Below, piece by piece: positions 1 to 64,000 of a DNA stretch of 64,000 bases. Made by a program: the position numbers and the translations under genes. How positions within the stretch are numbered: the first letter of the stretch is position 1; each line of letters opens with the position of its first letter. This DNA is from Candidatus Jettenia sp. AMX2 (GTDB lineage: Bacteria; Planctomycetota; Brocadiia; Brocadiales; Brocadiaceae): contig CP129469.1 in assembly GCA_030583665.1 (NCBI GenBank), positions 62,001-126,000 on the forward strand, given 5' to 3'. Under the pieces are notes generated by a model. It was not told the DNA's origin and did not search any database. It worked only from the letters and a program-made list of their open reading frames with translations.

Positions 1-1
1 G

Positions 2-355
2 TGGACCTTTGCATTTGTGGTGGGTCTTGGTGCCGGCATCAGTATTCCCAGGGTCATTTCCGCATTTATCCTGGGGCAAATCAAACCTTCCTTACGCCCC
101 GTCTTCTCCAGTGGAGAAACCATTCTTTCCAGCATAGATACCTTACTGATCCTGTTGGGAGTAACATCCGTACTTATCTACTTTATATTTTCCGTTGAAC
201 ATAAAGGCGCAATCGGAAAAATATCAAAAGTAGGGATATGGTTTTTGATGATATCATTTGGAGCCTCCTTTGGTTACACAGTCATGGCGCGTGTATCGCT
301 GCTCATAGGCCGTGTTCAATTTCTCCTGAGGGATTGGTTAGGTATTTTACAATAA
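2..355 (+). CDS. C-terminal part of an integral membrane protein (5'-truncated by window edge)
   Basis: The reading frame is open from the first bases of the window, so the gene begins upstream; the Met at position 17 is internal. The visible 117 residues hold about three hydrophobic segments (a Gly-rich one at the start, one around LLILLGVTSVLIYFIF, one around GIWFLMISFGASFGYTV), separated by short charged loops, ending ...WLGILQ. This looks like the last helices of a polytopic inner-membrane protein. I do not recognise the family. A shorter ORF in another frame over the same bases is much less protein-like. Confidence 0.6.
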   Translation, partial: WTFAFVVGLGAGISIPRVISAFILGQIKPSLRPVFSSGETILSSIDTLLILLGVTSVLIYFIFSVEHKGAIGKISKVGIWFLMISFGASFGYTVMARVSLLIGRVQFLLRDWLGILQ

Positions 356-549
356 CCAATCAAGGTAGTCTTCCTATCTCAGCGTAAAAGATACCTACAA
401 ATTGGACGATGTAAGAGATGCTTTTCGTCTGGGTGACTTAGAGTCAGTAGTGAGATATGGCCGGTCGACCAGTAGTGCATCAATAGTTGAGTCAAAATAT
501 AGGGGCAAAATCATCATAATGACAGATTTGTCAAGAAAGGAACGAAAGA

Positions 550-1203
550 ATGAAAAAAGTACTCGGCGTGTCGGGTTCTCCGATCACAAACAGCAATACC
601 GATCGCGCACTGAAGGCGGTGCTTGAGGCCACAGGCCTCGAGACCGAGTTTGTTAAGCTGGTGGACTATACTGTTGCGCCATGCAAGGCATGTCTGGGTT
701 GTTTGAAGACAAACCAGTGCGTCATCAAAGATGATGGGATTATGCTTGCGGAGAAAGCCAAAACGGCGAGTGCACTAGTCATTGCAGGGTTCACGCCTTA
801 CTCAACGCTGGATTCACGAACAAAGGCGTTTATTGAGCGACTCTACCCCTTACGCCACCAGAAGGGTTTCATGGCCGGGAAGCCGGGTGCTGCAGTAATC
901 ACATCCTGTGTGCCGCAAGATAACAAGCAACTTCCGCCGGCAGCAGAGATGGGGGTCAACGCTGTGACCTTCTACATGATGGAAGAAGGGATGCAATTTG
1001 TTGGTGCACTGAAGTTACAAGGAAACGTTCCCTGCATCCGTTGCAGCTTTGGTGATGAGTGCAAGATGTCTGGTATCAAGATGCTCTACGGTTCGATGGC
1101 CACTGTGGACAGCGTTGGAATCAAGCAGTTTGAGCAGCAACCTGTTCTGGTTCAGGGCGCACAGGAACTCGGACGAAAGATTGCCGAAACCCTCAGCAAA
1201 TAA
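550..1203 (+). CDS. Iron-sulfur flavoprotein / NADPH-dependent FMN reductase-like protein
   Basis: Flavodoxin-fold protein of 217 residues. It opens with a beta strand and the FMN phosphate loop GVSGSPITNSNT (residues 6-17). Cysteines at about 46-58 follow the spacing C-x2-C-x2-C-x5-C, the compact cluster typical of Isf-type iron-sulfur flavoproteins, which carry a [4Fe-4S] cluster next to FMN and shuttle electrons in anaerobes. The C-terminal half has three further Cys (PCIRCSFGDEC) beyond the usual motif. A Shine-Dalgarno-like AAAGGAACG precedes the ATG. Base composition is near 50% GC in the stretch I counted, clearly richer than its neighbours, which suggests acquisition. The physiological donor and acceptor cannot be told from the sequence. 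Confidence 0.8.
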   Translation: MKKVLGVSGSPITNSNTDRALKAVLEATGLETEFVKLVDYTVAPCKACLGCLKTNQCVIKDDGIMLAEKAKTASALVIAGFTPYSTLDSRTKAFIERLYPLRHQKGFMAGKPGAAVITSCVPQDNKQLPPAAEMGVNAVTFYMMEEGMQFVGALKLQGNVPCIRCSFGDECKMSGIKMLYGSMATVDSVGIKQFEQQPVLVQGAQELGRKIAETLSK

Positions 1204-1351
1204 CCCGGCAGACAAAGCACCGGAGACGGCATGGTGCCAGCGCACCTCAGTCCGCCGTTAGTTAGAGAGTGTTACATGGCGGATACATTTTGGTGTTTAA
1301 ATTACGATGAAGTGAAGCAAAACACAAGGAGGTCTACCAGGATAAAGACAG

Positions 1352-1675
1352 ATGAGTAAACGTAAACAAAAGCTGACAGTATCGGAAAAGGCTGAAAGAA
1401 AGCGGAGACGTAAGGAATACATGACTATTTTTATCAATGGCAAACAGAAACGGATTAAACGGCCTGAGGCTATTGAGGGGGATGGAGTGGATGAGTTTAT
1501 TCGACTCAATGCCGACCCGATATGGCTGCATCAGAATGAAATGTGGGAGTATATGGAGCCAGCGCCCGAGGTGCCGGGGGAAAACGGTCTCGATCTACCG
1601 TCCCCTGAGAAAGACCCTGAAAGTAAAAACAGATGGCGGGCCGATAGGGATTATGGTAACGAAATCCCTTTTTAG
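1352..1675 (+). CDS. Small hypothetical protein with a highly basic N-terminus
   Basis: I do not recognise this 107-residue protein. Its first 37 residues are dominated by Lys and Arg (KAERKRRRKEY and then NGKQKRIKR), followed by an acidic segment with tryptophans (DPIWLHQNEMWEYME) and a Pro/Glu-rich tail. The basic head could contact nucleic acid. AAGGAGG lies about 20 bases upstream of the ATG, which is further than ideal, so translation initiation is uncertain. No signal peptide or membrane segment is visible. It stands alone between the flavoprotein and the Uma2 gene, on the same strand as both. Confidence 0.5.
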   Translation: MSKRKQKLTVSEKAERKRRRKEYMTIFINGKQKRIKRPEAIEGDGVDEFIRLNADPIWLHQNEMWEYMEPAPEVPGENGLDLPSPEKDPESKNRWRADRDYGNEIPF

Positions 1676-1811
1676 CGGTGTATGTAACCACGGCTACCTC
1701 GTTCATGAGAACCCAACACAGGGTGATATTCTCGTTAGCATCTTCGATAATTTGACCACACCCCTATCCGTCCCTCTTTGTTACTGGTTTTAAAACATCT
1801 CAGGGTTTTCC

Positions 1812-1839
1812 TTGACTTTATTTTTGTCTCTGATATTTT
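1812..1839 (+). promoter_or_regulatory. Candidate sigma70-type promoter for the Uma2 gene
   Basis: TTGACT and TATTTT separated by 16 bases, about 75 bases upstream of the Uma2 start codon. The match is moderate. The remaining intergenic sequence from 1676 to 1915 shows no other recognisable element. Confidence 0.4.
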
Positions 1840-1915
1840 AAGAGAAGCTTATTTTATATAGAAATAAGGTTGTTTCAGATAACCGTTTACACAAAATTAA
1901 CTTTACAGCACTGCC

Positions 1916-2467
1916 ATGACCGGAACCCATACAAAGGTAAAATTTACCTATCAGGATTATCTCCATATGCCGGGGGATAAGCGATATGAGCTCATCGGGG
2001 GGGAGTTCTTTGTGGTGACTTCACCTAACGAACATCATCAACGCATATCAAGGGAACTCGAATATGCACTTCTTACCTACGTAAAAAAGAATAAATCCGG
2101 TTTTGTGTATTACGCCCCGTTTGATGTTGTTTTTTCTGATGAGGATGTTGTGCAGCCGGATATTGTCTTTGTATCGGAAGAACGAAAAAATATCATAGCA
2201 AAAGATAATATTCAGGGACCTCCCGATTTAATTGTGGAAATTATCTCTCCAAAGACAGGGTATCGTGACAGGGGAATCAAACGCAAGCTTTATTGTGAAT
2301 ACGGTGTTAAAGAATACTGGATCGTTGATCCGGCAGAACAAACGGTAGAGGTGTTAACATTTATTGAAAATGATTACAAAACGGAAAATATATATCCTGC
2401 GGATGGCATCTTGTATTCACCACTTTTAAAAGGGCTGGAAATAGATTTGAACATCATATTTTCTTAA
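1916..2467 (+). CDS. Uma2 family (DUF820) restriction-endonuclease-fold protein
   Basis: Protein of 183 residues with the whole Uma2 pattern: the N-terminal YQDYLHMPGDKRYELIGGE, a central VVQPDIVFVSEER with the PD active-site residues, then DLIVEIISP, and a YGVKEYWIVDP block near the end. The family has a PD-(D/E)XK nuclease fold; the D of QPDIVF and the E of VEIISP are the expected metal ligands and both are present, so it is probably an intact nuclease. Biological roles of Uma2 proteins are poorly known, and they are common as stand-alone accessory genes in planctomycetes and cyanobacteria. Its stop codon lies inside the left arm of an inverted repeat. Confidence 0.85.
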   Translation: MTGTHTKVKFTYQDYLHMPGDKRYELIGGEFFVVTSPNEHHQRISRELEYALLTYVKKNKSGFVYYAPFDVVFSDEDVVQPDIVFVSEERKNIIAKDNIQGPPDLIVEIISPKTGYRDRGIKRKLYCEYGVKEYWIVDPAEQTVEVLTFIENDYKTENIYPADGILYSPLLKGLEIDLNIIFS

Positions 2468-2554
2468 CCCGAATGAGTAGGAAGAAAACAGCTGTATTGC
2501 ATATTACTTCTACCAATTCTTTAAACAAAAATTCCTTCCGACTCGTTCGGGTTA
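2465..2554. repeat. 90-bp element with 20-bp imperfect terminal inverted repeats
   Basis: The left arm TAACCCGAATGAGTAGGAAG and the reverse complement of the right arm TAACCCGAACGAGTCGGAAG differ at 2 of 20 positions. They enclose about 50 bases of AT-rich sequence. The left arm starts at the TAA stop of the Uma2 gene. It may be a non-autonomous mobile repeat or a large transcription-terminating hairpin. No clear target-site duplication is visible. Confidence 0.6.
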
Positions 2555-2632
2555 GGATGAACCATCATGGCGAATGAATAAAAGAACGGTTTATTTAAAT
2601 AATATCAACTAAAGTGAAGAAAGGAATTTGCT

Positions 2633-3214
2633 ATGAGTGCACAGAAAATCCTAATGATTGTCGGTGATTATGTGGAAGACTATGAGGTAATGGTGCCCTT
2701 TCAGGCACTCCTGATGATTGGACATACTGTCCATGCAGTTTGTCCCGGCAAGAAGAAAGATGAGACGGTGTGTACCGCGATTCATGATTTCGAGGGAGAT
2801 CAGACTTACAGCGAAAAGCGTGGTCACAACTTCGTGCTGAATGCAACCTTTGCAGAGATCAAGGCAGAAGATTACGATGCACTGGTCATTCCCGGTGGAC
2901 GTGCACCGGAATACCTTCGTCTGAATGAGGCGGTTTTGAAGCTGGTTCGGTACTTTTCGCAGGCAAACAAACCCATTGCATCCATCTGCCACGGTGCGCA
3001 AATGTTGGCTGCAGCCGGAGTTATTGAGGGTAAAGCCTGCTCCGCTTATCCGGCGGTTGGACCAGAGGTAACACGTGCAGGCGGAAGGTATGTAGATATT
3101 CCTGTGAACAAGGCTCACGTGGACGGCAAGCTGGTATCCGCACCGGCCTGGCCTGCTCATCCTGATTGGCTTGCTAAATTCCTGCAAGTGCTGGGAACGA
3201 AGATTGAACCATAA
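2633..3214 (+). CDS. DJ-1/PfpI family protein (class I glutamine amidotransferase-like)
   Basis: Protein of 193 residues with the DJ-1/PfpI fold. The N-terminal strand [14 protein letters not shown] carries the conserved Glu near the nucleophile elbow. [14 protein letters not shown] and the elbow [14 protein letters not shown], whose Cys is the conserved nucleophile, follow. Family members act as proteases, deglycases, chaperones or hydratases, so the exact reaction is not assignable. The start ATG is preceded by AAAGGAAT. Like the flavoprotein at 550-1203 it is visibly richer in GC than surrounding genes. It is monocistronic, facing the minus-strand MaoC-like gene. Confidence 0.88.
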
Positions 3215-3327
3215 TGATAGAGATCTGAACTGCAGGGAATCGGAAGAATTCTGGAAAGTGTTACGGAAAGGGGTAATTCAGGTAAGGGATATCATACTGA
3301 ACCTTGGCCCCCTTCTTTTGTCGATTA

Positions 3328-4314
3328 TTAGGTGGTAGGGAATGCCAGTTCGGTTTCTTGTGAATCATTATTGATAAGCTTATTGACTGCACCAAGAACG
3401 GGCTCCGTAGAATTTTGGAATTTAGCTATAGGATTCACAATCGCAAGCCCACGATAATAGGTAACCAACCCTTCCGCTACTTCTGTCAGAATCTTGTTAA
3501 AGGTGGTGCGTTTTTTTGCCCTTGCAAGTTTTACCTCGGGACCTTTGTTGCCGGTAATCGGTATCCTCTCATAACTGCCAAAATCCATTCTTAATATATT
3601 AATCATGCCGCCCTGACCTGATAGCTGGTTTACAATTTCTGCTGAGGGAAGCGAAGCTATATAAGCCAAAGGATAGGTATAATCTTTATATCCTTCTTTA
3701 TTGATATAAAAATCACTCTGAATTTCCAAGGTTTCAAAATATGCCTGCACTTTTTCAAAACAGGCTTTATTTACCAGCTTAATGTCTATTTCTTTGGGTT
3801 GTTTGCTGCCCGTTTTTGCTCGCCCCAGAATGATTGCTGTTGCTACCACCTTGTCATGTTGATATGTTTTAACCTCAATTTGAATATAATCACTGCTGAC
3901 AAACTGCCATAAAAACATGTTACATATCCTCTCTTCATAGCAAGCAGATGCAGTAAATTTTATATTTAAAGAGGATATTTCCATTTCAGGAAAGAGAATT
4001 TCCAGGGGTAAAATGATTTTGGAAACTGTTATTGCGCCGGGTACTATGTTCCCTTCCCTGTGGATAAGATTCTTGTCTTTTGTAACATCAACAAAGCGTT
4101 CGCCATTTCGTTTGGGGATTTTATATTCATGCTTGATCAAAAATTTATCCCGTACGAGCAGCCTGCGTTCATTACTGTTATAACTGTCATTTTCCAGTAA
4201 TAAGCCGGGCCGGGGAGTTCGCGCTTTTGCATCACGGAAACAAATTTTATCGGTCAAAAAACCGTCCACCCGATGTAATGGAACCATGAATATATGGGTT
4301 TGTTTTTTTTCCAT
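3328..4314 (-). CDS. MaoC-like hot-dog protein, possibly double hot-dog
   Basis: Protein of 328 residues, no signal peptide. Residues about 75-165 resemble a MaoC/R-specific enoyl-CoA hydratase domain: a DVTKDKNLIHREG stretch matches the hydratase motif with its Asp and His, followed by VPGAITVSKI, the start of the central hot-dog helix. The C-terminal half (about 175-290) has similar alternation and may be a second, degenerate hot-dog. Such proteins hydrate or dehydrate acyl-CoA/ACP intermediates in fatty-acid metabolism. Similarity outside the motif is weak, so substrate and even catalysis are uncertain. The gene is isolated, convergent with the PfpI gene and divergent from the GlmU-like gene, sharing a 208-base spacer with it. 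Confidence 0.5.
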   Translation of the reverse strand: MEKKQTHIFMVPLHRVDGFLTDKICFRDAKARTPRPGLLLENDSYNSNERRLLVRDKFLIKHEYKIPKRNGERFVDVTKDKNLIHREGNIVPGAITVSKIILPLEILFPEMEISSLNIKFTASACYEERICNMFLWQFVSSDYIQIEVKTYQHDKVVATAIILGRAKTGSKQPKEIDIKLVNKACFEKVQAYFETLEIQSDFYINKEGYKDYTYPLAYIASLPSAEIVNQLSGQGGMINILRMDFGSYERIPITGNKGPEVKLARAKKRTTFNKILTEVAEGLVTYYRGLAIVNPIAKFQNSTEPVLGAVNKLINNDSQETELAFPTT

Positions 4315-4438
4315 AAGATATTACAGGTGTAATAGTAATAAAATATTTTTCCCACTAAGTCCCGATTGTATTATGCGATTCCGCCTAAGTCAAGGAGATA
4401 AATAATTTTTCCATATTTATCTGTGAAAAATTGTATGC

Positions 4439-4468
4439 TTGACAAAGATTGTATGTATTAAGTATGCT
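4439..4468 (+). promoter_or_regulatory. Sigma70-type promoter for the GlmU-like/RNA-ligase-partner pair
   Basis: Perfect TTGACA, 18-base spacer, then TATGCT, about 55 bases upstream of the GTG start of the downstream gene. Confidence 0.6.
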
Positions 4469-4522
4469 ACAGGCATTCTATTAAGATAATATCGGGGAGT
4501 GTCATATTAAGGAGCTGTTTCG

Positions 4523-5764
4523 GTGCAGCAGGTATGTATATTTGAAGATCACTATTATGCACAGTTAGTCCCGCTTGTATATACAAGAGCAACCTTCGAA
4601 CTAAGATATGGTTTATTTACCTCTCTGGACAGGATACGACGGCATTACCCGCACGCCGTTATTACACTTTTTTGCAGGAGTTACTTATCCGAAGTATTAC
4701 AAGAGCGTTATCTTTACTCTGTGAATAGCCTGGAAATAACAGAGAATACTATTCTTTTTTTGAATGGCCGTGCAGCATTTTCAACTCCTGTTTCTCCGGA
4801 GGGAGAGGAGGAAGTTGGAATTCAAAACGATACGATTGTTTATGCAAGACTTAAGGGAGAAAATGCCAGGAAGATATCCCCCGAAATGCTTCTCACAAAG
4901 GACGGGCTTGCATTCCTTGAGGGCCGCGTTCCGTTTGTTGGTGTGCAAATACCAGGCATCAATTATTTTTGGGATGTTATTAATCTCAACAAATCCCGGA
5001 TTGAGAAGGATTTTCTTTTGTTTGTTAAAGAGGGCTTCATTTTGGGAAAATTATGTGATGGGGTACATCTTATTAATAAAGATCAAATCTTCATTGGTAA
5101 GGATAGCCAAATTAAACCATGTTGTGTATTAGATGCTGAGAAGGGACCAATTTATATTGGCGATTACGTTACCATTGCTCCAAACACAACCATCAGCGGG
5201 CCTGTTAACATTGGCAGTCATTCTGTTGTTCAGCCTGGCTCAAAGCTGCGTGAAGGAACGAATATTGGGGACCATTGCAAAATAGGAGGTGAAATTGTAA
5301 ATACTATTTTTCACAGTTACAGCAATAAACAACATGACGGGTTTCTTGGTGATTCTTATATTGGTTCGTGGGTCAATATAGGGGCAAATACGGTAAATAG
5401 CAATCTTTTAAACACGTATGGAAATATAAGGGTTAGATTTGGTAGTGATTTTTTGAATACAGAACAAATGTTCCTCGGTATGGCTATGGGAGATAACACG
5501 AAAACGGCGATTAATACCACGATCATGACCGGCAGTATTTTTGGTTTTGCCTGTAATATTGTTACTACGAACTACCCTCCGAAATATCTTCCGTCTTTTA
5601 CCTGGTATTCGTCGAATGGTGCGATTGTTTATGTATTAGAAAAGGCATTGCAGGTAGCCAGGGTTGCAATGAAAAGGCGTAATAGAGAGATGACTCAAGC
5701 TGAAGAAAAGCTTTTTAAGCTTGTGTTTCATCTTACTGAAGGTGAAAGAGTCATTATTGAGTAA
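4523..5764 (+). CDS. GlmU-like sugar-phosphate nucleotidylyltransferase/hexapeptide acyltransferase homologue
   Basis: Protein of 413 residues. The N-terminal half opens VCIFEDHYYAQLVPLVYTRATFELRYGLFTSLDRI, the pattern of the alternative GlmU-like family found in Bacteroidetes and PVC bacteria, and it lacks the usual LAAGxGTRM nucleotide-binding loop. From about residue 195 the protein is a left-handed beta-helix of hexapeptide repeats (IGDYVTIAPNTTISG, IGSHSVVQPGSKL, IGSWVNIGANTV). The likely role is activation and/or acetylation of a hexosamine phosphate for envelope polysaccharides. The start is GTG, chosen because AGGAG lies 8 bases upstream. Only 6 bases separate it from the RNA-ligase partner gene, so the two are probably co-transcribed. 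Confidence 0.75.
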   Translation: MQQVCIFEDHYYAQLVPLVYTRATFELRYGLFTSLDRIRRHYPHAVITLFCRSYLSEVLQERYLYSVNSLEITENTILFLNGRAAFSTPVSPEGEEEVGIQNDTIVYARLKGENARKISPEMLLTKDGLAFLEGRVPFVGVQIPGINYFWDVINLNKSRIEKDFLLFVKEGFILGKLCDGVHLINKDQIFIGKDSQIKPCCVLDAEKGPIYIGDYVTIAPNTTISGPVNIGSHSVVQPGSKLREGTNIGDHCKIGGEIVNTIFHSYSNKQHDGFLGDSYIGSWVNIGANTVNSNLLNTYGNIRVRFGSDFLNTEQMFLGMAMGDNTKTAINTTIMTGSIFGFACNIVTTNYPPKYLPSFTWYSSNGAIVYVLEKALQVARVAMKRRNREMTQAEEKLFKLVFHLTEGERVIIE

Positions 5765-5770
5765 TAATGT

Positions 5771-6379
5771 ATGGAAAAGGATATCAAAAATGACAAAATA
5801 ATTATTGATACGAGTATTTTTACGAATCCCGATGTTTATCAAACGTTTGGTGTTAATCCAACGGAAGCGTTACGTACTTTCTTAAAGATTATTGGTGAAT
5901 TAGACGGGCCTGCCTTTTATATGCCCCCAACAATTTATCAGGAATTGCTTAATTTTGTAGCAATCGAAGACATTCCTATTGACTGGCAGATTCGTATCAT
6001 CCAAAAACCGCCTAAGCGGTATGAGCTGACAGTGCCAGCCTTTTTGTTATATGAGCTTATCGAGGATGTAAGACTAAGAATCGATAAAGGTTTGCGGGTG
6101 GCGGAGGAGGCGGTAAGAGAAATGTCTCTTGCTACAGAACCGGATACGATTGCCAATTTGCGAAAAAAGTACCGTGCTGCACTTCGCGAAGGTATTATTG
6201 ACAGTAAGGAAGATGTTGACTTAATACTTCTGGCAAAGGAAATGGATGGCATCGTAATGACGGCCGATTTAGGTATCGTTAAATGGGCCGATAAGCTGGG
6301 TATCAGATATATTGATCCCCGTAAATTGAGGGATATCCTGAATAAGTTACTGTCGTCAGCAGATAAAAATAGCGGTTAA
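5771..6379 (+). CDS. RNA ligase partner protein, PIN-like (MJ_0950 family)
   Basis: Protein of 202 residues. [18 protein letters not shown] at the N-terminus carries the first PIN-domain Asp; the C-terminal part has [27 protein letters not shown], with the acidic residues and TxD typical of PIN ribonuclease folds. This matches the family annotated as RNA ligase partner, which co-occurs almost perfectly in genomes with Pab1020-type RNA ligases. It lies tail-to-tail with such a ligase 52 bases away. A role in RNA end processing together with the ligase is inferred from co-occurrence; the biochemistry is not established to my knowledge. Confidence 0.85.
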
Positions 6380-6431
6380 AATCAGTGTTTAACACCATAT
6401 ATTGTTGGAGTGACGTAATTATTTTCGAAAA

Positions 6432-7574
6432 TTAATCGGCATGCGATGTGCCGTCCAGATGCTTTTGGAGGATATCATAGGAAGCATAGGATTTCTTAAT
6501 AAAGGTAATATGCCAGTAATCATCCCTTTTTTCTTTCGACAGGACTTCAAATTTTATCTTACATTTCTGTAAATGGTCTATCATGTGTTGTATATTTTTT
6601 TCTTCGTGGAAAAGGAGTGAAAATTGTTCACCAATTATTTTGTTTTTGGCCGCTTTCGCAACACTTTCATAGACAGGCTGTAGCAATACTTCGCCAAGTT
6701 GAGTAAAAACATCTGCCGATAAAGGATAAGCATGTTCAAGGATGTACATTGCAGCACGAATGATCCGGTGAGTGAAAAACTCTGGTCGCATTTCCGCCAT
6801 TAAATGTGCAGTAACACGAATATCACGGAAACAGGACTTTAATGTTACATACTTTAGTGTTCTTTCTGCGAGGTCTGTCGGCTTCATGACAATCCCCTCG
6901 CATCCTGTCTCATTTAATTCTTTAACAAGCTCTTTCAGTTTCGTGATATCAGAAGGGGAAAACCTGCCAAACCTCCTTGTGGTCGGTATGTCGTAGAAAT
7001 CAAAAATCTTATACCGTTCTTCTACTGGAAGACTCTCGGGCTTATTCATCGACATTAAATCGAATGCAAAAAAACCAACGTCTTCCTTGATATATGGGGG
7101 ATGCTCAATGTTGTAAGGATTATCAGGTCCTGCAAACTCGCCGCAGACAATCAAATGGGGATTATCATCGAATATCCTTTTTGTATCCAGGAAATCTGCA
7201 ATCCGGTCTGTTGAGAACGGGCATACATAGGCATTTCGTGAGAAGGCTAGTATACGTCCCTGGATACATGCAATTCTTGTATTATAACCATCAATCTTCT
7301 CTTCAACATAAAATGGTTTTGTATAGGCTTTACCTACACCATTTTCAAGGTGTAATATGCGGGCAATCCGTGGGAAATCGAAGAGAATTCCATCCTGCGT
7401 TATGATTGACCCCTTTTCCATGGGTCCCACTTTTTTTGTTACCCGATAGAAGTGTATACCATCAAATTCTTCCGGGATAACATCATGTTTTTCAATAGAT
7501 TCCTGCCATAAGGACTCTGATAAACCAACATGTTTAACCACTTCAAACAATTTATAATTGTTCATAACTCTCAT
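6432..7574 (-). CDS. ATP-dependent RNA ligase, Pab1020/Rnl3 type
   Basis: Protein of 380 residues of the archaeal-type RNA ligase family. Nucleotidyltransferase motif I is EEKIDGYNTR with the adenylated Lys at residue 93, followed by a phenylalanine-rich motif III (FFAFDLMS), motif IV (EGIVMKP) and motif V (YVTLKSC). The roughly 120-residue C-terminal region is the family-specific dimerisation/OB-like part. The enzyme seals or circularises RNA ends through enzyme-AMP and AMP-RNA intermediates. It is transcribed toward the partner gene, not with it. Initiation could be at the listed ATG or at the fourth codon, also ATG; upstream purines (GGAATGAGAG) fit the second better. Confidence 0.9.
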   Translation of the reverse strand: MRVMNNYKLFEVVKHVGLSESLWQESIEKHDVIPEEFDGIHFYRVTKKVGPMEKGSIITQDGILFDFPRIARILHLENGVGKAYTKPFYVEEKIDGYNTRIACIQGRILAFSRNAYVCPFSTDRIADFLDTKRIFDDNPHLIVCGEFAGPDNPYNIEHPPYIKEDVGFFAFDLMSMNKPESLPVEERYKIFDFYDIPTTRRFGRFSPSDITKLKELVKELNETGCEGIVMKPTDLAERTLKYVTLKSCFRDIRVTAHLMAEMRPEFFTHRIIRAAMYILEHAYPLSADVFTQLGEVLLQPVYESVAKAAKNKIIGEQFSLLFHEEKNIQHMIDHLQKCKIKFEVLSKEKRDDYWHITFIKKSYASYDILQKHLDGTSHAD

Positions 7575-7788
7575 TCCACATTATTGCCGGTTATCTTCCT
7601 TGATTTCAACAAAATCGTTCCGGGGGCTCATATTGGTAAGGTTCGTACTGATGTTACATAAAATAGCCACATGATTTCAAGCTAAAAACTTCTATTTACC
7701 AGGAACGATTTGTCTGGTTTACTGTGTGGTTGTCTATATAACTCCTGTAATCACAGATTGTTATATTTGTATTTGGTTTTTTTTGATG

Positions 7789-7817
7789 TTGACTTTAAAA
7801 AGGTCTGGCCGTATAAT
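7789..7817 (+). promoter_or_regulatory. Strong sigma70-type promoter for the RCK-DHH gene
   Basis: TTGACT, 17-base spacer, perfect TATAAT, about 50 bases upstream of the start codon. The 292-base spacer between the divergent RNA ligase and this gene contains nothing else recognisable. Confidence 0.7.
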
Positions 7818-7869
7818 ACAATGCCTTAATTTCTGAATTGAGAAGAATGCCTTTTAAAGGATATTATTG

Positions 7870-9339
7870 ATGTATATTATTTTTGGTTCTAATGATATTG
7901 GAAGTACACTAGCAATAAATTTAAAAAAATCTGACGAGGAAGTACTTGTCATTGACAATGATGAAAATGCATTGGCGGGTTTGAAGGATTATAATCTTCA
8001 AATCCTCGCAACGGATATTAATGTATTGAACTTTGAATCATTGCAAGGGAAAGATGTCATTGCTTTTGTCCTTTCACAGAAAAATCATAAGGACAATGTA
8101 TTTTTGGCAAAACAGATAAAAGGTTTGTTTCCTGACAAATTTATCTTGTCAAAGGCAATCGATGAAAAAGAGGTTTCTGAATTATTAGAAAATGGGGTGG
8201 ATCGTACGGTTCAGCCTGTAAAAATTATAACAAATGCAATTTTAAATGAACTCGAAACAGCGAAGCTTAAACAGGCTGTTTTTCGCCTGGTAAGCGTTCT
8301 GAAAGCAGCCGTTAATAAAGGAATTGCTATCTTTTTGCAGGATAATCCGGATCCAGATGCTATAGCCAGCGGACTTGCACTAAAACGTATTGCCGATAAA
8401 TACGATATTAAATGTAAAATCTATTATGGCGGTAATATTGGTCATCAACAAAACAGAACCCTCGTAAATCTTTTAGAAACTGATCTCATTCGATTACAAA
8501 CTTCCGATGAATCATTAGATGTTATCAATGCAGTTGATAAAGTTGCATTAATAGAGGCTTCTATTCCTTCTAAAAATAATATTTTACCCGCGAATATAGT
8601 TCCTAATATAATCATTGATCACCATCAGGTAGATTTAAAACTTGTAAAAGGTGAGTTTGTTGAAATTTTACCTAAAATGGGTGCAAATTCCACCATTATG
8701 ACAAGGTATTTGAGGCAACTCGATATTGTCCCTGACCCTCCTCTTGCAACGGCACTTCGTTATGGTATAAGGACCGATACCAATGGTTTTACCAGAAATA
8801 CAACGACAGAAGACCTTGATGCCGCAGCCTACCTCTCATCGTTGGTAGATGTGGGTCTTTTAAATCAGATTGAAAATCCACCTATGAGCGCGGAAACGAT
8901 TGATATTATAGGGAGGGCTATAAGAAACAGAGAAGTAAAAGGCTCATATCTGATTTCATTTGTAGAATTTATAACCGATCGTGATGCCTTGCCGCAAGCA
9001 GCTGAATTGCTATTGCAGATGGAAGGAATTACGACAGTGCTTATTTTTGGAATCGACAAAGACAAGGTACAATTGTCAGCCAGAAGTACGGATTCGAGGG
9101 TCAATCTTGCATCATTATTACAAAAAGCGTTTGGATTTATGAATGCTGGTGGTCATGCGACTATGGCGGCTGGCACGATTGATTTGGGTATTTTTGGGGA
9201 CGTAACTGATAAGAAATCGCTACTCAGGATTACTTTTGATGCTATACGTAAAAAATTTTTCTCAGCAGTAGGAATAGATATAGAGAAAAAAGACATGCCT
9301 GATGATTTGGAATTAATGATTAATAGCAGCAGAGATTAA
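7870..9339 (+). CDS. RCK/TrkA-N plus DHH-DHHA1 phosphoesterase fusion protein
   Basis: Protein of 489 residues. Residues 1-120 form a TrkA-N (RCK) Rossmann domain: YIIFGSNDIGSTLA is the nucleotide loop, and VIDND is the acidic end of the second strand. Residues about 140-330 form a DHH phosphoesterase domain, with DNPDPDAIASGLA (motif I/II aspartates) and IIIDHHQ (the DHH motif). The C-terminal DHHA1 part has NAGGHATMAAGTI. The DHH part resembles NrnA/GdpP-type enzymes that hydrolyse nanoRNA or cyclic dinucleotides. The RCK part suggests ligand or NAD sensing. This architecture is best known from archaea. A TTG codon precedes the ATG directly; ATG is preferred. Confidence 0.85.
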   Translation: MYIIFGSNDIGSTLAINLKKSDEEVLVIDNDENALAGLKDYNLQILATDINVLNFESLQGKDVIAFVLSQKNHKDNVFLAKQIKGLFPDKFILSKAIDEKEVSELLENGVDRTVQPVKIITNAILNELETAKLKQAVFRLVSVLKAAVNKGIAIFLQDNPDPDAIASGLALKRIADKYDIKCKIYYGGNIGHQQNRTLVNLLETDLIRLQTSDESLDVINAVDKVALIEASIPSKNNILPANIVPNIIIDHHQVDLKLVKGEFVEILPKMGANSTIMTRYLRQLDIVPDPPLATALRYGIRTDTNGFTRNTTTEDLDAAAYLSSLVDVGLLNQIENPPMSAETIDIIGRAIRNREVKGSYLISFVEFITDRDALPQAAELLLQMEGITTVLIFGIDKDKVQLSARSTDSRVNLASLLQKAFGFMNAGGHATMAAGTIDLGIFGDVTDKKSLLRITFDAIRKKFFSAVGIDIEKKDMPDDLELMINSSRD

Positions 9340-9381
9340 CGTGATTGTTGTTTTATAGATGACAGAGATAAGGAAAGTATT

Positions 9382-10245
9382 ATGGGCAAAGGATTTTTGT
9401 GTTTATGTTTGACAGGTCTTTTAATCTTCTTGAATTCTTGCGCTACTAATCAAGTGGAGAAGATAGATCGCGACTTGAGAGAGGAAAAGGTTGTGACACC
9501 CACAGAGCCTGTGGAGATTGTTCCCGATGTGATAGATATAACACCAGAAGAGATATTGGTTGAAGAACCGGAGCCGGAAGAAGTACCGGAGGTAACCCCT
9601 GCAGCACCTGAGGAAATAATAGTGGATATACTCACCGAAGATCCCGATCCTGAAGAAATACCAAAAGAGGTATTTCTTGAAAAAACAGAAATAGAGGAAG
9701 TTCCTGAGACTGCTGTACCTGTAAAGACTGAAGAAATACCGGAGGATATGCCTGCAGAAGAGCCAGAGATTAAAGAAGTATCTGAAACAGCTATGCCTGC
9801 AGAGCCTGAAAAAGAGGTAAGTGAAGAACTTCTGTCAGGATTACGATGGTGTGACAGATGCAATAAAAATGTTGGAGAAGGGCATATTTGTGGCCTTACC
9901 ACATATTGTGAGCAATGTTTAGAGGAGGTCGGTTCCGGGCATATCTGTGATTTCACTTTTTTCTGCCATGATTGTAAAAAAGAGGCGGGGGATGGCCATA
10001 TTTGCGGCTTGACAACATTTTGTTTTAAGTGTGAAGAGGATGTCGGGCAAAGCCATATTTGTGGCGTTACGTATTTTTGCTATGACTGCGAAAAAGAAGT
10101 AGGTGATGAGCATATTTGTGGTATTACATATTTTTGTGCTGTATGCCATGCTGAAGTAGGGGAAAAACATGAGTGCGGAAAAAGTTTTTTTTGCTTTGAT
10201 TGTGAGGTAGAAGTTCCTAAAACCCATCAGCACGGAAAGTTATAG
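9382..10245 (+). CDS. Lipoprotein with seven 19-residue Cys/His repeats
   Basis: Protein of 287 residues. A signal peptide ends in a lipobox LNSC with the lipidated Cys at residue 20. Residues 36-150 are a Pro/Glu-rich acidic stalk. From residue 157 there are seven exact-period repeats: Cys at 157, 176, 195, 214, 233, 252 and 271, each with the pattern C-x2-C-x7-H-x-C-x5. The last unit has His instead of the final Cys. Each unit supplies four ligands, so seven structural or metal-loading zinc sites are likely. Unit six contains a chance CxxCH, but the other units do not, so haem attachment is not indicated. I do not recognise the family. It follows the RCK-DHH gene by 42 bases and is probably co-transcribed. 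Confidence 0.7.
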   Translation: MGKGFLCLCLTGLLIFLNSCATNQVEKIDRDLREEKVVTPTEPVEIVPDVIDITPEEILVEEPEPEEVPEVTPAAPEEIIVDILTEDPDPEEIPKEVFLEKTEIEEVPETAVPVKTEEIPEDMPAEEPEIKEVSETAMPAEPEKEVSEELLSGLRWCDRCNKNVGEGHICGLTTYCEQCLEEVGSGHICDFTFFCHDCKKEAGDGHICGLTTFCFKCEEDVGQSHICGVTYFCYDCEKEVGDEHICGITYFCAVCHAEVGEKHECGKSFFCFDCEVEVPKTHQHGKL

Positions 10246-10282
10246 AAACAATCTTTTTCCTTCGAAATTGTGTCTTCAGGAG

Positions 10283-10317
10283 GGAAGAGGTATGATTCGA
10301 TACGACATACCTCTTCC
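10283..10317. terminator. Hairpin between convergent genes
   Basis: A perfect 12-bp stem (GGAAGAGGTATG with CATACCTCTTCC) around an 11-base loop, in the 102-base gap between the Cys/His lipoprotein gene and the convergent FxLYD gene. No strong T tract follows on either side, so it could act as a bidirectional 3' end without being a classical intrinsic terminator. Confidence 0.55.
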
Positions 10318-10347
10318 TGCCTGTCCTATGGCCTATTAAATGTTTTA

Positions 10348-10878
10348 TTATTCAAATACTTTGATTGTGTAACTATCAATAAGGCCTGAATCTATATCTG
10401 TTAACATTGTTTCAAATGGTTTTATGCTATCTTTAGGGAGATCCGGTATTGTAAACTCCTCTTTTTTTATCAGTAATTTATGCAAGTCATATATTTCCAG
10501 GATAAATTTAATAAAACGGTAATTTTTTTCAGATTTGTTAGCGACCTCACCTGTTAAAAGTACATTTGGACCAAATTGCTGAAAACGTACATTTCTAACA
10601 AAAAAACCGTCTCCTATTTCTTCTAAATCACTTGGCAATACTTGTTTTTTGGGTTCAATTGCAGTTTCTTTTTTTGTTTTGAAAGTGCCTGGTACAGATT
10701 TCTTTTCTAATGCGTTTACTCTCTTTTCCAGGGATTCGATCCTTGAAATGAGGTTTGATATAACAATTTCTATCATATTTAGCTTGTTTGCAGCATCCTC
10801 TGCGTACAATAAACCGTTGCCAAACACAAGGATTGGAATTAAAAGCGTGGGGATAAAATGTGTAAATAGCCTTTTCAT
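10348..10878 (-). CDS. Secreted coiled-coil protein with FxLYD-like domain
   Basis: Protein of 176 residues from the chosen ATG, which has AGAGG seven bases upstream and gives a clean signal peptide (MKRLFTHFIPTLLIPILVFG...LLYAED). An upstream ATG would add 16 residues with no signal-peptide logic. After the signal there is a short coiled coil (IEIVISNLISRIESLEKRVNALEK), a charged linker, and a C-terminal beta domain with LLTGEVANKSEKNYRFIKF, the pattern of FxLYD domains found in exported proteins. The protein is predicted to act in the periplasm or at the cell surface; its function is unknown. Confidence 0.65.
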   Translation of the reverse strand: MKRLFTHFIPTLLIPILVFGNGLLYAEDAANKLNMIEIVISNLISRIESLEKRVNALEKKSVPGTFKTKKETAIEPKKQVLPSDLEEIGDGFFVRNVRFQQFGPNVLLTGEVANKSEKNYRFIKFILEIYDLHKLLIKKEEFTIPDLPKDSIKPFETMLTDIDSGLIDSYTIKVFE

Positions 10879-11025
10879 AATCAACCTCTTGAATACAGTG
10901 TTATAAATATTACAATTCAATGGCACTATTATACCTCTTTTTTATAAAAATACCATATTTTATACAAATGTATAACATTAAATTACAAAGGTGGTTACCG
11001 TTGTCGTAACCAAAAATGTAAATAC

Positions 11026-11054
11026 TTGACAATATATATTATACGTGTTACATT
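11026..11054 (+). promoter_or_regulatory. Sigma70-type promoter for the PSP1-metG operon
   Basis: Perfect TTGACA, 17-base spacer, TACATT, about 50 bases upstream of the PSP1-domain gene. Confidence 0.65.
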
Positions 11055-11102
11055 AAACTTATATTTTAAGGAACAACTTATTATCTGTTACGTAAGAAAT
11101 TC

Positions 11103-11972
11103 ATGCGTTATATTTTAACGATTCGCTATGGTGTTTTAAATAACACATCAGATTTTATTTCTGCCATTGACTCATTAAAAAAGGGCGACCATGTAGTTGT
11201 CCGTTCTAGTCGTGGCATAGAATTTGGTAAGATTATTGCCAAAGTCAAGGAAGTCCCGGATAATTTTTCTGCTGAAGATATTGGAGAAGTTTTGCGAAAA
11301 GCCACTTCTGATGATTATGAAAAACAAATGAAGATACATGATGAAATGGTACCGGTCGAGTTTAAATTTTGTCAGAAGAAAATAAAAGAACATAAACTTC
11401 TTATGAAACTTGCCAGTGTTGAACATTTATACGGAACTAAAAAGATCATTTTCTACTATCTTGCCAATGGGCGGGTTGATTTCAGGGATCTAGTAAAGGA
11501 TTTGGCAAAAGAATATCAGGCAAGGATAGAAATGAAGCAGATTGGTGTTCGGGATGAGGCCAGGCTGCTTGCTGATTATGAGCATTGTGGACGGGAATTG
11601 TGCTGCAGGTCATTTCTTAAAAACCTCGAACCTGTTACCATGAAAATGGCGAAGAATCAAAAAGCCACCTTAGATCCTTCAAAGATATCTGGTCGTTGCG
11701 GCAGGCTTATGTGTTGCCTTCGGTATGAGGATAAAGTATACGAAGATTTAAAGCACAATATGCCAAAGAGGGGGTCTTTTATCAAAACTGCAAAAGGTAC
11801 CGGAGAAGTTATTAACCATGATATCTTACGGCAACTGGTAACCATTGAACTCGATAACGGGAGTAAATGCTGTATATCGGTAAGTGAAATAATGGATAAA
11901 GCAGGAGGTTTGACAACACAAAAAGAGAAAACTTGCAATCATATCTGTGAAAAGGGTTGTGATGCTGAATAA
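11103..11972 (+). CDS. PSP1 (YaaT-like) domain protein
   Basis: Protein of 289 residues. The PSP1 C-terminal conserved region is clear: a short beta-rich start with GDHVVVRSSRGIEFGKI (residues about 29-45), then RVDFRDLVKDLA, and two cysteine-rich signatures, CGRELCCRSFL and GRCGRLMCCL, near residues 163-205. Homologues include Bacillus YaaT, which supports phosphorelay and RNase Y complex function with other cofactors. The extra Cys-rich tail (CNHICEKGC) is notable and suggests an Fe-S cluster or zinc. The metG gene starts inside its last codons, so the two are translationally coupled; PSP1 genes are commonly near metG or holB in other bacteria. Confidence 0.88.
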   Translation: MRYILTIRYGVLNNTSDFISAIDSLKKGDHVVVRSSRGIEFGKIIAKVKEVPDNFSAEDIGEVLRKATSDDYEKQMKIHDEMVPVEFKFCQKKIKEHKLLMKLASVEHLYGTKKIIFYYLANGRVDFRDLVKDLAKEYQARIEMKQIGVRDEARLLADYEHCGRELCCRSFLKNLEPVTMKMAKNQKATLDPSKISGRCGRLMCCLRYEDKVYEDLKHNMPKRGSFIKTAKGTGEVINHDILRQLVTIELDNGSKCCISVSEIMDKAGGLTTQKEKTCNHICEKGCDAE

Positions 11973-13500
11973 ACATACCTTTTATCTTACAACACCAATT
12001 TATTATGTTAATGATATACCACATATCGGGCATTCTTACACAACTATTGCAGCTGATGTACTGGCACGTTACAAAAGAATAAAAGGTTTTTCTGTTTTTT
12101 TTTTGACTGGAACGGATGAACATGGACAAAAAATACAGAAAGCGGCCCAGGCATGCAATAAAACTCCGATGGAATTTGTTAACTCTGTGGTCGATAAATT
12201 TAAGGCATTATGGAACGATCTTTGTATTTCCAACGATGATTTTATAAGAACAACCAGCGATAGCCATTGTCGCCGGGTGAAAAGCATTTTCCAGCGGCTA
12301 TATGATAACGGTGACATTTATTTGGGAGAATATGAAGGTTGGTATTGTATTCCTTGTGAGAGTTTTTGGATTAAATCGCAACTACTGGAAGGTAATAAAT
12401 GCCCGGAATGCAAGCGAACAATAGAAAAGGTAAAGGAGAAAAATTATTTTTTCCGGTTATCAAAATATAAAGAACGCCTTTTAGAACATTATGATAAGAA
12501 TCCTCATTTTATACAACCTGAATCCAGAAGGAATGAATTGCTGCAAAGGATTAAACTGCAAATTGAAGATATCAGTGTAAGCCGTTCAGCAGTGGATTGG
12601 GGAATTGAAGTTCCTATGGACATAAGTCAGACCATTTATGTCTGGATTGATGCCCTTTTGAACTATATTACTGCCTTGGGATATGATGATGATATGCGGG
12701 TGTTTCAGAAATACTGGCCCGCAGATGTCCATATTATTGGAAAGGAGATATTATGGTTTCATGGGGTAATTTGGCCGGCGGTGCTTATGTCTTTAAAAAT
12801 AGATTTGCCATATAAAATCTTTGCGCACGGATGGTGGACTATCGAGGGCCAAAAAATATCAAAGTCATTGGGGAATGCAATAGACCCTGCGCTTATTATT
12901 CAAATGTATGGCAGTGATGCATACCGGTATTTTTTACTGAGAGAAGTCCCCTTCGGTTTAGATGGGAATTTTTCTTACCATGCTCTTGTTCACAGAATAA
13001 ATTCTGATTTGGCAAACGATTTGGGTAATCTGCTGCAACGTACGTTAGTTATGATTGAAAAATATTTCTTTGGAGTTATTCCAAAGGCCACAGATGTAAA
13101 TCATGAGTTGAAAAGAGAAATACACACCGTTCGCGACAAAATAGACCGGGAAATGAACGAGCTTCAATTTAGCAAAGTTCTTGAGATTATCTGGGAATTT
13201 ATAGGCCGGACAAATAAATTTATAGAAGAAAAAAAACCTTGGTTATTAGCAAAATCAGATAATACCAGGCCGCAACTTATTGAGATTATTGGATCATTAG
13301 TTTTGGCGATTAAAAATGTTTCTGTATTTATTTATCCCTTTATGCCTACAACCGCGGTTGAAATTCAACGGCAACTCGGTCTTATAAAGGAAGGCCAGCC
13401 CTCCACGATCAATCTGGAGATTGAGGTGGGGTTTAAAGAAGATACTATCATTCAAAAAGGCAAACCCTTGTTTCCGAAAATAGAATGTGCAGAAGGCTGA
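11962..13500 (+). CDS. metG: Methionyl-tRNA synthetase
   Basis: Class Ia aminoacyl-tRNA synthetase of 512 residues that charges tRNA-Met. The HIGH signature is at residues 21-24, a zinc knuckle (CIPCES...CPECKR) lies near residues 129-147, and the second signature is KISKS near residue 297, a normal KMSKS variant. The C-terminal alpha-helical anticodon-binding domain is complete. No EMAP/Trbp111-like C-terminal dimerisation domain is present, consistent with the short length. ATG is chosen as start because AAGGG lies 6 bases upstream; a GTG five codons earlier is possible. The start overlaps the end of the PSP1 gene by 11 bases. Confidence 0.95.
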   Translation: MLNKHTFYLTTPIYYVNDIPHIGHSYTTIAADVLARYKRIKGFSVFFLTGTDEHGQKIQKAAQACNKTPMEFVNSVVDKFKALWNDLCISNDDFIRTTSDSHCRRVKSIFQRLYDNGDIYLGEYEGWYCIPCESFWIKSQLLEGNKCPECKRTIEKVKEKNYFFRLSKYKERLLEHYDKNPHFIQPESRRNELLQRIKLQIEDISVSRSAVDWGIEVPMDISQTIYVWIDALLNYITALGYDDDMRVFQKYWPADVHIIGKEILWFHGVIWPAVLMSLKIDLPYKIFAHGWWTIEGQKISKSLGNAIDPALIIQMYGSDAYRYFLLREVPFGLDGNFSYHALVHRINSDLANDLGNLLQRTLVMIEKYFFGVIPKATDVNHELKREIHTVRDKIDREMNELQFSKVLEIIWEFIGRTNKFIEEKKPWLLAKSDNTRPQLIEIIGSLVLAIKNVSVFIYPFMPTTAVEIQRQLGLIKEGQPSTINLEIEVGFKEDTIIQKGKPLFPKIECAEG

Positions 13501-13625
13501 AGGGATTTACCTTTCATTACCACATTCTTTTGAGGTAATTAATATAAATTTGATTTCTTAAATTAACTCTTCTCATTATTTTTACAGTGATCTGCTCAAA
13601 AACCATGTTATAAGTTCGGAGATAA

Positions 13626-14069
13626 ATGTATATGACAAATGCATGGAGCAAAATAAAAGAGATTCTCAAAAAGGACCCTCGCTATTCTCCCGTTGCGTAT
13701 CAGTTTGTATTTGAGGCGCTTGATTATACCACAAATATGCTTGGTAAAAATCAGCACAGAACAACGGATCAGGAACGCCATGTCAATGGGAAACAACTCA
13801 TGGAAGGTGTCAGGCAGTATGCATTAAGGCAATTTGGTTATATGGCATTGACTGTATTTGAACAATGGGGTGTCAAACAAGATGCTGATTTTGGGAATGT
13901 TGTCTTTAATCTCGTAGAGTGCGGTCTTATGGGAAAAACCGAATCGGACTCAAAAGACGATTTTAAAAATATCTATGATTTCAAGAAAGTCTTTGAGGAA
14001 GAATTCAAATTAGACGGAAAATATGATATACAGTTATCGCTTAATGCACTTGGCATCAAGAAAAGATAG
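13626..14069 (+). CDS. PVC-restricted conserved protein (Minf_1886/TIGR04138-like)
   Basis: Protein of 147 residues. YSPVAYQFVFEALDYTTNM followed by HVNGKQLMEGVRQYALRQFG and the FNLVECGLMGKTESDS block matches the small family restricted to planctomycetes and verrucomicrobia. No catalytic motif is obvious and the function is unknown. This gene is one of the best taxonomic markers in the window. GGAG lies 4 bases before the first ATG and 10 bases before a second in-frame ATG two codons later. The stop codon abuts the stop of the convergent SUMF1-like gene with no gap. Confidence 0.85.
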   Translation: MYMTNAWSKIKEILKKDPRYSPVAYQFVFEALDYTTNMLGKNQHRTTDQERHVNGKQLMEGVRQYALRQFGYMALTVFEQWGVKQDADFGNVVFNLVECGLMGKTESDSKDDFKNIYDFKKVFEEEFKLDGKYDIQLSLNALGIKKR

Positions 14070-14711
14070 CTAATCTGCATCTTTTGCACAGCGAAAGCCG
14101 ACGTTGTTATCTCTGCCTTCCGGATAACTGCAGCTTCTGTAGGCACTTTTTAAAATGTAATGATGGTTTATCCATGAACCGCCTCTTACCACGCGGAATT
14201 TTCCTTCTTCATACCAGTCTGAACACCATTCCCAAACATTCCCTGCCATATCGAGGCATCCATAGGGACTTGCCCCTTTTCGCCGGTCGCCAACTGGCGA
14301 CGGAGCGCCTGTATACGGGTCCATATTATAAACTGCTTTTGTGTTATCAGGTGGTGTGTTTCCCCATGGATACTCTCTGCCATCGATCCCCCGTGCAGCC
14401 TTTTCCCATTCAGTTTCTGTTGGCAGCCGCTTACATGCCCACTTCGCATAAGCAACAGCATCGTTCCAGCTAACTCCTACAACTGGTTGTAACGGTTTAT
14501 TAAATTGCTCATCATTCCAAAACAACGGTCTCTTTGCTCCTGTGGCTTCAATAAACTTTTTATATTGAGCATTGGTCACCGGATATTTATCGATATAAAA
14601 AGCGCCAACATATACAGTTTTTCGTTCTTCTCCCATAATAAAATTACCTTCTGGTACAAAAACCATTTCAGAGTTATCTTTATCGTGAATAATGCTAGCC
14701 GGTCTTGTCAT
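14070..14711 (-). CDS. SUMF1/formylglycine-generating-enzyme-like domain protein
   Basis: About 213 residues with the FGE-sulfatase C-type-lectin-like fold: FVPEGNFIMGEE, YIDKYPVTNAQYKKF, RLPTETEWEKAARG, MAGNVWEWCSDWY and RVVRGGSW, ending VGFRCAKD. Of the two active-site cysteines of true formylglycine-generating enzymes, the second is present (YRSC) but the one five residues before it is Ser, so oxidase activity on sulfatases is doubtful; many proteins use this fold otherwise. The start is uncertain: the ORF can begin at a TTG 11 codons earlier, but AGGAGGAGG lies inside that extension, so the internal ATG is preferred although its spacing is long. It is 48 bases downstream of the DUF192 gene. 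Confidence 0.8.
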   Translation of the reverse strand: MTRPASIIHDKDNSEMVFVPEGNFIMGEERKTVYVGAFYIDKYPVTNAQYKKFIEATGAKRPLFWNDEQFNKPLQPVVGVSWNDAVAYAKWACKRLPTETEWEKAARGIDGREYPWGNTPPDNTKAVYNMDPYTGAPSPVGDRRKGASPYGCLDMAGNVWEWCSDWYEEGKFRVVRGGSWINHHYILKSAYRSCSYPEGRDNNVGFRCAKDAD

Positions 14712-14759
14712 GCCTGATATTGTGTATGTCCTCCTCCTCTGCAAATACGAAGATATTCT

Positions 14760-15215
14760 TCAATCTATGCCTTTTTGAATTGGAATTACTGGTATTTTTG
14801 CTATGTCACCCTCTTTAACCTTATTTATTGTAAACCAGCCATCTTTCATTTCCAACGCATACATAACTTTCTCTTTGGATAGATGAGTATCCAGGCTGTA
14901 GGGTTTCATAGATTCTATCTGAACAATTCTTCCATCGCTCTTAACAAATGCTATGGAGAGGGGTAGCGGGGTATTTTTCATCCAAAATGAAAGAAATCTT
15001 TCTTTAGGGAATACGAATAGCATGCCTTTATTGTCCTCAAGTTTATCGCGATACATGAGGCCTGAGGCTAATTCTTCAGGTGTTATTGCCAATTCTACTT
15101 CCAATTCTATACCTGCTACATGTATAGGTATTACCTTATTTTTCTTTAATACGTCGCAGTATCCTAACTGCATGGTGTGCAGAATAATAGAAATACAAAT
15201 GAATATTCGGTACAT
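14760..15215 (-). CDS. DUF192 family protein, exported
   Basis: Protein of 151 residues with an N-terminal hydrophobic signal (IFICISIILHTMQLGYC) and the DUF192 core: VELAITPEELASGLMYRD, GMLFVFPKERFLSFWMKNTPLPLSIAFV, and DGRIVQIE. DUF192 proteins are small secreted beta-barrel-like proteins of unknown function, usually found near membrane or envelope genes. No Shine-Dalgarno is obvious. It is likely the first gene of a short operon with the SUMF1-like gene. Confidence 0.85.
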   Translation of the reverse strand: MYRIFICISIILHTMQLGYCDVLKKNKVIPIHVAGIELEVELAITPEELASGLMYRDKLEDNKGMLFVFPKERFLSFWMKNTPLPLSIAFVKSDGRIVQIESMKPYSLDTHLSKEKVMYALEMKDGWFTINKVKEGDIAKIPVIPIQKGID

Positions 15216-15352
15216 GATCGGTTAATCTTACGTGTGATTTTCCCTAAAATTTAATACAATATATACATTATCTGGTGATATTTTACGAACTCAGGAACTA
15301 AAGTCAAATTATTTCCTAACTTAGTTAAACCGAACAGCAATAGTTTTACTTT

Positions 15353-16798
15353 ATGCGATTAAACAAACTGCCTTTCCATATCTACAAGATTATTAATGAA
15401 TATGGTCTTATTAAACCACAAGATTCTCTTATTGTTGGTGTATCCGGCGGACCAGATTCTGTTGCCCTGCTGAAAATTCTCTCTGCTATTAATTTAAGAA
15501 AAAATCTTCGTTTGCGCTTGCTCGTAGCCCATTTCAATCATCAGCTTCGTGGAGGTTCCTCAGAAGAGGACGAACAGTTTGTCAGGAATCTCTCTAAAGA
15601 TCTTTCTCTGCCATTTTTTTTGAAACGTACGGATATTAAAAAGATATCAGATCAGATCAAAAATTCGATTGAAGAAACGGCTCGCAGAGAACGATATGAA
15701 TTCTTTGATGAATTATCCCAGGCGCAACATGCCGTTTCTGTCGTAGTTGGACATAATGCCGATGATAACGTAGAGACACTTCTTCACCGCATAATCAGGG
15801 GTACCGGCCTAAGAGGGCTTGGAGGAATACCGATAAAACGCCCCCTCACAGAGAACTCTCCTGTACAACTAATTCGCCCTCTTATATTTACCTGGAAATG
15901 GGAAATTATCTCATATCTGGAAAAAGAACAGGCAAATTACAGGACAGATGTTTCTAATTATAATGTTCAATATTTCCGGAATAAAATACGGCTTGAATTG
16001 ATTCCCTTCCTTGAGAGCCAGTTTAATCCGAAGATAAAAAATACCCTTATGCGGCTATCCCAAATAATGAATTTCAATAATGAATATGTATCTTTGGAAG
16101 CAGAAAGGATATTAACGAATATCACGTTAAATGGCACAAAGGACTTTTTTAGCATTAATGCATGTCTTTTAACAGGACAGCCTGAAATAGTACAGCAGGC
16201 GGTGATTCAGAAAATATTGAATACCATGAACGTCCCACTCAAAAAAATTACCTATGAACATTACACAAAGATACTTGGTGAAATTATGAAATCAGGAAAG
16301 ATGCGTTACTTAAGACTTCCTGGTAATCTTTATATTCAGGGTGAACACGGAATACTTTATTTTAAAAAAGAAGCATTATCCAAACCCGGATTATTCATAT
16401 CTGATGTTCCTGTGCAGATACCAGGAATAACACCGTTTCCACCGTTCGGGGAAATCGTATCTGAGATTTTAGACGCCAAGGAATTTTCGTTAAATACATA
16501 TAAGAAAACCAGGACAAAATATGAAGAAATTTTTGATTTACAAAGTATTAGCATGCCTCTTACTGTAAGGCTAAAGAAAAAAGGAGATACGATTTCACTG
16601 TTGGGTATGCGAGGTCATAAAAAACTTAAAGATCTGTTTATTGATAAAAAAATTCCTATAAAAGAACGTTATCACATTCCCATTGTCACCATGAATGGTC
16701 ACCCTATCTGGATTATCGGAATAGGCATTGATAATAAAGTAAAGGTTAATCCCGGCACGGAGAAGGTAGTAAAACTGACCTTTCGGAAATCCCTGTAA
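15353..16798 (+). CDS. tilS: tRNA(Ile)-lysidine synthase
   Basis: Protein of 481 residues. The PP-loop ATP pyrophosphatase signature SGGPDS is at residues 31-36. The TilS-specific block HNADDNVETLLHRIIRGTG and GLGGI follow, with the N-terminal domain ending near residue 220. The C-terminal region, including LRLKKKGDTISLLG and KKLKDLFIDKKIPIKER, is the usual tRNA-recognising TilS C-terminal domain. The enzyme converts C34 of tRNA-Ile(CAU) to lysidine and is essential for AUA decoding. No clear Shine-Dalgarno precedes the ATG. It is monocistronic, convergent with the TPR gene. Confidence 0.95.
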   Translation: MRLNKLPFHIYKIINEYGLIKPQDSLIVGVSGGPDSVALLKILSAINLRKNLRLRLLVAHFNHQLRGGSSEEDEQFVRNLSKDLSLPFFLKRTDIKKISDQIKNSIEETARRERYEFFDELSQAQHAVSVVVGHNADDNVETLLHRIIRGTGLRGLGGIPIKRPLTENSPVQLIRPLIFTWKWEIISYLEKEQANYRTDVSNYNVQYFRNKIRLELIPFLESQFNPKIKNTLMRLSQIMNFNNEYVSLEAERILTNITLNGTKDFFSINACLLTGQPEIVQQAVIQKILNTMNVPLKKITYEHYTKILGEIMKSGKMRYLRLPGNLYIQGEHGILYFKKEALSKPGLFISDVPVQIPGITPFPPFGEIVSEILDAKEFSLNTYKKTRTKYEEIFDLQSISMPLTVRLKKKGDTISLLGMRGHKKLKDLFIDKKIPIKERYHIPIVTMNGHPIWIIGIGIDNKVKVNPGTEKVVKLTFRKSL

Positions 16799-16848
16799 TT
16801 CAAATTGATTATTTTGCTGTTTCATTCCTGTAAGCAAAAGGCAAGTTT

Positions 16849-18681
16849 CTATTTACTCACAATCTTCATAAAATCAGCATTTCCTTTAAGATTTGTGAAA
16901 TCCGGTGTATTTTCTGCTATATCCTTATATAGTGGATTTAAACTCACAGCCTTTGTTAATGAGTACAGGGAACCTTCGTTATCTGACATTAAAGCCTGTG
17001 CACAAGCCTTGTTAAACCATGCTGCGTCAAAATCCGGTTTTATCTCCAATGCCTTATCATAGGTTTCTATGGCTTTTTTGTGATCACCGATAGCATCAAG
17101 GAGAAGACCTTTATTATTCAGGGCGCCTACAAAATCCGGTTTTAGCTGTAGTGCATAATCATAGGCTGCAAGTGCTTCCTGATGTTTCCCCATTTCTTCG
17201 TAGAGATAACCTTTGTAATTCCATGCTTCGAATACATCGCCTGAAAGGGCTGTTGTTTTGTCAAAGGTATCCAGTGCCTCCCGGTAGTTCTTCAGATGTA
17301 TAAGGGCTAGCCCTTTATTTATCAGCAAATCGAAATTATCCGGTTTAATGTGCAGGGCCTTATCAAATGCCTTAACGGCTTCTTCATAATTTTGAAGCTG
17401 TATAAGGGCAAGGCCTTTATTGCTGAGGGCGTCATGTCTGATTTTTGCCAGCCGTGGTATACGCAAAGCTTCAGCTTCCGTAATTATTTGGGCTACTTTA
17501 TCAAAAGATTTTACCGCTTCCTGGAATTTTCCTAATCGTAACAGAACCCACCCTTTATTGTTCCATACCTGCGGGTAGTCGGGTCTTATTTTTATTGCAT
17601 TATCAAAGGTTTTTATAGCTTCATCATATTTTCCAAGCAGGAACAATTCTCCACCTTTATTCGCCATGGTCTCATAAGAGTCGGGTTGAATTTGTAACGC
17701 TTTATCATAAGCCTGAACGGCTTCTGCATGTTTTCCCAGGCGAGACAAGGCTAACCCCTTATTTGTCCATGCCCCGTAAGAATTAGGTTGAATTTCTATT
17801 GTTTTCTCATATGCAGCAAGCGCTTCTTCATATCGTCCCATAGCATCAAGGGCAAGTCCTTTACCATTCCAGGCACCGTATGAATCGGGTTTCAGTTCAA
17901 TGGCCTTATCAAAAGCAAAAACGGCATCTTCGTGCTTTCCGAGATCTGCAAGGGTAAATCCTTTATCAGCCCATGCAGCATGTTCTGCAGGTCTTATTTT
18001 AATTGCTTTATCATAAGCATCAATAGCTTCGTTATACTTGCGCATTCTTACCAGGCAATTACCCTTATTAATCCAGGACTCATAATATGCCGGATTAATT
18101 GAAATAGCCTTATCATACGATTCCAAAGCTTCGCTTCTCCTTTCCGGGATCTTTGCAAGAGCAAGTCCCCTGTTGTTCCAGGCTTCATATGCATCGGGTT
18201 TTATCGTTATAATCTGATCATAGGTCTCAATAGCTGAATCAATGTTTCCCAGATGATCGAGTACATTTCCTTTATTATACAATGCGGTACTAAAGTCCGG
18301 TTTTATCTCCAGGGCCTTATCAAATGCTTTAACAGCCTCGTCATACCTTCCGGCATGATCCAAAGTCCTTCCCTTCATATACCAGGCTTCATGGTAATCT
18401 GTTTTGTAGCGGATTGCTTTATCAAATGATTCAATGGCATCGGTGTATTGATTCATGTAATCGAGTACAATTGCCCTGTTATACCAAGCCTCAAACGCAT
18501 CTGGTTTTAATCTGGTTGCATCTTCGTATGCTTTGAGAGCTTCCTCGTACTTTTGTTTTTGGACAAGGACATTTCCTCTGTTTATTAATGCCTCATAACT
18601 TTCTGTGGCAAGTGATGCTCTTGTGGACAAAATCAGTGTAATAGAAAAAATTATAAAGATATTTCGTGTTTTTCTTGTCAT
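16849..18681 (-). CDS. Exported TPR-repeat protein (about 16 TPR units)
   Basis: Protein of 610 residues. An N-terminal signal-like segment (IFIIFSITLILSTRASLA) is followed by near-continuous 34-residue TPR units. They share the consensus W-x-N-K-G-x-A-L...L-x-x-Y-x-E-A-[VI]-x-x-[FY]-D-K-A-I-x-I-K-P-D. Two units are interrupted by an insertion (near residues 390-410, around ITEAEALRIPRLAK). It probably acts as a scaffold in the periplasm or at a membrane. AAGGAG precedes the ATG. It stands alone upstream of the PLD-like gene's 3' end, with a MITE-like repeat between them. No partner can be inferred. Confidence 0.85.
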   Translation of the reverse strand: MTRKTRNIFIIFSITLILSTRASLATESYEALINRGNVLVQKQKYEEALKAYEDATRLKPDAFEAWYNRAIVLDYMNQYTDAIESFDKAIRYKTDYHEAWYMKGRTLDHAGRYDEAVKAFDKALEIKPDFSTALYNKGNVLDHLGNIDSAIETYDQIITIKPDAYEAWNNRGLALAKIPERRSEALESYDKAISINPAYYESWINKGNCLVRMRKYNEAIDAYDKAIKIRPAEHAAWADKGFTLADLGKHEDAVFAFDKAIELKPDSYGAWNGKGLALDAMGRYEEALAAYEKTIEIQPNSYGAWTNKGLALSRLGKHAEAVQAYDKALQIQPDSYETMANKGGELFLLGKYDEAIKTFDNAIKIRPDYPQVWNNKGWVLLRLGKFQEAVKSFDKVAQIITEAEALRIPRLAKIRHDALSNKGLALIQLQNYEEAVKAFDKALHIKPDNFDLLINKGLALIHLKNYREALDTFDKTTALSGDVFEAWNYKGYLYEEMGKHQEALAAYDYALQLKPDFVGALNNKGLLLDAIGDHKKAIETYDKALEIKPDFDAAWFNKACAQALMSDNEGSLYSLTKAVSLNPLYKDIAENTPDFTNLKGNADFMKIVSK

Positions 18682-18730
18682 GACTATCTCCTTCCTTTAA
18701 CAAACAATATTGTCAGGGAACAAATAGTAA

Positions 18731-18829
18731 CAGGCTGTCCGAAAATTCACTTTTTCGCGATTTCCCAAGTCATAAGTCCTTGTAAATCAATACCTGAAAT
18801 TTCATGAATTTGCATTCTCGGACAACCTG
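18731..18829. mobile_element. 99-bp MITE-like element with terminal inverted repeats and 4-bp target duplication
   Basis: The left end CAGGCTGTCCGAAAATTCA and the reverse complement of the right end CAGGTTGTCCGAGAATGCA match at 16 of 19 positions. The sequence GTAA occurs directly on both sides (18727-18730 and 18830-18833), as expected for a 4-bp target-site duplication. The ends resemble the GGCTGTCCGAAAA ends of some IS4/IS1182-type elements. There is no coding capacity, so a full-length relative elsewhere in the genome would have to mobilise it. Confidence 0.6.
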
Positions 18830-18858
18830 GTAAGCAGTAACCCTCTTAATTGTTTTGG

Positions 18859-20277
18859 CTATTTAAGCGTCATGATTTTGCCATCTTCCAGAATATAAGG
18901 TAATTGATCCCTGCAGCGGACGGCTAATCTTCCTGAATAAACAATCGTTTCACCAATCTGGAATTTTATTATATCTGCTTTCTTTGATGAGCCAAGCTTT
19001 AGTTCTACCATTCTGTTTTTTCCTTGTATCAGTCCTATACGGTAATCAGATGTGGTATGTAAATTTTTATAAGCAATCTGACCGGTCCAACTGACATATT
19101 TATCTGCATATTTTTCCCATGCTTCGTCCTTTTCTGTATCTGTAAGCGTACTTTTCTCACCAAAAACAGCATCAAGATCTTCAAAGGATTTGATAATAAA
19201 TATTTTTTTAGGACCCTGTGAAACGGGTATTATGTCATGATTACGAATTGATTCAGGGCATAATGGAGGGGGGGGAGGAACTTCAGTGTCAAGGATTTCA
19301 AGTACGTACCCGTCCTCAAGTTTATAAGGGAATATTCTTGTTACACGTGAAGCAACCCTTCCTGTATAGGTTACGGTATTGCCATGTTTCACGTTTGAAA
19401 AATATTTTTTGTTCGCAGGATTTAGCTTAACTTCAACACTGGTGTCACCGTGGTCTACTCCCATCATCCATCCGGTGAATAATCCCCATCCAATATAATT
19501 AACTCGTCCACTCCACGTAATTCTTTTTCCTTTACATGGGTGCCATAACGCTTCTTTCTGTTCGTCCAGCAATTCACTTGCAACACCAAAAATAGTATCA
19601 AATTCTTCGAAATCCATATCAATAGAGCCTTCTTCTGTCGCGGTGATAATAATTCCATAGTTTTTTGCTATGATTTGCCTTGCATTTTTTTTTGACTCTG
19701 AATGAGCCTGTGAAAATGTACTTTCAGTGTTGCCTCTTTTTGGAGAAGCAGTTGATGTAATAGGAGGAGCTACTGCTTTTGAGAATAAATATTCAAATTC
19801 CTTTTGGTATTTTACCAAAACCTTTGCGATATCAGTAAAAATTACGTTATAGCGGGTGTGCTTGCCTTCGTTTTCACTCCATTGATACGAACCTGTTACG
19901 AGAAGTGCACTGTCAAAAATAGCAAAATTATTACGCATAATGCCTTTTTGGTCGAACAGTTTCGTCATGAATGTTTCATTCTGTTTTTGGCAAAGCAGTG
20001 ATAATGGCCTTCTGGATAGAGACCGTCTTCTGTCAACAACAATTCTGATATGCACTCCACGCCCGTGTGCTTCTAAAAGCGAATGGATAATATCACGGGA
20101 AGTGATATCCGAAACTGCAATATCCACGGACTCTTTTGATTTTTCAATTGCGCTTATAATTTGCCTCTTAATATCAGAAGGATCAAAATAGGCTTCGGAT
20201 GGATATGTTTTTTCCTGGGCAGAGCAAAGGGTAATTATTGTCATTAGAAGGAATAACAAGGCTTTTTTGTAGTGCAT
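18859..20277 (-). CDS. Exported phospholipase-D-like protein with lost catalytic residues and duplicated C-terminal domain
   Basis: Protein of 472 residues with a signal peptide (ALLFLLMTIITLCSAQ). Residues about 25-165 form a PLD-nuclease-like domain: IISAIEKSKESVDIAVSDI, RGVHIRIVVDRRRS, and the motif region GIMRNNFAIFDSALLVTGS. The canonical HxK of that motif (MHxKF in active enzymes) reads RNN, so phosphodiesterase activity is unlikely. Residues about 210-345 and 360-472 are two related beta domains, each with LDxxFG..., then ITWSGRV or VSWTGQI, and ending PYxLEDG. AGGAGG precedes the ATG. Function unknown; a binding rather than catalytic role is inferred. Confidence 0.75.
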   Translation of the reverse strand: MHYKKALLFLLMTIITLCSAQEKTYPSEAYFDPSDIKRQIISAIEKSKESVDIAVSDITSRDIIHSLLEAHGRGVHIRIVVDRRRSLSRRPLSLLCQKQNETFMTKLFDQKGIMRNNFAIFDSALLVTGSYQWSENEGKHTRYNVIFTDIAKVLVKYQKEFEYLFSKAVAPPITSTASPKRGNTESTFSQAHSESKKNARQIIAKNYGIIITATEEGSIDMDFEEFDTIFGVASELLDEQKEALWHPCKGKRITWSGRVNYIGWGLFTGWMMGVDHGDTSVEVKLNPANKKYFSNVKHGNTVTYTGRVASRVTRIFPYKLEDGYVLEILDTEVPPPPPLCPESIRNHDIIPVSQGPKKIFIIKSFEDLDAVFGEKSTLTDTEKDEAWEKYADKYVSWTGQIAYKNLHTTSDYRIGLIQGKNRMVELKLGSSKKADIIKFQIGETIVYSGRLAVRCRDQLPYILEDGKIMTLK

Positions 20278-20568
20278 ATTTTCTTCCTCCTGGATTTATG
20301 GAACAAATAGTTAGCTGTTCATGTTTAATTATCTCATTATGCTTTTTACTTTTTAAAATATTTTGCTATGGAGGTAAATTTCTGTTGCTGAGTAAAAATT
20401 GTTCGTTTCGGCAGATGCACAGCGTAATTGCTACTAACCTGAGAAGCAGCTATCAAACAGGGTTACCACAGATGAGTTTCGTAAAATCCCGCTTATCGTT
20501 AATTTTTTCATTCTATCAGGGATCAATAATGATTGCAAGTATTATAAGAACTTAAACTTAGTTTTGGT

Positions 20569-20597
20569 TTGACAAAAAAATGCAACTTGAATACAAT
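20569..20597 (+). promoter_or_regulatory. Strong sigma70-type promoter for the HtrA gene
   Basis: Perfect TTGACA, 17-base spacer, TACAAT, about 50 bases upstream of the htrA start. The rest of the spacer after the divergent PLD-like gene (20278-20568) shows no other feature. Confidence 0.7.
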
Positions 20598-20645
20598 AAA
20601 TTTTTATAATCGTATCAGATTTCAACTTTTATATTGGAGGTGGCA

Positions 20646-22205
20646 ATGGTTTGTAAACTGAAAAAACGTTGTTTTCGTTCTCTTCTTGTCCTTGGTGTTT
20701 GCGTGGGGCTGAGTATGGGGGCGTATCATAAGCCAGCTTTATATGCTGAGAGCAGGAAATCAGATGAAGCTGATGCTGATGCAGCTGCGTTGAATACCGC
20801 GCTGCATTTTGAACATGTATTTGAAAATGTTGTAAATCAGGTAAAACCGGCGGTTGTTTCTATCACTTCTGTAAAAACCGTTAGGCACGGCTCGCAAAGG
20901 CAAATGCCGGATGACAGATTTCATCGCAGAATACCCAGACCTGATGAGGAACGTGATCCCTTCAGGCAGTTTAGAGACTTTTTTGGAGACGATTTCTTTG
21001 ACAGATTCTTCAGGCCCAGGTTTCCTGAAAAAGAATTCAGGATACAAGGACTAGGCTCAGGTGTTATTTTAGACGCTAACGAAGGATATATTATCACAAA
21101 CAACCATGTGGTAGAAGGTGCTGATGAGCTTAAAATCACGCTTGGAGACAGAAGAGAATTCGATGGGAAAGTTGTTGGTACCGATCCTCAGACAGATATT
21201 GCTATAATAAAGATAGAAGGAAAGGATTTGCCTTTTGCAAAATTGGGTGATTCTGATACTATCCGTGTCGGGCAATGGGCAATTGCAATCGGTAACCCTT
21301 TTGGTTTAACACAAACGGTTTCCATAGGTATTATTAGTGCGACCGGAAGAACCAATATTGGTGTGGCGCAGTATGAAGACATGATTCAGACAGATGCAGC
21401 GATTAACCCGGGCAATAGTGGAGGCCCTCTCGTTAATATACGTGGAGAAGTTGTCGGTATCAATACTGCAATCTTCACCAGGAGTGGCGGGTATCAGGGT
21501 ATTGGGTTTGCCATACCGGTCAATATGGTGAAAATTATTAAGAGAGATCTTATAGACAAGGGGAAAGTTACCCGTGGTTGGCTGGGCGTGGTTATTCAGG
21601 ATATAGATCCTTCCTTGGCAAAATCATTCGGGGTTACGGTAACAGAGGGTGTCCTTGTAAGTGATGTGCAGGTGAATTCACCGGCAAAGGAAGCAGGTTT
21701 TGAGCGTGGCGATATTGTTATTGAATACGATGGAAGGGCTATGCGCGATGTAAACCACCTCCGTAACGTCGTTGCACAAACAACTGTTGGCAAGAAGGTA
21801 ATGGTTAAGGTTCTGAGAAACGGTAAAGAAAAGGAATTAACGGTTAAGATCGGAGAACAACCAGCGGAATTATTTGCTGCTGGGCCAGGAGGCGTACCAC
21901 TTCCCGGGAAAGAACAGAGGGAACTCGGGATAGTTGTGCAGGATATTACAAAGGAGATTGCTAAAAATCTGGGTATAGAAGAAGAGATCGGAGTAATAGT
22001 TTCTGATGTTCAACCTGGGAGTCCGGCGGCAGAATCGGATATAAGAGAAGGTGATATTATTAAAGAGGTAAACAGGGAAAAGGTTTCCAATGTGCAGGAA
22101 TTTAAAAGGGCTATTGAGGCGGCAGATAGGGAGAAAGGGATACTCATGCTGGTGAAGCGGGGTGACTTTTCCAGGTATGTAATTATCAAATCAAAAGAAA
22201 AATAA
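20646..22205 (+). CDS. DegP/HtrA family periplasmic serine protease (Do)
   Basis: Protein of 519 residues from the ATG with GGAGG 5 bases upstream; a TTG four codons earlier would overlap the Shine-Dalgarno. Order of parts: signal peptide (SLLVLGVCVGLSMGAY), a charged Arg/Phe/Asp-rich segment (RPDEERDPFRQFRDFFG), the trypsin-like domain with catalytic His154 (NNHVVEG), Asp184 (TDIAII) and Ser258 (NPGNSGGPL), then two PDZ domains (about 300-390 and 410-510). It degrades or refolds misfolded periplasmic proteins. Its own strong promoter and downstream terminators indicate a single-gene unit. Confidence 0.93.
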   Translation: MVCKLKKRCFRSLLVLGVCVGLSMGAYHKPALYAESRKSDEADADAAALNTALHFEHVFENVVNQVKPAVVSITSVKTVRHGSQRQMPDDRFHRRIPRPDEERDPFRQFRDFFGDDFFDRFFRPRFPEKEFRIQGLGSGVILDANEGYIITNNHVVEGADELKITLGDRREFDGKVVGTDPQTDIAIIKIEGKDLPFAKLGDSDTIRVGQWAIAIGNPFGLTQTVSIGIISATGRTNIGVAQYEDMIQTDAAINPGNSGGPLVNIRGEVVGINTAIFTRSGGYQGIGFAIPVNMVKIIKRDLIDKGKVTRGWLGVVIQDIDPSLAKSFGVTVTEGVLVSDVQVNSPAKEAGFERGDIVIEYDGRAMRDVNHLRNVVAQTTVGKKVMVKVLRNGKEKELTVKIGEQPAELFAAGPGGVPLPGKEQRELGIVVQDITKEIAKNLGIEEEIGVIVSDVQPGSPAAESDIREGDIIKEVNREKVSNVQEFKRAIEAADREKGILMLVKRGDFSRYVIIKSKEK

Positions 22206-22249
22206 TTTTAAAATTATTATGTAATTTCCGGGAATTTACTTTTTCCTGT

Positions 22250-22298
22250 AAAATCCCCTTTCTTTCCTCTTTTATGAGGACAGGTAGGGGGATTTTTT
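22250..22298 (+). terminator. Intrinsic terminator after htrA
   Basis: Stem AAAATCCCC paired with GGGGATTTT, whose right arm runs into TTTTTT. The loop holds a further small hairpin (CCTC with GAGG). It ends transcription from the HtrA promoter. Confidence 0.75.
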
Positions 22299-22327
22299 AT
22301 TGTATAATATGTTTTTGAAGACAAGGT

Positions 22328-22366
22328 AAGTCAGCTATCCCTTTTTTTCAAAGGGATAGCTGACTT
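22328..22366. terminator. Long perfect hairpin between htrA and nifS
   Basis: Perfect 17-bp stem (AAGTCAGCTATCCCTTT and its complement) with a 5-base loop, ending 2 bases from the nifS stop codon. Given the convergent neighbours, it probably serves as a bidirectional transcription end. T-rich sequence follows on the plus side. Confidence 0.7.
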
Positions 22367-22368
22367 GT

Positions 22369-23541
22369 TTATTCCTTTGTTTTTGTTTCTCTGCCATAAG
22401 GAGATATTTCCCTTAGCCTTTTAATAATTGGTGGGAAGTGTTCGATAATAAAGTCGGTATCTTCCTTCGTATTATATCTGCTTAAGCTTAATCGTATAGA
22501 ACCATGTACTGCAGTAAAAGGTACTCCCATTGCCCTGAGTACATGTGATGGTTCCAGGGAACCCGATGTACATGCTGAACCTGAAGAAGCACAAATACCT
22601 TTTTCATTTAGCAGGAGTAGTATGGCTTCGCCCTCCACAAATTCAAAACTCAGGTTTGTAGTATTTGGCAAACGGTGTTCCCTGTGCCCGTTGACTCTGG
22701 CATCCGGTGCTTTTTTTAAAATTTCATTTTCCAGGGTATCCCTAAGGTGTTTTATCCGGGTTTGCTCTTCAGCCATATATTTTTTTGCCAGCTCACACGC
22801 TTTGCCAAGGCCAATAATGGACGGAACATTCTCTGTACCACCGCGACGGTTCTTTTCCTGATGCCCTCCGATAATAAAAGGTATAAATTTGGTTCCTCTT
22901 CTGATAAAAAGAACACCTATTCCTTTGGGAGCATGAAGTTTGTGTCCGGAGAGCGTCATGAGATTTATAGTATTTTTTGATAAATTGATAGGTATCTTAC
23001 CCGCAGCCTGCACGGCATCGGTATGCAAGACAGAGCCCTTTTGTTTTACAATAGTGTCTATTTCCTCTATGGGAAAGATCACTCCTGTTTCATTATTTGC
23101 ATACATAATTGACACAATTGCTGTATCATCTCTTACTGCGTTTGCTAATTCATTAAGGTTAAGTATACCATTCTTATCAACCTCCAATTCAGTTACAGAA
23201 TAACCACTTTGCGCAAGGTGTTTACACAGGTTATATACAGCAGGATGTTCTACCCGTGAAGTTACAATATGCCTTTTATGAGGGTTTGCTCTTAATATTC
23301 CCAAAATAGCAGCGTTATTGCTTTCAGTACCGCAACTGGTAAAAATTATTTCTGATGGATCGGCACCGATGAGATCAGCTACCTGTTGCCTTGCGTTCTC
23401 TATCTTATTTGCTACCTGACCACCAAAGGTATGCATACTCGACGGGTTACCATAATATTCTGTAAAATAAGGCAACATTACTTCAATAACCTCCGGTGCA
23501 ACCATCGTTGTTGCATTATTGTCTGCATATACAACTCTCAT
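22369..23541 (-). CDS. nifS: Cysteine desulfurase, NifS/IscS type
   Basis: PLP-dependent class V aminotransferase-fold enzyme of 390 residues that removes sulfur from cysteine for Fe-S cluster assembly. It opens VYADNNATTMVAPEV, carries SGHKLHAPKG with the PLP-binding Lys, and ends with the persulfide-carrying Cys loop GSACTSGSLEPSHVLRAMG. The start ATG overlaps the nifU stop (ATGA), giving translational coupling. GAGG lies 8 bases upstream. Neighbouring NifU provides the scaffold. No nitrogenase genes are present, so the pair serves general Fe-S assembly here. Confidence 0.95.
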   Translation of the reverse strand: MRVVYADNNATTMVAPEVIEVMLPYFTEYYGNPSSMHTFGGQVANKIENARQQVADLIGADPSEIIFTSCGTESNNAAILGILRANPHKRHIVTSRVEHPAVYNLCKHLAQSGYSVTELEVDKNGILNLNELANAVRDDTAIVSIMYANNETGVIFPIEEIDTIVKQKGSVLHTDAVQAAGKIPINLSKNTINLMTLSGHKLHAPKGIGVLFIRRGTKFIPFIIGGHQEKNRRGGTENVPSIIGLGKACELAKKYMAEEQTRIKHLRDTLENEILKKAPDARVNGHREHRLPNTTNLSFEFVEGEAILLLLNEKGICASSGSACTSGSLEPSHVLRAMGVPFTAVHGSIRLSLSRYNTKEDTDFIIEHFPPIIKRLREISPYGRETKTKE

Positions 23542-24392
23542 GAAGTTACCTCCTCGACGATAAGTGAGTTTGTTACAAATTCCCTTAATCTTGCCTCAAC
23601 GGTTGATTTTAACGTAACTTTCGAACTCGGGCATTCCACGCAGCTTCCTCTGAATGATACCTTAATCAAGTCACCTTCTATATCGATAAGCTCGATATCA
23701 CCACCATCGGCCTGAAGGGTAGGGCGAATATCTTTTTCTATAATATCTTCTATCAATTTCATTTTTTGGATATTTGTCATTTTTTTACCAGAGGCTCTTG
23801 CTTGTGCAAGCATCTCCTTCTCTTTTTCCTTTTGCCATACTTCATTGATAATTGCCTGTATCTGAGGATGGCACGAACGGCACCCCCCGCCGGCCTTACA
23901 GTAATTGGTTACCTGTTCAACCGTAGTTAATTTATGCTCTCTGACTTCATGTGAAATCTTGTTGTCTGTTACGCCAAAACATTTGCAAACAATAGTTCCC
24001 TCTTCAAAAGGCTTTTCTAATTTCAATCCCCGGTAGTTGGCAATGGCTGCCTCTAGGGCCTCGCGTCCCATTACCGAACAATGCATCTTTTGTTCGGGAA
24101 GCCCATCCAGATATTCAGCAATATCATTATCGGTAATTTTTGCAGCATCATCCAAGGTCTTACCTTTCAGCATTTCAGTGAGAGCACTTGCAGAAGCAAT
24201 AGCACTGCCGCAACCAAAGGTTTTAAACTTAACGTCTGTAATACGTCCCGATTTATCCAGTTTTAACATTAATTTTAATGCATCTCCGCAGGCTAAGCTA
24301 CCTACTTCACCAACCGCATCGGGATTCTCTATTTCTCCCACGTTTCTGGGATTGAAAAAATGGTCTTTTACTTTTTCAGAATAATCCCACAC
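23538..24392 (-). CDS. nifU: Fe-S cluster assembly scaffold NifU, three-domain form
   Basis: Protein of 284 residues with all three NifU modules. N-terminal IscU-like scaffold: VGSLACGDALKL, FKTFGCGSAIASAS and MHCSVMG hold the three cluster-binding cysteines. The middle [2Fe-2S] ferredoxin-like part has CKCFGVTD...CKAGGGCRSCHP. C-terminal Nfu domain: CVECPSSKVTLK with the CxxC. It transfers nascent clusters from NifS-derived sulfur to apoproteins. Start codon is GTG with AAGGAAT upstream. This full-length three-domain form, together with NifS, is the usual arrangement in anaerobic bacteria without ISC machinery. Confidence 0.95.
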   Translation of the reverse strand: MWDYSEKVKDHFFNPRNVGEIENPDAVGEVGSLACGDALKLMLKLDKSGRITDVKFKTFGCGSAIASASALTEMLKGKTLDDAAKITDNDIAEYLDGLPEQKMHCSVMGREALEAAIANYRGLKLEKPFEEGTIVCKCFGVTDNKISHEVREHKLTTVEQVTNYCKAGGGCRSCHPQIQAIINEVWQKEKEKEMLAQARASGKKMTNIQKMKLIEDIIEKDIRPTLQADGGDIELIDIEGDLIKVSFRGSCVECPSSKVTLKSTVEARLREFVTNSLIVEEVTS

Positions 24393-24440
24393 TTCTTATT
24401 CCTTTCTCAGAAAATTGTTTAAGTAAGCTATATTTAATAA

Positions 24441-24469
24441 AATATATGCTTTTCTGTTTACAATGTCAA
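24441..24469 (-). promoter_or_regulatory. Sigma70-type promoter for nifUS
   Basis: On the minus strand: perfect TTGACA, 17-base spacer, TATATT, about 50 bases before the nifU start. It lies back-to-back with the pepA promoter. Confidence 0.7.
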
Positions 24470-24496
24470 GCATACCTGTCTTCCGACAAAGATAGC

Positions 24497-24525
24497 TTGA
24501 CAATCCATGACGAGAGTTTTACAAT
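24497..24525 (+). promoter_or_regulatory. Sigma70-type promoter for pepA
   Basis: Perfect TTGACA, 17-base spacer, TACAAT, about 60 bases before the pepA start. The two -35 boxes of this divergent pair are only 27 bases apart, so shared regulation is possible. Confidence 0.75.
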
Positions 24526-24584
24526 TACGGGGTTACGTAAATTGTGGGATTATAACAATATGAATAAAATGTGCGGGGAATTGT

Positions 24585-26108
24585 ATGAACATTCGTGTTA
24601 AAGTTGGCACTGCAGAAAAAGAATCCGCAGAAATGCTCGTTTTTTATTTGTATGAAGATGTACCGGCAGTCAGGGGTCCTCTTGCCTGTTGTGATAAGGT
24701 TTTGAATAATATAATATCTGAATTGGTAAAGAAAAAAGAATTTACAGCCAGACAAAATAAGATCATGATACTTCCGACATATGGGAAAATACCTTCGGGG
24801 AGGGTCATGTTGGTTGGTCTTGGCAGGAGAAATGATGTTACCTCGGATAGAATACGCCAGGCAGCAAGTGTAACCGTTGGCAGTGCACGAGACGCAGGAA
24901 TTACCGAAATCACCAGTATAATAGATTCAGTTACTATATCTGCTTCTGATAGGAAAGAATGGTATCAGGCTTATGTTGAGGGTTGCCTTCTCGCTCTTTA
25001 TAAATTTCAGAAATATAAAAAGGTATCGCCGGAAGATCGGAAGGAACCTGGGGTACTTACCCTGTTATTCTCTGACAGTGAAGAATCAAGGATCGCCAAA
25101 GTATCTGTGAAGAACGGGAATATAATTGCAGACGCAGTGTCTTTTACCCGTGATTTGGTAAACACACCGGCACAGGACAAACCGCCGTTTGTTTTGGCAG
25201 ATATTGCCAGGAGATCAGCTGCAGAACACGGGCTTCAGTGCAGGATATTATCAGCGCAGGAAATAAAGAAATTAGGAATGGGTGGCATACTCAGTGTTGC
25301 AAAGGGTAGCTCACAGCCGCCAAAGTTTATTATTCTTGAATATAATGCGCGCGCGAAAAAACAGGATACCATTGTAATGGTCGGAAAGGGGGTTACTTTT
25401 GATTCGGGGGGTATCTGTTTAAAACCTGCGAAAGACATGGATCAGATGAAAAGTGACATGTCCGGCGGTGCTGCTGTGATAGGAGCCATGACGGCAATAT
25501 CAGAGATGAAATTGCCTCATCGTGTCATTGGTCTCATACCATGTACGGAAAATATGCCAGGCGGGTCAGCAACGAAACCCGGTGATATTGTTAAGCTTTA
25601 TTCCGGGACTACTGCTGAGGTTGTTAATACTGATGCCGAAGGCCGTCTTATTCTTGCAGATGCGTTAGGATATGCAGAAAAGTACAAGCCCGATGCTGTG
25701 ATTGATCTTGCAACACTTACAGGATCCTGTGTCATTGCTCTCGGTACCGTTGCTACCGGTATGATGGGAAACAATGATGAACTGAAAAGAAGAGTAAAGA
25801 TTGCCGGAGAAAAAACATGGGAAAGGGTTTGGGAGCTTCCGCTTTGGGAGGAGTACCATGAACAGATTAAAAGTGACATTGCAGATATGAAAAACAGTGG
25901 CGGACCCCATGCCGGAGCGATAACGGCGGCCTGTTTTCTTAACAAATTTACCAGGAAGTACCCTTGGGTACACCTTGATATTGCAGGCACTGCATGGTCT
26001 GATAAAAATAGTACCTATATTCAAAAAGGTGCTACGGGTGTTGGTGTCCGGCTGCTCATACAACTGGTTCAGGACTGGACCCGATTTTCTCAAAAAGAAT
26101 CCGCTTGA
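24585..26108 (+). CDS. pepA: Leucyl aminopeptidase (M17, PepA)
   Basis: Cytosol aminopeptidase family of 507 residues that removes N-terminal residues from peptides with two bound divalent metals. The N-terminal macro-like domain spans about residues 1-175. In the C-terminal catalytic domain the metal ligands lie in VMVGKGVTFDSGGICLKP and KSDMSGGAAV, and the signature NTDAEGRLILADAL is present. Length is normal for the family. It also resembles PepA proteins that bind DNA at recombination sites, but nothing here points to that role. Confidence 0.95.
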   Translation: MNIRVKVGTAEKESAEMLVFYLYEDVPAVRGPLACCDKVLNNIISELVKKKEFTARQNKIMILPTYGKIPSGRVMLVGLGRRNDVTSDRIRQAASVTVGSARDAGITEITSIIDSVTISASDRKEWYQAYVEGCLLALYKFQKYKKVSPEDRKEPGVLTLLFSDSEESRIAKVSVKNGNIIADAVSFTRDLVNTPAQDKPPFVLADIARRSAAEHGLQCRILSAQEIKKLGMGGILSVAKGSSQPPKFIILEYNARAKKQDTIVMVGKGVTFDSGGICLKPAKDMDQMKSDMSGGAAVIGAMTAISEMKLPHRVIGLIPCTENMPGGSATKPGDIVKLYSGTTAEVVNTDAEGRLILADALGYAEKYKPDAVIDLATLTGSCVIALGTVATGMMGNNDELKRRVKIAGEKTWERVWELPLWEEYHEQIKSDIADMKNSGGPHAGAITAACFLNKFTRKYPWVHLDIAGTAWSDKNSTYIQKGATGVGVRLLIQLVQDWTRFSQKESA

Positions 26109-26294
26109 TAAGCCTGCCTCGTTTTTCCTCTTTATGCCGATCATATCGAAAATTCAACGTCAGACAATGATTATACAAATGGTAAATTTCTTTCCTGCAG
26201 GGTGTCAAAAAACAGCATGATGATTATGGGAAAATACGAAGATTCATGCCTGGTAAGCACATAAGGTTATATTTATAGGTATTCGATCATTCCA

Positions 26295-29108
26295 ATGACT
26301 AAACGAAATAACATGTCAAATAATAATTGTATTATTGTTCGGGGTGCCCGTGAACATAATCTGAAGGGCGTCAATATTGCCATTCCGCGTGATCAGCTTG
26401 TCGTTATTACCGGTGTTAGTGGCTCTGGAAAATCATCTCTTGCCTTTGATACTATTTATGCAGAAGGCCAGCGCCGGTATATCGAAAGCCTTTCTTCATA
26501 TGCACGGCAATTTTTGGATCAGATACAAAAACCTGATGTAGAACTCATTGAAGGTCTTCCTCCGACTATTGCGATTGAACAGCGTACCTGCCCTTCCAGT
26601 CCGCGTTCAACCGTGGCAACGGTTACTGAAATCTATGATTATTTGCGTCTTCTCTACGCAAGGATTGGTACTCCTTATTGCCATCTTTGTAAATGTATTA
26701 TCACACGCCAGACTGCCGACCAAATTGTTCAAAGAATAATGGAAATTCCGGAGGGTACCAGGATAATGCTGCTGGCGCCACTAATTAAGGGCAAGAAAGG
26801 TGAGCACAGGGAAATATTTCAATTAATACGACAAAAGGGTTTTGTGCGCGCCCGTGTCGATAATGATATTGTAGATCTCAGTACCATCCCCAAACTGGCG
26901 CGTTATAAAACGCACAGGATTGATATTATTGTGGACAGATTGGTAGTAAGAGAAGACATTCGGAAACGCCTTTACGATTCAATAGAAATTTGCCTCGAGT
27001 TAGGTAGTGGAGTTATGCTGGTAAGCCAGGAGGATGAAAAAAAATGGACAGATTATATTCTTAGTGAGCGATATGCATGCCCTCAGTGCGGAATGGGTTA
27101 TGAAGAAATAACTCCCCGCATGTTCTCATTTAACAGTCCCTATGGCACCTGTCCTGCGTGCGATGGTTTAGGAAATACCCTTGATTTTGATCCTGAATTA
27201 GTTATTCCGGATAAAAACCTGTGCATCAAAGATGGTGCAATTGATGCATGGCAGAATTGGGGGACATTAACGCAGGCGCATTATACTAATCAAACCAGGG
27301 AGTTCTCCAGGATCTTTTCCAATTCTACGGCTGTACCATTCAGAAAATTGCCGAAAGAAACTGTTGATGCCCTGATGTTTGGTACAAAAGATTTTGAAGG
27401 AGTAATTCCCAATCTTAAACGTATCTATGGAAAAACAACGAGCGATCATGTTATGAAGCGGCTTTCAGGTTATATGAATTACAGAACTTGTACGGCTTGC
27501 AGAGGGTCCCGATTACGGCCTGAGTCACTCTCTGTAAAAATTAACAATAAGTCCATTAATGAGATTATGGACTTTACCACGGAGGAAGCCCTTTGCTTTT
27601 TTAAAACCCTAAAGTTAACTGCTCAGCAATCGATAATTGCCAAACAGATCCTTAAAGAAATCCAAAGCAAGCTTTGTTTTATGATAGATGTCGGATTGCA
27701 TTATTTAACTTTGGGGCGCAGCAGCGACACCCTTTCGGGTGGTGAGGCACAGAGAACGCAACTAGCAAAACAGGCTGGTTCTGGTCTTGTTGGTGTTTGT
27801 TATGTCCTTGATGAACCAACGATCGGGCTTCATCCAAGAGATAGTAAACGTCTCTTAAAGATGTTACATGCATTACGAAACAGCGGGAATACCGTTATTC
27901 TTGTAGAACATGATGAGTATACCATTCGTAATTCTGATTATATTTTTGATTTAGGTCCCGGTGCAGGTGAAGAAGGCGGCAGCGTTGTTGCTCATGGCAC
28001 GTTGAATGAAATTATTACGAATCCCAACTCAATAACGGGGAAGTATCTCAAACATGTTTTTAACATTGAGCTTCCCGCAAAAAGAAGGGATATCCAATTC
28101 AATCATTCCATCGAAATAAGAGGGGCGCGTGCCCATAATCTGAAATCTGTGAACGTTAAAATTCCGTTAAAAAACTTTTGTTGCGTTACCGGAGTGTCCG
28201 GTTCAGGAAAAAGTACCCTTGTCAAGGATGTTCTCCATCGTGCTCTTACCAAATCACTCTATGGCAGTTACAAGCCACCAGGAGAGCATGATGAAATTCT
28301 GGGAACCGGGCTTATCGATAAAATTATAGAGATAGATCAATCACCGATCGGCCGTACTCCCCGTTCAAATCCTGCAACCTATACAAAAGTATTTGATTTA
28401 ATCCGCTCTCTCTTTGCAGCAACCCCGGAGGCAAAGGTACGCGGTTATACAGCAGGAAGATATAGTTTTAATATCAGCGGCGGGAGATGTGAAGCATGCA
28501 AAGGACAGGGAATAAAAAAAGTCGAAATGCATTTTTTACCTGACATGTATGTTGTTTGTGAAGAGTGTGAAGGGAAAAGATACAACCAGGCAACATTAGA
28601 AGTTACTTATAAAGATAAGAATATCTCAGAAGTTCTGGATATGCGGATTGGAGAGGCTTGTCAATTCTTCAAAAACATTCCAAAAATTGAAAGTATCTTA
28701 AGAACACTGAGAGACGTTGGTCTTGGTTATATCAAATTAGGGCAGTCGAGTACCTCTCTGTCAGGTGGGGAGGCTCAGAGAATTAAACTTGCTGCAGAAC
28801 TTTCAAGGCAATCTACGGGGAAAACCTTGTATGTTCTCGATGAGCCTACAACCGGGTTGCATTTTGCCGATATACAGCAGCTTCTCAGAATGTTACATCA
28901 GTTGGTTGACCGGGGAAATACTGTTCTCGTCATAGAACACAACCTGGAGGTCATTAAGACTGCAGATTATATTATTGATTTAGGTCCCGAAGGTGGCGCA
29001 GGAGGTGGTGAGGTTGTTGCTACCGGTACACCTGAGCAGGTTGCAATGGCTGAAAGTTCTTATACAGGAAGATTCTTAAGGGAGGTGCTTTTCGAAGGAC
29101 AGCACTGA
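26295..29108 (+). CDS. uvrA: Excinuclease ABC subunit A
   Basis: DNA damage recognition ATPase of 937 residues for nucleotide excision repair. The first half has Walker A GVSGSGKSS and a Cys4 zinc finger (CPQC...CPAC) near residues 262-285. The signature LSGGEAQR and Walker B YVLDEPTIGLH follow. The second half repeats this: GVSGSGKSTLV, a zinc finger (CEAC...CEEC) and LSGGEAQR with VLDEPTTGLH. Another in-frame ATG lies six codons downstream. No Shine-Dalgarno is obvious. Partner genes uvrB and uvrC are not in the window. Confidence 0.96.
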   Translation: MTKRNNMSNNNCIIVRGAREHNLKGVNIAIPRDQLVVITGVSGSGKSSLAFDTIYAEGQRRYIESLSSYARQFLDQIQKPDVELIEGLPPTIAIEQRTCPSSPRSTVATVTEIYDYLRLLYARIGTPYCHLCKCIITRQTADQIVQRIMEIPEGTRIMLLAPLIKGKKGEHREIFQLIRQKGFVRARVDNDIVDLSTIPKLARYKTHRIDIIVDRLVVREDIRKRLYDSIEICLELGSGVMLVSQEDEKKWTDYILSERYACPQCGMGYEEITPRMFSFNSPYGTCPACDGLGNTLDFDPELVIPDKNLCIKDGAIDAWQNWGTLTQAHYTNQTREFSRIFSNSTAVPFRKLPKETVDALMFGTKDFEGVIPNLKRIYGKTTSDHVMKRLSGYMNYRTCTACRGSRLRPESLSVKINNKSINEIMDFTTEEALCFFKTLKLTAQQSIIAKQILKEIQSKLCFMIDVGLHYLTLGRSSDTLSGGEAQRTQLAKQAGSGLVGVCYVLDEPTIGLHPRDSKRLLKMLHALRNSGNTVILVEHDEYTIRNSDYIFDLGPGAGEEGGSVVAHGTLNEIITNPNSITGKYLKHVFNIELPAKRRDIQFNHSIEIRGARAHNLKSVNVKIPLKNFCCVTGVSGSGKSTLVKDVLHRALTKSLYGSYKPPGEHDEILGTGLIDKIIEIDQSPIGRTPRSNPATYTKVFDLIRSLFAATPEAKVRGYTAGRYSFNISGGRCEACKGQGIKKVEMHFLPDMYVVCEECEGKRYNQATLEVTYKDKNISEVLDMRIGEACQFFKNIPKIESILRTLRDVGLGYIKLGQSSTSLSGGEAQRIKLAAELSRQSTGKTLYVLDEPTTGLHFADIQQLLRMLHQLVDRGNTVLVIEHNLEVIKTADYIIDLGPEGGAGGGEVVATGTPEQVAMAESSYTGRFLREVLFEGQH

Positions 29109-29145
29109 ACATATTCATCACGGAAAGAATACACAACTATCCCGT

Positions 29146-30810
29146 CTAGGTATCGGAGGACACCCGCAATAATTCATCTAATGTTGTTTCACCCCTTCGG
29201 ACTGATTCCAGTCCGTCTTCCCATAAGGTCTTTGTCCCTCTTTTGGCTGCTTCTTTCATAATCTCTCCGGAATCTTTGCGGGATAAGATAAGGCGCCGTA
29301 TAGTATCGTCTACGTGCAAAAACTCAGCAATACACTTTCTTCCTTTGAATCCCATATGGTTACATCCATCACAGCCGTTGGATTTGTACAAAAAAGCACC
29401 TTCTTTTAATCCCACAGTGTGACGCAGGTCTTCACCAGGGATGTATGCCTCGCGACATTTTTCACATGTCCTCCGTACTAGTCGCTGGGCGAGAACACCG
29501 ATAACACAAGAGGAGATTAAATAATCCTCAATCCCCATGTCCATTAAGCGGGTAAAGGCTGATGCCGAATCATTTGTATGAAGTGTGGAAAAAACAAGGT
29601 GGCCGGTCAGGGAAGCTTGAATTGCAATGGATGCTGTTTCCCTGTCCCTGATTTCACCAATAAGAATTATGTCAGGGTCATGCCTTAAAATAGATCGTAA
29701 ACCAGAGGCAAATGTTACTTCTATCTGAGCATTTACCTGTATTTGGCTTACTCCTTCCATGCTATATTCAACGGGGTCCTCTATCGTTACAATTTTTATT
29801 TCTGGCGTGATCAGTTCTTGAAGAACTGCGTATAATGTGGTAGTCTTTCCGCTTCCCGTAGGGCCTGTTACCAGCAGCATGCCTTCAGGTTTATGAATTA
29901 CCCGCCGGAATTTCTGTAAAAATTCATTGCTGAATCCTAACATCTCCAAATTTAGCATTACCGCAGTTCTGTCCAGAATCCTCAGAACCACACCTTCTCC
30001 TTGACTCATGGGAATAATCGAAACCCTTAAATCTACCTCTTTCCCTGCAACTTTCATCTTGATACGTCCATCCTGAGGTAACCGTTTTTCAGCGATATTG
30101 AGCTTTGCCATAATCTTTATGCGTGAAATAATGGCATGGTAAATTTCCCGGGGAGGAGGTGTGAATTCACGTAATACCCCGTCAACACGATATCGTAACC
30201 GGGTATTTTTTTCAAAAATTTCCAGATGCACATCACTTGCCCCAATTTCAATTGCCCTTGTCAGTATGCTGTTAACCAGGCGGATAACTGGTGCCTCAGA
30301 CGCCATATCACGTAATTGCTCCACGTCTTCCATTACTTCAATGGTGGAAGCAACGGTATCTTCCTCTTTTTCTCCTGATTCATAAAGGTCTTCAAGGGAA
30401 GCCAGAATATCCTTTTCACAACCGGCAAAGACATTTACCTGCTTGTTTGTTGATAAAGCAATTGTTTCGAGCAGGAGTGAATCCAGCGGGTCAGCCAAGG
30501 CAACATCCAATCGTTCGTCATGCACGTTCAGGGGGAGTACTCTGTTTGATATGAGAAATATCTTAGGGATTGATTCCAGCAAAGGATAACAATCATCCTT
30601 TTTCTTTTCCCATATGGGAATTTGCAGCAGCTTGCTGTATGCAAGCCGCAGGTCTTCTTCAGAAACAGTTCCCAAATCGATAAGGATACGTCCTAATTTT
30701 TGTCCAGTTTGTCTTTGTACCTCATTGGCACGTTCCAGATCGGATTTTGAGACCTTTCCAATCTCAAGGAGTATATCTCCGATACCACACATTGCTGCTT
30801 TGATTTCCAT
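29146..30810 (-). CDS. Type II secretion/type IV pilus assembly ATPase (GspE/PulE)
   Basis: Protein of 554 residues. N-terminal MshEN-like domain (ILLEIGKVSKSDLERANEV). The ATPase core has Walker A GPTGSGKTTTLY, the Asp box (EDPVEYSMEGVSQIQVN), Walker B ILIGEIRDRETA, and the His box (LVFSTLHTNDSA). A C-terminal zinc motif CEKC...CDGC is present as in GspE. It powers pseudopilus assembly. It follows the GspG-like gene with only a few bases between, in an operon with two pseudopilin genes, but secretin, GspF and other parts are absent here, so they must be elsewhere. A shorter start at residue 7 (MCGIGDIL) is possible. Confidence 0.93.
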   Translation of the reverse strand: MEIKAAMCGIGDILLEIGKVSKSDLERANEVQRQTGQKLGRILIDLGTVSEEDLRLAYSKLLQIPIWEKKKDDCYPLLESIPKIFLISNRVLPLNVHDERLDVALADPLDSLLLETIALSTNKQVNVFAGCEKDILASLEDLYESGEKEEDTVASTIEVMEDVEQLRDMASEAPVIRLVNSILTRAIEIGASDVHLEIFEKNTRLRYRVDGVLREFTPPPREIYHAIISRIKIMAKLNIAEKRLPQDGRIKMKVAGKEVDLRVSIIPMSQGEGVVLRILDRTAVMLNLEMLGFSNEFLQKFRRVIHKPEGMLLVTGPTGSGKTTTLYAVLQELITPEIKIVTIEDPVEYSMEGVSQIQVNAQIEVTFASGLRSILRHDPDIILIGEIRDRETASIAIQASLTGHLVFSTLHTNDSASAFTRLMDMGIEDYLISSCVIGVLAQRLVRRTCEKCREAYIPGEDLRHTVGLKEGAFLYKSNGCDGCNHMGFKGRKCIAEFLHVDDTIRRLILSRKDSGEIMKEAAKRGTKTLWEDGLESVRRGETTLDELLRVSSDT

Positions 30811-30816
30811 TTTGCT

Positions 30817-31254
30817 TTATTCCCAGCTTGTTATATCTTTATCTTCACTTTCTCCGCCCGGTTTACCATCGGCGCCATATGATATGATATCGTAATCTCC
30901 GTGCTGCCCGGGATAGATATAAACATATTCGTTTCCCCATGGGTCTTTCGGGATAATTCTTTTTGTCAGATAGGGACCTTTCCAGTTAGTAACTCCTTGT
31001 GGTTGTGTTACTAAAGCCTCTAAACCCACCTCCTGCGACGGATATCTTGTTGTATCCAGCTTGTACATCTCAAGTGCACTGGAGAACCCCTCTATTTGTT
31101 GCTTTGCTACAGTTTGGCGCGATTCACCGACGCGTCCTACCATTTTAGGGCCAATCAATGCTGCAAGCAACCCAATGATAATCATTACGATTAATAATTC
31201 GAGTAAAGTAAAACCTCCGTTTTTTAATAGTCGGACGATTAGACTATTTTTCAT
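30817..31254 (-). CDS. gspG: Major pseudopilin GspG
   Basis: Protein of 145 residues. The prepilin cleavage and methylation site is GGFTLLELLIV with cleavage after the second Gly and Glu at mature +5. A long hydrophobic helix follows, and the C-terminal region has the GspG-type calcium-binding/beta motif (DPWGNEYVYIYPGQHGDYDIISYGADGKPGGE). It forms the shaft of the pseudopilus for type II secretion. No start-codon ambiguity; it lies between the GspH-like and GspE genes. Confidence 0.93.
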   Translation of the reverse strand: MKNSLIVRLLKNGGFTLLELLIVMIIIGLLAALIGPKMVGRVGESRQTVAKQQIEGFSSALEMYKLDTTRYPSQEVGLEALVTQPQGVTNWKGPYLTKRIIPKDPWGNEYVYIYPGQHGDYDIISYGADGKPGGESEDKDITSWE

Positions 31255-31380
31255 TTTGTAAGCTCCGTAATATTCTGTAAATAAGTTTTAAAAGTTTATT
31301 TGTGATCATAAATATTACTATCAGGATAACTTTCTGAATCCTTCAGGTCATTTGTCAAGTCTTTCTAATGTATCAAAATC

Positions 31381-31905
31381 TTATTTTTTTTCAATAAGTA
31401 TTATTTTTTTAAGTTCTTCGTCAGTTGGCATATCACTATCCCTTGCATAACGAACGGTTTGGGACATTTCTTCATTTACCCGAAAATAGACTAGTCCTCC
31501 TAGAGGTTCTATGTATAATACAGCCGTCATATTATGGTAAGCAAAACCTAATTTAGCTTCCTGAGCGGTTCCGTTTGAATAAAACTCAAATACTTTTGTT
31601 TGCTCGTTTCGTGCCTCTATTCTATCAGTAAAAATCTCTATTTCGGAAGGCATCCTGAGTATTTTCCCCTTATCATTCCAGCAAATTCCTTTGGAGTAAT
31701 CAAGAGTTACCCGTGTTGTCTTGCCGGTGAGTATGGCTTCAATGCGTGTCTCTCTGAGAAATGAGACCAATTCTGACATCTTTTTTCTGAAATGAAGGGA
31801 ATCGAAAGAGCTCGTATACCGGGGCAGTGCTATACCTGCTATAATCCCAATAATTACCAGAACAACAATCAATTCAATGAATGAAAAACCACTGTTTTTC
31901 TGCAT
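31381..31905 (-). CDS. Prepilin-type N-terminal cleavage protein, GspH/FimT-like minor pseudopilin
   Basis: About 174 residues. The leader MQKNSG precedes FSFIELIVVLVIIGIIAGIALP, a class III signal with Glu at mature position 5. The domain after it is beta-rich and resembles GspH/FimT minor pseudopilins. Of two possible starts, the second ATG is preferred, because GGAG lies 9 bases upstream of it and it gives a short standard leader. It is the first gene of the gspH-gspG-gspE group. The 126-base gap to gspG contains nothing else recognisable. Confidence 0.8.
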   Translation of the reverse strand: MQKNSGFSFIELIVVLVIIGIIAGIALPRYTSSFDSLHFRKKMSELVSFLRETRIEAILTGKTTRVTLDYSKGICWNDKGKILRMPSEIEIFTDRIEARNEQTKVFEFYSNGTAQEAKLGFAYHNMTAVLYIEPLGGLVYFRVNEEMSQTVRYARDSDMPTDEELKKIILIEKK

Positions 31906-31966
31906 TTTAATATGCTCCATATTCCCGGGAGGTTCCTGGTAAATCCAACAATACTATTTTACCACA

Positions 31967-31995
31967 ATGATACATTTTCCACACAGAGAACTCAA
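31967..31995 (-). promoter_or_regulatory. Candidate promoter for the pseudopilin operon
   Basis: On the minus strand: TTGAGT, 17-base spacer, TATCAT, about 60 bases upstream of the GspH-like start. A DnaA-box-like sequence lies in the spacer of this promoter. Confidence 0.45.
31975..31983 (+). promoter_or_regulatory. DnaA-box-like 9-mer upstream of dnaA
   Basis: TTTTCCACA differs from the consensus TTATCCACA at one position. It lies in the 245-base spacer between the pseudopilin gene and dnaA. The dnaA-proximal part of this spacer is AT-rich. A tandem CTGACTACC repeat lies at about 32039-32056. A single box is not enough to call an origin, but the position would suit autoregulation of dnaA. 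Confidence 0.35.
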
Positions 31996-32006
31996 AAATT
32001 TTTAAT

Positions 32007-32035
32007 TTGACTTCTTATTTTATTCTTGATATCAT
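32007..32035 (+). promoter_or_regulatory. Sigma70-type promoter for dnaA
   Basis: TTGACT, 17-base spacer, TATCAT, with the -10 box about 115 bases upstream of the dnaA start. Confidence 0.5.
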
Positions 32036-32150
32036 CCCTGACTACCCTGACTACCCTGGAAGCATTCGCTATATTTCGAAAAGTCCTGTTGCCTGATGGG
32101 ATAATCTGATCTTACCTAAATAGAATTCTTTACCTTTACCTACATGTCAC

Positions 32151-33557
32151 ATGTCTAACGATATTGGACAACCAAACAGTACACTGGATATTGCGGCAAG
32201 GTGGAAAACCATTTCTGAAGTTGAAAAAGACTTCATATTGAAAAATATTCTGTCCGAAATCAAAAAAGTAGTTACTGCACAGCAATTTGATATATGGTTC
32301 TCCGGTCTCAGGATACATTCAATTACAGATAATAGTATACTATTTGTTGCTCCCAATGACTTCATAAAGGAATGGCTTTGTAATCATTATTCGGATGTGT
32401 TTTCTGCTGCCATTTATAAAATCCTGAATACGTTGCGCGAAGTAATTTTCTTGACGGAAAACGAAACATACGGGCAGGCATTAACAACCCCTTTCCCAAA
32501 TACTTCTGCTTCGCAAGGCTACAATAATTTTGAAGAAAATTACTCTATTTATCCAAATAAGTATTATTGTTTTGAAAATTTTGTTATTGGCTCATGTAAC
32601 AGATTGGCGCATGCAGCAGCTATTGCTGTATCTGAATCTCCAGGACATGCGTATAATCCTCTTTTTATTCATGGAATGTCCGGTTTGGGTAAGACGCATC
32701 TTCTCCATGCAATAAATAATGTGGTGATATCGAAGCGTACCTTGAAAACTTTGTATATTTCCTGTGAACGGTTTGTAAACCATTATATTTCTACTATACG
32801 GACAAATAATTGGGATGCATTCAGAAGGTTGTACAGAAACGTAGATGTGCTGTTGATTGATGATATCCATTTTTTTGAAAATTCTCAGGGATGCAGGGAA
32901 GAGTTTTTTCATACATTTAATACGCTCTATAATGCCAGAAAGCAAATTGTTATAACGAGTGATTGCCCGCCGGAGTCTATACATTCACTGGAGGACAGGC
33001 TTGTTTCCCGCTTTAAATGGGGACTGTTGTGTGGTATAGATAGTCCGGCTTTTGAAACACGGATTGCGATTATTGAAAAGAAGGCATGTCTCTGTGGTAT
33101 TAACCTGTCATATGAAACCGCCTCATACCTTGCTGAGAATATACCTGGCAGCATAAGAGAGCTTGAAGGGGCTATTACAAGATTAAGTAAAGAATTAAAA
33201 ATGACAAAGAATAATATTACGCTGGATCTGGTTAAAAAGGTTACCCGTGAAATATCGGGAAATAAAAAGACCGTTAGTATAGAAGCCGTTCTTGATGCTG
33301 TTTCACGCAGATTTAATGTAAGTGTATCGCAACTTCAATCAAAATGCAGGGTGAGGAATCTTGCCTTGTCAAGGCAGATTGCAATGCATCTTTCAAGAAA
33401 GTTGACAAATATGTCATTGGTGGAAATAGGGGGATACATTGGCGGAAGGGACCACTCTACCGTAATTCATGCGGATGAGAAGATAGCAAAAATGTCAAAA
33501 AAAGACAAAAACCTTCTTTTTATATTACAAAAATTAGAAAGTGAATTACAAAAATAG
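32151..33557 (+). CDS. dnaA: Chromosomal replication initiator DnaA
   Basis: Initiator ATPase of 468 residues. Domain I is at residues about 20-105. Domain III has Walker A GMSGLGKTHLLHAI and Walker B VLLIDDIHFF, and sensor regions follow. Domain IV carries the DNA-binding signature GGRDHSTVIHADEKI near the C-terminus. It binds DnaA boxes and opens the origin. An upstream ATG in another frame runs into a stop after a few codons, so the listed ATG is the initiation site. It heads the dnaA-dnaN-dciA-gyrB cluster, which marks a likely origin neighbourhood. Confidence 0.96.
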   Translation: MSNDIGQPNSTLDIAARWKTISEVEKDFILKNILSEIKKVVTAQQFDIWFSGLRIHSITDNSILFVAPNDFIKEWLCNHYSDVFSAAIYKILNTLREVIFLTENETYGQALTTPFPNTSASQGYNNFEENYSIYPNKYYCFENFVIGSCNRLAHAAAIAVSESPGHAYNPLFIHGMSGLGKTHLLHAINNVVISKRTLKTLYISCERFVNHYISTIRTNNWDAFRRLYRNVDVLLIDDIHFFENSQGCREEFFHTFNTLYNARKQIVITSDCPPESIHSLEDRLVSRFKWGLLCGIDSPAFETRIAIIEKKACLCGINLSYETASYLAENIPGSIRELEGAITRLSKELKMTKNNITLDLVKKVTREISGNKKTVSIEAVLDAVSRRFNVSVSQLQSKCRVRNLALSRQIAMHLSRKLTNMSLVEIGGYIGGRDHSTVIHADEKIAKMSKKDKNLLFILQKLESELQK

Positions 33558-33577
33558 ATATAAAGGAATAAAGAACT

Positions 33578-33586
33578 TTATCCACT
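33578..33586 (+). promoter_or_regulatory. DnaA-box-like site between dnaA and dnaN
   Basis: TTATCCACT differs from the consensus TTATCCACA only at the last base. It sits in the 48-base spacer between dnaA and dnaN, so it could influence dnaN expression or be part of a dispersed origin. Confidence 0.35.
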
Positions 33587-33605
33587 TAACTTTAGGGAAA
33601 GAAAA

Positions 33606-34706
33606 ATGAATTTAACTTTTGCTGGTAGTGATTTATTCAGAGGATTTAATGTCGTTGCTAGTATAATTCCCTCTTCATCGGTAAAGAATGTATTGCAGGG
33701 GATAAAGTTGGCAGTTCAGGATAGAAAAGCAGAACTGACTGCAACAGACCTGGAGATATTAGTACGCTATGTATTGCCGGTAAAGGATTGCACAGATGAT
33801 GGTGGCATTATTTTACCTGCAGTGCGTGTTAATAATATTCTCAGGGAATGGGCGGGTAACGATGAAGTGTCTATGCTGATAGAGGGGAATAATTGTACGA
33901 TAAGATCGAAGGGCGGGTATTTCAAAATAGTTGGTGAAGATCCAGGACAATTTCCTGAAGTGCATGCAAATAACATTACTGGTTTTGTGGAAGTTGATGG
34001 TGAGATCATTAGTGACATGGTTGGAAAGGTTATCCATGCAATATCAACGGTAAAAGCCAGAAGTACTTTGTGTGGTGTTTTTCTTACTATCTATGAAGAT
34101 GATATTATTATGGTTGCAGCAGATGGTAACAGGCTTTCCAGCATAAAGCGTAAGGTAAATAATCCCGGCAGCCTTTCCATGCATGGGATTGTAACTGCTA
34201 AATGCTTAACATTCCTGCAACGGTTTACGTCTGAATCCAAAGGGATACTAAAGCTTGGAATAAGTGAGTCACAAATACGTTTTGTTGGTGAAAAAGGTGA
34301 AGTGATCTCCCAACTAATAGATGGTCAGTATCCAAGATATGAAGAAGTTATTCCGAAGGGGAATGATAAGAAGGCAGAAATTAATAAGGATGAATTGCTT
34401 TCTGCTGTAAGAATGGCATCATTTATGACTACCGAGGGATATCGGGTGGTAAAATTTATCCTCAGAAATGGTAAGCTCATCCTTGTATCAAAGGCGATGG
34501 ATGTCGGAGAGACGGAGTTAGAAATCCCTGCTAACTATGACGGGCAAGAAGTTGAGATATGTTTTAATCCGGATTATGTTCTGGATGTGCTGAAGGTTTC
34601 CGATAACGACGTGATCGTCATAGAATTAAAAGATAATAATAGTGCGGCAATATTCAGAACGGGCTACGACCAATTAAATGTTGTAATGCCTGTAGAATTA
34701 AAATAA
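33606..34706 (+). CDS. dnaN: DNA polymerase III sliding clamp (beta subunit)
   Basis: Protein of 366 residues with three consecutive clamp domains, typical length. FRGFNVVASIIPSSSVKNVLQGIKL is the N-terminal domain start; the C-terminal residues (TGYDQLNVVMPVELK) match the end of the clamp, where partner peptides bind. It tethers polymerase III to DNA. It follows dnaA with a short gap and precedes the DUF721 gene by 11 bases. GGGAAAGAAAA precedes the ATG. Confidence 0.95.
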   Translation: MNLTFAGSDLFRGFNVVASIIPSSSVKNVLQGIKLAVQDRKAELTATDLEILVRYVLPVKDCTDDGGIILPAVRVNNILREWAGNDEVSMLIEGNNCTIRSKGGYFKIVGEDPGQFPEVHANNITGFVEVDGEIISDMVGKVIHAISTVKARSTLCGVFLTIYEDDIIMVAADGNRLSSIKRKVNNPGSLSMHGIVTAKCLTFLQRFTSESKGILKLGISESQIRFVGEKGEVISQLIDGQYPRYEEVIPKGNDKKAEINKDELLSAVRMASFMTTEGYRVVKFILRNGKLILVSKAMDVGETELEIPANYDGQEVEICFNPDYVLDVLKVSDNDVIVIELKDNNSAAIFRTGYDQLNVVMPVELK

Positions 34707-34717
34707 GGGGATATTTC

Positions 34718-37506
<2,789 letters not shown>

Positions 37507-37537
37507 CTTTTTCTATTACAGGAGTTACGATAATTTT

Positions 37538-38023
37538 ATGCAGAAAAAAGAATTAAAACAAATGGAAAATCTCCTTTTACATAAAAAGAATGCTTTATTG
37601 AAGGAAGTTGAAGAGAGGTTTAAAAAATACCGGGATGCGAATATTGGCAAACTAACCGATATTGCCGAAATTGCTTCCAGTGTTTTAAATGGTGACCTTG
37701 AGATGTATGTTGCCGAAGTGGATGTAAAGGAATTAAAACAGATCGAAGGTGCCCTTATAAGGATCAAGGAAGGCCATTACGGGGTTTGCGAACAATGTGG
37801 CAGGTCAATAAAAAAGGCACGTCTGAAAGCTATTCCATTCGCAACGCTTTGTGTGAGTTGCAAAGAGGAAGAAGAGAAGGAATGTTTTGAAAATGTACCG
37901 TCTCAGACCAGGTACGAATGGGAAGATAACTTCGTAATTGGTGAGATAGAGACGGATGAGATTTATAAGAGACAGATGGGAAACAAGATGATTGAATTTG
38001 AGTATGACGATAACAAGAATTAA
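37538..38023 (+). CDS. DksA/TraR-type C4 zinc finger protein
   Basis: Protein of 161 residues. A helical coiled-coil head (residues about 1-75) is followed by the zinc finger CEQC...CVSC around residues 84-108, and an acidic tail with YEWEDNFVIGEIETDEIYKRQ. DksA-like proteins insert into the RNA polymerase secondary channel and adjust the stringent response. The coiled-coil tip residues that DksA uses (DxxDxA) are not obvious here, so its effect on polymerase may differ. AGGAG lies 13 bases upstream of the ATG. Confidence 0.85.
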   Translation: MQKKELKQMENLLLHKKNALLKEVEERFKKYRDANIGKLTDIAEIASSVLNGDLEMYVAEVDVKELKQIEGALIRIKEGHYGVCEQCGRSIKKARLKAIPFATLCVSCKEEEEKECFENVPSQTRYEWEDNFVIGEIETDEIYKRQMGNKMIEFEYDDNKN

Positions 38024-38245
38024 ATGACGGACAAGTTCATCAGATCGTAGCCATACCTAAAATATAAATGTAAGAATTGTTGAATGCTGAAGGATGTAAA
38101 TCAAGAAAAATGATATAATTAACGTTTAATCACAAATTAAATTTAGTTGAATTTTTTGCATGTGTGTGTTAGAGTGACATCTTTAAAGTTGTCGAAAAAT
38201 AACAAGTTTTGACAGAGGAAATGGTAAGAAGTACCGGAGGTAAAA

Positions 38246-39616
38246 ATGATTACAAAGGTTACCGATCTTGACCTTGATGCGTTACTGGATCAGGAAACAA
38301 TATCAAGGGAGACAATCACCTACATAAAAGAACAGGTTTATAGCTCGAGAGAGAACCGGGAGGCATTAGAGGAAAAGATTGAGGAGTTAAAACTTTCATT
38401 AAAAAAAGAACATGACAGTACAAATGTAAAAAACCTGACCCTTCTTTTGGGAATCTGTGAGTGGATTTGTGGAAGAATAAAAGAGTCATTGGAACTTTTA
38501 AAAGAAGTGAGATCAAGAAAGATAGCATCATATTATTTGGGAAAATGCTATCAGGAGATGGGTGAATTGAGTTTGTCTTTAGAGTGTTTTGAAAGGGCTA
38601 AAAAAGCGGATGCCGAAGAGTTCGATATAGGTATGGACATTGCCGAAACAAAAAGAATGTCCGGAGATGTTGAAGGTGCATTAAAAATGGTTAAGAATTT
38701 TGTACAGGAACATGAAAACAACGCTGAATTGTATTATCTGTGGGGTCATTGCCTTGACGATCTTGGAGAATATCAAGAGGCATTCAGCAAATACGAACGT
38801 GCGCTTCAAATAGATCCAAATCATGCAAAATCTTTATTCCGTATGGCATTTAATTACGATATAGATGGAGAAGACGAAAAGGCCATAGAATATTACGAGC
38901 GGTGTGCAAAGCAAAAACCTACCTATACGAGTGCATTTATCAACCTTGGGGTGTTATATGAAGATAAAGGTGAATATGAGAATGCAATGTATTGTTTTGA
39001 TACAGTCCTGGATGCAGAACCAACCAATAAAAGGGCGTTGTTATTCTTGAAAGACGTAAAGGCTTCTATAAGTATGTATTACGACGAAGAGATTTCAAAG
39101 AAGCAGGGGAAAGAGAATGAGGTGTTAAATATTCCGATTTCTGATTTTGAACTATCGGTGAGAAGTAAAAATTGTCTGGAAAAGATGAATATTCACACCT
39201 TAAGAGACCTCACGAAAATTGCTGAGGCCGATTTGCTTTCTTTCAAAAATTTTGGAGAAACATCTCTCAACGAGATAAAGATTATTCTGGCACAAAAGGG
39301 GTTGCGTTTAGGGCAAGCCATCGAAAATGATGAAACTGAACTGTTCGGCGTGCTGGGCAAGAAGAGAGAAAAGAGTATGGTACAGACTATTGCAGATCTC
39401 GGACTTTCTACCAGATGTAGAAATATGCTCTGGAAAATCGGTACTGATACGATTGATGACCTTATAACAAAAACCGAAGACGAGTTGAAACAAAAGGGTG
39501 TCAGGCAAAATTATATAGATGAGATAAAGCATAACCTTTTCAGATTTGATTTGAGTTTAAAATCAGATGAAAATCCCGGTGAAGAGGAATACCCGGAAGA
39601 GAATCCTGCTGAATAG
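38246..39616 (+). CDS. TPR protein with two RNA polymerase alpha-CTD-like domains
   Basis: Protein of 456 residues. About 30-290 is TPR (several units such as CLDDLGEYQEAFSKYERALQ). About 295-357 is strongly similar to the RNA polymerase alpha-subunit C-terminal domain, with ELSVRSKNCLEKMNIHTL and LLSFKNFGETSLNEIK, keeping the Arg that binds DNA minor groove at UP elements. About 376-438 is a second, more diverged copy (LGLSTRCRNMLWKIG). Start chosen at the ATG with CCGGAGG upstream. It sits between a DksA-like protein and ruvA. Transcription-linked function is inferred; I know no tested homologue. Confidence 0.8.
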   Translation: MITKVTDLDLDALLDQETISRETITYIKEQVYSSRENREALEEKIEELKLSLKKEHDSTNVKNLTLLLGICEWICGRIKESLELLKEVRSRKIASYYLGKCYQEMGELSLSLECFERAKKADAEEFDIGMDIAETKRMSGDVEGALKMVKNFVQEHENNAELYYLWGHCLDDLGEYQEAFSKYERALQIDPNHAKSLFRMAFNYDIDGEDEKAIEYYERCAKQKPTYTSAFINLGVLYEDKGEYENAMYCFDTVLDAEPTNKRALLFLKDVKASISMYYDEEISKKQGKENEVLNIPISDFELSVRSKNCLEKMNIHTLRDLTKIAEADLLSFKNFGETSLNEIKIILAQKGLRLGQAIENDETELFGVLGKKREKSMVQTIADLGLSTRCRNMLWKIGTDTIDDLITKTEDELKQKGVRQNYIDEIKHNLFRFDLSLKSDENPGEEEYPEENPAE

Positions 39617-39643
39617 TGCTTCTGGTAATCAGGCGATGAATTC

Positions 39644-40234
39644 ATGTTAGAATATATTCGGGGACGAATGATTAGCAAATTGCCCACACAGGTTGTTCTG
39701 GAAGTATCGGGCATTGGTTATCGGTTGCACATTCCCTTGTCTACTTTCGAGAAGATTCCTGACCATGGGGAAGTAACTGTTCATGTCAGGTTATTGATAA
39801 GGGAAGACCAACTAAAGATATATGGCTTTTTAACAGAAGAAGAAAGGGATTTGTTTCAATTATTACTGTCAGTAAATGGCATAGGACCGAATACGGCAAT
39901 TACAATACTTTCCGGCAGTAGCGTCAGTGAAATTAACAATGCCATCATTCACGAAGATGTAAAGACATTGGAAAAGATCAGGGGGGTTGGTAAGAAAACT
40001 GCAGAGCGAATTATTTTGGAATTAAAAGGTGTTATCAAAAAAGATACGATATCAGAACGTTTTCCTATGAATATTCAACAAAGGAAAGTAGTCTCTGATG
40101 CTGTTATGGCTCTCGTATCCTTGGGTTATGGAAGGTCAATAGCTGAAAAAGCAGTGGGTGAGGCAGTAAAAAAGTTAGAAACTGCCGACAACATTGAAGT
40201 GCTTGTGAGAGAAGCCCTGAAATACAAGACTTAA
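39644..40234 (+). CDS. ruvA: Holliday junction branch migration protein RuvA
   Basis: Protein of 196 residues of typical length. Domain I starts MLEYIRGRM; two helix-hairpin-helix motifs lie in domain II (LLSVNGIGPNTAITIL and IRGVGKKTAERIILELK); the C-terminal domain III that contacts RuvB begins near residue 147. It binds the four-way junction and stimulates RuvB. ruvB follows 28 bases downstream. Confidence 0.95.
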   Translation: MLEYIRGRMISKLPTQVVLEVSGIGYRLHIPLSTFEKIPDHGEVTVHVRLLIREDQLKIYGFLTEEERDLFQLLLSVNGIGPNTAITILSGSSVSEINNAIIHEDVKTLEKIRGVGKKTAERIILELKGVIKKDTISERFPMNIQQRKVVSDAVMALVSLGYGRSIAEKAVGEAVKKLETADNIEVLVREALKYKT

Positions 40235-40261
40235 GGGAAGAATTACATTCTGTAAGCCACA

Positions 40262-41302
40262 ATGGCAGGATTTGATATGTCAAGAGAAGGTGTTTTATCC
40301 TCTTCAGCGACAATTGAAGATAAAAATCTTGATGTTGCACTGAGACCAAAACGGCTTAATAATTTTATTGGACAAAATCGAACAAAAGAGAATCTGAGTA
40401 TTTACATCGAAGCTGCAAGGAAGAGAGGGGAGCCTTTAGACCATATCTTATTTTCCGGACCGCCAGGTTTAGGGAAAACAACGCTATCCCAAATCATTGC
40501 AAACGAAGTTAATACTTCTATTATATCAACGTCAGGTCCTATCCTCGATAAGCCGGGCGACCTTGCTGGCATTTTAACAAATCTCCAGGAAGGGGATATT
40601 TTTTTTATTGATGAGATTCACAGGCTTAATCCGGTAGTTGAGGAATATTTGTACTCAGCAATGGAAGATTTTTCAATCGATATCATTATTGACCAAGGAC
40701 CTAAAGCAAGATCGGTTAAGATTAATCTACAAAAGTTTACTCTTATCGGCTCAACAACACGGGAGGGTTTGCTTACCGCCCCTCTTCGCTCGCGCTTTGG
40801 TGTTTTGGAGAAGCTGGAATTTTATCCCTGGACGGATATTTACAAAATTGTGGGTAACTCTGCACGTATTCTGTCTGTTCAAATAGATGAAAAAGGAGCT
40901 GAGACTATCGCCAGGCGGTCTCGAGGCACTCCCAGGATAGCAAACAGGTTTCTCAGGAGGATTCGGGATGTTGCGCAGGTTCGCGGAAATGATATCATCA
41001 ATGAGGAAGTGGCTTTGATGGGACTTGAAATGCTCGGAGTAGATGAAAATGGCCTGAGTGACATGGACCGCAAGATTCTGGAAACAATTATCCGGTATAA
41101 TGGAGGGCCTGTTGGTTTGAAAACGATTGCGGTTTCAGTAAGTGAGGAGGAGGATACAATAGAAGAAGTATATGAGGCTTTTTTAATCCAAAAGGGCTAC
41201 ATGGACAGAACACCAAGGGGAAGGGTTGTAACAGAGCTGGCGTATGAGCATTTAGGGCGTTTGAATCACACAAAGACAAGCATACAGAAAAAGATGTTTT
41301 AA
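40262..41302 (+). CDS. ruvB: Holliday junction DNA helicase RuvB
   Basis: AAA+ ATPase of 346 residues. Walker [11 protein letters not shown], Walker [11 protein letters not shown], sensor I with [13 protein letters not shown] and the C-terminal winged-helix domain with the DxxGL segment DENGLSDMD. It drives branch migration on RuvA-bound junctions. The listed ATG has no visible Shine-Dalgarno; a second ATG 15 bases later has GGCAGGA upstream. ruvC is not adjacent. Confidence 0.95.
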
Positions 41303-41314
41303 GAGTGTATTCTT

Positions 41315-41896
41315 ATGAATTTGTTACTGCATATTTGCTGTGCATGCTGTTTATGCGCGCCGTTAAACGAGCTAAGAAAAGAAGGTTTTCAGGTAACGGG
41401 TCTCTTTTATAACCCAAATATACATCCATTCCTGGAATTCAGGAAAAGAATAAAAGCATTGAGGGTTTTTCAGGAGAGCGATTCCATTCCTGTAATTTAT
41501 AACGAGGGATATGGCATACGTGAATACCTAAAAAATGTTAATTATGAGGGAGATGACCGGTGTGCTGATTGTTATGCACTGCGTTTAAAATTTACAGTGG
41601 AGTACTCAAAAAAAAACGGATTTGATGCCTTTACCTCAACAATGCTCTTTAGTATTTATCAGGATCACAGGCAACTGAAAATGATCTCTGAGAATTTATC
41701 GGAAAAGTACGGGGTTAGTTTTCTTTACCGTGATTACCGTTATTTGTCTGAATGCAGCCATATGATGGCTAAAAAGAAAATGATATACCGGCAGGGTTAT
41801 TGTGGCTGCGTTTTTAGTGAGTACGAACGTTACAGAGACACTACACGGGAGTTATATAAAGGTAATAAGGAAGAGCTACGGGAATTCTACAAATGA
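41315..41896 (+). CDS. queH: Epoxyqueuosine reductase QueH
   Basis: Protein of 193 residues with the DUF208 cysteine pattern: HICCACCLCAPL at the N-terminus, RCADCYALRL in the middle and GYCGCVFSE near the end. QueH is the non-QueG enzyme that reduces epoxyqueuosine to queuosine in tRNA using Fe-S chemistry. A tRNA-guanine transglycosylase gene is only about 1.3 kb downstream in the same direction, consistent with one pathway. Its ATG follows the ruvB stop by 12 bases. Confidence 0.9.
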   Translation: MNLLLHICCACCLCAPLNELRKEGFQVTGLFYNPNIHPFLEFRKRIKALRVFQESDSIPVIYNEGYGIREYLKNVNYEGDDRCADCYALRLKFTVEYSKKNGFDAFTSTMLFSIYQDHRQLKMISENLSEKYGVSFLYRDYRYLSECSHMMAKKKMIYRQGYCGCVFSEYERYRDTTRELYKGNKEELREFYK

Positions 41897-41952
41897 ATCA
41901 CGGTAATATGGAATGAAATAATCACTTTGCATAATTTTGGTGTACGGAAATC

Positions 41953-44276
<2,324 letters not shown>

Positions 44277-44308
44277 GTTTTCAATATAATTTCAATGAGG
44301 AGATGGAT

Positions 44309-44674
44309 ATGTTTTTCTTACTAGAGGCAACTGGTAAACAATCAGCACCAGGCGGCATGTTGTCATTACTGCTTCCCTTTATACTAATGTTTGTTGTAAT
44401 GTACTTTTTGATTTTAAGACCCCAGAAAAAAAGAGAAAAGGACCGTAAGGAACTATTGTCCAGAATCAGAAAAGGCGATAGGGTGGTAACGGCAGGCGGA
44501 ATCCATGGGGTTATTATATCGGTGCGGGAACATGAGGTTATACTCCGCATAGACGATTCTAAAGATATAAAAATCAAGGTTGACAGGACTGCAATCGCTA
44601 CGGTATTGGAAGCATCTTACGATGATGCTGAAGAGCCGAAGGTGATCCTAAAGGAAAGTAAAGAGCCAAAATAG
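44309..44674 (+). CDS. yajC: Preprotein translocase subunit YajC
   Basis: About 121 residues with one N-terminal transmembrane helix (SLLLPFILMFVVMYFLILRPQKKR) and the YajC DUF domain with GDRVVTAGGIHGVI. It associates with SecDF. The ATG at this position has AGGAG six bases upstream; an ATG two codons earlier touches the Shine-Dalgarno. It lies 32 bases after tgt and 69 bases before secDF. Confidence 0.92.
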   Translation: MFFLLEATGKQSAPGGMLSLLLPFILMFVVMYFLILRPQKKREKDRKELLSRIRKGDRVVTAGGIHGVIISVREHEVILRIDDSKDIKIKVDRTAIATVLEASYDDAEEPKVILKESKEPK

Positions 44675-44743
44675 ATTTATTTAATGGTTACAAGAATTTT
44701 TATAATTAACGGAAAGGAAAGGTAGCCTGTTGAGGAGGAATAC

Positions 44744-47700
44744 ATGGCGAAAAATTTAAGGTGGAGGATACCGCTTGTTTTGGCAGTTATTGCTATTAGC
44801 ATAATGATTCTGTATCCACCATCAGAAAAGGTTTTAATAAAAGAACAAGTTAAGGAGGTTGATGGCAGGGTTGTAGATAGTACTATCCTGGAAAAATCCT
44901 GGATGCGACTTTTCGTCAGAGATCCGGTTGTGAGAGAGACGATTGTAAAAGAAGATACCGATGAAGAAGGCAGAAAACTACGCAGCAAAATCGTTGAGCA
45001 TGTATCCAAAGGTAAGGTTAAGCTTGGGTTAGACCTCAAAGGTGGTTCCGAACTGCTTTATCGGGTGAGAGTGGATGAAAAAGAAGACCGCCCTGGAATT
45101 ACCAATGAAATTATTGAGGTATTAAAAAAGAGAATAGACCCCCAGGGGATCATGGAATATAGGATTCAGGAGCAGGGTACCCATCGTATACTCATTCAAG
45201 TTCCGGGTGCAACGAGAACGGAAATAGAAAATTTAAAAGAACGGATTACCCGGCTCGGCAAGCTTGAGTTTCGGTTAGCGGCCAGTATCGATAGCTCCGA
45301 ATACAGAGACGCATTGGAAGGCAGACAGGTACCAGGCTATTACAAACACTGGCTACGAAAGAAAAGAGGGGAAGAAGGTGAAGCGGGTAAATGGTATCTG
45401 GTCCAAAATAAAGTAGCAATTTCCGGAGAGCATCTGTCAAGGATATATGCTGAACGTAAGGGTATCGAACCTGTTGTTGGTTTTGAATTTGATGCTGTTG
45501 GCAGATCCAAATTCGGACAAATTACGGAGCGTAACATCGGTAAGCCCCTGGCTATTATCCTGGATGGCATTCTCTATTCCGCACCGGTGATACGTGACCG
45601 TATCCCAGGGTCGGGAATCATTGAGGGAAATTTTACCCAGGATGAGGTAAATGAACTTATTGCTATAATGCGTGCCGGAAGTCTTCCGGCAGACCTTGAA
45701 ATGGAAATGGAAACCATGGTAGGGCCTAGCCTGGGCCGGGATTCCATCAACAGAGGATTGTTAGCTGGTGCTATTGGTGGCGCATTTGTTCTTTTTTTTA
45801 TTGGAACCTATTATCTCGGGATTGGATGGGTTGCCAACTTTGCAAATGTGCTGAACGTCTTTCTTGTTGTCGCGGCAATGGTATTGCTCAATGCCACCCT
45901 TACACTTCCCGGCATAGCAGGTCTTGTTCTTATCCTCGGTATGGGAATTGACTCCAATGTCCTTATTTTCGAAAGAATTCGTGAAGAGAGAGCGAAGGGA
46001 AAGCCTGTTCGTGCAGCGATAAAGGCCGGGTACGAAAAGGCATTCTCTGCTATTTTCGATTCTAATATTACCACCCTGATTACCGGAATCATCCTCGCCG
46101 CTGTCGGCACAGGACCCGCAAAGGGATTTGCATGGACTTTAATCCTGGGTATGATTATCAATTTGTTCACTGCTGTTTTTGTGACACGGGTTATCTACGA
46201 GCTGTTTATTGATTTAAACTGGATAAAGAATTTTTCAATGTTTAAAATCATTGGCGTTCCCCGGATAAAGTTTCTTAATTACCGGTTTGTCATATCTGTT
46301 ATTTCGGGTATATGCGTTATTGGCGGATTAACGGTGTTTACCCTTCGTGGAAACAAGAAATATGATATTGATTTTACCGGTGGTACCTTGGTTCATTTGC
46401 ATCTCGATAGTCCGGTTCATCCCGGATTCATAAGGAATGCACTTGCTGAGGCAAGTTATAAGGAAGCTGAAGTCCAGAGTATTTGGTCCGGAGAGGATTT
46501 AACCCCGTATGCACAAACATCGGATGAGTTTGGTATCCGGATAAAAGAACTGAACGATGAAAAGATAAAGGAGAAAATAACAGGAGACATTAATGGTGAA
46601 TTGGATAAGCTTGGATTATTTGCTGGGATTGATTTTGCGGGGCCAACGAGCTTTAATCTTGCTTTACAGAGACCAGTAGATGAAAAATCTATCCGCAATA
46701 TTTTTAAAACAGCAGGGTATAGCGATGAAGATTTAGTTTCATTTATACCTGTTGATCAGCCTTCGAAAAAATATTTAATGAGCATAAGAGGATGGGAAGA
46801 TAGTAAAAGGCGTTCAATTGTTGCAAATGCTATTGCTGATGGTCTGAAAAATATTTTACTATTTCACGATATATCCATAACAATGGCCGAAATCACTGAA
46901 ATGGTTTCAGGCAAGGATATGAACATGGCTCCGCCGAAACCTTTTCTGGATATAGAAACAAATGTCCCGATAGAGCCGGAAATTTTGAATTTTGAGTTGG
47001 ACAGAATGGGTTTTTTTGATGTCGCCGTGAAACAACAGCAGGGCTCCGGAAGGATACGTTCGAACAGGCTGAGGATCGAGGGACCAAGGTCAAATTTACA
47101 AAACATAAAACAGAATCTGACAGGGCGTATTTCGCTTCCAGGTATTTCTGTCAGAGATGATGCTTTTCAAATAGACTTAAAAGAGCCTGTTACAAAAAAA
47201 GATTTTACCGATAGGATTGCCGCAATCAGACCTGTCAGAGATGTAGTAAAGAGTGTTTATGCACTTGATGCTCCGGCACAATTATTTGCCGTACAGCTAC
47301 GGCCACTGACTGCTGCAAAGGTGCAGGAAAAGATTCAGGAAGATATTATAAATAAATTTAAAGACAGGCTGCATAAAGAAAGAATAGATGTTTCTTTTCG
47401 GTTTGTTAAAAATATTTCAGAAGATAGGATGGCACGTGGTACAGAAGCAACCGGTACGGATTACCTGCCTCCTTTTTCAACAACGGACGCGGATCAGAAA
47501 GAAATGTCAAATCAGGTACAGATTCTTATGACACTCTCAAAACCCTTAACAAAGGAGGTTCTTGAAACGGTACTTGCATCTGCCGGATATCCGAATATTC
47601 TTGAGCAGGGACTTGAAGAAGGGAGAGAATACAAGGCCGTTCATCTTATCCTTGATACTCAGAAATCAGAAACGGTAAAGAAAACCTTGATGGACGCATT

Positions 47701-48331
47701 TGAAATACCTCAGCCGTTGAAAAGAATAGTAAGTATTGGCTCAACTGTTGCGAACGAAATGAAGGGACGGGCAATACTTGCCATCCTTTTCTCTTTTGTT
47801 GCAACAATATTATATGTTTGGTTTCGTTTCGGAGATTTTAAATTTGGCTCATCTGCAATTGTTGCCGTTATTCATGATATATTGATAGCCCTGGGGGCGG
47901 TTGCTGTAGCAGACTATTTGTTTGGGAATATGAAAATCGACAGCGCCATGGTGGCGGCATTCCTCACCGTAGTCGGATATTCCCTGAATGACACGATTAT
48001 TATTTTTGACAGAATCAGGGAAAATATGGGAGGGAGAGGGAAAATACTTACCGCCCAACTGATTAATGAGAGCATTAATCAGACATTAGGAAGGACGATT
48101 TTAACAAGTTTCACAACTATAGGCGTGCTGCTTTCACTGTTTTTCCTGGGAGGACCTGAAATTCATGGGTTTGCATTTGTAATGTTGGTAGGTATTATTG
48201 TCGGTACCTACTCAACAATATTTATTGCTTGTCCTATGCTGCTCGGATGGGAAGGGTTCTCAGGCAGTGAGAAACTGCCACAACAGGTTTCTTCAACAAA
48301 GGGGAAAGAACCAACAGGGAAAAGCAGATAA
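44744..48331 (+). CDS. secDF: SecDF fusion, with greatly expanded SecF-side periplasmic domain
   Basis: Protein of 1195 residues fusing SecD and SecF. The SecD part has the first TM, the P1-head region and the RND helices (AGAIGGAFVLFFIGTYYLGI, GIDSNVLIFERI near residue 402). The SecF part starts with a TM near residues 514-534, then DFTGGTLVHL, and SIGSTVANEMKGRAILAIL at about 997, with final RND helices including NDTIIIFDRI. The SecF periplasmic segment is about 470 residues instead of about 130. It contains five copies of a short alpha-beta unit aligned on Pro557, Pro644, Pro742, Pro815 and Pro934. The protein pulls translocating polypeptides out of SecYEG with proton energy. Confidence 0.93.
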   Translation: MAKNLRWRIPLVLAVIAISIMILYPPSEKVLIKEQVKEVDGRVVDSTILEKSWMRLFVRDPVVRETIVKEDTDEEGRKLRSKIVEHVSKGKVKLGLDLKGGSELLYRVRVDEKEDRPGITNEIIEVLKKRIDPQGIMEYRIQEQGTHRILIQVPGATRTEIENLKERITRLGKLEFRLAASIDSSEYRDALEGRQVPGYYKHWLRKKRGEEGEAGKWYLVQNKVAISGEHLSRIYAERKGIEPVVGFEFDAVGRSKFGQITERNIGKPLAIILDGILYSAPVIRDRIPGSGIIEGNFTQDEVNELIAIMRAGSLPADLEMEMETMVGPSLGRDSINRGLLAGAIGGAFVLFFIGTYYLGIGWVANFANVLNVFLVVAAMVLLNATLTLPGIAGLVLILGMGIDSNVLIFERIREERAKGKPVRAAIKAGYEKAFSAIFDSNITTLITGIILAAVGTGPAKGFAWTLILGMIINLFTAVFVTRVIYELFIDLNWIKNFSMFKIIGVPRIKFLNYRFVISVISGICVIGGLTVFTLRGNKKYDIDFTGGTLVHLHLDSPVHPGFIRNALAEASYKEAEVQSIWSGEDLTPYAQTSDEFGIRIKELNDEKIKEKITGDINGELDKLGLFAGIDFAGPTSFNLALQRPVDEKSIRNIFKTAGYSDEDLVSFIPVDQPSKKYLMSIRGWEDSKRRSIVANAIADGLKNILLFHDISITMAEITEMVSGKDMNMAPPKPFLDIETNVPIEPEILNFELDRMGFFDVAVKQQQGSGRIRSNRLRIEGPRSNLQNIKQNLTGRISLPGISVRDDAFQIDLKEPVTKKDFTDRIAAIRPVRDVVKSVYALDAPAQLFAVQLRPLTAAKVQEKIQEDIINKFKDRLHKERIDVSFRFVKNISEDRMARGTEATGTDYLPPFSTTDADQKEMSNQVQILMTLSKPLTKEVLETVLASAGYPNILEQGLEEGREYKAVHLILDTQKSETVKKTLMDAFEIPQPLKRIVSIGSTVANEMKGRAILAILFSFVATILYVWFRFGDFKFGSSAIVAVIHDILIALGAVAVADYLFGNMKIDSAMVAAFLTVVGYSLNDTIIIFDRIRENMGGRGKILTAQLINESINQTLGRTILTSFTTIGVLLSLFFLGGPEIHGFAFVMLVGIIVGTYSTIFIACPMLLGWEGFSGSEKLPQQVSSTKGKEPTGKSR

Positions 48332-48384
48332 TTAGCTTTTTTCGTTGCATTACTTTATAACTCTTCGTGAAGGAATAAAAAGGA

Positions 48385-49185
48385 ATGAAAAAAGATGTGC
48401 AGGTCGGTGTAATCTTAGGGATAATTATCCTGGCGATCATAGGGGTATTCCTGAGCACGAGAACTACCGTAAAAGAACCTGTTATTTATATCCCTGTGAC
48501 AGAGGATAAACAGGCCAGCATATTGGATATAGACGACTTGCCGCTGGATTCTCCCGGCGATACCTCAGGGGCTTTCGTAGATGTTACATCAGCTCCCCGG
48601 GATGCGAGACAAAGAAAGGCCGCTGTTGCGGATGCAACAAAAAATGAAATGAAAGATATTGTTATTGAAGGTAACTGGCAGAAAGCAAAGGATGAAGAGA
48701 TAATACAGGATAATTGGAGAGCTATTTATTCGGAAGATGTCAGAATGCCTGCCACAAGATTTCAGATACACAAGGTTCAGCCCGGTGAAGACCTTTCTAA
48801 AATAGCAAGAAGATATTACGGAGATGTATCTAAATGGTCAACTATTTACAACGCCAACCGGGATAAAATTCAGGATCATAATTTTCTTAGAGTAGGTACC
48901 GAACTTGTGATTCCTGGTATTGATATCCAGGAAGAAAAAAAAGTATCACAACAACCAAGATTGGAAACTACCCCCCCCTCGCTTTCTCAGGTAGTAGAAG
49001 TAGAAAGTGCAAAACCAGCCGGAAGAATACATGTCGTCCAGCAGGGCGATTCAATTTATAAACTTGCTGTTAAATATTACAATGACGGTACAAAATGGAA
49101 TAAAATACTGGAAGCGAACAAAAAGGTTATAAAGGATCCAAAATCTATAAGAATTGGGCAAGAATTAATTATACCGGAACTTTAA
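48385..49185 (+). CDS. Membrane-anchored protein with two LysM domains
   Basis: Protein of 266 residues. An N-terminal helix (VQVGVILGIIILAIIGVFLSTR) anchors it in the inner membrane. A low-complexity linker follows. Two LysM domains are near residues 128-176 (VQPGEDLSKIARRYYGD) and 212-266 (VQQGDSIYKLAVKYYND). LysM binds peptidoglycan, so it may tether a wall-linked complex. It is 53 bases after secDF and 10 bases before the propeller gene, likely the same operon. Confidence 0.87.
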   Translation: MKKDVQVGVILGIIILAIIGVFLSTRTTVKEPVIYIPVTEDKQASILDIDDLPLDSPGDTSGAFVDVTSAPRDARQRKAAVADATKNEMKDIVIEGNWQKAKDEEIIQDNWRAIYSEDVRMPATRFQIHKVQPGEDLSKIARRYYGDVSKWSTIYNANRDKIQDHNFLRVGTELVIPGIDIQEEKKVSQQPRLETTPPSLSQVVEVESAKPAGRIHVVQQGDSIYKLAVKYYNDGTKWNKILEANKKVIKDPKSIRIGQELIIPEL

Positions 49186-49207
49186 TACTGAAGGAGTGCA
49201 ATTATTT

Positions 49208-50353
49208 ATGAAGATAAGGAATATTTCCTTTTGGGTAAGCCGCCCTTTCTATTATCTGACAGCAACTCTGTTCCTGGCATATACGATGCTGTGTCTTCCC
49301 GCTCTGTACGCGCAAAGTAGCAAAGAAAATTTCCCACTGTATAAACATGATTTACAAAGAACGGGGAATACGGCGTTTTCAGGCCCCTCCGATGGTAACG
49401 TGAAATGGAGTATTTCCAGTTCCGGAGAGATCTGGTCATCGCCGGTTGTGGATTCAAAGGGGATTATCTATGTAGGAAGTACCGATGGTAATTTACTGGC
49501 TGTAAACGAGGATGGAAAAGTAATTTGGGCCTTTAAAGCAGCCGTGGAAATTCTTGCTTCTCCGGCAGTTGACGCAAATGGTACCGTTTATTTTGGTTCC
49601 GTTGATGGAAAATTTTATGCTGTCAATCCTGATGGTAAACTGAAATGGAAATTCCAGGCAAGGGCAGCCATTCACTCATCAGCTGCTGTTGATAAAAATG
49701 GCAATGTATATTTTGGTTCCTACGATGGGAAAGTGTATGCGGTTGGTTCTAACGGAAGGCTTTTGTGGAGCTATGCTGCAGATGCGCCTATTATGACCTC
49801 CTCTCCTGCCATAGGGCAGGATAATACTGTCTATATTGGTTCCTGGGATAAGCATGTGTATGCTTTAAATCCGGAGGGAACGCTGAAGTGGCGTTATGAA
49901 ACCGAAGGTAAGGTTGATGCTACTCCTACGGTCGGCGCTGATTGTATTTATATTGCAAGTGTGGGGGGGAAGCTGTATGCCATTCGCTTTGACGGTACCT
50001 TGAAATGGGTTTTTGATCTCGGTAGCAGGGTGCACTCTTCGCCTGCAATCGATGCAGAAGAAACTTGCTACATCGGAACACAGGGGAATGTCCTGTGTTC
50101 CGTAAGAAAGGATGGATCCCTGAAATGGAGGTTTAAAACATCGGGATCTGTTACAGCAGCCCCTGTAATTGATACGAATGGCGTTGTTTACATAGGAGAC
50201 TGGGACGGTAGGTTGTATGCCATTCAGAACGATGGATCTCTGAAGTGGAGTGCAACTCTTGGAAATGCATTACTTTCCTCCCCTGCGATCGATACAAAAA
50301 ATAACCTGTATATTGGTTGTGTTGACTGGAGGCTTTACGCAATAGGTCAATAG
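49208..50353 (+). CDS. Exported PQQ-type beta-propeller protein
   Basis: Protein of 381 residues. Signal peptide (LTATLFLAYTMLCLPALYAQS) is followed by about eight propeller repeats of the type S-x-D-G-x-L-x-A-V-N-x-D-G-K-x-x-W-x-F. The blades lack the PQQ-binding tryptophan-docking network, so it is a PQQ-like propeller without evident cofactor. Similar proteins include BamB-type assembly factors. The start is uncertain: GTG immediately after the AAGGA motif, or the ATG four codons later, which I prefer because it gives a clean signal peptide. Periplasmic or surface location is inferred. Confidence 0.82.
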   Translation: MKIRNISFWVSRPFYYLTATLFLAYTMLCLPALYAQSSKENFPLYKHDLQRTGNTAFSGPSDGNVKWSISSSGEIWSSPVVDSKGIIYVGSTDGNLLAVNEDGKVIWAFKAAVEILASPAVDANGTVYFGSVDGKFYAVNPDGKLKWKFQARAAIHSSAAVDKNGNVYFGSYDGKVYAVGSNGRLLWSYAADAPIMTSSPAIGQDNTVYIGSWDKHVYALNPEGTLKWRYETEGKVDATPTVGADCIYIASVGGKLYAIRFDGTLKWVFDLGSRVHSSPAIDAEETCYIGTQGNVLCSVRKDGSLKWRFKTSGSVTAAPVIDTNGVVYIGDWDGRLYAIQNDGSLKWSATLGNALLSSPAIDTKNNLYIGCVDWRLYAIGQ

Positions 50354-50488
50354 CATTGCGGTTTTACAGATATTCCATACTACAATCCATCAACTTCTTG
50401 TTTTTTGTGCTTGTTTTTAAAAAATGCATAACCGTAAGACATTAATTAGATGAGGCTTACGTAAAGTTTGGAGCATTGGGTTTTTGTT

Positions 50489-50535
50489 ATTTGAAATTGT
50501 TTCGTATTTCGAATTTGGCTGCGGCAAAAGGCCGC
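50489..50535 (+). repeat. 47-bp exact repeat, copy 1
   Basis: Identical to the copy at 50754-50800. It ends in a small hairpin, TGCGGC with GCCGCA around AAAAG. Non-coding, probably a dispersed repeat. The wider stretch 50354-51047 has no convincing gene; it holds this repeat, palindromic repeats, a nested hairpin and the ahbC promoter. Confidence 0.85.
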
Positions 50536-50540
50536 ACCAA

Positions 50541-50700
50541 TCCCGAAGGGATGTCATGATTATAGCAAAAGTCATACAAAAGATTTCTAACCCCGAAGGG
50601 GTGACATAGGAAACCCACAATCATCTTACAATCATGCCACCCCTTCGGGGTTGTTGGTTTTTGATTGTTCATTTACTATAATCATGTCAGCCCTTCGGGA
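50541..50700. repeat. Cluster of four palindromic repeat units
   Basis: Four units around CCCGAAGGG followed by a G/ATGxCAT-type tail, at about 50541, 50591, 50639 and 50691. The first two are in plus orientation and the last two in reverse. Unit 2 can pair with 3 and unit 1 with 4, giving a nested stem. They resemble REP-type dispersed elements; no RAYT transposase is in the window. Confidence 0.8.
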
Positions 50701-50753
50701 TTAGAAAATAAAAAATTAATCGTAATAGTTCATCGCAAAGGCGCAAAGAATGG

Positions 50754-50800
50754 ATTTGAAATTGTTTCGTATTTCGAATTTGGCTGCGGCAAAAGGCCGC
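50754..50800 (+). repeat. 47-bp exact repeat, copy 2
   Basis: All 47 bases match the copy at 50489-50535; it ends in the same small hairpin. The element CGCAAAGGCGCAAAGAA at 50734-50750 directly precedes it and is itself a common dispersed motif type. Confidence 0.85.
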
Positions 50801-50865
50801 GCTAGGGTCATCAATATCACCTCATTTTTATGTGGCAGTTTTTATAAGTTAGTTCCTCAAATCTT

Positions 50866-50953
50866 CCTTAAAAAAAGGAATTTGCGGGTTGTTGTAAAAC
50901 CGCTTAAATAAAATAAAAATTCCTGTACAATGAAAACAATGCCTTTTTTAAGG
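50866..50953. repeat. Nested inverted-repeat spacer upstream of ahbC
   Basis: Outer arms CCTTAAAAAAAGG and CCTTTTTTAAGG (one extra A in the left arm), inner arms GGAATTT with AAATTCC, and an innermost GCGG with CCGC. It may form a large hairpin just upstream of the promoter. Confidence 0.5.
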
Positions 50954-50954
50954 T

Positions 50955-50983
50955 TTGGTAATATTTTCTTTTCGTTATATAAT
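50955..50983 (+). promoter_or_regulatory. Sigma70-type promoter for ahbC
   Basis: TTGGTA, 17-base spacer, perfect TATAAT, about 65 bases upstream of the start codon. Confidence 0.6.
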
Positions 50984-51047
50984 ATATTAAATATGTAATA
51001 TATTGATTATTCTTTGGTCTATATGTTTCTTTCTCAGGAGATATGAT

Positions 51048-52271
51048 ATGATTGGTATATCGAAGTTATACTGTGGTACTGTTGAACCTTCCGATGCCTT
51101 GCGATATGGCAGGGAGTCCGGGAAGCTTCCGTCACATTTATTACAATTTTCCCAGGACAAAAAACCGGTTGTGGTATGGAATGTTGGGCAGCGTTGCAAC
51201 TTGAAGTGCATTCACTGTTATTCCCAGTCAAAGGATATTGAATATCCTAATGAGCTGACTACCCAGGAGGCAAAAGCCATGCTGGATGATATTGCAGAGT
51301 ATGGGGCCCCTGTGATTCTCTTTTCAGGCGGCGAGCCGCTTATGAGACCTGACCTCCTGGAACTGATTGGATATGCAAAGGGAAAAGGCTTGCGGGCTGT
51401 TATTAGTACAAATGGCACATTAATTACAAGAGATAAGGCCAATGAGTTAAAGAAATACGGATTATCTTATGTCGGGATCAGCTTGGATGGCCTTAGAACA
51501 ACGAATGACCGTTTCCGTGGTATCCCCGGTGCATTTGATGCTGCATTGGAGGGCATCAGGAATTGCATGCATGCAGGCATTAAGGTAGGCCTGCGGTTTA
51601 CTATTAACAGAAGGAATGCACATGACATACCGGGCATTTTCCAACTTATTGATGAAGAAAATATACCGCGTGTTTGTTTCTATCATCTGGTATATTCAGG
51701 CAGGGGATCTAACCTCATAGAAGAAGACCTTTCACATCAGGAAACCAGGGATGTTGTTGATCTCATCATGGATAAGACCAGAGAATCGCATGACAGAGGG
51801 AAGAAAATAGAGGTTCTTACCGTGGATAACCATGCAGACGGACCTTACGTGTATTTGAGATTGTTAAAAGAGAACCCTAAAAGGGCAGCGAAAGTATACG
51901 AACTCTTGCAATGGAACGAGGGGAATAGTTCAGGCAAGGGGCTTGCCTGTATAAGCTGGGATGGCGAGGTACATGCCGACCAATTCTGGAGGCAATATTC
52001 CTTTGGAAATGTGAAAAAAAGAAAATTCAGCGAGATATGGGAAGATACTTCCAATGAGCTGATGGCCAGGCTCAAGAACAAAAATCCATATATTAAAGGA
52101 CGTTGCGCAAAATGCAAATGGCTTGCAATTTGTAGCGGAAATTTCAGGGCAAGGGCAGAGGCATACTATGGAGATATGTGGGAACAAGACCCCGCTTGTT
52201 ACCTTACGGATGAAGAAATTGGCATTATGACTGAACTGCCAGAAAAAGAGAGACAAAAGGTGGCTATATAA
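51048..52271 (+). CDS. ahbC: AhbC/NirJ-type radical SAM protein (alternative haem or haem d1 pathway)
   Basis: Protein of 407 residues, starting MIGISKLYCGTVEPSDALRY, the characteristic opening of AhbC/NirJ enzymes. The radical SAM motif C-x3-C-x2-C (RCNLKCIHC) is at about residues 49-57, followed by FSGGEPL. A SPASM-like C-terminal cluster region has CAKC, then C, then C (AKCKWLAIC). AhbC removes acetate side chains from didecarboxysiroheme on the siroheme-dependent route to haem b; NirJ acts in haem d1 synthesis. Other pathway genes are absent, so the exact pathway is undecided. AGGAG lies 7 bases before the ATG. Confidence 0.8.
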   Translation: MIGISKLYCGTVEPSDALRYGRESGKLPSHLLQFSQDKKPVVVWNVGQRCNLKCIHCYSQSKDIEYPNELTTQEAKAMLDDIAEYGAPVILFSGGEPLMRPDLLELIGYAKGKGLRAVISTNGTLITRDKANELKKYGLSYVGISLDGLRTTNDRFRGIPGAFDAALEGIRNCMHAGIKVGLRFTINRRNAHDIPGIFQLIDEENIPRVCFYHLVYSGRGSNLIEEDLSHQETRDVVDLIMDKTRESHDRGKKIEVLTVDNHADGPYVYLRLLKENPKRAAKVYELLQWNEGNSSGKGLACISWDGEVHADQFWRQYSFGNVKKRKFSEIWEDTSNELMARLKNKNPYIKGRCAKCKWLAICSGNFRARAEAYYGDMWEQDPACYLTDEEIGIMTELPEKERQKVAI

Positions 52272-52276
52272 GATGT

Positions 52277-53098
52277 TCAATACGTAGCTTCTTTTTCTGA
52301 TGTAAGGTGTAAGGGGTTTCCGGGATACCCAAGAAGATAGGTTATGTTGATTGCTTTTACTTTCGTGGAGATTGTTTTGCCGATCTCCCATGTGTAGCCA
52401 TCACCTTTGACGGCACTCGTTAGTTCTCTTAGTTCTTTTATTGAATATGTTCTTAAATTGGAAATAATGCTATCCCATGAAATAGCTAAAGGTACAACAG
52501 GGATAAAGTAAGTCCAAAAGATTCTTGAAAAAGTTATTGGCTTCATAAAGGGTGTTGTTAAAAAAATGGTTAATGGTGTTATAATAGGGGTCAGAAGTAA
52601 GTTTTGCAGGCGCCTTTCGGTAAACTCAAAAATACAGATAGCAACCCGTTGGTCAACTGCATTCTGGAGTATAGCCTTCGCTAATTCAGGTCTGAAATGA
52701 TGAAAACCAGTAAATATTGTCCGTACCCCTTTTATATCTTCAGGTACCTTAGCCGCATCAACCGGTTCCCTAAGATAATGTATTTGTCCTTTGGACAGTT
52801 TTGAAATCCTCTCAAAGGCATGAAGATTAGGATATTTGTCTGTGAGTGTTACTGTGATGGCACCTTGTTCCTGCATTGTCACCAACTGTAAATATGTCCA
52901 GGGGCCTGAGGCTCCGGAACACAAATCAACGATTTGTGTTGTATTCATGTGCTGTAAAACCTTCTTGAGAAGTGGAATAATAGGTTCGTATAACTGAAAT
53001 GCCGTTATACCAAATTGTAACGAATCAGTTAGCAAATTACGAAACGTTGCCGGAAACCACCTTTTATCTTCCAATTCGAAGAAATGAATACGCTTCAT
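52277..53098 (-). CDS. Class I SAM-dependent methyltransferase, membrane-associated
   Basis: About 273 residues. The SAM-binding motif I is QIVDLCSGASGPW, with motif VTLTDKYPNLHAF in the second strand. A hydrophobic helical segment (LTPIITPLTIFLTTPFM...FWTYFIPVVPLAISW) lies near residues 165-210, suggesting association with the membrane or binding of a hydrophobic substrate. Substrate unknown. The start is ATG next to an alternative TTG; GGAG is about 10 bases upstream. It is convergent with ahbC (5-base gap) and 31 bases downstream of the FadL gene, with which it is probably co-transcribed. Confidence 0.8.
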   Translation of the reverse strand: MKRIHFFELEDKRWFPATFRNLLTDSLQFGITAFQLYEPIIPLLKKVLQHMNTTQIVDLCSGASGPWTYLQLVTMQEQGAITVTLTDKYPNLHAFERISKLSKGQIHYLREPVDAAKVPEDIKGVRTIFTGFHHFRPELAKAILQNAVDQRVAICIFEFTERRLQNLLLTPIITPLTIFLTTPFMKPITFSRIFWTYFIPVVPLAISWDSIISNLRTYSIKELRELTSAVKGDGYTWEIGKTISTKVKAINITYLLGYPGNPLHLTSEKEATY

Positions 53099-53131
53099 CA
53101 ATCCATAACTCCGTCCGAAGCAGAAAAGTTA

Positions 53132-54400
53132 TTAAAAGCGGTAGTTAAAGTTTATAGCAAACAGGTGTGTGAGAAGGTCGTAACGTCCGTCTATTGTTTC
53201 TTCGGGTACCAGTTCCCCTACAGCATTATCTATGGTTCTTTTTTCATAAAAAACTATTCCGTAGGCAATATCGATCCATTTGTTCAGATTTTCTCCCCAG
53301 CGATACTCGAGTCCGGTGAACAATGCATGACGGCTGCTTTGAGGTACGGAAGGTTCAAAGGTCACACTGGGAACCGGTGTCTCGTGGAAGGCATATCCAC
53401 CCCGTACCTTTACAGCTTCACTCAATGCGTATTCACCCCCCATGGCGAACCCTAAGGTATTTTCCCATTTCCTGACATCTTCGATATCTCCTAAAAATGG
53501 GTCTGTTTCAACCCTGAGGATGTCAAAACGGGACCAGTTGGTCCACTGTACATTTGCTTCCATACTCCAGCGGGTTCCATGCCTGTATGCATAACCAAAA
53601 GTAAGCATCTCAGGAAGGGTAAGGGTTGTTTTTGCCCGTGAGCTGATTTCCGGTGGCTGGGCGCTTAAATTCCATAAATTCAGTTTGCCGCTGAGGTTAA
53701 TATCCGCCTTGCTTCGGAAGGAAATCCCGACGCTGTGGGATGGGGTAATTTGATAGAGCATGCCAGCATTGTATCCGAATGCATCGCCATCTATATCAAG
53801 CTTTCGGAAGCCTTCGGGGGGGACGCGGCTTTTTAGTTCAGTTTCTGCATAATAATAGCTAGGACCTGCCCCAAAAGACAGGGAAGGAAGCGGTCTGAAT
53901 GCAATGGTTGGATTAATATTAAGAATCGTTAAATCAAATTCCGTTACGACAAATCGTGAGAATCCGTTTTCATTCCATTTGCCGTTTAATCCGTAAGGAA
54001 CCGTTACCCCAATGCCTGCTGACAATTTATCCTTGATCAGCGGAGCGGCAAAATACAGATTTGGTATGCCAATGATTGTATCCATATCTTCCCGCCTACC
54101 CTCATTGATATTGATGCCGCGATATTTAACGTTAGCGTAAACAGCGCTCATCCCCAGGGAAACCTCAGGTCTTTGAAGCTGCGTGATGCCCGCAGGGTTG
54201 AAAGTAATCGCAGATGCATCGTCGGCACGTGCTGCAAATGCGTTTCCCTGTGCAAGTGCCGAGGCTCCAAGCACCGGGTTGTGGAGTCCGGAGGCTATTT
54301 GAGCAAAGGTATCCTTTGTGGTAAAGAAACACAGGGAAACAAAAAGAAAAGCACTTAACAAAGCCAGTAGGGCAGGTAAAAACAGATCATTTTTTTTCAT
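53132..54400 (-). CDS. OmpP1/FadL family outer-membrane transporter
   Basis: Protein of 422 residues. After a signal peptide (LLSAFLFVSLCFFTTKDTFAQ) the mature start matches FadL, with ALAQGNAFAARADDASAITFNPAGIT, the hatch and NPA motif. The rest is alternating beta-barrel strands ending YDLLTHLFAINFNYRF, with terminal Phe as expected for outer-membrane insertion. FadL-type channels admit long-chain fatty acids and other hydrophobic compounds. It supports a Gram-negative outer membrane. Neighbour methyltransferase and the lipid-like operon 4 kb away may be related, but this is speculation. Confidence 0.9.
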   Translation of the reverse strand: MKKNDLFLPALLALLSAFLFVSLCFFTTKDTFAQIASGLHNPVLGASALAQGNAFAARADDASAITFNPAGITQLQRPEVSLGMSAVYANVKYRGININEGRREDMDTIIGIPNLYFAAPLIKDKLSAGIGVTVPYGLNGKWNENGFSRFVVTEFDLTILNINPTIAFRPLPSLSFGAGPSYYYAETELKSRVPPEGFRKLDIDGDAFGYNAGMLYQITPSHSVGISFRSKADINLSGKLNLWNLSAQPPEISSRAKTTLTLPEMLTFGYAYRHGTRWSMEANVQWTNWSRFDILRVETDPFLGDIEDVRKWENTLGFAMGGEYALSEAVKVRGGYAFHETPVPSVTFEPSVPQSSRHALFTGLEYRWGENLNKWIDIAYGIVFYEKRTIDNAVGELVPEETIDGRYDLLTHLFAINFNYRF

Positions 54401-54423
54401 AGAAGTCTTTCTTTCAAAGAGTA

Positions 54424-54500
54424 CTAATTCTTGTGAAAACCTTTGTGTTTGTCAATAATAGCAAGGACTTTTTCTGTCAGGTTTGGATCAAATTTGGTAT
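54424..54500 (-). pseudogene. Out-of-frame 3' remnant of the HD-GYP gene
   Basis: On the minus strand, the frame that differs by two bases from the upstream stop codon reads GINTKFDPNLTEKVLAIID, followed by a short tail and TAG. This matches the end of normal HD-GYP domains (GTKFDPxLVExFL pattern). The stretch has no start codon of its own. Confidence 0.75.
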
Positions 54501-55358
54501 TTATTCCTTGTAATTATCTATGATGGAAAAAATTGCCGTCTCAAAAGGAATTTCTGTTCCCTTAAGGCCGTCAGGATATCCTTCGCCATTGTACCATTCA
54601 TGATGATGGTGTACAATTGATAAAGCCTCTTTTAGAAAATTTACAGGTTCAAGAATTTTATACCCTATTTCGGGATGACGTTTTATCAGATTGAACTCTT
54701 CATCTGAAAAAGTGCCAGGCTTCATAAGCACGGTATCACATATTCCTATTTTCCCAATGTCATGCAAAAGAGCACCTTGCTCCAGGATCTTAACCTGAGA
54801 TTCACTCATGCCGAGTTCTTTTGCAACCAAAGCAAACAGCGCTGCAGACTCTTTTGAATGGGCGGCAGTATATGAATCCTTGGCATCAATAGTAAGCAAA
54901 AGGGTTTGCGTAATAGAAAAAAAGTTTTTTTGAATATTTTTCCTTAAATCATGTATGAGCGATTCTGTTTTTGAGGACTCCTTACGATAATTGAGAGCCC
55001 TTTCTACCACAGCATGGATATCAGGTAAAAGGAAGGGCTTCATAAGGTAATCAAATGCCCCTTGTCGTAAGGCTGTAATTGCGCTCTGTGTAGAAGGGTA
55101 AGCGGTGATCATGACAACCGGAATTGCAGCATTCGTGTTTTTCAGGTCCTTGAGAAAATCCAAACCGTTTATTTTAGGCATTTTTATGTCTAAAAATATC
55201 ATTGCAGGATTAAGATCCTTCAGGTAATTGATTGCTTCATCAGGGTTTGCTGTAGCAAACACCAAATACTTGTCTTTCAGCGTCATTTTTAATGATTCTC
55301 TTACGCCATAATCATCATCGATTACCATTATATTGGGTGGTTGATTTTGTTGGTTCAT
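54501..55358 (-). CDS. Response regulator with truncated HD-GYP domain
   Basis: Protein of 285 residues. Receiver domain: IMVIDDDYGV acidic pocket, MIFLDIKMP phospho-acceptor Asp, MITAY Thr, and MKPF Lys. The HD-GYP part has AAHSKESAAL, LLHDIGKIG (HD) and EGYPDGL (GYP), so the metal-binding core is present. The protein stops early at SIIDNYKE. The normal domain end follows in another frame over 54424-54500 (GINTKFDPNLTEKVLAIID). A deletion of roughly 30 residues with a frameshift has removed the usual DAMTSDRPYR part. Activity as a cyclic di-GMP phosphodiesterase is therefore doubtful. An assembly error is also possible. Confidence 0.85.
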   Translation of the reverse strand: MNQQNQPPNIMVIDDDYGVRESLKMTLKDKYLVFATANPDEAINYLKDLNPAMIFLDIKMPKINGLDFLKDLKNTNAAIPVVMITAYPSTQSAITALRQGAFDYLMKPFLLPDIHAVVERALNYRKESSKTESLIHDLRKNIQKNFFSITQTLLLTIDAKDSYTAAHSKESAALFALVAKELGMSESQVKILEQGALLHDIGKIGICDTVLMKPGTFSDEEFNLIKRHPEIGYKILEPVNFLKEALSIVHHHHEWYNGEGYPDGLKGTEIPFETAIFSIIDNYKE

Positions 55359-56033
55359 AGCAAATATCCCTTCTCTTGCTCTAATCTGGAGTTACCATAA
55401 AGTAGCGTGGTTAAATATTCGCATTTTTTATACCATTATTTCCATGGATTATAAATAAATACGGTATACTTGCCGTTGATGATAGTAATTATCCGGATAA
55501 TAGGGAGAATTTTCCTGGAGATTATTTGTTTTGAATATTGACAAACCATACCTCTTTGTTATATACACATGTACAAAATTGTTCTTACACGGTCAATGAT
55601 GAACAATTATAAATGGTTTTTTCTGTTAAAATAGGCTAAAATTAGGAAGAAATGGAGTATTATTAAACAGTTGGCGTAGTAATAATAGACAATCTGGTAA
55701 TTCGATAGAAATTTAAAACGAAATGATGTCTGCACATTGAAATAAAAAATTCTATAACAGATAACTTCAAAAGACGAATCATTGAAAGAATTTAAATTAC
55801 TGCGTATAAAAAGATACGAGACAACTTGTTAATTACGATTCTTTTGGTATGGTAATTGCGCATTGCGCGTGATATAGCAAATTAACTTTCTGTAAACATT
55901 CTGGTAAGAGACCATAACAAAATGCTGAAAATGTCGATAATAGTTGTAGGTAGTATGAGGTGCATCAGAAGAAGTTATTTTCGTATCGTTCTGATCTAAA
56001 TTATATTCTGTAATTTTGATAAGGAGAGTAACT
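55359..56033. other. Non-coding spacer without recognised elements
   Basis: About 675 bases between divergent regulators, AT-rich. I found no ORF of credible composition, no RNA gene and no clear promoter of the -35/-10 type. The only feature is AAGGAG before the downstream start at 56034. Long untranslated leaders or unrecognised regulation are possible. Confidence 0.6.
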
Positions 56034-57524
56034 ATGTACTCTTTGCTGGTAGTCTCTGATGATAATTCTACTTGTAGTATTTTTAGAAAGACGTTAGATG
56101 AAAACTACATTATCTATGCTGCAAAGGAGATTGGGGAAGCATTGCAAATGCTCATGAATAGAGACATAGATATTGTATTCCTGGATATCCTTTTGCCTAA
56201 TGATGGAGCAAATAAACTTCTGGAGATGCTCCGGCAGGTAAATACGGATTCGGCGATTGTTATGATAATTCCCGAATCGCAACCGGAACTGTCTGAAGAA
56301 TCCATAAGTTCTGGAGTGTATGAACTCATAGAAAAGCCTTTAAAAAAGGATGCAATACAGCGTGTTTCAAAAAGGATTATGGAAAGTCAGGCACTGAAAA
56401 GAGAGATTGGTTTTGTTCAATCCCAGATAAAAAGGTTAAAACCGGAAACCTATGGTACGCCGGCAACGGTTTTCAGTAAATCGACCAATATGAATGAATC
56501 GTACCTTACGCATATGACCTATAAAGAAATCTTTCAAAAATTTTCAAAGGCGTTAACACAGTTTTATAATGCCGGAAAACTTGCTGATTTGATTATTGAA
56601 GCACTTGCTGAGATATTTAAGGTGGGGAGAATAGTATTTATACTTATTCAGCCCAAAGAGGGCTTAAGCAGGCCCTACCGTTGTCTTGGTTTTGATGTGG
56701 CAACTATGAGAAATATCTACTTTGGCAATAGTCAGGGTATGATACATTGGTTATCCAAAAATCATCAGATATTAAACAAGGTGGTACTGGACCGGGAGAT
56801 CGAAATGAATCAGATAAGTGTTCGGGATGCAATAAATATACAGAAGGAACTGAATCTTTTGCAAGCACAACTGTGCATGCCCGTTTTTGCTAGCGGAAAC
56901 CTGCGTGGGGTAATTACTTTAGGAAATAAGATTACAGGAAAGGCATTTTTTGATGAGGATATTGAAATGCTGTCTATGCTTGCCGGGTATATTGGTATGG
57001 CAATGGAGAATGCATTTTTGTATCAGGAAATAAATCTCCGGAAAATTCATAGCGAAAATGTATTAGAGAGTATTCCTTATGGTATTGTTACCATAGATAC
57101 AGGGTATAAAGTAAATACCATTAATAAAAGCGCTGCGAGAATGCTGGATATCCTTCCTGAAAATGTGCTGGGCAGGGATGTAAAACACATTGGTTCTGTA
57201 TTTGCGGATTTTCTCTTACGAACAATAAAAGAAAAAAAAACCTACAAAATGAAAGAGGTTATCCATCCTGTTACCAATGCTATTTATGATGTGAGTACGT
57301 CATTACTGGTTGATTGTGACCAGGAACTTGGTGCTATTATGATATTTTCTGATCTTAGTGAAGTCGTTAAGATAGAAACGAAGATAAGGGATCTGGAAAA
57401 AATGGTAGTTGCATATGTTGGAAAACCTGATAATACGATTCCCAACGATATTACACAGGCTGTTGCAAGTCTTTCTAAAGACTGGATTTCCGAACGACAG
57501 CGTTTGCTTTTAAAGCATGATTAA
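56034..57524 (+). CDS. Receiver-GAF-PAS signalling protein without output domain
   Basis: Protein of 496 residues. Receiver domain (residues about 1-120) with VSDDN and the phospho-acceptor in IVFLDILLP, and KPLKK at the end. A GAF domain (about 165-330) includes MPVFASGNLRGVITLGNK. A PAS domain follows (about 345-450) with VLESIPYGIVTIDTGYKVNTINKSA. No histidine kinase, GGDEF or helix-turn-helix output is present, so it may relay signals through protein interaction. ATG preferred over an upstream TTG, with AAGGAG 8 bases before. Confidence 0.85.
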   Translation: MYSLLVVSDDNSTCSIFRKTLDENYIIYAAKEIGEALQMLMNRDIDIVFLDILLPNDGANKLLEMLRQVNTDSAIVMIIPESQPELSEESISSGVYELIEKPLKKDAIQRVSKRIMESQALKREIGFVQSQIKRLKPETYGTPATVFSKSTNMNESYLTHMTYKEIFQKFSKALTQFYNAGKLADLIIEALAEIFKVGRIVFILIQPKEGLSRPYRCLGFDVATMRNIYFGNSQGMIHWLSKNHQILNKVVLDREIEMNQISVRDAINIQKELNLLQAQLCMPVFASGNLRGVITLGNKITGKAFFDEDIEMLSMLAGYIGMAMENAFLYQEINLRKIHSENVLESIPYGIVTIDTGYKVNTINKSAARMLDILPENVLGRDVKHIGSVFADFLLRTIKEKKTYKMKEVIHPVTNAIYDVSTSLLVDCDQELGAIMIFSDLSEVVKIETKIRDLEKMVVAYVGKPDNTIPNDITQAVASLSKDWISERQRLLLKHD

Positions 57525-57879
57525 TAATTGTAAATAAAAAGGTAGCATTTACCCTTTTTTCCTCCTGAGAAGGAACGGAACATTCCATTTTATGACAAAA
57601 GGAATCCGTAGAGAGAAAATGCCTGAAATAGGGGTATTATCTTTATTGACCATACGTCCTGCCGTTATGTTGTTGTACAGTAACCTCAGTAGTATTCGTT
57701 TCATTTCACCCGTAATTGCCCTTTCTTTAACCAGAGGGAGAAATCCTGAAGTTTCTTCGTGGAGATTATCTATAGCGAAGTAAGTGCCTTAGGAATGATA
57801 GTCAAAAGAAGTACTTCCACCTTCTTTGCCATTCGTGGCTTGCCTAAATATCCATTATGACCTAAAGGAGATTTTGATT
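57525..57879. other. Spacer without convincing gene
   Basis: A 63-residue plus-strand ORF and a 51-residue minus-strand ORF overlap here. Neither has a recognisable domain, and only the AAAGGAG before the 57880 start is a clear signal. Nothing else seen. Confidence 0.5.
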
Positions 57880-59667
57880 ATGGAGAAGTTCCGGAATATT
57901 GATCTTCTGCTATGGAATTCATTCATGGGGAAGGCCTATTCTCTTAGTGACTGCTTTAAGGAAAACGGAATTGGTATACTGGCAAGGGCATGTAAAGATG
58001 CAGGGCAGCATATTATTGTTGAAGACCCTGCAAAAATTGATTTTTATGTGTCCTTTACAAAAAACGATCTTATGCCAAGATTGTCTGAACTTTCCCGGTG
58101 TATATTCACAAAGAATAGTGCGAAAGAAGATAGTATCTCAATGAGGAAAGAATGGAACCTCCTTCAGGAAAATCTCAGAAAGGTTATCAGTGAAAGAATG
58201 GAAAATTATATCGGTGCTTTGGCCCGAAAGATACGCGACAATCATATAAAAGTACTCGGAATAAAGACATGGCTTGGCGACAGGTTTGCATATTCAGAAA
58301 GATTGACGCACAAAGTAAACGAGCTAAGTCCCGACACCCTTGTAATTGCCGGTGGCCCTCAGGTAAACCAGTTTAAGACACACGCCCTGGAGAAGAGCCC
58401 GTTCGATTTCTGTATCGATAGTGAAGGAGAGGTAACACTAACAAGAATTGTTTCTGCGGTTAATGAAATGTATTCTCAGGGAAGGTCGAAATTTGAGGTA
58501 ATAAGGAAAATTACCTCACTGGCAGAAGAGGGCACTATTTTTAATCTGATATACAGAAACAGTGCAGGAAAAGTGAAAGAGACCGGCATCAGGAGACTTC
58601 CTTTAAGCTCGAAGCCTTTTCCTTTTTATGAAAAGGAAGACGGAAAGGTAAATATAGCGGTAATAAGTGAATCATCGGGTTGTTATTATGGGAAATGCAA
58701 TTTTTGTACACATCCGAATATTACGGGAAGATATCAGCCGAGGGACGTTGGTGTAACGATTGAAGAGATTAAAAAAACCATGAAAGAATCAGGTACCGGG
58801 CTCTTCAGATTTGCAGGTTCCACAACGCCTGTTTTCCTTGGCAGGAAAATTGCTAGGGCAATAGTAGAAGAAGGCTTAATAATAGAATATTCGATGTTTG
58901 TCCGGGTAGAGGCAAATGCATGTGAACGAATGGCAGAGCTAATAGATTCTTATGAAAAGATCATAGATTCGGGGTTACGGGCTGTTTTTTTGGGTGTTGA
59001 GGCGGCCAATAACGAAATCCTTACAAAAATCATGAATAAAGGCATTTCCGTAGAGGATGCGTACTACACGATTAAGGCGATAAAGCAGGCATCTTATAAC
59101 CGGAAGAAACACCTCGACGTAGGGGTGAGTTTTATTTATCCCTGCCCGCTGCCTCATGACAGTATAATGCACGGACAGGTACTGGAGGAAAATTTACATT
59201 TACTTCGCACATTAAAGGATGAAAATTACAGCCCCGATTCCGTTCTTATCACACCCGGTGCGCCTTTGCCTGCAACAAACTGGCAGTTAGAACCCGGGCG
59301 GTTTGGCTTTGAACTACCCGAGGATTATCTGCAAACTATTTTACGGTATGAATACGAATTGACAAAGGATCCCAGTACCTGGCCTGAACTAAATATCTCC
59401 TTACAGGGGATAAAATTTCTGGATATGCTTAAGATGTCAGGATTGATGGAGAAAAAAGTCCGTGAAATAGGTTATACGGTGAATGTTTCTGATGAGCATT
59501 GCCTTGCGGCAAGAAGTGCTGGATTTACTGGCCAGGCTGGCCTGGAGGAATTCAAAATAAAGGGCAACATGGCCTTGATGACAACCAATTATCATTTTCT
59601 AAAGGACGTGTATCACAGAATTAATCAATACAGCAGCAGGCTGGCTGAAAAGAACTCTTTCTTGTAG
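57880..59667 (+). CDS. B12-binding-type radical SAM protein
   Basis: Protein of 595 residues. N-terminal region has the beta-alpha pattern of a B12-binding domain (VLGIKTWLGDRFA, DTLVIAGGPQVNQFK, FDFCIDSEGE), without the DxHxxG lower-ligand motif. The radical SAM cluster is SGCYYGKCNFC with C-x4-C-x2-C spacing, an accepted variant in this family. The core ends near residue 420. Start chosen at the ATG with AAAGGAG nine bases upstream. It is the first gene of an operon with a ketosynthase (27-base gap) and a histidine kinase (11-base gap). The reaction is unknown; a carbon-skeleton or lipid modification is plausible. Confidence 0.85.
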   Translation: MEKFRNIDLLLWNSFMGKAYSLSDCFKENGIGILARACKDAGQHIIVEDPAKIDFYVSFTKNDLMPRLSELSRCIFTKNSAKEDSISMRKEWNLLQENLRKVISERMENYIGALARKIRDNHIKVLGIKTWLGDRFAYSERLTHKVNELSPDTLVIAGGPQVNQFKTHALEKSPFDFCIDSEGEVTLTRIVSAVNEMYSQGRSKFEVIRKITSLAEEGTIFNLIYRNSAGKVKETGIRRLPLSSKPFPFYEKEDGKVNIAVISESSGCYYGKCNFCTHPNITGRYQPRDVGVTIEEIKKTMKESGTGLFRFAGSTTPVFLGRKIARAIVEEGLIIEYSMFVRVEANACERMAELIDSYEKIIDSGLRAVFLGVEAANNEILTKIMNKGISVEDAYYTIKAIKQASYNRKKHLDVGVSFIYPCPLPHDSIMHGQVLEENLHLLRTLKDENYSPDSVLITPGAPLPATNWQLEPGRFGFELPEDYLQTILRYEYELTKDPSTWPELNISLQGIKFLDMLKMSGLMEKKVREIGYTVNVSDEHCLAARSAGFTGQAGLEEFKIKGNMALMTTNYHFLKDVYHRINQYSSRLAEKNSFL

Positions 59668-59694
59668 GAAAGCTCTTTTAGGAGGGAAAGTTCT

Positions 59695-60939
59695 ATGCGA
59701 ACAAGACGTGTTGTTGTAACTGGCTTAGGGATATTGGCCCCCAATGGTAATGGTAAGGACGCATATTGGGATGCACTTATCCATGGGCGGTCAGGGATAA
59801 GGAAGATTGCTTCGTTTGATCCCTCTCCTTTTAATACACAAATTGCAGGAGAAGTAAAGGATTTCGATCCTTGTGAATATTTTGATCCGAAATTGGTTAA
59901 AAGAAGTGGCAGGTTTACCCATTTTGGCATTGCAACGGCAAAGATGGCGGTAAAGGATTCTGCAATCGATTTCAACAAGGAGAACCCTGAGAGATGTGGT
60001 GTGTGTTTCGGAACAACAATCGGGGCGGAGAATGATATCTATGAAGGCCAGCATAAAAAATTCCTGAACTCTGGCCCAAAAGCGGTAAGCCGCTTTACGT
60101 CTTCTGAATTTACACCACACATAACAACGGGTTATGTCTGTTCAGAACTAAAGATTACCGGACCTAATTCTACGGTATCCTCAGGATGTTCCACGGGTCT
60201 TGATGTTGTGAACTGGGGGTATAATATGGTAAAACGGGGGGCAGTGGATATCGCAGTTGTAGGAAGCTCTGACGCCCCGATCTTCCCCTTTGCCATGGCT
60301 ACCTTCTGCGCCCTCGGAATCTTGTCGAAAAGAAATGAAGATCCCGAGAAGGCCTCACGGCCATATGATAGAGACCGTGACGGCATGGTACTTAGCGAAG
60401 GTGGCGCTTCGATAGTAATGGAAGAGTTAAACCATGCCTTAGAAAGAGGGGCAGATATCTATGCCGAGATCATATCCTGTGCATCTGCATCTGATGGCCT
60501 GGATGTTCTTCGGGTTGATTTGGAAGGGATGGGATTGGTTACGGCACTGGAACAGGCATTGGGTGCCGGGAGGGTCAGAAAAGATGAGATCGATTATATT
60601 TGTGCCCATGGGAATGCTATCCCAAGCTATGATATATCAGAAACAAATGCCTTAAAGGCTTTTTTCGGAGAGCGTGCGTATAAAATCCCGGTAAGTTCGA
60701 TTAAGTCTATGACAGGGCAACCTTTTGCTGCCGGAGGGGGGTTTCAGGTAGTAGCAACATGCCTTAGCCTTAAAAATGGTATTATCCCGCCCACCATAAA
60801 TTTGGATATACCTGATCCACTCTGTGACCTTGATTATGTACCACGTTATGCACGCTATTTCACTATGGACACAGCATTGATAAACAGCCATAGTGTTGGC
60901 GGTACTCATTCCGTACTCATATTAAGAAAATATTTTTAG
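59695..60939 (+). CDS. FabF-like beta-ketoacyl synthase with His to Gln change at the second His
   Basis: Condensing enzyme of 414 residues. Nucleophile Cys165 in SSGCSTGLDVV, first His305 in CAHGNAIPSYD, and conserved Lys in IKSMTG are all present. The second catalytic His (His340 in E. coli FabF, SMTGH) reads Gln342 (SMTGQPFAAGG). Offsets to E. coli numbering are a constant +2, so the assignment is firm. This C-H-Q arrangement could mean altered decarboxylation or condensation. No acyl carrier protein or other fab gene lies nearby. AGGAGG precedes the ATG. It is the middle gene of the radical SAM operon. Confidence 0.9.
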   Translation: MRTRRVVVTGLGILAPNGNGKDAYWDALIHGRSGIRKIASFDPSPFNTQIAGEVKDFDPCEYFDPKLVKRSGRFTHFGIATAKMAVKDSAIDFNKENPERCGVCFGTTIGAENDIYEGQHKKFLNSGPKAVSRFTSSEFTPHITTGYVCSELKITGPNSTVSSGCSTGLDVVNWGYNMVKRGAVDIAVVGSSDAPIFPFAMATFCALGILSKRNEDPEKASRPYDRDRDGMVLSEGGASIVMEELNHALERGADIYAEIISCASASDGLDVLRVDLEGMGLVTALEQALGAGRVRKDEIDYICAHGNAIPSYDISETNALKAFFGERAYKIPVSSIKSMTGQPFAAGGGFQVVATCLSLKNGIIPPTINLDIPDPLCDLDYVPRYARYFTMDTALINSHSVGGTHSVLILRKYF

Positions 60940-60950
60940 ACAGGAAGATT

Positions 60951-63509
60951 ATGCCAGCTCACCAGGTAGTGTTTCTTTTTTTATCTCTATTGATTGCCGG
61001 ACTGGGTTTGTTTGTCTTTTTAAGGAACCCGGTAAATAGTATTAATAAAAGATTTTGTATTTTTTCAAGCGCTATTTCTATATGGATAGCATTTAACTTT
61101 TTTATACACTTGTCTCTGGAAGCGGAGATAATTATTTTTAGAGTAAGATTGGTTTTCTGTTCTGCTGCTTTTATTCCTTTTACGTTTTTCTTTTTTTCTT
61201 CAATTTTTCCTGACCTTGAAGAGAAACATATCGATAGGTATCTAACTATATTATTCTTTTCTATAAGTATTTTTTTTGTGGTTTTTTCTTCAAAAAATGT
61301 TGATAGTGTATTCTTTGATAAAAATACACCCTATATTAAGCATGGTAAGTTGTTTCCTTTGTTCTGGCTATATTTTATATCTTGTATGGCATATTCATTA
61401 TATAACCTTTACAAAAAAAGTATTAACTATTACGGAATAAAGAGATTGCAGATACAATATGTATTCCTGGGAGTCGCACTATCAGTGTTTTTAGGGGTTG
61501 TTACAAATTTTATTTTGCCTTTATTGAATATTTGGCATGCCGAGATGTATGTGCCCCTGGTGTCCATTCCTATCCCCGTGGCAGTAGCGTATGCTATTGT
61601 AAGATATCATCTCATGGATATTAGTGTAGTAATCAAGCGGGGTACTGTTTATTTTATCCTAACGATAATTCTTGGTGGAGTTTATTCTGTTGTTGGATTA
61701 TTTCTGAGCAGCATACTTCCTGTGTCGGAATATAAAAACACCGTCACAACAATAACTTCCACAGTTATAACAGTCTTAACACTAGCATTTACAAGAGACT
61801 ACATTCAAAACATTGTCGAAAAAACCCTGTTTCATATCCGGTATAGCCATTCAAAGATCCTCAGTGACTCCACATTGTTATTTTCGTCTATTCATGAACT
61901 GAATGAACTCCTCTGTAATGCGATTCAATATTTGTATGATTCTGTAGGTATTGAAAAAATATGCATACTGATGAACGGTGCTGAGGCGAAAAACTATATT
62001 CCAAAGGCATCGATAAATTTTTCCTCTCCGGAGAGTTTATCTCTTTCCTGCCAGGATGCCATTGTTACCTGGCTTTATCAGAACAGGATCGTTCTCTCGA
62101 GAGATCATCTACAACGTTTTGCTAGGAGAAAATCTGACCATTTTCTGGAGGATACAATGGCATCCCTGGGTGTTGAGATCTGTATTCCGGTTTTCCAGGA
62201 TGAAGACCTTGTTGGTATCATCCTTTTGGGAAAGAAGATAAACAAAAAGATTTTTACGCAGGAAGATATCCAGATGTTTCTGGCCTTTTCCGGTCAGCTT
62301 GCAATGGCAGCCAGTAACGCACGCCTCTATATGGGCTTAAGAGAGGCAAAAATATACAGGGACAACATTCTGCAGTGCCTGAAAAATGGTGTCATTGTTG
62401 TGGATAACGATGGGCATGTGACCATTATGAATAGTGAAGCGAAAAGAATCCTCGGTTTAAAGGAGACCAATTCAATACTACTGAGAAATACTGGCGATGA
62501 CATTTCCCGTGCAATCGGTTATACATTGAAAAGCGATATTGAGTATCAGAATATTGAAATACTGATCGACAACGGAATAAAGAAAATACCCTGTGGAATA
62601 ACAACAACAAGGCTGAAGACTGAAGGTGGAGAGGTAATTGGCGCCCTGGCTATTTTAACCGATTTAACAGAATTAAAATTGCTTCAGGCAGAAAAACAAC
62701 ATGCAGACCATCTTGCCCGGCTTGGAACCCTTTCTGCCCATATCGCACATGAAATAAAAAATCCGCTGGTAGCTATCAATACCTATTTTCAATTGCTCCC
62801 TTATAAGAAAAATGATGAGGAATTTCATAACGACTTTCAGAAAATCGCAGTAAAAGAAATAGACAGGATTAACCGGATAATAGAAGATTTGTTAGATCTT
62901 GCAAAACCTTCCAAACCTGTCTCTCAGGCGATGGACCCTTGCTCTGTCATTACAGATACGGTTAATTTTCTTAAAAATACCGCCGCCGAGAAAAATATCG
63001 GAATAACTACCGTCTTTGAGGAAAAGAACTGTCAGGTTCTTGCAGACGAGGATAAGATAAAACAGGTGCTTTTGAATATTCTGCAAAATAGTATTGAAGC
63101 GCTGCAGATACATGGGCGTATTGAGGTAACCACCTTTGTGATAGAAAATCCTTTTGATTACAGAAAAATGGCAAAGACAAAACCCGGCAGTGTTTTCTTT
63201 TCCTTTGCACCGGATTCACAGCGGCACATATCGAAAAGTCCATATTTTGTTATTAAGGTTTACGATAACGGTACCGGAATATCTGCTGAAAAGGTGCCGC
63301 ATATTTTTGAACCGTTTTTTACCGATAAAGAGAAAGGTACCGGTCTGGGCCTCGCCCTTGTATATAGAATTCTAAAAGATCATTATGGATTTATGTATGT
63401 TGAAAGCAAAGAAGGTTCCGGAACAATTTTCTATATTGGCCTGCCGTTGAATCCAATAAATGTTGATAGTGATGTCAGTTCTTTCATAAATACCAGGGAT
63501 TTATCCTAA
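60951..63509 (+). CDS. Membrane-bound sensor histidine kinase (7-8 TM, GAF, PAS, HisKA, HATPase)
   Basis: Protein of 852 residues. Residues 1-290 hold seven or eight membrane helices. A GAF-like domain spans about 300-465, with [26 protein letters not shown] domain follows about 475-590 ([18 protein letters not shown]). The phospho-acceptor His600 is in [15 protein letters not shown]. The HATPase has the N box ([12 protein letters not shown]), G1 (YDNGTGIS) and G2 ([13 protein letters not shown]). It resembles NtrB/PrsK-type kinases. No response regulator follows; the REC-GAF-PAS protein upstream is a possible partner. Confidence 0.9.
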
Positions 63510-63545
63510 CCGGGGTGAGTTTCGAGAGCCTGGTAATGTTGGGCA

Positions 63546-64000
63546 TTATCGTTGATAGAAAAGCTTTATTTCCCTGAAAACAACCTCACTAGCGTCCTTC
63601 ACATATTGCATTTCCGGAAGAGATTCCAGGAACACCCGTCCATATCTTTTGGTAATTACACGGCTATCAAAGATAATTACTGTACCCCTGTCATTGCGAC
63701 TGCGGATAAGTCTCCCAAAGCCTTGTTTGAACTTTATTACCGCCATGGGCAAAGAATAATCATAAAAAGCATCACCTCCGGCTGCTGTTATAGCTTCCGT
63801 CCTCGCTTCGATAATAGGCTCGGTAGGCACCCTGAATGGCAGACGGGTAAGGATAACGCATTGCAAAGCATCTCCTTTGACATCGATCCCTTCCCAGAAA
63901 CTGTCTGTTGCAAAGAGGACAGACGTAATATCTTTTTTAAAAGCCTCAAGAAGATTGTAGCGGTTATCCATTCCCTGTTTTAAACAGGTATATCCGAGTT
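63546..64000 (-). CDS. C-terminal part of a DinG/XPD-like ATP-dependent helicase (truncated at window end)
   Basis: The minus-strand frame stays open to the window edge; upstream residues read LGYTCLKQGMDNRYNLLEAF. FATDSFWEGIDVKGDALQCVILTRLPF is helicase motif V and VIKFKQGFGRLIRSRNDRGTVIIFDSRV is motif VI, both typical of the DinG/YoaA branch of superfamily 2. The N-terminal half, with the Fe-S cluster region and Walker motifs, lies outside. Such helicases unwind DNA and R-loops during repair. It is convergent with the histidine kinase gene, 36 bases apart. Confidence 0.88.
   Translation of the reverse strand, partial: LGYTCLKQGMDNRYNLLEAFKKDITSVLFATDSFWEGIDVKGDALQCVILTRLPFRVPTEPIIEARTEAITAAGGDAFYDYSLPMAVIKFKQGFGRLIRSRNDRGTVIIFDSRVITKRYGRVFLESLPEMQYVKDASEVVFREIKLFYQR

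Follow-up and report, generated by a model that had tools for sequence, protein, structure and literature searches.

In this study, a gene encoding a putative zinc-repeat lipoprotein was analysed in Candidatus Jettenia sp. AMX2, within a window of 64,000 nucleotides (the whole stretch of DNA that was analysed; contig CP129469.1, positions 62,001 to 126,000). Behind a lipid-anchor signal and a long stalk, the protein carries an array of seven tandem units with regularly placed Cys and His residues. Judging from its sequence, we call it a member of a new, uncatalogued family of zinc-repeat lipoproteins, in which tandem zinc modules, a known kind of structure, would be found in an unusual place. 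In our judgement, there is about an even chance that the array acts as a structural zinc rod, i.e. that seven lipid-anchored modules, standing on their stalk, offer docking surfaces for a partner in the envelope.

The lipoprotein gene (9382–10245, plus strand, stop codon included) was taken from the list of open reading frames (ORFs), encodes 287 amino acids and has homologues of like layout. A probable ribosome-binding site (aaggaa, 9370–9375, plus strand) was read in the sequence, and this position is mostly AAGGAG among relatives. The gene begins with a type II signal peptide (9382–9441, plus strand), whose hydrophobic stretch ends, as in bacterial lipoproteins, at the lipobox L-N-S-C (residues 17–20), with Cys20 as the predicted lipidated residue. 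The lipobox, which is what indicates that the protein is exported, has the form L-[SNVCTA]-S-C in 30 of the 31 family sequences, the N terminus of the remaining one lying off its contig. It is followed by a stalk defined by its composition (9442–9849, plus strand), with 37 Glu and 19 Pro among the 136 residues that separate Cys20 from Cys157. The stalk varies from 96 to 267 residues among the relatives with a measured N-terminal lipobox (including L049, with 114), and the array remains constant. In two relatives (L046 and L050), the stalk itself is made of PEAPEVP/PEIVVPEAPKMP-like repeats, variable in number. Two antisense ORFs (9450–9956 and 9919–10233, both on the minus strand) lie over the gene and are probably a side effect of the codons that it uses.

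Cys157 is the first Cys of the repeats. It opens a C-terminal array of 131 residues, of which 20 are Cys and 10 are His. There are seven units with a period of 19 residues (a spacing kept exactly all six times), six of which follow the pattern C-x2-C-x7-H-x-C and the last C-x2-C-x7-H-x-H. These are, all on the plus strand: unit 1, CDRCNKNVGEGHIC (9850–9906); unit 2, CEQCLEEVGSGHIC (9907–9963); unit 3, CHDCKKEAGDGHIC (9964–10020), the second most conserved of the units; unit 4, CFKCEEDVGQSHIC (10021–10077); unit 5, CYDCEKEVGDEHIC (10078–10134), the most conserved; unit 6, CAVCHAEVGEKHEC (10135–10191); and unit 7, CFDCEVEVPKTHQH (10192–10242), with H-x-H at its end. The first-pass annotation had described this ORF as a lipoprotein with a lipid anchor, a Pro/Glu stalk and seven CCHC units of exact period, and it was right in coordinates and description alike. 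The His that it had seen at the end of the last unit reflects a conserved rule, since H-x-H is invariant there in 31 of 31 family sequences.

A DNA pattern for C-x2-C-x7-H-x-C-x5-C-x2-C gave 6 matches in the whole 3.46-Mb genome (a single contig), all of them in this gene, and the reversed control pattern, which occurred in 13 of 392 genomes (as counted from the listing), never matched more than once in a genome. Chance is therefore excluded as the origin of the tandem pattern. Unit 6 starts with CAVCH (10135–10149), a c-type heme motif in a cytochrome-rich organism. Heme binding, as in a c-type cytochrome, was rejected, since none of the other 30 sequences of unit 6 has H directly after the second Cys, and the motif is there by chance. 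CxxCH is also seen within units of some relatives in family f82.

Conservation was analysed in f1, the family of the window genome, which we equate with the Ca. Brocadiaceae from the named loci that carry the gene. Across the 31 aligned sequences (alignment A1, which leaves out L049, located at a contig end, and the fusion copy L042/L056), 28 of 28 predicted ligands are invariant. Seven units are present in 27 of these proteins and eight in the other 4, with a spacing of 19 in every f1 protein read. Between the window and Ca. Loosdrechtia aerotolerans (L044), 17, 18 and 61 sites differ at codon positions 1, 2 and 3, respectively, over the first 129 array codons; between L002 and L010, the corresponding numbers for the array codons are 7, 8 and 59. 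This excess at third positions shows that the protein is under strong selection. Additional copies were found in the metagenome-assembled genome GWA2_39_15, one of which is an in-frame fusion (L042 / L056, positions 1536–3287) of six units to the end of a long protein that resembles, by eye, HEAT repeats with an Ig-like domain; two further copies each lie downstream of a TrkA_N-DHH gene.

The units retain their individual identity across genera. When numbered from the C terminus, units of the same number share 76% of their non-ligand residues across genomes, against 39% for different units, and in 5640 of 6510 comparisons no other unit matched as well as the same-numbered one (1 in 7 would be expected by chance). 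Identity by position is 0.94 for unit 5, 0.90 for unit 3 and 0.66–0.75 for the rest. This individuality speaks for a specific scaffold and against a metal store of interchangeable units, the first alternative that was considered. On that account, which we regard as unlikely, the protein would be an envelope metal buffer, i.e. a lipid-anchored analogue of metallothionein, exchanging zinc (or Cu(I) or Cd) with the medium or passing it on to exported enzymes. It would suit the extracytoplasmic position, the seven to eight sites per chain and the density of 20 Cys and 10 His within 131 residues. However, the position-specific non-ligand residues are kept across genera, and the nearly fixed unit count is unlike that of arrays under selection for capacity only; within the family, neither the interchangeable units nor the variable site number of a metallothionein-like store were found, although site number varies between families of the phylum. 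Moreover, none of the neighbouring genes read was recognisable as a metal transporter or a metal regulator.

The proposed role for zinc draws on the ligands themselves. Among the 221 units counted in f1, 190 have C as their fourth ligand and 31 have H, the H being that of the last unit. The 51 units of eight distant loci have C at this place 31 times, H 17 times and another residue 3 times, one of these three being a misparse of an H-H-H (loci L164, L165 and L166 belong to the spacing counts given below and stand outside this ligand count). By eye, one unit of the f82 relatives has C-x2-H in three genomes where another genome has C-x2-C. Thus, the ligand positions are conserved and exchange mostly between C and H, as in zinc-binding proteins, and such exchange at fixed places, together with the odd number of three Cys per unit, argues for zinc sites rather than regular disulfides. 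In the distant loci, the loop from C-x2-C to H-x-C/H is 7 residues long 45 times out of 63 and otherwise measures 5 to 18, and the linker from H-x-C/H to the next C-x2-C has 5 residues in 52 of 54, both counts being made with regular expressions, so that half-sites may also pair across units. A variable loop with a constant linker looks like separate modules joined by that linker; the constant five-residue spacing would also fit sites common to neighbouring units. Nearly all arrays read open with C-x2-C and close with H-x-H or H-x-C, so that no half-site would be left over with self-contained units.

A model of the protein obtained with AlphaFold2 from the 31-row alignment (mean pLDDT 92.3, pTM 0.73; the fifth of five models was poor, at 62.0) has two short strands per unit, repeated at the unit period. 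The distant f82 relatives yielded a poor model (pLDDT 55.8), which was unusable. Metal binding, which the first-pass annotation had taken to be periplasmic or at the surface, is partly supported by the ligand repeats, the C/H exchange and the modelled hairpin in each unit; it stands as a prediction, and we consider it likely that the array binds metal.

From these features we infer that the metal is zinc, that each module takes one ion, that the array is shaped like a rod and that it binds a partner. The exported, lipid-anchored protein would carry, at the tip of its flexible Glu/Pro stalk, a linear array of seven zinc modules (eight in some genera). Each module would be built of a beta-hairpin with C-x2-C, followed by a loop with H-x-C (H-x-H in the last one), and would most likely hold a single zinc ion whose ligands all come from that module, with linkers of five residues, typically G-[LIV]-T-x-[FY], joining one module to the next. 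The zinc would most probably be structural, turning the chain into a short, stable and acidic rod, which the stalk would keep at a distance from the membrane. Such a rod would offer an envelope partner fixed non-ligand surfaces, of which those of modules 3 and 5 would be the strongest.

No catalogued family accounts for the protein, which agrees with the first-pass annotation, where none had been recognised. Searches of Pfam, NCBIfam and PDB sequences with the window protein gave nothing significant: the best Pfam-A match was Zn_ribbon_19 (E 0.17–0.45, 11–12.5 bits against a cut-off of 30.8), NCBIfam returned no match, and the best PDB sequence was Gin (E 0.033). With Foldseek, no PDB entry matched at an E-value of 0.001 or better, and the weaker matches are mostly zinc domains by title; none of the 141 chains compared with VIA-align 2 reached a Z of 2, and the best hit in a viral fold library had an E-value of 0.0015 and a TM-score of 0.16. 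A known family was ruled out by these sequence and fold searches, and no published description was recognised in the open-licence literature, mostly judged by title and the start of the abstract. Zn_ribbon_6 was found near the C terminus of the array of the distant relative L084, at 32.6 bits against a cut-off of 25 (L083 was just under it), which supports the zinc reading.

The second alternative is a protein that builds or links the cell wall, with a role like that of the planctomycete YTV proteins and with its cysteines partly engaged in intermolecular disulfides. YTV proteins, Cys-rich and located in the cell wall according to part of the published account (PMC8567305), come closest to this role among what is known from the phylum. 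A lipid anchor and a long stalk would fit an envelope spacer. However, no YTV match was obtained in Pfam at E-values up to 10 (weak matches are dropped by the HMMER filters), and the metal-ligand pattern with its C/H exchange is not predicted by disulfides; we therefore hold this role to be improbable.

The gene is present in 31 of the 62 genomes of the order, all belonging to f1 (31 of its 33 genomes, in a search with a single sequence), and the named loci that carry it come from Ca. Brocadia, Jettenia, Loosdrechtia and other Brocadiaceae/Planctomycetota (23 loci). Of the two f1 genomes missed by the search, one (G018) has a contig that ends 224 bases past the upstream gene, with the start of the lipoprotein visible, and the other (G027) has a completeness of 58%. 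A 31-sequence profile, even at E 1, found the gene in none of the 29 genomes that the order has outside f1 (0 of 29). Hydrazine synthase alpha, checked in the 62 genomes of the order, was found in 40, of which 21 are outside f1 and have no such lipoprotein; this places it outside the core anammox machinery, and it was rejected as an anammox signature gene. Anammox organisms handle NO and hydrazine. A thiol-based sensor or scavenger of oxygen, NO or hydrazine, in which oxidation of zinc thiolates frees zinc, would make use of the many zinc-thiolate-like sites in such an organism, but it is very improbable, given that the lipoprotein is absent from 21 of 21 hydrazine synthase-positive genomes outside f1 and occurs in other families of the phylum (anammox genes having been checked within the order only).

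The search for the repeat in other genomes, which had been proposed in the first-pass annotation, revealed relatives in f1 and in seven further families. Phylum-wide, 34 of 392 genomes matched at E 0.001, namely all 24 f1 genomes sampled and ten others, which fall in families f8, f27, f30, f40, f78, f82 and f95 and contain 11 loci with C-x2-C ... H-x-C/H arrays. Ten of these 11 loci include the N terminus, and a lipobox was seen by eye in all 10. The DNA pattern matched 18 genomes outside f1, seven of which proved to contain relatives (G062, G094, G187, G215, G251, G316 and G346). Two others (G281 and G332) have in common an unrelated, zinc-ribbon-like sequence, and the remaining nine, with single matches, were excluded. 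The genes near the relatives in other families are, by eye, different: two of them (L106 in f78 and L107 in f95) directly follow a phosphoglucomutase/phosphomannomutase-like gene, and a PilT-like ATPase and a ThiS/ubiquitin-like protein are encoded near two others (L108 and L113, f82). Occurrence in scattered families with different neighbours indicates a patchy, wider planctomycete family of lipoproteins. A viral origin was rejected: the two-unit DNA pattern matched 9 viral contigs, none of which was judged related (six have frames with units at the period, which are of low complexity or short and unrelated by eye, and three have none). No relatives were found in a plasmid search.

Directly upstream of the lipoprotein gene, 42 bases before its ATG, lies a gene with TrkA_N, DHH and DHHA1 domains (7867–9339, plus strand; assigned with Pfam, the DHH part being just under its cut-off). 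This arrangement is found in 22 of 24 long loci, with gaps of 33–63 bases in the 20 loci measured, so that co-transcription of the two genes is likely and the upstream gene is a probable operon partner. The TrkA_N-DHH enzyme is encoded in 55 of the 62 genomes of the order, also in those without the lipoprotein, and at the 11 such loci read outside f1 it is followed by neither the lipoprotein nor a divergent version of it. A divergent counterpart behind this gene in other families was rejected from these 11 loci. The wider occurrence of the enzyme and the other neighbours that the relatives have, by eye, elsewhere do not support a functional link between the two proteins. Further upstream (5771–7574), a PIN-like protein and an RNA-ligase-like gene, both named by eye, are conserved in many long loci. 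Downstream, a perfect 12-bp inverted repeat (GGAAGAGGTATG / CATACCTCTTCC, 10283–10317, found by eye) is located between convergent genes and is a possible terminator.

A broader and more tentative proposal, which we think rather doubtful, is that extracytoplasmic 'zinc rods', i.e. lipid-anchored arrays of self-contained CCHC/CCHH modules with a constant linker, are spread across the planctomycetes, have become a core envelope component in the Brocadiaceae and dock a partner in the envelope or the anammoxosome. The family is of interest in its own right. Practically all genomes of the main anammox family of wastewater have it and the order's other families lack it, which makes it a candidate for the envelope biology of cells with a poorly explained compartment structure. 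Tandem zinc modules are best known from inside cells, and here a predicted array with seven invariant sites is exported and lipid-anchored. As the protein is short, its metal content and metal-dependent folding are directly testable.

Several known systems are comparable in part. The YTV wall proteins are, like the lipoprotein, Cys-rich envelope proteins of the phylum, from which it differs in having no match to the YTV model. RING/CHY-type zinc domains (Pirh2, viral CHY proteins), which have tandem zinc sites, are among the weak structure matches; however, the TM-scores are at most 0.24 by query length among the matches listed, with no significant E-value and no sequence relation. Small zinc knuckles and ribbons (Zn_ribbon_19, PF14369; Zn_ribbon_6, PF07191) likewise combine C-x2-C hairpins with a second, two-ligand half-site, whereas the lipoprotein has seven exact tandem CCHC units and is, by its lipobox, exported and lipid-anchored. 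The tandem C2H2 fingers of the TFIIIA type are joined by a constant five-residue linker and thus share a constant distance between units and a variable loop within them; the units described here are of the CCHC type, 19 residues long, helix-free in the model and predicted to lie outside the cytoplasm, with no nucleic acid implied. Bacterial metallothioneins, finally, are small proteins whose Cys and His ligands form a cluster; they resemble the lipoprotein in the many such ligands on a small protein, and it is set apart from them by its regular, predicted folded repeats, its lipid anchor and its individually conserved units.

What the first reader, a model, noticed from the sequence alone, without database searches (positions are those of the whole stretch)
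57880..63509. Radical SAM - ketosynthase - histidine kinase operon with a C-H-Q ketosynthase
Sequence shows a three-gene cluster with gaps of 27 and 11 bases. The ketosynthase keeps Cys165 and His305 but has Gln342 where E. coli FabF has His340. Established knowledge: radical SAM enzymes and FabF-like ketosynthases have been proposed for ladderane lipid synthesis in anammox bacteria, without a solved pathway. Inference: this operon could act on an unusual acyl chain and be controlled by the linked membrane kinase.
Basis: partly seen in the sequence, partly recalled or inferred. Interest (0 to 1): 0.68.

Follow-up and report, generated by a model that had tools for sequence, protein, structure and literature searches.

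The report
Altered ketosynthase operon in some anammox
A real, conserved three-gene operon in Brocadia-type anammox bacteria pairs a B12-type radical SAM enzyme with a fatty-acid ketosynthase whose active site is extensively rebuilt, but the proven ladderane producer Kuenenia stuttgartiensis lacks it, so it looks like an accessory pathway and not the core ladderane machinery.

Summary
The operon is real: B12-binding radical SAM enzyme (57880-59667), ketosynthase (59695-60939), membrane histidine kinase (60951-63509), gaps 27 and 11 bp. It is syntenic and under purifying selection across Brocadiaceae. Gln342 does sit at E. coli FabF His340, but it is not the defining feature: 19 of 26 distinct orthologues have Gln, while one nested clade of seven has His. 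Fixed in every orthologue are other pocket changes relative to FabF: Thr305Asn, Thr307Ile/Met, Glu349Gln, Phe398His, Phe400Val, Asn404His. The ladderane reading is not supported: the complete Kuenenia stuttgartiensis genome lacks both radical SAM and ketosynthase, 21 other hydrazine-synthase-positive genomes of the order lack the radical SAM gene, and this genome carries published ladderane-candidate gene types elsewhere. Some relatives have a larger form with a chain-length-factor-like ketosynthase, a canonical ketosynthase, an acyl carrier protein and a sigma-54 response regulator; a sigma-54-type promoter precedes the upstream regulator in 16 of 19 loci. Best reading: a two-component/sigma-54-regulated, carrier-protein-linked acyl-modification module, with a class B radical SAM (probably methyltransferase) and a ketosynthase repurposed for acyl transfer or non-standard condensation. 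The chemistry is untested.

The parts
57880..59667 (+). Class B-like (B12-binding) radical SAM protein, 595 aa; Rossmann-type N-domain, CX4CX2C cluster motif (Cys268, Cys273, Cys276), conserved C-terminal domain with NVSDEHCLAARSAGF
   Evidence: Pfam Radical_SAM 4.1e-11 and B12-binding 1.5e-6; invariant CYYGKC.FC in orthologues, CHYGKCNFC and CTWGQCNFC in distant homologues; Foldseek best hits TsrM and TokK
58681..58707 (+). Fe-S cluster motif C-YYGK-C-NF-C of the radical SAM protein
   Evidence: the three Cys are invariant in alignment A2
59695..60939 (+). FabF-like ketosynthase with Cys165-His305-Lys337 kept and pocket residues changed (Asn307, Ile309, Gln342, Gln351, His399, Val401, His405)
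   Evidence: Pfam, PDB alignments, E. coli FabF alignment over 26 orthologues
60187..60189 (+). codon of catalytic Cys165
60607..60609 (+). codon of His305 (FabF His303)
60718..60720 (+). codon CAA of Gln342 (FabF His340); CAT (His) in one orthologue clade
60889..60909 (+). His399-Ser-Val401-Gly-Gly-Thr-His405, replacing the FabF FGFGGTN gating loop
   Evidence: His399, Ser400, Val401 and His405 in 26 of 26 orthologues
60951..63509 (+). Membrane histidine kinase, 852 aa: 7TM-GAF-PAS-HisKA-HATPase
   Evidence: Pfam; follows the KS in nearly all Brocadiaceae loci that reach that far
56016..57524 (+). Upstream RR-GAF-PAS protein, no HATPase here; part of the conserved neighbourhood
   Evidence: homologue in L069 keeps an HATPase domain
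55845..55860 (+). sigma-54-type promoter element TGGTATGGTAATTGCG upstream of the RR-GAF-PAS gene
   Evidence: similar element in 16 of 19 orthologous loci within 500 bp versus 4% of shuffled regions; consensus match only

Best explanation
An accessory, carrier-protein-linked acyl-modification operon of Brocadiaceae, not the core ladderane pathway. Inferred mechanism: the radical SAM/B12 protein modifies (most likely C-methylates) an acyl group. The ketosynthase takes an acyl chain on Cys165 but, with its malonyl-handling and gating residues replaced (T305N, T307I, E349Q, F398H, F400V, N404H, and H340Q in most), does not work as an ordinary FabF chain extender; it transfers the chain or condenses it with a different nucleophile. 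The extended form of the cluster supplies its own carrier protein and KS/chain-length-factor pair; in the window the module would rely on carrier proteins encoded elsewhere. Expression is tied to two-component/sigma-54 control, with the 7TM kinase as sensor. Shown: gene content, conservation, residue changes, distribution. Inferred: substrate, reaction, regulation.
For: Conserved rSAM-KS-HK order in more than 15 loci from several genera; KS dN/dS 0.03-0.09 and rSAM 0.03-0.11, though dS is near saturation for many pairs; pocket or gate positions fixed or near-fixed in 26 of 26 orthologues and different from FabF; 5 of the 8 positions in the published FabB/F active-site table differ from typical (PMC2649909); F400, loop 2 and Asn404 are the FabF gate (PMC7138838); ACP, canonical KS and CLF-like KS between regulator and rSAM in extended clusters; rSAM resembles TsrM and TokK, B12-dependent radical SAM methyltransferases; sigma-54-type sites in 16 of 19 loci and a sigma-54-activator response regulator in extended loci; absence from K. 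stuttgartiensis.
Against: No product, transcript or enzyme data. Cys, His and Lys are kept and one clade has Cys-His-His, so ordinary decarboxylative condensation is not excluded, at least there. The KS structure model failed (mean pLDDT 37) and the rSAM model is only moderate (61; TM about 0.4-0.5). No sigma-54-type site was found directly in front of the radical SAM gene in the window.
Confidence: 0.5

Rival explanations
1. The operon makes or tailors ladderane lipids: radical SAM cyclises or modifies and the KS handles the ladderane acyl chain.
For: Within 392 sampled Planctomycetota genomes the close operon is confined to the anammox order; KS and B12 radical SAM pairs are published ladderane candidates.
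Against: Absent from complete K. stuttgartiensis, which makes ladderanes and whose eight KS matches are all other genes; radical SAM gene absent from 21 further HZS-positive genomes. The window genome has kuste2804/2805-type and kuste3605/3606-type pairs elsewhere.
Confidence: 0.08
2. The operon makes a diffusible acyl signal that is sensed by the co-encoded 7TM histidine kinase, an autoregulated signalling circuit.
For: Kinase reproducibly the last gene; regulators flank the biosynthetic genes and a sigma-54-type promoter precedes the upstream regulator.
Against: No ligand data; 7TM-GAF-PAS kinases sense many cues; regulators may respond to envelope or redox state.
Confidence: 0.2
3. The KS is an ordinary decarboxylating FabF-type extender with altered substrate preference; Gln342 is a tolerated substitution.
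For: Cys, His and Lys retained; His342 present in 7 of 26 orthologues; best NCBIfam match is fabF, 415 bits versus cutoff 493.75.
Against: T305, T307, E349, F400 and N404 are all replaced in every orthologue; the outgroup orthologue also has Gln.
Confidence: 0.2

Closest known systems
FabF (KASII) family
   Same: About 40% identity over full length; catalytic Cys, first His and Lys kept
   Different: T305N, T307I, H268D, H340Q/H, E349Q, F398H, F400V, N404H; below the NCBIfam fabF cutoff
Kuenenia FabF/B paralogue pairs kuste2804/2805 and kuste3605/3606 with radical SAM genes (Rattray 2009)
   Same: KS genes next to radical SAM genes in anammox; non-canonical KS sites including Gln at position 342 of FabB numbering
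   Different: Those non-canonical partners lost Cys and first His (chain-length-factor-like); here both are kept; different clade, different radical SAM, absent from Kuenenia
Class B (cobalamin-dependent) radical SAM methyltransferases TsrM and TokK
   Same: N-terminal Rossmann cobalamin-type domain plus radical SAM domain; best fold and profile matches
   Different: 10-14% identity; CX4CX2C motif; own C-terminal domain; no NCBIfam model above cutoff
rSAM_ladder_B12 (TIGR04072)
   Same: B12-binding radical SAM, weak similarity (54 bits)
   Different: Far below the 360-bit cutoff; a better match lies elsewhere in the genome (325 bits)

Membership tests
FabF beta-ketoacyl-ACP synthase II | Cys-His-His triad with Lys | tested here: not met
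   Cys165, His305, Lys337 present; Gln342 in the window KS; His in 7 of 26 orthologues
FabF beta-ketoacyl-ACP synthase II | GTxT threonines and GFGGxN gating loop | tested here: not met
   HGNAIP and HSVGGTH in the window; changed in 26 of 26
FabF beta-ketoacyl-ACP synthase II | NCBIfam TIGR03150 equivalog cutoff 493.75 bits | tested here: not met
   415.3 bits; the broader subfamily model NF005589 is passed, 396.4 versus 387
FabF beta-ketoacyl-ACP synthase II | decarboxylative malonyl-ACP condensation | not testable with these tools
   needs enzyme assay
Chain-length factor (inactive KS partner) | catalytic Cys lost | tested here: not met
   Cys165 kept in 26 of 26
Ladderane-candidate clusters of Rattray 2009 | orthologue present in K. 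stuttgartiensis | tested here: not met
   no rSAM match at 1e-40 and no orthologous KS among the eight KS matches of G021
Class B radical SAM | B12-binding domain plus radical SAM domain with three-Cys motif | tested here: met
   Pfam both domains, B12-binding slightly under gathering cutoff, 28.4 versus 32.1; fold hits TsrM/TokK; CX4CX2C spacing unusual
Class B radical SAM methyltransferase | methyl transfer activity | not testable with these tools
   needs assay

The most novel reading that the evidence does not exclude
A new ketosynthase subclass in which the new His residues of the rewritten gating loop (His399, His405) take over from the second catalytic His and the threonines, giving a non-malonyl condensation or acyl-transfer reaction coupled to a new cobalamin radical SAM subfamily, producing an undescribed acyl lipid or signal in Brocadiaceae.
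Probability: 0.25. Interest if true: 0.65.

Novelty: new variant of a known kind. Interest (0 to 1): 0.42.

Why it matters
It separates this operon from the ladderane problem, which saves misdirected co-expression work. It also defines a KS clade whose natural Gln/His split on an otherwise fixed, rebuilt pocket is a ready comparison for asking what the second catalytic residue does, beside an uncharacterised cobalamin radical SAM subfamily.

Tried and rejected
AlphaFold of the KS: mean pLDDT 37, unusable, so a structure-based alignment was not obtained; the sequence alignment is ungapped and has natural His in the same column. First sigma-54 scan used a wrong offset for the GC dinucleotide and found nothing (void); corrected. 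Raw two-mismatch sigma-54 matches in the window are at chance level (30 versus 27.9); only positional conservation across loci argues for the element. A literature search for a Cys-His-Gln ketosynthase gave no listed paper containing that term. Pseudogene idea rejected: dN/dS well below 1. Split radical SAM reading frames in G003 and G016 and extra partial copies in G009 are probably frameshifts or contamination of assemblies; not tested further.

Full report
Observation. The three genes are present exactly as described, with gaps of 27 and 11 bp and ribosome-binding-like sites before each start. The window is part of a 3.46 Mb single-contig genome that carries two hydrazine synthase alpha hits, so it is an anammox bacterium; its only listed same-genus genome, G022, corresponds to Candidatus Loosdrechtia aerotolerans: its operon contig has the same length, 72,982 bases, as the contig of L009. 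Domain scans confirm B12-binding/radical SAM, ketosynthase and 7TM-GAF-PAS-HisKA-HATPase kinase.

Gln342. The KS aligns without gaps to FabF around KSMTG(H/Q); Gln342 equals FabF His340, with Cys165, His305 and Lys337 kept. Across 26 distinct orthologues Gln occurs in 19 and His in 7. The tree puts the seven His rows in one supported group nested within Gln rows, and the earliest-branching orthologue (G034, 61% identity) has Gln, so Gln is the simplest ancestral state of the clade and His a later return by a CAA/CAG to CAT-type change. All six His loci whose upstream region is known carry the extra KS upstream; two Gln loci (L073, L078) carry it too; the other Gln loci examined do not.

The fixed changes matter more. 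In all 26 orthologues the FabF positions Thr305, Phe398, Phe400, Asn404 and Glu349 are Asn, His, Val, His and Gln; Thr307 is Ile or Met and loop-2 His268 is Asp or Glu (literature numbering is one less than the gene numbering printed there). In the eight-position active-site table of Rattray et al. (PMC2649909) the window KS keeps Cys163, His298 and Lys328 and differs at Thr300, Thr302, His333, Glu342 and Phe392 (FabB numbering). Phe400, loop 2 and Asn404 form the FabF substrate gate (PMC7138838). The KS evolves under purifying selection, so this is a working protein with a changed pocket. Outside the order the best matches in 392 Planctomycetota genomes are at most 44% identical; the few I inspected lack these motifs.

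Distribution and the ladderane test. Close radical SAM orthologues (E below 1e-40) occur in 26 of 62 genomes of the order, all but one in the same family. Of 40 genomes positive for hydrazine synthase alpha, 22 have no such match (G021 among them), and one more (G026) has only a contig-end fragment plus a KS orthologue. Absence in draft genomes can be incompleteness, but G021 is a single 4.4 Mb contig whose HZS-alpha is identical over 782 residues to PDB 5c2v, the K. stuttgartiensis enzyme (organism from my own knowledge), and whose KS set includes copies with the published kuste3606 and kuste2805 residue signatures. It has eight KS matches and none is this one. K. stuttgartiensis makes ladderanes (PMC2649909). 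The window genome has its own kuste2804/2805-type and kuste3605/3606-type KS pairs with neighbouring radical SAM genes at other places. Ladderane synthesis therefore does not need this operon. That the HZS-positive genomes other than Kuenenia make ladderanes is assumed from anammox biology, not tested. Beyond the order, a 37% full-length radical SAM homologue lies in G362, next to an AMP-binding ligase and without a neighbouring KS; no HZS hit was found there, in a draft of 81% completeness.

Extended clusters and regulation. Several Brocadia-type loci have, upstream of the radical SAM gene, a chain-length-factor-like KS (Cys displaced by one position in the active-site motif, first His lost), a canonical Cys-His-His KS, an acyl carrier protein and a sigma-54-activator response regulator. 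The upstream RR-GAF-PAS gene is preceded by an element close to TGGYAY-N5-TTGC in 16 of 19 loci within 500 bp, against 4% of mononucleotide-shuffled regions; the Loosdrechtia copy matches the consensus perfectly. The sequences are related, so the loci are not independent trials. In the window lineage the carrier protein, KS pair and sigma-54 regulator gene are missing from the cluster. Whether the extended form is ancestral or gained is not settled: the outgroup G034 locus has the sigma-54 regulator but not the KS pair.

Radical SAM protein. The CX4CX2C motif is invariant and kept in both the 53% and 37% homologues. No NCBIfam model passes its cutoff. A profile search touches TokK (E 0.0014), and a moderate-confidence model matches TsrM and TokK best, which favours the cobalamin-dependent methyltransferase class without proving it.

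Conclusion. The most likely function is an accessory, regulated acyl-modifying module with a repurposed KS (confidence about 0.5). Gene content, residues and distribution are shown; substrate, chemistry and regulation are inferred.

Noticed in passing
window 55845-55860: Sigma-54-type promoter element upstream of the RR-GAF-PAS gene, positionally conserved in 16 of 19 related loci.
   Followed up: partly
L010, L019, L073, L076, L078: Extended clusters with CLF-like KS, canonical KS, ACP (ACP confirmed by Pfam in L073 and L076) and, in L078, a sigma-54 response regulator upstream of the radical SAM gene.
   Followed up: partly
window 58681-58707: Radical SAM motif spacing CX4CX2C, conserved in distant homologues L069 and L067.
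   Followed up: partly
window 56016-57524: RR-GAF-PAS protein without HATPase domain, whose homologue in L069 is a full hybrid kinase; tandem duplicate in L008, L012 and L014.
   Followed up: no
window 51003-52271: Radical SAM/SPASM protein over the NCBIfam cutoff for AhbC, 12,18-didecarboxysiroheme deacetylase (737 versus 650 bits).
   Followed up: no
L069 8300-9673: A second B12-binding radical SAM gene directly downstream of the KS in G034.
   Followed up: no
window 52277-53101 (- strand): 274-aa protein with no Pfam or NCBIfam match, conserved about 70% in L070 and L077 beside the FadL-like gene.
   Followed up: no
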